A stretch of DNA of 64,000 nucleotides, taken from the NCBI RefSeq assembly GCF_019097595.1, contig NC_080717.1:21786336-21850335 (forward strand), in the 5' to 3' direction. Shown piece by piece: positions 1-64,000 of the stretch. The notes beneath the pieces were generated by a model. That model did no database searches, was not told the DNA's origin, and saw only the letters and a list, made by a program, of their open reading frames with translations. Origin of the DNA: Hemibagrus wyckioides (Eukaryota; Chordata; Actinopteri; Siluriformes; Bagridae). The position numbers and the translations under genes were made by a program. The number at the start of each line of letters is the position of its first letter. Position 1 is the stretch's first letter.

Positions 1-830
1 TTCCAAGACAGGTTCCACTCGGAACAGGCTTCGCAAGGGTCAATCAAAGAAGTTGAGTCCTCCTGCTGTGGGTCAGGTGCAGAAGCTGGCTTTGAAAAAC
101 AGGCGCATGAGTGCTGCCAGCATTGCTTTAGAGGTTGCAGAAGCGGGAGTTCAGCTTGTTAGTGCTCAGACCATACACCGCACACTGCAACGAATTGGTT
201 TGCATGGCCGTCATCCCAGAAGGAAGCCTCTTCTGAAGCTGGCTCACAAGAAAGCCCACAAACAGTTTGCTGAAGACAACTTGTCCAAGAGCATGAATTA
301 CTGGAACCATGTCCTGTGGTCTGATGAGATTAAGATAAACTTGTTTGGGTCAGATGGTGTCCAGCATGTGTGGCGATGCCCTGGTGAGGAGTACCAAGAA
401 AATTGTCTCTTGCCTACAGTTAAGCATGGTGGTGTTGTATCATGGTCTGGGGCTGCATGAGTGCTGCTGGTACTGGGGGGCTGCAGTTCGCAGAACATGA
501 TGACCTCCCTTCAAAAACTTGGCCAAACGGCAGTTTTCCAACATGATAACGACCCCAAACACACCGCCAAGATGACAACTGCCTTGCTGAGGAAGGTGAA
601 GGTGATGGAGTGGCCAAGTACGTCTCCAGACCTGAACCCTATTGAGCACCTGTGGGGCATCCTCAAGCGGAAGAAGAGCCATGTGTCTAACATCCAGCAG
701 CTCCGTTATATCATTATGGATGAATGGAAGAGGATCCCAGCAACAACATGTGCAGCTCTGGTGAATTCCATGCCCAGGAGGATTAAGGCCGTGCTAGATA
801 ACAGATTCTAGGTGTATATTTTCTCATGTT
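1..830 (+). mobile_element. Degenerate Tc1-like transposon, left end cut by window edge
   Basis: Two reading frames (53-460 and 461-811) are the two halves of one Tc1/mariner DDE transposase. The first carries the pairing region and the first catalytic Asp (LWSDEIKINLFG). The second carries the second Asp ([12 protein letters not shown]) and the C-terminal acidic block (SPDLNPIEHLWGILK), ending at a stop near 811. A TGA after WSGAA separates them, and the block usually found between GCMSAAGTGELQF and MIPSL is shortened, so at least one internal deletion as well as a stop breaks the gene. No terminal repeat can be assigned: the 5' end is outside the window and the sequence after 830 shows no obvious mate. 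A non-functional fossil copy. Confidence 0.9.
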
Positions 831-1856
831 TGATGGACATTTAGAAATATTTCTGAAACGATTTATACACAGATCAAGTTCATTTCAGGCTATCACAAAT
901 TTGCTGTTGCCACACATTAATACAGAAATGACAGAAAACACGTCCCAGAAGAATATGAAATAGAATTGTGAATTGGGCAATGAGATTGGATCATTGTTCA
1001 GCATAAATCAGCACTTTAAACTGTTTAAATGAAGGTAGAGGAAGTCAGTTCAATTAAACAAACGTGGCAGCTTTCTTTTTTTGGAGGGGAAGCTGATCTC
1101 ACTCTGTTAGAAATGGATTTGTGTGTTAAATGTTGTTGATTCAGGTCAGGTCTAATGTGGACTGATGATTTGTAAACAAAATTGTGTGCAACCGTTCAGC
1201 TTCAGATTACTTTCAGTGAGGTGCTCTGTACATAATGAACTGCATTTGGAGTAAAAACGTGTGTGTGCATTAGTAGTGTAGAAGTAATGCACAGGACCCT
1301 GGGACATCTAGCGTCACTGTTTCGTCACCTCATGTCGCCTGTGACGAAACCGAAGTGTAGAATTTTAGAACTATGGAAATGCCATGGCAACCAGTCTTTA
1401 CCTCACTTTCTACTTCACGTCACTGAGCTACACCACGGTGAGTACATCGGCGCTGAATTATTGCTATAAGCTAAGGTATGGAGACTATAAACTCTGATTT
1501 GGCCTGCGACTTGAGCATAAAGTTTTCACTTTCAGGAACATGACTTAACAGTGAATATTAGCCCCACGTTTTGTTTCTTCTGCTAAATTTAATTGGGTTA
1601 AATCCGCTAAGTAACAGTCCCCACACGTGTTTATTATGGACACAGGTGGACATCCTGTACAGGGGAGAGCGGGAAAAGAAAAAATAGCTGAGAAAGTCAC
1701 TGATTTAAGCAAATGACAGGAAAAGTCTACGAGTCTGATGAATTTATACAGAGGCGGAGAAAATCATTTAAAAGTTGAATAATCTAACATGTACAGTACA
1801 TTTCCCATTGGGATGAATAATGTGTCTATCTGTCTGTCTGTCTGTCTGTCCGTCCG

Positions 1857-1889
<33 letters not shown>

Positions 1890-1944
1890 AAAACAGCGAA
1901 TAAATACATAACCGATTGTTGACATTGCAGATTTTTTATCAAAA
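831..1944. other. Region upstream of the SEC16-PIM gene, no coding sequence seen
   Basis: No reading frame here looks like a conserved protein. A tetranucleotide microsatellite lies at about 1822-1889. The sequence 'gacattgcag' ending at 1930 is a plausible splice acceptor just before the start codon at 1945, so the gene probably has at least one untranslated 5' exon within or upstream of this stretch; I could not place it. Confidence 0.5.
1822..1889. repeat. (TCTG)n/(TCTA)n microsatellite
   Basis: A run of tctg units, two tccg units, then about nine tcta units. Confidence 0.95.
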
Positions 1945-2111
1945 ATGAGTACAAAGAACAAGAAAATGCAGAGCAACTCTTCTGTTCATTTGCCCCTTCA
2001 TGAGAGAGAAAATGCCGTCATACAAGGTGATGACAGCTACCTGCCTGATGGGAAGGACATCTCTTTTCCTGGCCCTCTGTTGAGGTGAGTCCTTTTTTTT
2101 TCTTCTCTCAG

Positions 2112-2146
<35 letters not shown>

Positions 2147-3998
2147 GCACAAAGTGAACATTCAGCAGTAATGTTTTTGTAAACATATTATACATTTATA
2201 ATCACACTGTCCGGTGTTACCCAAATGAGGATGAGGTTTTGATTCTGGTTCCTCTCAAAGTTTTTTCTTTGACCCCAGTCGCCTCAGACTTGCTCATTAG
2301 GGATGATTTTGTCTGATTTTGTCTTGGACTTTTGTACTAGGTTTCTGTAAAGCTACTTTGAGACAATGTCCATTCGTAAAAGCGCTATACAAATAAATTT
2401 GAATTGAATTGGATTGAATATCATCAAGTGATCAAAGTGTATGTGCAGTAATCCATATACCTCTATTACAGCAGTAAGGTCAAGATGAAGGACGTGCTGA
2501 ACTTCATCCAGAGGAAATCCGAGGAGTGCCTACAACATGTAGAGGAACCTGACCAGAAGGAGGCCTATTTCTTCTGGAAGATGATGGAGCTTCACTGCAG
2601 CAAAAAGGGAGTAAGTGTTTTAGTTGATTGTGTGTTGACAAAATTATTCATGATAAAAGCAGCAAGCGATTTAATCTACAAATAAGCAAAATTTGTCAGA
2701 ATGAATAAATATACTGTGCCTAGAAGTTAAATATGTTTCTTTTACAGAAAGTACTGCTGCCTGACATCGCTGCGCTCCTGTTGAAGCACTACAAACTTCT
2801 GAGAAAAAGGGTATCATTTTGTTCTTAATGATTTTTTTGTTTTAATACTGTATGGAATATGTTATATTAACTATACCTTTGTTTACTAATACATCAGCAT
2901 TTGCATCTGTCTGTTATGTATACTGTCATTATGTTATGTATTTTTGTGTAGTTTTTGCTTTATTCTTTTGCTCTCTAATGTGCCAATTCCTGCTACAGCT
3001 AGGGATTAACAATCAAGATATCTGGTGTCTTCCGCTGGCAAAGCTTTTGTGCTCTGCCAACCCAGACTACAAAATATTGGATGCTGTGGTTCGAATGGGA
3101 CAGGACCTCGGTATGGATAACATAAACAATATTTTAGGAACTTCACATGTTGTAATTAGATCATGAACTCTGGACTGTTACACGGACCCAAATCCTTACA
3201 CGCGTGTTTGGTTTTTCATCTGCAGACTCCAAAGGACTGACCTATGCTGCACAGCTGTGCTACATGTCTGCACTGGAGGAGCTGGATATCTTAGCGAGAT
3301 CCAGCTTTGAGCTCATTGGCTGTAAAAGGTATTGGGTGTGTGTTTGTTTGAGAGTGCATGTGAATGATTATTTTTCCGACTTGCTACTGAGACCCTTTTC
3401 TCTTTGTACAGTCTGCCAATCAGCCAGTCAGCCATGAGGGAAGCAATTGAACGAACTGAGGTGTACGAATACGTATGCTCGTTGACCACAGGGCTTCCCC
3501 AGTCAAACTTCCAGGTTAGACTTTTTATTTTTATTCCTTTTTTAACTCGGTCACGTTTAAGCATGAACCTTTTTACTAAGGTGCAATGACTGTTTTAGAT
3601 CTTCAAGTGCTATCACGCCAGCAAACTAGCTGAGCTTGGCCTTTCCGACCAAGCCTTTGAGTACTGCAAGACCATTGCTAGAGCAATTGCTAAGTTTCCA
3701 CGAGAAATCACCAAGACAACGATGGAAATGACCATTGCGGTAAATACGATTATCGATATGTGAAATAGTTGCCAGGTTTTATCTGCAAAGTATTTAGTCA
3801 GTTTAATTTCCCTGTCTGTCTTGTAGCTGTCTGAGAAGCTACACCAAGGGATGGGAACAGAACCAAAATGGCTGATAAATCTTCGTCGACTGTATACGGA
3901 CGAAGAGTTTAAGCTGAAGAACTCAAAACGTGGCCTTATGAATAGCGAGATGTTCAATCTCCCACGTCCACATCAGCAAGGCCACATTACATCATGGG
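1945..3998 (+). other. SEC16-like domain of the fusion gene (exons 1-8)
   Basis: Residues 1 to about 324. The opening matches the start of the SEC16 central domain: a PGPL motif, then VLNFIQRKSEECLQ and an LLPDIAALLLKHY helix that resembles the 'DIAELLL' helix of SEC16. The text then jumps to the later part (AAQLCYM, then LIGCKSLP, then AIERTEVYEYV, then KLAELGLSDQAFEYCKTIA, then EPKWLINLRRL). The middle block expected in SEC16, with the 'LLLYGRKKDA' and 'GLWGHALLLA' helices, is absent, so the Sec13-binding and self-association part has probably been lost. Exon 2 has a tandem acceptor (cagcag at 2469-2474), allowing the inclusion or loss of one Ser in either in-frame form. Confidence 0.75.
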
Positions 3999-6900
3999 GT
4001 ATGTTCATCCACCATTTGGACAAAAACCTGTAATACAGTAATGATTTAAAGTACAGCACATGTCCGTCAGATCTTTAACACATTACACAGGGACAAGGTT
4101 TTTTAAAAGGATTGAATCTAATATGATCATATTTGCATAAAGTGTACATTAGTATTTGACAGAAAGGGATCTGACCTTAAGTAGCTGAAAAGATTATTTC
4201 GGATTGATTTTTGCAAAGTTAAGAGATATTACATATGCAGAGTGTGTAAGCTTAAATGTGTAGGCTGTACATTTGTTTCTTGAGAGCTCTCTGGGTAAGA
4301 TAACTGATTTATCACATAAATTGGTGGAAATCGTGTGTTTTAGCATGTATTCATGGTGCTTTACGGTACCCTGAGACGTTGACAACAGACTTCTTATTTG
4401 TTACTAAATGATTGTATACTTGTTTAACAGAGGAGTTTGACTCGCTGTACGATTCGGGCAAGCTGCTGGGGGAAGGAGGCATGGGGAAAGTCTATGGAGG
4501 AGTCCGTAGGGCAGATGGAAAACAGGTAACAGGACTGCATGTCTACAGTTAATTTGCACTAATCAACACAATACATTACAAATTATGTATATGTCTTAGT
4601 GAGGTGTTCTAGAAGAATGTAATTATGTATTGTATATGTGAACAGATTGCCATGAAATTTGTGCCCAAGGAAAATAATCAGACTTTCATCCCCGTTGTAA
4701 GTACACTTCCTTTACTTCTGAGATATTGCATAGACGTTATGTGTAGAATTATGTGTAAATAGAATTGTTTCTGGTAACATAATATTGAATGATCCATAAT
4801 AGACACCTGAGTCATTACTAATCCAAGCCTTTGTAGTGTAACATTTCTGTTAGACGTAATCAATTCCATACCCATGCTAAGCGTGTCTGTTTATATTTCA
4901 GCCTGGAGAGACACACAGCCTTCCTCTGGAGGTTGCGTTAATGAAAATGGTGTCTAAGCCATGTCTCCATGAGAATATCTTAGAGCTGATCGAGTGGTTC
5001 CAGATGTCAGACTGCTACATCTTGATCTTGGAGCGACCCATCCCCTGCACAGACCTGCGACAATTCCTAAGAGATCACAAAGGTCGCCTGTATGAACCAC
5101 TGGCACAGCACATCATGGGACAGGTGGTTCAGGCCATTCGCCACTGCTGTGACTGTGGTGTCCTGCACCGTGATATCAAGGACACCAATATTCTCATCCA
5201 CACCGATACCATGCAGGTGAAGCTGATGGACTTTGGCTGTGGTGATTTGCTGCAGGACACCCCCTACAGATCTTATGCAGGTAAGAACATCATAGGTATT
5301 GGACAGAATAAAAAAATGCAGTGGAGAACCATTTTTGTGACCTTGCTGACGGTGCTTTTTCACTTAGGAACTAAACCTTATGTCCCACCGGAGTGGATAT
5401 GTGAGAACGAATATTTGGGTGTTCCTGCTAGCGTCTGGAGTCTGGGAGTCCTTCTGTTCAAAATGATGTGTGGACGCCTGCCCTTCCGGTGCAAAAACGA
5501 CATCGTTGAAGGCAAGATGCACTTCGCTCCCGGCCTGTCTAAAGGTGAGTCCAAATCCATCATGTTTAGACATGTATAGTAATGTTGGAAAACCTGCCTT
5601 AAACAAAAAATGAATCATATTAATTGATTTAAAAAACAAAAAACAAATTCTGACTAAATGTCTCTCTCATCCCTACACACAGCTTGCCGGGACCTGATCT
5701 TGTGGTGTCTGGCGCGACAGCCTAACTCCCGCCCAACGTTCGAGGAAATCCTCAGCCACGAGTGGTTTGAGGGACCTCAGAAGAATGTCAAGGTGAGACA
5801 GTGAGAAGAGAATAGACCTTAATGTATCGAGCAAAAACTTGCTATAATAAGGTCACCTGGCTTGTACTGCTCAGTAACAGATACTGTTGTGCTTATCTAA
5901 TTCTATTAGATTACACAGATAACATAGAGATTGAAAATAAAACAGATTACATTTTTATCCTTTAGTTTTCAATGAGAAGTGAAAATAAAAACCCATTAAA
6001 CACAGAGTAATCTGTGGGAATATAAATGTTAAGCTCAAAACAATGCTAACAAATCGGTGAATTCTTGTTCTTTGTTTAATGTCGTTACTGTAGACTTTTT
6101 TTGCAGTATCTATTTCTTGAGATGTCATCTCTTAGTAATTAAGTGCTTGCATTACATGCAGTCAAATATTAGGCATATCCAATAGGATAATAAATCATAT
6201 TTATGACGTGAATTTATTATGTACAATACTTTTTTACGTACAGAACCAGCGTCCTCTTCTGGAGAGCCACATCATTACACCATGGGGTATGTTACAATCC
6301 AACTAATTTCCAAAAGTGTTGCTAAAATTTACTGTGGATTTTCTTATTTCACCTTGATTTGAATGATTGTCTGTTTAACAGAGGAGTTTGAGTCTCTGTA
6401 CATTCTGGGAGAGCTGCTGGGTGAAGGAGTCCATGCGGCAGTCAATGCAGGAGTCCGTAATGCTGATGGCATGCAGGTCACATGACTGCACATGACATCT
6501 ACAGTTCATTTACACTAAGCAACAAAATGCAGGAATTGTAAAGTATTCAAATTGATCAATGTCCCTGAGGTACAATCACAGGGTTAAACAATAATACTTG
6601 CCTGATTGTCTGGGGCAAGGAAAACGCTATGTCAGAACAGCAGAATGAAAAATCATAGCTAGTCTGAAGCCTTAATTCCCCAAGTTTCATTATATTCCCG
6701 ATCACAACTGTGTACAAATTATGAACTGAATATGTTCTGTTCATGTTTTATAATAAAAATGTCTTTTTATATCTGAACAGGTTGCACTTAAATATGTGGG
6801 GAAGACTCCGAATGATAGATTCATCACCATTGTAAGTATTACTATTTCTGAGATTCTACAGAGAAGACATAGGGTTCAAATAACATTCACCTGATGGACC

Positions 6901-8000
6901 AAATGATGTGTCCATTTACTCAGTCCTGCTAAAATAATCCCAAACAATTTACCTTCAAATTAGAGTTCACATTCAGATGTTATTCCCTATCATCCATAAT
7001 AGATATCTGAATCATTACCAGATACAAGACCTTCGTACTGTATCATCTCCGTTCCAGTAGTTTCGAAAAATTCACTCCGTTCCAGGGCTAACTGTATCTG
7101 TTCGTATTTCAGCCTGGAGAGACACACAGCCTTCCTGTGGAGGTCGCACTGCTAAAAAAGGTTTCCAGGCCACTTCGTTGTAAGAAAGTGCTGGAGATGA
7201 TCGAATGGTTTGAGATGTCCGATTGCTACATCTTGGTCCTGGAGCGGCCCAGTCCCTGCATGGACGTGCAGAAATTCCTCAAACTTCACAGCGGCCGACT
7301 GTCAGAAGCACTGGCTCAAAAAATCATGAGGCAGGTGGTTGAAGCCACTCAACACTGCTGTAACGCCGGTGTTTTTCACGGTGACATCAAGGCAGAGAAT
7401 CTTCTCATTGACCCAGACACACTGGAAGTGAAGCTAATTGACTTTGGCTGTGGTGATCTGTTCACTCACACACCCTTCACGGAATATAAAGGTATGTGCC
7501 AAATTGGTACGAGACAGAATCAAAGAGAATGTAGTGGGGTTTGCAATGTTGCTGATGGCGCTCCTTCTATCTTTTTTGCTCAGGCACTTGGCATTTCTCT
7601 CCACGTGAGTGGGTGTGTGAAGGAGAGTATTTTGGTTGTCCTGCCACCATTTGGGCTCTGGGAGTTCTCCTGTTTCACCTGGTGTGTGGACACTTCCCCT
7701 TCTATAGCAAGGACGACATCGTTAACAAGAAGATAGACTTCCCCCCCGGCCTGTCTGAAGGTGAGAGAACGTAGAAGCATCACCATTTAGAACTGCTGAA
7801 GTTGTAAAATTGGCATTACAAGATAAATAGATTTTTTAATAATATTAATATCTGTCTAAATGTCATAGCACTGTCTAAAATATCCCATCACTGCACACAC
7901 AGGTTGCTGCAATCTGATAAATTGGTGTCTGGGGCAGGAAGCTGAATTTCGACCGAAGTTTGAAGAAATCCTCAGCCATGAATGGTTTACAAATAAATAA
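1945..8000 (+). CDS. SEC16-domain protein fused to two tandem PIM-type kinase domains
   Basis: I built 19 coding exons: 1945-2084, 2472-2610, 2748-2810, 2999-3110, 3226-3328, 3412-3514, 3599-3739, 3827-3998, 4431-4525, 4646-4696, 4902-5280, 5368-5544, 5683-5792, 6244-6286, 6382-6476, 6781-6831, 7113-7491, 7584-7760, 7903-8000. They total 2628 nt with every phase closing, giving 875 residues and a stop. Residues about 40-285 resemble the central conserved domain of the COPII scaffold SEC16 (FPGPLLR near the start; AIERTEVYEY, HASKLAELGL and ALxYC-like FEYCKTIARAI near the end). Residues about 325-595 form a complete PIM-family Ser/Thr kinase (LILERP, HRDIKD, DFGCGD, PPEW). Residues about 610-875 form a second PIM-like kinase that lacks key residues. 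The parts are recognised from family knowledge; the combined architecture is not one I know from mammals. No upstream exon, signal peptide or membrane segment is seen. Likely cytosolic; function unknown. Confidence 0.85.
2225..2420 (+). repeat. Dispersed fish repeat with gaattgaattg tail (intronic)
   Basis: Contains 'ctggttcctctcaaag', 'gcctcagacttgctcatt', 'tttgagacaatgtcc' and 'agcgctatacaaataaat' followed by a short gaatt-rich tail. I recognise this as a very common dispersed repeat of otophysan fish. It lies in intron 1 of the SEC16-PIM gene. Confidence 0.7.
4431..5792 (+). other. First PIM-type kinase domain, catalytically complete
   Basis: Residues about 325-595. Glycine loop G338-E-G340-G-M-G343, ATP-binding lysine K360 (IAMK), catalytic loop H462-R-D464, metal-binding D483-F-G485, then PPEW in place of APE as in PIM kinases, and a C-terminal RPTFEEILSHEWF. 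The hinge region reads ILERPIP, carrying the proline that is typical of PIM hinges. All residues needed for phosphotransfer are present. Confidence 0.9.
6244..8000 (+). other. Second PIM-type kinase domain, probably pseudokinase
   Basis: Residues about 596-875. A tandem copy of the first kinase plus its short leader (HITSWEEF in the first, HIITPWEEF in the second). The third loop glycine is Ala (A628), the catalytic-loop Arg is Gly (H747-G-D749), and PPEW is PREW. Lys645 and D768-F-G770 are kept. Loss of the HRD arginine and of a loop glycine suggests weak or absent catalysis, possibly a regulatory domain; activity cannot be excluded because the catalytic Asp, the Lys and DFG remain. Confidence 0.75.
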
Positions 8001-8013
8001 TTTTATGAATAAA
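7992..8013 (+). promoter_or_regulatory. Two poly(A) signals at the end of the SEC16-PIM gene
   Basis: AATAAA occurs at 7992-7997, inside the last two sense codons (AAT AAA then TAA), and again at 8008-8013. Cleavage would be expected about 10-30 nt on, that is at or just inside the Tc1 element that starts at 8028, so the 3' UTR is probably very short. Confidence 0.55.
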
Positions 8014-8027
8014 TGAAATCAATTGTA

Positions 8028-9548
8028 CAGTGGGGGAAAAAATGATTTGATCCCCTGCTGATTTTGCCCACTGACAAAGAAATGACCAGTCTGTAATTTT
8101 AATGGTAGGTTTATCTGAACAGTGAGAGACAGAATAACAACAAAAAAATCCAGAAAAACACATTTCAAAAAAGTTCTACATTGATTTGCATTTTATTGAG
8201 TGAAATAAGTATTTGACCCCTTTGCAAAACATGACTTAGTACTTGGTGGCAGACCCTTGTTGGCAATCACAGACGTCAGACATTTCTTGTAGTTGGCCAC
8301 CAGGTTTGCACACATCTCACATCTCAAGGAATTTGGGCCCACTCCTCTTTGCAGATCCTCTCCAAGACATTAAGGTTTTGTGGCTGACCCTACAGCTCCC
8401 TCCACAGATTTTCTATGGGATTACGGTATGGAGACTGGCTAGGCCACTACAGGACCTTAATGTGCTTCTTCTTGAACCACTCCTTTGTTGCCTTGGCCGT
8501 GTGTTTTGGGTCATTGTCAGGCTGGAATATCCATCCATGACCCATTTTCAATGCCCTGGCTGAGGGAAGGAGGTTCTCACTCAAGATTTAAAGGTACATG
8601 GCCCCGTCCATCGTCCCTTTGATGCGGTGCAGTTGTCCTGTCACCTGGGGATGGTGTTCTTGGGGTCATGGGCAGCATTCCTCCTCCTCCAAACACGGCG
8701 AGTTGAGTTGATGCCAAAGAGCTGGATTTTAGTCTCATTTGACCACAACACTTTCACCCAGTTCTCCTCTGAATCATTCAGATGTTCACTGGCAAACTTC
8801 AGATGATCCTGTACATGTGCTTTCTTTAGCAGGGGGACCTTGCGGGCGTTACTGGATTTCACGGCGTAGTGTGTTACCAATTGTTTTCTTGGTGACTATG
8901 GTCCCAGCTGCCTTGAGATCACTGACAAAATCCTCCAGTGTAATTCTGGGCTGATTCCTCGCCGTTCTCATGATCATTGAAACTCCATGAGGTGAGACCT
9001 TGCATGGAGCCCCAGACCGAGGAAGATCGACAGTCCTTTTGTGTTTCTTCCATTTGGGAATAATCGCACCAACTGTTGTCACCTTCTCACCAAGCTGCTT
9101 GGCGATGGTCTTGTAGCTCATTCCAGCCTTGTGTAGGTCTACAATCTTGTCCCTGACATCCATGGACAGCTCTTTGGTCTTGGCCATGATGGAGAGTTTG
9201 GAATCTGATTGATTGCTTCCTTCTGTGGACAGGTGTCTCTCATACAGGTAACCAGCTGAGATTAAGAGCAGTCCCCGAGAGTCCTACTGTAATCTCAGCT
9301 CCTTACCTGTATAAAAGACACCTGGGAGCCAGAAATCTTTCTGATTGATAGGGGATTAAATGCTTATTTCACTCATTAAAATGCAAATCAATGTAGAACT
9401 TTTCTGAAATGTGTTTTTCTGGATTTTTTTGTTGTTATTCTGCCTCTCACTGTTCAAATACACCTACCATTAAAATTACAGACTGATCATTTCTTTGTCA
9501 GTGGGCAAACAAAAGCAGCAGGGGATCAAATACTTTTTTCCCTCACTG
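8028..9548 (-). mobile_element. Near-complete Tc1-like transposon with ~200-bp inverted repeats
   Basis: The element starts cagtgggggaaaaaatgatt and ends with the inverse, ...tttttccctcactg. It is flanked by TA at 8026-8027 and 9549-9550, the Tc1/mariner target. About 200 bp at each end (8028-8220 and 9350-9548) are near-perfect inverted copies, sharing the paired segments aatgaccagtctgtaatttt and caaatcaatgtagaactttt in opposite orientation. The transposase lies on the minus strand (8641-9187) and is broken. Inside, at about 9246-9322, is a second imperfect palindrome (cagctgagatta against taatctcagctc) just upstream of the transposase start. Confidence 0.93.
8641..9187 (-). pseudogene. Tc1-like transposase, frameshifted and truncated
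   Basis: Reading right to left, the start at 9187 ([20 protein letters not shown]) opens an intact N-terminal helix-turn-helix with the GRPR-like PRSGAPCKV linker. The frame is lost near 8850-8880 and resumes in another frame with LKKAHVQDHLKFASEHL and the first catalytic-Asp region, here LWSNETKIQLFG, where the expected Asp of 'SDE' is Asn. The remaining DDE region (8243-8640 on this strand) has further frame breaks. Not functional. Confidence 0.85.
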
Positions 9549-9927
9549 TATCTTGGTTCAGTATATCAAAAATTATATGATCATTTTCAGAATTTCAATA
9601 AAAGTTTTCAAGTTTTTACAAAAGGTTGAACATCAACATTAACATTTTAATAATACTGTCCCAATACCAACTGCATCCTATTCCAACTGGACATGTGTAA
9701 CTAATCTTAAATAAAATCTAAAGGACATAATAATTGAAATAAATATTAGCTTAGTAATATTTTAAGAACTAACCCGTTAAGAAATGAGCTCTTCCAAGTT
9801 AACCACACTAAAACTGAAAATAACTCAAAAACAACACAATGTGGACACAAAAAACTTATCACAATCCTGGAGACTGCTTTTCTTTAATGCCTTTCTTTCC
9901 ATCCCTGGGTCAACACAAGATATTTCA

Positions 9928-9992
<65 letters not shown>

Positions 9993-10054
9993 AAGTAGTC
10001 ACTGCTCAATAATTCAGCAAAAATTAAGTCCCCTAGAATCTTCCCATTAAAAAT

Positions 10055-10100
10055 ATCCTCTGCATAGAAGAGTAAGGCTCATGCTCTCCACAAGTCTGAT
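10055..10100. repeat. 46-bp direct duplicate of adam19 3' UTR sequence
   Basis: The segment from 'atcctctgcatagaag' to 'ccacaagtctgat' matches 14173-14218 with two mismatches, in the same orientation, about 4.1 kb away. Similarity fades quickly on both sides. Confidence 0.85.
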
Positions 10101-10451
10101 CATTATTATTATTATTATCATTATTATTATTATTATTATTATTATTAGTAGTAGTAGTAGTAATAATAATAATAATAATAATAGTAATGCTCCTACTAAT
10201 AACAATAATATAAATAATAATAATTAATTCAAATTGTTAGAATTTTTCACTTAATATTTTCTCCATCTCTGTAGCGACACCAACAGGTCAAACAAGGTAC
10301 ATTTCTGCTTTTAGCTTGTGAACAGATTGTCCTAGGTTTGTAAAACAGTTTTAAATACCTGTTTTACAAACCAAATACCAAATAGAAGTTACAGTATCAC
10401 TGTCCATGATATTTACTACTACTACTAATAATAATAATAATAACAATTAAA

Positions 10452-10453
<2 letters not shown>

Positions 10454-10513
<60 letters not shown>

Positions 10514-10519
10514 TTCTAT

Positions 10520-10611
<92 letters not shown>
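10454..10611. repeat. (TATC)n followed by (TA)n
   Basis: About 14 tatc units, a short spacer, then about 45 TA units that run right up to the inverted repeat of the next transposon. Confidence 0.95.
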
Positions 10612-10614
<3 letters not shown>

Positions 10615-11544
10615 TATATTGCCAAAAGTATTCGCTCACCCATCCAAATAATCAGAATCAGGTGTTCCAATCACTTCCATGGCCACAGGTGTATAAAATC
10701 AAGCACCTAGGCATGCAGACTGTTTTTACAAACATTTGTGAAAGAATGGGTCGCTCTCAGGAACTGAATTCCAGCGTGGAACTGTGATAGGATGCCACCT
10801 GTGCAACAAATCCAGTCGTGAAATTTCCTCGCTCCTAAATATTCCACAGTCAACTGTCAGCTGTATTATAAGAACGTGGAAGTGTTTGGGAACGACAGCA
10901 ACTCAGCCACGAAGTGGTAGGCCACGTAAACTGATGGAGCGGGGTCAGCGGATGCTGAGGCGCATAGTGTGAAGAGGTGCGAAGAAGTGTAAAGTTTGGT
11001 GGAGGGGGGATTATGGTGTGGGGTTGTTTTTCAGGAGCTGGGCTTGACCCCTTAGTTCCAGTGAAAGGAACTCTGAATGCTTCAGCATACCAAGACATTT
11101 TGGACAATTCCATGCTCCCAACTTTGTGGGAACAGTTTGGAGCTGGCCCCTTCCTCTTCCAACATGACTGTGCACCAGTGACCAAAGCAAGGTCCATAAA
11201 GACATGGATGACAGAGTCTGGTGTGGATGAACTTGACTGGCCTGCACAGAGTCCTGACCTCAACCCGATAGGACACCTTTGGGATGAATTAGAGCGGAGA
11301 CTGAGAGCCAGGCCTTCTCGTCCAACATCAGTGTGTGACCTCACAAATGCACTTCTGGAAGAATGGTCAGAAATTCCCATAAACACACTCCTAAACCTTG
11401 TGGACAGCCTTCCCAGAAGAGTTGAAGCTGTTATAGCTGCAAAGGGTGGACCGACGTCATATTGAACCCTATGGATTAGGAATGGGATGTCACTTAATTT
11501 CATATGCGAGTCAAGGCAGGTGAGCGAATACTTTTGGCAATATA

Positions 11545-11547
<3 letters not shown>
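10612..11547 (+). mobile_element. Tc1/mariner element inserted in a (TA)n tract
   Basis: Terminal inverted repeats: cactatattgccaaaagtat at the left and its inverse, ...atacttttggcaatatagtg, at the right, extending about 28 bp through ggtgagcg. Both sides are TA, and (TA)n continues on both sides, so the element sits inside a microsatellite. The internal transposase (about 10784-11465) is broken. Confidence 0.93.
10784..11465 (+). pseudogene. Transposase of the 10.6-11.5 kb element, deleted and split
   Basis: 10784-10972 encodes the N-terminal helix-turn-helix (REISSLLNIPQSTVSCIIRTW, then RSGRPRKL). A stop lies near 10970. 10977-11465 encodes the catalytic half: [22 protein letters not shown] carrying a catalytic Asp, and [17 protein letters not shown], in which the expected 'PIEHLWD' Glu is Gly. 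The central part with the first Asp is deleted. Not functional. Confidence 0.88.
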
Positions 11548-11601
<54 letters not shown>

Positions 11602-11642
11602 AATAATAATAATAATATATTATTATTATTATTATTATTAAT
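11548..11642. repeat. (TA)n and (ATT)n tract
   Basis: Right-hand continuation of the microsatellite split by the transposon, followed by aataataat and attattatt units. Confidence 0.9.
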
Positions 11643-11651
11643 ATCATCATC

Positions 11652-11905
11652 AGGCATAACATTATGAACACCTGCCTAATATTGTGTTGGTCCCCCTTTG
11701 CTACCAAAACAGCCATGACCCGTCGAGGCATGGACTCCACTAGATCTCTGAAGGTATGCTGTGGAATCTGGCAACAAGATGTTAGCAGCAGATCCTTTAA
11801 ATCATCTAAATTAACTTCTTCAGCAATTTGAGCAACAGTAGCTCGTCTGTTGGATCGGATCACACGGGCCAGCCTTCACTCCCCACGTGCATCAGTGAGC
11901 CTTTC
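11652..11905 (-). mobile_element. Fragment of a Tc1-like DNA repeat
   Basis: Contains 'attatgaacacctgcctaat', 'attgtgttggtcc', 'cagccatgacccgtcgagg' and 'caatttgagcaacagtagct', shared with the better-preserved copy at 59830-60245, which carries a transposase helix-turn-helix on its minus strand. This copy lacks the coding half beyond 'ggccagccttcactcccca'. Confidence 0.75.
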
Positions 11906-12419
11906 ATTAAATAATTGCTGCAATGATGAATATGTTTCATTTGCCAGCGTGTTTTGTAACCTGAACTGACGCAGTGAAATAAAAGAACTAAGGAGATTGT
12001 TAAAACTGCTAAAATTGGGTTAGGAACGGATTACTAAATCCTGGAAGGATACTGGTGAACCACCATTTTCGATATTGATATTTGAACAAAATTTCTTATG
12101 CTTCATCAAACTTGACGTCTCCACATCAGCCATTTTGTGTTTCATTCACCTTTGATTTTGTCCAAATCGCATTTAACCATTTCCTCCTAGAGTTATAGCA
12201 CAAATGAGCTTTTGAACCATTGTCTTTAGGACTTTTGAAAGGATAGTTGCCAGGATGAACAATATGGCCACAGTGTACACACAAATTTGCCCTTAAGGTG
12301 CCATAAAGGAAAGTGGCCATATCACCGTAATGTCAGTGCACGTGCTTACCATGAGGCCTGGGTGACATCCATGTGCCCATAGCCCTGAGTGTGGCCCTGA
12401 GTTGCTTGGCCTTTTATTG

Positions 12420-12420
<1 letters not shown>
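11906..12420. other. Intergenic spacer between SEC16-PIM and adam19 ends
   Basis: I see no coding sequence, RNA gene or complete repeat here. The two flanking genes converge on this interval. Confidence 0.6.
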
Positions 12421-12508
<88 letters not shown>

Positions 12509-12562
12509 ATTATTATTTCTTTCTTTCTTTATTTATTATTATTATTATTATTTCTTTCTTTC

Positions 12563-12601
<39 letters not shown>
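12421..12601. repeat. (TA)n then duplicated TTCTTTCTTTATTTATT/(ATT)n block
   Basis: About 40 TA units, then (ATT)n, then the segment tttctttctttctttattta twice, about 40 bp apart, separated and followed by more ATT units. Confidence 0.92.
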
Positions 12602-12699
12602 ATCCATTATTTACAGACACAGATAAAGACAAAATATTATGTGATAATCATACAACTAGTATTGGCAAAGTCCAAACAGTGCCAAAAATCATAAGGACA

Positions 12700-14224
12700 A
12701 AAACATTTTTTAATCAAGTTTTATTTGATCTGCTTTTGCAACTCAAAATCAATCTGTGATCTACGGCATTGGCTCACTCCAGTGCCAGGATTAATTTACA
12801 GCAACACTTTAATTTCCTTTTCCCTTAATAACAGAAAGCGCATGTCTCGCAAGGTGCAAGTAAACCAAAGAACCCAGGACAACAGGCTGTGTATTTAGTC
12901 CATAGCACTACATTAGTGTAGGCAGCGTTCGAAATGGTCCTTCCAGTTAATTCTGTAGTTTGTTTGTCATTATCGTGAGGTTCACAGTGCGGTTTCTCAT
13001 TTTACATGATCCCTCTTTTACAGCATCAGTATACCTGGCCATTAACACAATCATCAGTGTCAACCACATTCCTCTAATGTATGATTTTCATACCCTTAAG
13101 GGTGTAAAAGGTACAAAAAAATCAATGCAGAAATAAAAAAAAAAACACACAAAGCAAAATCTATTTAAGGTTACTCTTCAACCCATTCAGCTGTTTATGC
13201 TAAGACATATGCTAATTAAACCTTATGTACACTATGTTAGATTCTGAGCGTTTACAAATGTTAGTATTACTGTGACGAACAGACTGAAGACACATGCCTT
13301 AAAATCTAGAAGAAATGTTCTGGTGACTGACTGAGATGAACTCTATAACACGGTATATTTGTGAAAAAGCTGTACGGACTGTGGTGGCATTATCTCTAAG
13401 ACACCTTCAAAGGCTTATCCTAGCAAACAAACATTTTAAAAGCTAAGAGTCTTAAATTTACTGTACAGTATGTCTTTACTATACATTCCCTGACGCCCTT
13501 ATTGTAAACATCATAAGGTGCATTTCGTCACGTTCTCCAAAGTGGAGCAAGTGAAGAGAATAAAAAGCAGGCTCGTCTCACTAGATTGTTACAGAACGGC
13601 CACAACCGATTTGCTGCGTTGTTTACATATATAATTTCCAGCATTTTGCAATTATTCTCCTGATAGATTTCGCAGTAAAATAAAAAGAGAGACAGAAAAT
13701 GCAGTAGGGAAAAAAACACAGGCTACTGCGAAACTACTGTACAATTAATCAGTATCTCCTGCATATTATTGCTAAACATTTCCTTTTTTCATACACAAAG
13801 TGCAAAACTCGCGTACGATATTCCAGTTAATGCGTGTTGCTCGCACAACGTGTCATTGTTTTCAATACTGCGTGCGATCCACTATAAGAAAGACATATTC
13901 TGAATGCTCATACTGAAAGGCAACATCTAGAAACTTGCCCCATGTCGGTGTAGCCTGTGTAATAAATAGGTAGATAATAAACTGTACAGATATGGCACAT
14001 GAACATTGGAAGAGCACCAAAACAAAGTTCAACGCAACAAGTATATTACACTAGGATTTTTTTCAAGTGTAGTAGGCAAACATGGTGTTGGACGTAGGCA
14101 GTCTTCACAGCCACTGGTAAAGATGTAAACATGCCTGAAGGTTGCACATTGTTCCAGTACGCCATTTTAAGAATCCTCTGCATAGAAGAGTAATGCCCAT
14201 GCTCTCCACAAGTCTGATAAAGCC
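12700..14224 (-). other. adam19: Probable adam19 3' UTR
   Basis: Downstream of the adam19 stop at 14225-14227 no further coding is seen. The first AATAAA met on the minus strand is at 12720-12725, which would put cleavage near 12.70 kb and give a 3' UTR of about 1.5 kb. The sequence is low in repeats, as a 3' UTR usually is. Confidence 0.55.
12720..12725 (-). promoter_or_regulatory. adam19: Candidate adam19 poly(A) signal
   Basis: AATAAA on the minus strand (tttatt as written). Confidence 0.45.
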
Positions 14225-36823
<22,599 letters not shown>

Positions 36824-36860
36824 CCTGTCCCGTGCTACCGGAGATCCACAGCGACGCATG

Positions 36861-36891
<31 letters not shown>

Positions 36892-37085
36892 ATCTGCTTC
36901 TCACCCGCGCCATGCTTTATATTCTTCATATAAAATCCGCCAAAAGCAGCGAGCGCATCTCCTTCTGCCTTTTAGAGCGGCGCAAGCCAACCCCGCCCCC
37001 GCCCCCCTCTCACACACACACACACACTAAACGGCGCGTGTGCAATGTCATTCACAAAGCTACGCGCATGCTCAGTAGAGCTAAT
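36824..37085 (-). promoter_or_regulatory. adam19: Probable adam19 promoter and 5' UTR region
   Basis: The sequence around and upstream of the start codon is unusually rich in CpG for this window (gcgcgcgctg inside exon 1; cggcgcgtgtgc and acgcgcatgc upstream). It includes a C-rich stretch 'ccccgcccccgcccccctct' on the plus strand near 36992. (CA)n interrupts it at 36858-36889 and 37012-37027. No TATA box is obvious; the start site is not resolved. Confidence 0.5.
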
Positions 37086-37087
37086 AC

Positions 37088-37130
<43 letters not shown>
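37088..37130. repeat. (AAT)n microsatellite
   Basis: About 13 aat units. Confidence 0.93.
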
Positions 37131-37131
<1 letters not shown>

Positions 37132-37135
37132 CATA

Positions 37136-37415
37136 GTAGCACAGTGACTATAGTTTTGGGTGCTGGGTTAAACCCTCAGCTTGGGTTACTGTTAGGTTTC
37201 CTACAACCAATCAACACACACACACACACACACACACACCACTGTAAAGGTAGGCTATATAAGTTCTCTTAGGTCTGAATGAGTCTGTGAATGTGTAGTG
37301 CCCTGCAATGGACTGGTTTTCCATCCAGAGTGAATTCACTCAGCCCTGCATAGGCTCCAGATCCACAGTGAACATAACCAGGATAAAGCAGATACAGAAA
37401 AAGAATGAAAGAATG
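37136..37415 (+). repeat. SINE copy with internal (CA)n
   Basis: Starts 'tagcacagtgactatagttt', has 'ctgcaatggactggttttcc' and ends 'aaccaggataaagcagatac...gaatgaaagaatgg'. (CA)n at 37216-37239 lies within it. Confidence 0.7.
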
Positions 37416-37624
37416 GCTTGCCTGTATACTCAGTGGCCACTTAAATACACAGAAACTGTATTTTGTCTTTGTCAGTGAGATCGTCCCCTTATCTTTTGCA
37501 TCTTTAATATGTCTTTCTACTGATAAAAAGATTTAAGGTAAATAATTGGACTGTAAAAAAAACAGAGTTTTATTTTAAGACATAAATTAAGCCTGAATTA
37601 AGACTAAAATAAGCCTGTGCCTGG

Positions 37625-37895
37625 AGTCATGGTGGCTTAGTAGTTTAGCCTGGTCACGTCACACCTCCAGGGTTTTTGATTCCCTCCTTTTCCCTGTGTG
37701 TGCCTCAAGGGTTTCCTGCAGGTAGTTCAGTTTACTCCCCAGTCCAAAGACATTGGCATTTCTACATTGCCTGTAGCGTGTGTGTGTGTGTGTAACTGAT
37801 AGGTAGGGTGTCCCCTACCTAACGCACCAAGTCCCCTGGAATAGGCTCCAGGCTCTCTGTGTAGGATACATGGTACGGAAAATGGATGGATCTGT
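37625..37895 (+). repeat. tRNA-derived SINE copy with A and B box
   Basis: 'catggtggcttagtagttta' (A box region), 'cctccagggtttttgattcc' (B box region), 'tttcctgcaggtagttcagt', a short (TG)n and 'cctggaataggctccaggct'. Confidence 0.82.
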
Positions 37896-40100
37896 GCCTA
37901 AATATGCTGCTTTCCCCCCAAAAGATTGCGTTTTACAATATTTTACATGTTATATACTGATGCTAATAGAAAACATTACTTTTCAGGGTTTGTTATTAAT
38001 ATATCAGATTTATCACTGATAATTATATCAGGATTTGACATGACTCAAGGTTTGCTTTAACCAAAAAAGGCACTGCTTCACCCTCACACCACTGAAATCA
38101 TTTGCTACATGTTAAGCATTGTTGTGACAACAGAATAAAATATTCGTAACAGAAACTTAAAGAGCTAGGACACTGAAACCTTATCTGGCCCTTATTACCT
38201 GACAGCCTTAGCAATAACAGTTATATTTTAAACAACTCTAATTACATTAGAGGCCACACATTTCCAGTTTAGAGGTCATTTTGTCAGTTCATATGTCCAC
38301 ATTAATGCTACCATTTATGACTTCAAGAGATTTCCATCTTGGAAGTGGGACAAGGCCACCGACATCACTCTTCTGCCCTGAGTGGGATTTCCCCAACTGT
38401 GAATGCTGACAGTACTGACTTCCTTTTCATTAAAAAAAAAAAAGTTTGATGGGAATAGTGTATGATATTCATTGTGTGAGAAAAAAAAGAGTCCATGTGT
38501 TACGGATGGACCCAGTGCTACAAGGAAGCTGCAAACTGACATTTGGCTACCGAGGTCCTGCCTAGACCATTCAAAAACAAAACCTCATTTATTCCATCTC
38601 TGATGCTCTCAGTGGTGTGTGGACACTAGATGAGAACCACATGATGAGCAGAGCTGCTGAGGCTGCAGAGACTATCAGTGAAGACACAATGCTCTACAGT
38701 AAACTGAACTGTGGACTCACCTCGATCAATAGCTAGTGGTTAATCCTTATCAGATGAAAGACACTGTGTGAGTGTGTGTGTGTGTCTGCACACTCAGCAA
38801 CACAAAAGCTGGCAGGTCATTTTAGATATGTGTGTCTCAAGGGTGCGGTGGGTCAGGTTGAGGTTTTTAGTTGAGAATCTGTTGTATTTAATGACCTGAC
38901 CTGGCATGGGGTCAGCAATAAGATTTGTAATATTATGTTGATCTGCTGCCCCAGGTTTTGAATGATCAAACTAACCAGTTTACAAAAAAATCCAAATGAT
39001 CTGTACCATCTACAGTAAACCATTCAGGACACAAAGGTGCCTCGAGTCACCTGTGATTCACATTCAGCATTATAGCCTAGGCAAAATAAGTGCATGTGAT
39101 TAAATGTTTGGACTACATTTGTTGCACTGATGTCTTTCAGGTAACTCCTGCCAAAATTTGCCACAGATTGCACCTTTAAATGCTCCGACTGGGACACATC
39201 TTGCAGCAAGCATAAAAAGTAGTAGGAGACCTCCTACAAATCACAATCACAAAAGGACATTAAAGCAGTCTGAGTACTATAAAGAGATGCAGATCAAATC
39301 AGATCTCAGGCACAAAGCAAGAAACCTCAGTATAGGTTCAAAGCGAAATCTGCTCACTACCGCCATCTAGTGGAGAAGATTTAATAATTCAGTGTCAGGT
39401 ATGACAGCAAGTACTGAAGTATAGTGCTCTTCAAAATGGTGATTTAGTTCAGTGTAGCAGCACAGATATGCTTAATGCTCCAGAAGCATGTGACTGGATT
39501 TTTTTTTAAGTCCCAGTATTGATGTCAATATCTTTGTAGAATGTGAAAAGGCTATAGATCTTGATACTGTGCCTTAACATAATCATGAACATTATAATAT
39601 TTTCAATAGGCAGTTATTAACAGCTTTAAAACAAGAAAAAATGTAGAGTCAGTGTGAATGCAGGGGTTTAACAATAGGCATGAGGTGGGAATACACCCTA
39701 CATAGAACACCAATCAATCACAAGACAAGGCAACACACACACACACACACACACACACAGAGGTCAATTTATGTAGCCAATCCATGCACTGGAGTGTTTT
39801 TATGAGGTGGAAGGAAACTAGAGAACCCAGAGGAAGGCTGCACCTAGACAACCTAAACAAGATTACTGTAATATAATTTCAGCTGACTTATTTTATTTAT
39901 ATTTTTGTGCTCCTTGCATATGTCAGAGATTGAAATGTTGGGACTCAAGCATCAGCCCTTAAATAAATCAGAATCGAATTTATTTTCAATTTCCAATTTA
40001 TTTCAGTTCCAGAAAATCCTAAAATCAGAGACAAAAACAAACAAACCAAAAAAAAAAAAATACAGAAAAAACACAAACTTTTTTTTTTTTTAATCAGCAT
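37896..40100. other. Intergenic spacer between adam19 and the hic1l-like gene
   Basis: No gene or RNA recognised. Contains a minus-oriented SINE with (CA)n at about 39660-39855 and short A-rich runs. Confidence 0.6.
39660..39855 (-). repeat. SINE copy, minus orientation, with (CA)n
   Basis: In reverse it reads 'ctgggttctctagtttcctt', 'cactccagtgcatggattgg' and 'ggtgttctatgtagggtgta', the body of the ggcacggtgg SINE family. Confidence 0.65.
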
Positions 40101-41988
40101 TTAATTATAAGTATCATATCAAGTACATTGTCATTCATATGTATCCATCCATTTTGTGAAAATGTGCTTTGGTATTCAACAGGTCACAATTCGTACTTTA
40201 TGAACAATGGCATTCGATGTTCTTTCCAAATGCATATGAAACTCACGTTAAACCAATCATTTAATATTAAAATAGTATACCACGAGTGGAGAGTAATCCA
40301 CGGAATCGAGCTGCCATGCCTTATGAAGGCGTATATCGGGTCGGCTGGAGATAATGCGTCAGCGTATTTAAATGTGGCAGTAGTGTTCAAACACTGAGGA
40401 AAGCAGCTGCAAAAATATCGGTATCTGGTGCTTGGTGGTATAAAATTCAGACGCGCCTGAAATAATCCCTGAGGTTTCCTGAGCAAAAAAGTCCAAGTGT
40501 TGTCACAGTTTCGGTTTCAGGTCCATCAAAAAAAGAAAAAACAAAACAAAAACAAACAAACAAAAAAAAAAAATACAGAAAAGGTTCCTGCATATTTTAA
40601 CAAGACAGCATCACAGAGAGCAATGTGTGTGTAAACTCATACTGGGGTTTTGGAAAGAAATAAAGTTTTCTATTGGCCTGGTGTAACAGTGATGGCCCTC
40701 TGTTTTTGTTTTTGCCCAAAATGAATGATTCTAATATACAAGTGTGCAAGCACGAGTTACAGTGTGAGGTTTTTCCTTACATGAGATTTGGTATAACACT
40801 TAAACATGGCGACCGATAAGCATGTAAACAACAAAGAGGCGTGTGTTGTGTAACACAGCGAGTGGGTGAACACCCTGAACACATGAGGTAGATGAACAGT
40901 AACAGATAAGCACAACTTGTCGGAATGGAAACAACACAATATAAGAGTACATCCAAAATAGAAAGTTATCATCACAAATGATTTTACACGCAAGCAAAAC
41001 CCCCAGTGTTCTAACCGATCGAAGGATTCGAAATGAAATAAAATAAAATAAAAAAAAAAATCGCTCATGCTATAACTATCAAAACCCTGCAATCAATGAG
41101 CAACCAAGCAATCTCTTCAAGACACTCAAAAGATATTTACAACAGTTTAATCCATAGTCCTTTTGGTCTCAGGTCATCAATGGTTTCATAAATGGAAAAC
41201 GGTTTAAGCATGGGGAATAGCTAAAGGGAAGGACTTGCATCTTACGTAGAATGAAAGCCCATGAGGAGGAAAGAGAGGGAAGGGTGGGGTCAACTAACAA
41301 AGACTGTGATCATACACATAAATTAGACTTACACTTAAATACGTATATTGTAAGAATATAGATTTGGTTACAGTAATACAGTATTTTTTTTTTTTTTATT
41401 AATCTTTCAACATTCATTATTTCTTTGGAACTGTACATCACACATGCCTTAAACGCTCCACGAACCATCATCCGTCTAATCCTTATCACAAACCCCTACT
41501 CTGGTTTCGGATCTGTCCTCTCACTGTAAAACAGGCAGTGTGTTCTCGTCTACCGTTCGTTACAGTTTACTCTGAGATTTCTATCAGATGCCGTATTACT
41601 TTCCAGATATTGGCGAAAAATTCTAAATGGATTTTTTTGAGGAAATAATTCAATACGGTGTAGGTGAACGTAATCTCAAAGGGCATCTGAGGATTTGGGA
41701 GGTAAACGCTGAGGTAGCAATGTTCGCACATGTATTCAAGTAAACATGAGGTTTTGTTTTGTCCAGATAAAGCGCATTAAACGATGCGTTCTGCATTGTG
41801 ACTGTAAGAATCAGCTATAACATTCATTCTTTCAAAATAGTAGGTACCACAAGAAACATTCCGTAGTTATTATTCGGTGAAGGTAACGTACTGTAATGGC
41901 ATGAGGTAATGTGGTTTTATTAGACCGGGCTCGTTTGAGAAGAAGCGTTACTGATATGTTGTGTATAACCTATTGCAACTCTCCAAGT
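40100..41988 (-). other. Possible 3' UTR of the hic1l-like gene
   Basis: Long non-coding stretch directly after the stop, AT-rich, without recognisable transposons and with several A-rich runs (40540-40575, 41038-41060, 41388-41400). Minus-strand AATAAA signals occur soon after the stop (about 41916) and further away (about 41395), so the true end is uncertain. Confidence 0.35.
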
Positions 41989-43389
41989 CTAATTTGGTGA
42001 GGTATGCATGCGCATGTGACTGATGAGGTTTCGTTGTTGTGTAAACTTGCCCCCGCAGACGTGACACTCGTAGGGCTTCTCACCCGAGTGCACGCGCATG
42101 TGCTCGGTGAGGCGGTACTGCCGCGTGAAGCGCATGCCGCACTCCTTGCAGGCAAACGGCTTCAGGCCCAGATGACTGCGCATGTGGCGCGTCATGGTGC
42201 CGCGCTGCGTAAACATTTTGCCACAGATGTTGCAAGGGAATGGTCGCAGCGTGTCCAGCTCTTTGTAGGGTTTCAACGGGCTTTTGTCTCCGACCTCTGG
42301 GGCTTCGTGGGCGCCAGCAATGGGAGGATCTTCATCCGCTTCCTCTTTGTCCCGGCCGAGGTTCACGTCTGCGTCCGTGTGGGATTCTACATGGGAATTT
42401 AAGCTTTCTGAGGATGGGAATCCTTTTCCACATGGGATACAGACGTAACTGTTGTCCTCCTGAGATGGTTCGAGGTAGGACTCCTGTCTGTAGACAAAGT
42501 GAGGGCTGGCACCATTGGATCTTCTGTCTTGTGGCTGCTCTTGGGAATTTTCTCCCACATGGTTTTGGCTCAAGTGATTTCCAACTTTGACTGTAGGTGT
42601 GTAACCGTTGATGTTGCCTTTCCTCCTGGAGCGCTCTCTAGATGGTGCCCTTCTCCATTCCTGCGCTCCATCTAAAGCATCCAGGCCTCGGGTTTTCTCC
42701 TGGGAGACCTTTCTCTCTGTACCTGACCGGAGAGTATTCTTAGTTGTCTTGGAAACAGAGGACTGTGAGTATTCCTGCATACTAATGCCATCATTATTTA
42801 CAACACGTTGAGAAGAGCTCTTCTTGGTCAAATCCAGCCCAAAGGTTTGCTTTCCGCTCGAGTTGCGTTTGTTCGCGCCATTGTGTCTTTTCTTTGGAGG
42901 GACCATGTTTGCATATACTTCAATGTCAGATGAAGTGTCTTCTGCCTCTCGCTTCACCAAGTGTTTTGAAGCGGGTGAAAAAGGCAGGTTTTGGGTGTGT
43001 AACGAGCCCTTGCAGGACGTGCTGCTGGACTCAAGTTCGCTGGTACACAGACTCGCCAGGTCGTGGAGCTGGAGGTAGTTAGCTACAGTGAGAAAGCTGA
43101 TCAGATCCTGCATGCGCTCTTTTCCCTGACTCTCCTCACATAACTTGCCTGTATAAATGAAGTCCAGAATTTTCTGGAACATGGCTGGCTCCACCAACTC
43201 GGCATCGAGGTGGATGAGGTTATCGTGCAGGACGAGGGATTTGAAGTAGCTGCTGGCGGCAGCGAGGACGCTTTTATGAGCTCGAAAGAGTGTGTTGTCC
43301 ACCATAATGACAACATCGCATAAGAAGCCCTTGGAACGTTGCTGGTTGAGCTGCAGCAGCAGTTGGCTGGCATAATTTGAGAGCTCCAT
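41989..43389 (-). CDS. hic1l: HIC-family BTB/zinc-finger transcriptional repressor (hic1l-like)
   Basis: One uninterrupted 466-codon coding exon with an acceptor (ttatctag) at 43421, so a non-coding upstream exon is expected. Residues 1-120 are a BTB/POZ dimerisation domain starting MELSNYASQLLLQLNQQRSK, close to HIC1 and HIC2 (GFLCDVVIMV, FRAHKSVLAA, ILDFIYTGKL). GLDLTKK at 184-190 matches the CtBP-binding GLDLSKK motif of HIC proteins. Zinc fingers: one isolated C2H2 at 315-337 (CIPCGKGF) and three contiguous at 382-464 with HSGEKPYEC linker. HIC proteins bind GGCA-type sites and repress transcription with CtBP and other partners in the nucleus. HIC1 and HIC2 carry another finger before the last three; here only KPYKELDTL remains of it. 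Shorter than mammalian HIC1/HIC2 (over 600 residues). The choice of hic1l over hic1 or hic2 is by elimination. Confidence 0.85.
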   Translation of the reverse strand: MELSNYASQLLLQLNQQRSKGFLCDVVIMVDNTLFRAHKSVLAAASSYFKSLVLHDNLIHLDAELVEPAMFQKILDFIYTGKLCEESQGKERMQDLISFLTVANYLQLHDLASLCTSELESSSTSCKGSLHTQNLPFSPASKHLVKREAEDTSSDIEVYANMVPPKKRHNGANKRNSSGKQTFGLDLTKKSSSQRVVNNDGISMQEYSQSSVSKTTKNTLRSGTERKVSQEKTRGLDALDGAQEWRRAPSRERSRRKGNINGYTPTVKVGNHLSQNHVGENSQEQPQDRRSNGASPHFVYRQESYLEPSQEDNSYVCIPCGKGFPSSESLNSHVESHTDADVNLGRDKEEADEDPPIAGAHEAPEVGDKSPLKPYKELDTLRPFPCNICGKMFTQRGTMTRHMRSHLGLKPFACKECGMRFTRQYRLTEHMRVHSGEKPYECHVCGGKFTQQRNLISHMRMHTSPN

Positions 43390-43539
43390 CTCCTGCCCTT
43401 GATGTTTTTCATTGAGGTGACTAGATAAAAGAACAAAAAGGTACAGGGTTATTTATTTGTTTTTTTTAACAAAACATTCACAGTGAAGCAACTACATTTG
43501 AATTGTGTTACTGTAGGAACATAATCAAAAAAGAAGACA

Positions 43540-43755
43540 GGCCTTATATAATAATATAACATAGTGAAAATTATTTGCTTCCCAGCTTTTTACGAAGGCC
43601 TTCGTGAACACAGGGACATACATGATACAGTGCTCCTGGATTCGAGAGGGTCAAGGGCCCAACAGTCAAAGCTTGTCTGTGCTGAAATTTGACCTCACAA
43701 CCTTCTGATGTGTAGCCTTGAGCCTTAGGCACTTAAAATGGATCATGTTTATGTC
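43540..43755 (-). repeat. SINE copy, minus orientation
   Basis: In reverse it reads 'tttgactgttgggcccttga', 'aggttgtgaggtcaaatttc' (B box region) and 'ggagcactgtatcatgtatg'. Sits in the 5' intron of the hic1l-like gene. Confidence 0.65.
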
Positions 43756-44082
43756 TCCAGTACAAATCAGCCGCCCTGATGTCAGGAGAGTTGGATAATA
43801 TACCCGCACATACCGTTTATCTAGACGCATCGGCCACATCCGACAATCAGAACAACCCTCTTCATATAGCATGTCAAAATGCACTTACATAAAACATCCA
43901 AAAGCAGGCAGCTAGTGGTCAAATGTACTGAACCGATTTCCACGTGAACGTGTGAGGCAGCGATTGGATTTCAATCCGGCTAAAAGGCAAAAGGTGCAAC
44001 TGATAATACATGTGGTCAGAATCTTATCAAGAAACAATACAGATAAAAGGAGTTGACTAGGGTCTAAATGAGCTTTTCGCTT

Positions 44083-44228
44083 TGCAATGGGCAGCAGCTC
44101 AATGGTCAAGGCTCTCAGCTGATCAAAAGATTGGGAGTTTCAGACCCAGGACTGCAAAAGACCTAGGCCTTTTTCAATTGCTCAGAATATTACTGTGTGT
44201 GTGTTCCTTATCAAAAAATTTCTGATAA
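44083..44228 (+). repeat. SINE head fragment
   Basis: 'gcagctcaatggtcaaggct' (A box region) and 'gattgggagtttcagaccca' (B box region), then a degenerate tail. Confidence 0.6.
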
Positions 44229-44559
44229 GAAAATAAATATAAAATGGTTATTATTGCTACAATCAATTAAAAGGATTTTTTGACGATTTGAGATCTGACA
44301 TTAAATATTTCAGAAAATTGAACCCAGCCTCCCACAGTGGGAATGTGTGCGTGCGTGTGCGGTGGCTTAGTGAATGCGGAACTGCGGGTTGTAAACACTA
44401 ATCGCCTACAGGCACAGAACCACAATAGCAACACACTTCTACCACCGATTAACGACATTGTTCACGACATGAGCACCGCGGTGCTAAATACAGCATTGCG
44501 CTTTTATACACCGAACGATTAAAGCGAGATACAAATAAAAGCCCGACCTAGGTGGTCGA

Positions 44560-44965
44560 ATGAAGGAAAAAGCAGTCCCACCTTGCCCGGCTGGTGAATG
44601 TAGGTGGCTGCTGCAGGAGGGGTAGCTCGCCTACACCGAGCTGAATGTGTGTGAGCTGCCCGTCCTCCCGGCCAATTTCACTCCCCTTCATTCACAAACG
44701 CACTTTAAACTCGCCCTCCGAGCTGGCTTTCAGAAAGAGGCACAAATACAAACACAGACACTCAATTTTTAAATACCTTTCGAACAAGGGCAGGGGTCCT
44801 CGTTTCTCGCGTCGTCATCAAAACGCCATCTTAGCAGCGTGTGACGTAGCGCCTCGTAACCCTTGACCCAATTGGATAGCGAGCCAGAGAGCGGCACGCG
44901 CTCGGCTAGTGGGCCATTGTCGAGGGCGGGGCTAAAGCCGGAGAAGGGGTGGGGAGGGGGAATGA
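44560..44965 (-). promoter_or_regulatory. hic1l: Probable promoter and first exon of the hic1l-like gene
   Basis: GC-rich, CpG-rich block upstream of the coding exon, with a GC box (gggcggggc at about 44925) and an inverted CCAAT box (attgg near 44871). Two good minus-strand donors could end a non-coding exon 1: cgaaag|gtattt at about 44776-44779 and gggcaag|gtggga at about 44582-44583. Which is used cannot be told from sequence. Confidence 0.5.
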
Positions 44966-45286
44966 AGACCCACCCAATGCCAGGGATCTCAGACCCCTTT
45001 AACCAGGGAAGACCATTTCCGGCAGGTAGAAAAGAATAAACATAGACAAGGTCTTCTATAAACAGATTTTTGCTTATTTTTAGCAATAGGAAGTCATATT
45101 TTTCTCATATTATATATATATATATATACACGATATATATACACGATATATATATATATATATATACACGATATATATATATCGTGTATATATATATATA
45201 TATATATATATCGATATATATATATATATCGTGTATATATTGATATATATATATCGATATATATATATCGATATATATATATATAT

Positions 45287-45330
<44 letters not shown>

Positions 45331-45538
45331 ATATATACACGATATATATATATATCAATATATACACGATATATATACACGATATATATATATATATACA
45401 CGATATATATACACGATATATATATATATATATCGTGTATATATATCGTGTATATATATATATATATATATATCGTGTATATATATCGTGTATATATATA
45501 TATATATATCGTGTATATATATGTATATACACATATAT

Positions 45539-45613
<75 letters not shown>

Positions 45614-46524
45614 CACATATATATACACATATATATACACATATATACATAGATATATATACATACATATACACACATATATACTGAGATAGGAGAAAAA
45701 ACTGATGTGTGTATATATACAGTATATATACACTCCGTATATATACACAATATATATACAATAAATAATACATACATATATATACATAAATATATACAAT
45801 AAATAGAAACATGAATTTTTTTTTAAAGGTAATAAGTCAGAATTCAGAGGAAATAAGTCACTATTTTAAGATTAACATCAAGATTTTGACACAGGTCAAA
45901 AAGTCAGAATTTAGGATAAGTTAGGACAACAAACAAATAAATGTATATATGGGGAAAAAAAGAAAAGAAAACAGTAATTCATATCATTGCACCACATTTA
46001 TATTATGGATATAATCCAACAATTCAAATATTAAGCACATACAGCATGTGGCTGAAGATCTGTGGAAACCTGACAAGAATATTACAAAATATACAGTGGC
46101 TGTGATGTTCAGGTGTTCACAAATCTTTTGCCATTTATTTACTGTTGAACAGGAATGATAACGTCCTTGTATCATGTTTTCATATTCCTATTTATAGTGC
46201 ACAGACACAGACACAGATAGAAAGAGAGTCCATTCTTAAGCTCTAAACATTTGGATTTCTTTATTCTTCCAGTCTCATCCAAATATCAATATTAAGTATA
46301 TTTCATGGAGAAACTGTATGTTAATTTGCAAGAATGTCCACATGTGTAGTGCCATTTACTTACTACTGTTTCATCAGCATTTTTGTAAACAGGCTTGTCA
46401 TGTTTACACAGTGATTAAGTAGCCCTGCTGTCACAGGGACCTGGACTGGGTGGAGATCCGGTGGCTACACTGCCAATGAAAACTAGGCTTATTTGATGTC
46501 AAAAATACGCAGAGAACATCTGAC
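44966..46524. other. Intergenic spacer between the fgd6-like and hic1l-like genes
   Basis: Dominated by the palindromic AT/ACACG array at 45108-45800. Long tyrosine/isoleucine open frames on both strands across it are repeat artefacts. Nothing else recognised. Confidence 0.7.
45108..45800. repeat. Palindromic (TA)n/TATACACGATATA tandem array
   Basis: Runs of TA are broken every 10-30 bp by either acacgatata or its reverse complement tatcgtgt, or by the self-complementary cgatatatatatatcg. The blocks switch orientation several times (acacga around 45127-45170 and 45345-45415, cgtgta around 45181-45235 and 45434-45520). From about 45540 it passes through tatacacacacacata to a pure (AT)n run (45550-45606) and then tatacacata units. 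Confidence 0.93.
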
Positions 46525-46973
46525 CAGTTCTATGAAAATATACATTTATTTACCACACAGGACATGAAATTATGACTGCATATGAATAGATATTTTTCTT
46601 AACCTATGGCACAGACAATACATAGACCACTAAGTGGCTAAGAGTTATAAATCCAAGCAAATAAAATATAAATATATATTTTATATATAATAAATCCTTT
46701 ATATTTAAATATGACGATAGGCTTAAACATCAATGTAAAGAAGTCTGCTTTGAAAAATAGTCACAGTTAAACCAAACATTCCTTCTGATATTATGGCCTA
46801 AAACATTATGGCAATGCATGACAGAATAAAATAGAATACAAAAACACAAGAGTAAGACAAAATGGATTTGTAGCAATAAAACACATTCTCAACAGATTTA
46901 TATACACAGTGTGATTTGCAACAGGAGCACTGAGAGGGATCTGTCTTAGGGTTAGCAGTAGTAGATGCCCAGA
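46525..46973 (-). other. Probable 3' UTR of the fgd6-like gene
   Basis: Non-coding, AT-rich, runs from the stop at 46974-46976 to a minus-strand AATAAA at 46545-46550. Confidence 0.5.
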
Positions 46974-60642
<13,669 letters not shown>

Positions 60643-60900
60643 GGCTCCGCTACCTTCTCTTCCTACTTCTCATTACTACAGTCAAGTTTGTGCTTCTCCC
60701 ACACCTGACACCCCGTGTAATCGAAAGAAAAGACGCTGTTGACCTCGATGTTTTTTATCTGAATCCAGTAGAATAAATCATTCCAAGCCCGCAGTCTTCA
60801 GAGATCATGATGCGGCGAGAGGTGAACTCCCCAATCACAACAATTGCGCACTTTTTACGCAGGCGCAGAACAGCTCTGATCTCAAATCAGACGATGTTTC
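60643..60900 (-). promoter_or_regulatory. fgd6: Probable 5' UTR and promoter of the fgd6-like gene
   Basis: Sequence directly upstream of the start codon. No TATA box; an inverted CCAAT-type motif (ccaatcac at 60829 on the plus strand, ATTGG in transcript sense) and modest CpG content. Weakly supported. Confidence 0.3.
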
Positions 60901-61815
60901 TGTTTTCTAATAAGATGTTAAAATATATTAATCCAGGTGTTCGATGTCAGACGAGTTCGCTCCACGGTAGTTTCATCAAAACTGGTCTAACTTTCGATGG
61001 CTGGACTTTACATGAATCACTTGTTACGGGGGCAGGTGCAATACAGAGAGACTCATTACACACTGCCTCCTGCTGGACAGACCTGGACACTGCATTGACG
61101 TGCATTTAATAAACAACAATACATTTGGGACATCCTGTTGACTGAAACTTATTTTTTTAATTGTTTTTTTTTTATTTATTATTTTTTCCAGACAGTTTTC
61201 TCACTGAAGTAGCAGATCTTCACCATCCTTCTTGTAAAAGGATTTACATGACTCCTACCAAAACCAAGCCTCATGCGTGGCTGTGATTCACCTAGAAAAT
61301 ATGGCCACTATCCCTTGAGAAGAAATGTAGATTCCATTCTGGTTCTCGTATCCAGGTGTTGTTTTGCATGGCATGAAAAAGCAGCAACCAATGACAATGA
61401 ATTTAATACCACAGGATTCTCGGCTGGTAAAAAGGTGTTGATTAATTTATCAGCAGCGTTAAAATATTCCTTAAAAAATTTTCCAGGAACATAACCGTCT
61501 AGATTTTTTCCTTGTGTTAACGTCAAGAGACAGAAAAAAAAAAACTTTTGGGTGAAGGAAACAAATATTTATAACTGATATAACATAACAGGAACTTGCT
61601 TTACAGATATTCCATAACTGTAAACAAATAAAAATGTGTCATTCCACAATTAATACTCAGTTACAATCACCAGCATATTAGGGTGGAATAAGAGAAATAA
61701 AAACACTTTGGGACATGATTGGAAAATTATTAACTTTGCCTCATAGTGTTGCAACAGCAGTTCCCAGCATGTTTTATTGCTTATTTAAATCATAAATCTG
61801 ATTTATCAGTAGATG
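60901..61815. other. Intergenic spacer between mlkl and the fgd6-like gene
   Basis: No conserved reading frame, RNA gene or recognised repeat. Confidence 0.55.
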
Positions 61816-62558
61816 TTTATTCATTTTCTTTAAAGGCTTGTTAATCAGCTCGTTTTAATGCATTAGCATTTCTAAAGTGAAGGATCATTCACAGGGACTT
61901 GTATGGTGAATGTGCAAGGTAATCTAGGTATAATGATGAAAAAACAATGTGTTTTCTGTAAGAATATATCTATTTAATAGTTACAGAAGGAGTCTTGGGT
62001 GTCAGGGTTTTGTAAAGATCAATAAGTAAGTGATAATAGCTTGTCTCAGGGATGTTTCATGACAGTAAATAGATAAAACTGTGGTAAAAAAAGAAGAAGA
62101 AGAAAAGAAGCAAGACAAGGAAAACACATTGGAAAACGAACAACTTCAGGGTCGTAACAGCATCACACCACCCCCTGATGATTACCGTCCCACAAAAACA
62201 CGACATCTTTTCTTTATCACTTGACTGACTAAACCAAACACCAAATGTATTTATATTTCAGTTCGTTGTGCAAATTTATACAATATGTGTTATTCAAACG
62301 AATGAGAAAAAATGCCATCAGACTTTACACTTAGTGTCCATGTTTGTCTTCAGAAGCTGTTAGCCTATTACTATATCTATTGATAGTGTATTGATAGCAT
62401 AGGCTTTTCACATTTATCAATGATTGGCAGTATAAATTAAAAGCGATATCCAGGAAGATTTAATGCTGAGTCCAGGAAACAATCCTAGTGAAGTTATCTG
62501 ATTTAGAGCATCTTAATCTCTGTAGCAAAAGTGTGCGAGATGTGGCTGTGTCTTGTCT
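61816..62558 (-). other. mlkl: Possible mlkl 3' UTR and poly(A) signal
   Basis: Non-coding stretch after the mlkl stop; the first minus-strand AATAAA met is at 61816-61821. Confidence 0.4.
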
Positions 62559-63475
62559 TTAGTCCTCTTCATTCTGCTGTGCTAGTTTACGTAGCTTGTC
62601 CACCAACACTGGAAATGCAAAAAATCACAAATAAAGGTTTAGAACTACTAAGCCTAAACATGCGTTTCATGAATTATTAAATCTATGCACCATTCAATAC
62701 TTATATACAGTTTGATTTAGAGAAATAGTCGTTGAATTCATTTGTGTCTGATCAGAAATACACCTACTATCTACACATGATATACAAATAATCTACTCTT
62801 ATGATTGTGTACCATGATATCAGTATAACTACATCACTGTAGTTGACTTATTCTTTAATAAAATCTCAGTGCTCTAATGACAGAGTCTAATAGTAATTGT
62901 ACCTCCAGCAGAAGGCCTCGTGAAGTCCTCAAATGAACGGCAGGCGTTAATCAGCTCCGTGAGCTGCCTGGGACAATCATGTGGCAGCGGCTCCATCGCC
63001 TTCTCCACATACACTTTCTCATAGATGCTAGTATAAGAGGAGCAATCTAGGTATAAAAGCAGGATGAATATGACAGGGTCAAGAAATCTCTAAAGCAACA
63101 TGATATTCCTGAAAGATTTGAAGATACTGAGAATGAGTTTATTATCCCGATGATGAGTGATGTTGCCCGTGTTACATGCCTTTAAAGGGGATTTGCCGTG
63201 TTGCGATCTCCCACAGGACAATGCCGAAACTGTGAAGAGCACACACAAACAGATTGGGCTACTGAGTTGAGTTGCACAGTAAATTGATAAGGGTTTTTTT
63301 TTTTTTTTTTGCAAAGTGATTCTTTACCTGTAGATCTCACAGGCTTTGTCATACTGATGGTTTATGTCTTTCAGCTGCTGTGGAGAAATGTACGTCATCG
63401 AGCTGTTCTTCTTCTCCTTACTGTTCTTTAGGGATGTTTCTGTCTTTGCCAGTTCAAATCCTCCAAGCTTGAAAG

Positions 63476-63514
<39 letters not shown>

Positions 63515-63927
63515 GACTATCCATCCATTGACAGAATTATCTTATGCTATGCTGCACCTCATGCCATCTCTAAACTTAAGCTCAGTAAACAAAAGACACA
63601 ACACTTGTGGCTCTTTTGAGGGAGAATGGCCAAATGACTTCACAAGGTCAAAATTATCATGTATTCCTTTCCTTGTAGGGTTCTTTGGTCAGTGTGACTC
63701 AAATATAATGTCATGTTTATCTACAGAAAATTTTCCAAAATGCTTCTTTGTTAAGTTGAATTTAGCCGATATGTGAGTGTAAGCTTAAACGATAGCTGCT
63801 TTACTTCTAATATTTAGCAATATAACAGAATGATGACAATACCTTTATTCTGTAGCCAGCTGCCACTAAAAACTTGCTGCTAGTGAGGCAACCATGCACC
63901 TTAAATTTCTCCTCTGACTGATGCAGC
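62559..63927 (-). CDS. mlkl: MLKL pseudokinase, 3' portion only (gene continues past window)
   Basis: Five coding exons, 5' to 3': 63843-63927, 63328-63467, 63180-63229, 62903-63046, 62559-62608, giving the last ~156 codons up to TAA. They encode the C-terminal lobe of mixed lineage kinase domain-like protein, the membrane-disrupting effector of necroptosis phosphorylated by RIPK3. Evidence: SSKFLVAAGYRIK leading into LGGFELAKTETSL, where the DFG motif of true kinases is GFE, the known MLKL signature; then YISPQQL (APE region), SFGIVLWEIATRQIPFK and a short C-terminal helix (VDKLRKLAQQNEED). The activation-loop segment TETSLKNSKEKKNSS is rich in Ser/Thr as expected. The intron after exon 63180-63229 appears to use a GC donor (aaag|gcatgt). 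The four-helix killer domain and the ATP-site exons lie beyond 64000. Confidence 0.88.
63481..63513. repeat. (CA)n microsatellite next to an mlkl acceptor
   Basis: About 16 CA units, beginning about 10 bp upstream, in transcript sense, of the 63328-63467 exon. Confidence 0.93.
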
Positions 63928-64000
63928 CTGCAGTTTTGAGAAGAAGACATGAGCAGTTTATATGGATCCACAGCACCCATTATGCCCCATCAGGAATAAC

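Follow-up and report, generated by a model that had tools for sequence, protein, structure and literature searches.

A catfish gene joining a reduced SEC16-derived trunk to two tandem PIM-type kinases

Gene structure at the locus

The window analysed here is a stretch of 64,000 nucleotides of the Hemibagrus wyckioides contig NC_080717.1 (positions 21,786,336 to 21,850,335). Positions 1945-8000 of its forward strand carry a gene of 19 exons (Table 1). When these exons were re-derived from the sequence, all internal borders proved to be GT-AG, the phases closed and one terminal stop ended the frame, in agreement with the original prediction of one gene of 875 codons. The product counts 875 amino acids with the acceptor at 2472 and 874 with the alternative acceptor at 2475. 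No further SEC16 or PIM copies were found in the window outside 1945-8000 (tblastn, E 1e-3).

Table 1. Exons and 3' signal of the SEC16-PIM gene (positions in the window)
Feature	Position	Strand	Content
Exon 1	1945..2084	+	ATG, N-terminal leader up to and including FPGPL motif
Exon 2	2472..2610 (or from 2475, alternative acceptor)	+	SEC16-derived helices past FPGPL; C-terminal part of PF12932
Exon 3	2748..2810	+	Trunk helix 3; 3' border is the site of 126-155 extra residues in canonical SEC16
Exon 4	2999..3110	+	Start of second trunk part (TPR_Sec16)
Exon 5	3226..3328	+	TPR_Sec16
Exon 6	3412..3514	+	TPR_Sec16 with conserved TEVYEY motif
Exon 7	3599..3739	+	TPR_Sec16, helix YHASKLAELGL
Exon 8	3827..3998	+	SEC16 trunk end, linker, HITSW leader; joins kinase 1 in frame
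Exon 9	4431..4525	+	Glycine loop of kinase 1 (GEGGMG)
Exon 10	4646..4696	+	ATP lysine of kinase 1 (IAMK)
Exon 11	4902..5280	+	Kinase 1: C-helix Glu, PIM hinge LERPIP, HRD, DFG
Exon 12	5368..5544	+	Kinase 1: PPE and C-lobe
Exon 13	5683..5792	+	End of kinase 1
Exon 14	6244..6286	+	Linker between kinases; terminal HIITPW resembles exon 8 tail
Exon 15	6382..6476	+	Kinase 2 glycine loop, degraded (GEGVHA)
Exon 16	6781..6831	+	ATP lysine of kinase 2 (VALK)
Exon 17	7113..7491	+	Kinase 2: hinge LERPSP, HGD instead of HRD, DFG
Exon 18	7584..7760	+	Kinase 2 C-lobe; PRE instead of PPE
Exon 19	7903..8000	+	End of kinase 2, stop
AATAAA, candidate poly(A) signal	8008..8013	+	Directly 3' of stop

The SEC16 part and the first kinase had been proposed to share exon 8 in frame, and several observations bear this out. 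There is no in-frame ATG upstream of exon 9, whose open frame extends back to a stop. The Hemibagrus wyckioides database protein P0003 aligns to residues 3-843 of the window protein with 70% identity, and other relatives also contain both parts. Among them, the 611-residue member P0041 combines SEC16 and kinase on a contig of 2,397 bases; as this contig is too short for introns, the two parts must have stood on a common spliced message. A retrocopy origin of this intronless member is possible, yet its source would still be a joint message. The alternative of two genes, the second starting somewhere between exon 8 and exon 9, was considered and rejected on the missing in-frame ATG, the intronless relative and the content of intron 8, in which no ATG mini-exon of at least 12 bases has a GT[AG]AG donor and three have any GT; a non-consensus or non-coding first exon would be compatible with the sequence alone.

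Domains of the predicted protein

A Pfam search of the 875-residue product recovered the architecture first read from the DNA: the Sec16 mid-region PF12932 at residues 30-93 (E 3.5e-5; 24.7 bits, the cut-off being 23), TPR_Sec16 PF12931 at 139-277 (E 2.7e-17) and two Pkinase stretches (E 1.2e-101). The yeast Sec16 chain 3mzk_B gives a profile match of E 2.5e-20, in an alignment that begins at residue 47. Either SEC16A or SEC16B may have been the source of the fragment, no vertebrate protein named SEC16 standing among the matches listed. SEC16 homology is supported in both sequence and fold, the fold match having been made with a Prochilodus relative whose flanks are of low confidence. In the predicted model of P0003, the SEC16 part has 10-residue pLDDT means mostly of 82-94 between residues 41 and 290, falling to 50 around 171-180; the pTM of 0.47 makes the packing of the domains tentative. 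An alignment of 34 proteins (A2), two of them canonical SEC16, has 10 reported invariant columns, all of which are found in the SEC16 part of P0025.

What has been kept was defined by comparison with a single solved chain and three canonical SEC16 proteins. The trunk has three helices before a junction, which lies at the exon 3/4 border, and eight helices after it, and includes the TEVYEY block; at the junction the three canonical proteins carry inserts of 126, 155 and 149 amino acids. Positions 1-44 of PF12932, preceding FPGPL, find no match in the window protein, and it is within these positions that we presume the Sec13-binding beta-blade to lie. Positions 1-115 of PF12931 are likewise unmatched in this protein, and the 'crown' of the ACE1 solenoid appears to be missing. 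The SEC16 C-terminal region that binds Sec23 and Sar1 is absent from the window protein, which has a short linker and two kinases instead. SEC16A is reported to homodimerise and to bind Sec13 through its central domain, and to bind Sec23/Sar1 through its C-terminus (PMC7619307). Judged by sequence, the SEC16 part is a cut-down derivative and not a full central domain. Its description as a SEC16 central-domain homologue holds for the homology, carried by PF12931 and PF12932, but fails for completeness, given the unmatched blade segment and the missing crown.

The assignment of both kinases to the PIM family is confirmed, PIM1 being the best PDB match for each (kinase 1 E 7e-77, kinase 2 E 2.1e-64). 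With P0003 as query, all 50 matches listed by Foldseek are PIM entries, P0003 being 48-49% identical to the PIM1 chains. The hinges of the window protein, ERPIP in kinase 1 and ERPSP in kinase 2, follow the PIM pattern ERPxP, whose hinge proline is kept in 45 of 46 members. Kinase 1 possesses every catalytic residue checked (K, E, HRD, N and DFG). In kinase 2, K, E, D, N and DFG are preserved; it has HGD for HRD and PRE for PPE, and has lost the third glycine of its glycine loop; HRD is retained in kinase 2 of P0006 and in P0066. From these residues, kinase 1 is probably active and kinase 2 probably weak. The retention of K, E, D, N and DFG in the latter speaks against taking its weak activity as settled.

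A multi-copy catfish family

The gene is a member of a multi-copy catfish family and not a single oddity. Looked for in other fish, the SEC16-kinase architecture was encountered in 58 of the 137 listed database proteins, from 15 named species of genera that we take to be catfish and one further contig; one of the underlying searches lists the best 120 of its 2,795 matches, and fusions may also occur elsewhere. Species counts refer to representatives of 90%-identity clusters, partial proteins and the NLR-like P0028 being counted in. Hemibagrus guttatus supplies 13 of the 58. Joined at 95% identity, the representatives number 13 in H. guttatus, 8 in H. wyckioides, 5 in T. fulvidraco and 7 in I. 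furcatus, figures that may differ from gene counts per genome, as the first kinases of P0006/P0010 and of P0003/P0011 are nearly identical and H. guttatus has two locus-tag series. No published description of a SEC16-PIM family was found in the literature searched. The names that databases give to members are misleading, among them fibroblast growth factor receptor-like, aurora kinase-like and MARK-A.

Few members have the full two-kinase form. Most two-part members have a single kinase, and in only three of the 59 two-part proteins (the window protein, P0003 and P0006) do two near-full kinases stand behind a SEC16 part that is present once, so that kinase 2 is dispensable for most of the family. 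SEC16 part and kinase have been inherited together (Mantel r=0.82). Mean identity is 0.494 for the SEC16 part versus 0.542 for the kinase, and in 861 of 1,035 non-independent pairs it is the SEC16 part that has the lower value; relaxed constraint could account for this somewhat faster divergence as well. In several members domains are broken or partial, some of these cases possibly being annotation errors.

On the kinase tree the fused label requires 10 changes, at least 8 of them forced by starred branches, because kinase-only proteins sit among fused ones; this and a second tree are quick ones with some long branches, and the second, which carries a warning that long branches meet, gives the branch of the catfish group itself a support of 11. 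Eight kinase-only proteins fall within a clade of 67. One of them, P0088, is a near-copy of the fused P0014, so some of these are probably partial annotations. Apparent SEC16-lectin and SEC16-GIMAP fusions in Prochilodus (P0023, P0025-P0027, P0029) were set aside on reading. A lectin part precedes the start MDPWYQNHPYWN in P0023 and P0026, an AIG1-type part precedes it in P0029, and a common start behind different upstream parts makes annotation run-through likelier than true fusion.

Proposed function and relation to known systems

As the best explanation of the whole, to which we give a probability of about 0.5, we propose that the trunk serves kinase 1 as an arm for docking or recognition and that kinase 2 is regulatory. 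The SEC16 alpha-solenoid, reduced to its trunk, would likely steer or gate kinase 1, itself likely regulated by the partly degenerate kinase 2. The trunk would no longer build ER exit sites, because the Sec13-binding, dimerising and Sec23/Sar1-binding parts appear absent. It may keep one binding surface, either guiding the kinase towards a partner related to SEC16 or serving as a target bound by others.

Rather less probably, the protein could be an innate-immune sensor with an integrated decoy, by analogy with plant kinases: the trunk would be bait for pathogen factors acting on ER exit sites or SEC16, and kinase 1 would signal when it is touched. The lineage-specific multiplication, as seen in H. 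guttatus, the retention of the trunk while scaffold parts were lost and the different modules, PH and CLASP_N, borne by other fish PIM kinases are all consistent with such a sensor, although multiplication by itself does not establish an immune role and a second kinase is missing from most members. The pairing of an intact with a partly degenerate kinase recalls WTK6-vWA, for which the authors hypothesised decoys (PMC10260399). Three further reports place Sec16A in TRAF3/MAVS interferon signalling (PMC3390413) and in a complex with TBK1 and PI31 upon NOD2/TLR2 stimulation (PMC6503738), and describe ER exit sites supporting the growth of an intracellular bacterium (PMC6464245); the second of them also states that SEC16A knock-down left cross-presentation unchanged (PMC6503738). 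A bolder version, which we regard as unlikely, makes the protein the animal equivalent of the tandem-kinase resistance proteins of plants, the trunk baiting ER-exit-site invaders, kinase 1 acting as alarm and kinase 2, where present, as latch, with fish PIMs as a chassis for the bait modules SEC16, PH and CLASP.

It is quite doubtful that the SEC16 part still puts the kinase at ER exit sites to phosphorylate the COPII machinery, as the original prediction suggested: the clear Sec16 homology and the preserved TEVYEY block would agree with it, but it is weakened by the loss, apparent or observed, of the very regions through which SEC16A dimerises and binds Sec13, Sec23 and Sar1 (PMC7619307), kinases standing in place of the C-terminus. 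Least credible is an accidental fusion spread by the fish PIM expansion with a SEC16 part of little function: the slightly faster divergence of that part and the broken or partial members would agree with it, but its open, well-folded state in the P0003 model, its retention in many paralogues and the presence of all 10 reported invariant A2 columns in the SEC16 part of P0025 speak against it.

Catfish are farmed on a large scale. A borrowed scaffold fragment has here been passed on with a kinase across many duplications, a natural experiment on which part of SEC16 can work apart from COPII and a parallel in animals, open to test, to the plant kinases that carry integrated decoys.

Known PIM kinases are single-domain and normally active constitutively, with no regulatory domain, whereas an extra domain is present here. 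Both catfish kinase domains are nearest PIM1 and share the hinge proline with PIM1, PIM2 and PIM3; the catfish protein sets them in tandem behind a SEC16-derived solenoid. Compared with SEC16A, SEC16B and yeast Sec16 (PDB 3mzk), it is devoid of the crown, of a matched blade segment and of the Sec23/Sar1-binding C-terminus, where it has kinases. Predicted cyprinid proteins (Danio P0060, Onychostoma P0056) also contain two PIM-like kinases each, but have no SEC16 match, and their own kinases pair together, apart from the fused clade. The PH-PIM proteins of Trichomycterus (P0075, P0082) and the CLASP_N-PIM protein of Brachyhypopomus (P0073) likewise combine a PIM-like kinase with a borrowed module at the N-terminal end; the module is a different one, and the kinases of P0075 and P0073 fall outside the main SEC16-PIM clade (P0082 is not in the tree). 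The plant tandem kinase WTK6-vWA/Lr9 differs in its extra domain, vWA/Vwaint, and in its genetically demonstrated resistance (PMC10260399); it resembles the catfish protein, by analogy only and with no sequence relation claimed, in uniting an intact kinase, a degenerate kinase (only partly so in the window protein) and an additional domain.

Structure and integrity of the gene

The gene at 1945-8000 comprises 19 exons, whose internal borders are all GT-AG and whose phases close in a model rebuilt from the raw window, and its sole stop is the terminal one at 8000. The product of 875 amino acids (874 with the alternative acceptor at 2475) matches Pfam domains for both SEC16 and kinase, and a search of the 64 kb found no further copy of either part. 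The exon count, closing phases, length and domains announced by the original prediction are thus borne out. Its single gene is also supported where a second could begin, between exons 8 and 9: traced in the 5' direction, the exon 9 frame reaches a stop and no ATG, and intron 8 holds no ATG mini-exon having a consensus-like donor, so that a kinase-only gene would lack an evident start. Two database proteins, P0003 (Hemibagrus wyckioides LOC131350349) and P0006, align to residues 3-843 (70% identity) and 1-842 (66%) of the product, respectively. A third SEC16-kinase protein, P0041 (611 residues), lies on a contig of 2,397 bases, when its counterpart in the window, exons 1-13 (1945-5792), occupies ~3.85 kb with 12 introns; the contig therefore reads as a spliced message or a copy thereof. 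Remnants of Tc1/mariner-type transposases are found on both sides of the gene.

Features of the window and of the gene product
Feature	Position	Strand	Remark
DDE_3 ORF	461-808	+	Tc1/mariner-type remnant
AATAAA	8008		after the stop of the gene
Sleeping Beauty-type HTH ORF (Tc1/mariner-type remnant)	8852-9283	-	
DDE_3 ORF	10968-11462	+	Tc1/mariner-type remnant
ADAM-type disintegrin/cysteine-rich exon	18020-18253	-	
Open frame, 487 codons	41992-43452	-	BTB domain and C2H2 zinc fingers
RhoGEF exon	54525-54809	-	
Open frame, 463 codons	57122-58510	-	no Pfam match
Sec16 mid-region	residues 30-93		product, Pfam
TPR_Sec16	residues 139-277		product, Pfam
Two Pkinase domains			product, Pfam

A multiplied catfish family and its proposed history

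A SEC16-kinase architecture recurs in other catfishes. With profile HMMs built for this analysis, a SEC16-derived and a kinase match, some of them partial, were found together in 58 of the 137 database proteins among the matches listed, from 15 named species and one further contig. Counted as cluster representatives, not genes, they belong to Hemibagrus guttatus (13), H. wyckioides (9), Ictalurus furcatus (7), Tachysurus fulvidraco (6), Silurus meridionalis (5), Clarias gariepinus (4) and T. vachellii (3, including the NLR-like P0028), with 1-2 each in T. ichikawai, I. punctatus, Ameiurus melas, C. magur, S. asotus, Neoarius graeffei, Pangasius djambal and Pangasianodon hypophthalmus, all 15 species belonging to catfish genera. 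P0028 (1,137 aa) is a FISNA-NACHT-LRR protein carrying short SEC16-derived and kinase pieces of the family at its N-terminus; this could reflect either chimeric annotation or genuine shuffling between two families that have expanded in fish. Open-licence PMC literature yielded no paper on Sec16 with PIM kinase in zebrafish or on Sec16 in catfish, and its titles and abstract openings on fish PIM expansions or catfish pim-1-like/pim-2-like describe no SEC16-kinase protein among the matches listed; one may have been reported elsewhere.

The SEC16 and kinase parts have travelled as a unit, their identity matrices over 46 proteins correlating at r=0.816 (best of 5,000 permutations, 0.202). In the kinase tree, one 67-row clade (SH-aLRT 95) takes in 59 of the 63 fused-kinase rows, and the remaining four group in a small clade alongside two kinase-only rows from Hemibagrus. 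Because kinase-only rows stand amid fused ones, the fused label changes at least 10 times, 8 of these being forced by starred branches; kinase-only P0088 is identical to fused P0014 over the compared domain. We infer that the fusion took place once, and that losses or incomplete annotation came after it. Prochilodus magdalenae, a characiform, possesses SEC16-derived proteins that show the truncation of the catfish family, give no kinase match and fall outside or beside that family in the SEC16 tree, by a weakly supported split. In the simplest history, a truncated SEC16 paralogue would predate the family, have joined a PIM-like kinase in catfishes and then multiplied.

Most members carry a single kinase. 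Two near-full kinases occur in 7 of 59 two-part proteins (window included), and only the window product, P0003 and P0006 have them after a SEC16 part with no second such part; the other four (P0022, P0033, P0131 and P0132) may be adjacent genes merged by annotation. The second kinase would have arisen by tandem duplication in one branch. Both kinase blocks of the window gene share exon lengths of 95/51/379/177, and their likeness extends into the introns. In the kinase tree, kinase 1 belongs to a clade of 12 rows (98) and kinase 2 to one of 5 rows (99). Each contains Hemibagrus sequences and a single 21-row clade (97) encloses the two, so the duplication is probably older than the species and later than the fusion.

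Possible functions and parallels

Both kinases are of PIM type, as originally proposed, and the dN/dS between them, 0.43, indicates that both have been constrained on average. Kinase 1 has every catalytic residue checked. Kinase 2 deviates (HGD, loop GEGVHA, PRE) while retaining K, E, D, N and DFG; HGD recurs in kinase 2 of P0003 and P0032, and is absent from that of P0006 and from P0066. We favour, at roughly even odds, a reading in which the SEC16 trunk would serve as a docking or recognition arm acting on kinase 1, and kinase 2 would be a modulator.

An immune sensor with the trunk as decoy would be an attractive, though less probable, alternative by analogy, since the family has multiplied, a plant parallel exists (PMC10260399), Sec16A acts in interferon signalling (PMC3390413) and is complexed with TBK1 (PMC6503738), and an intracellular bacterium depends on exit sites (PMC6464245); PMC6503738 also reports cross-presentation as unaffected by SEC16A knock-down. 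The ER-exit-site kinase first proposed is weakened because parts of SEC16 are missing from the protein.

Beyond this family, tandem PIM-like kinases with no SEC16 match occur in cyprinids (P0056, P0060, P0064). A PIM-like kinase is fused to a PH domain in the loricarioid catfish Trichomycterus (P0075, P0082) and to a CLASP_N domain in Brachyhypopomus (P0073), and the kinases of both genera lie outside both fused-kinase clades. The PH and CLASP_N fusions suggest that fish PIM kinases have repeatedly captured N-terminal modules.
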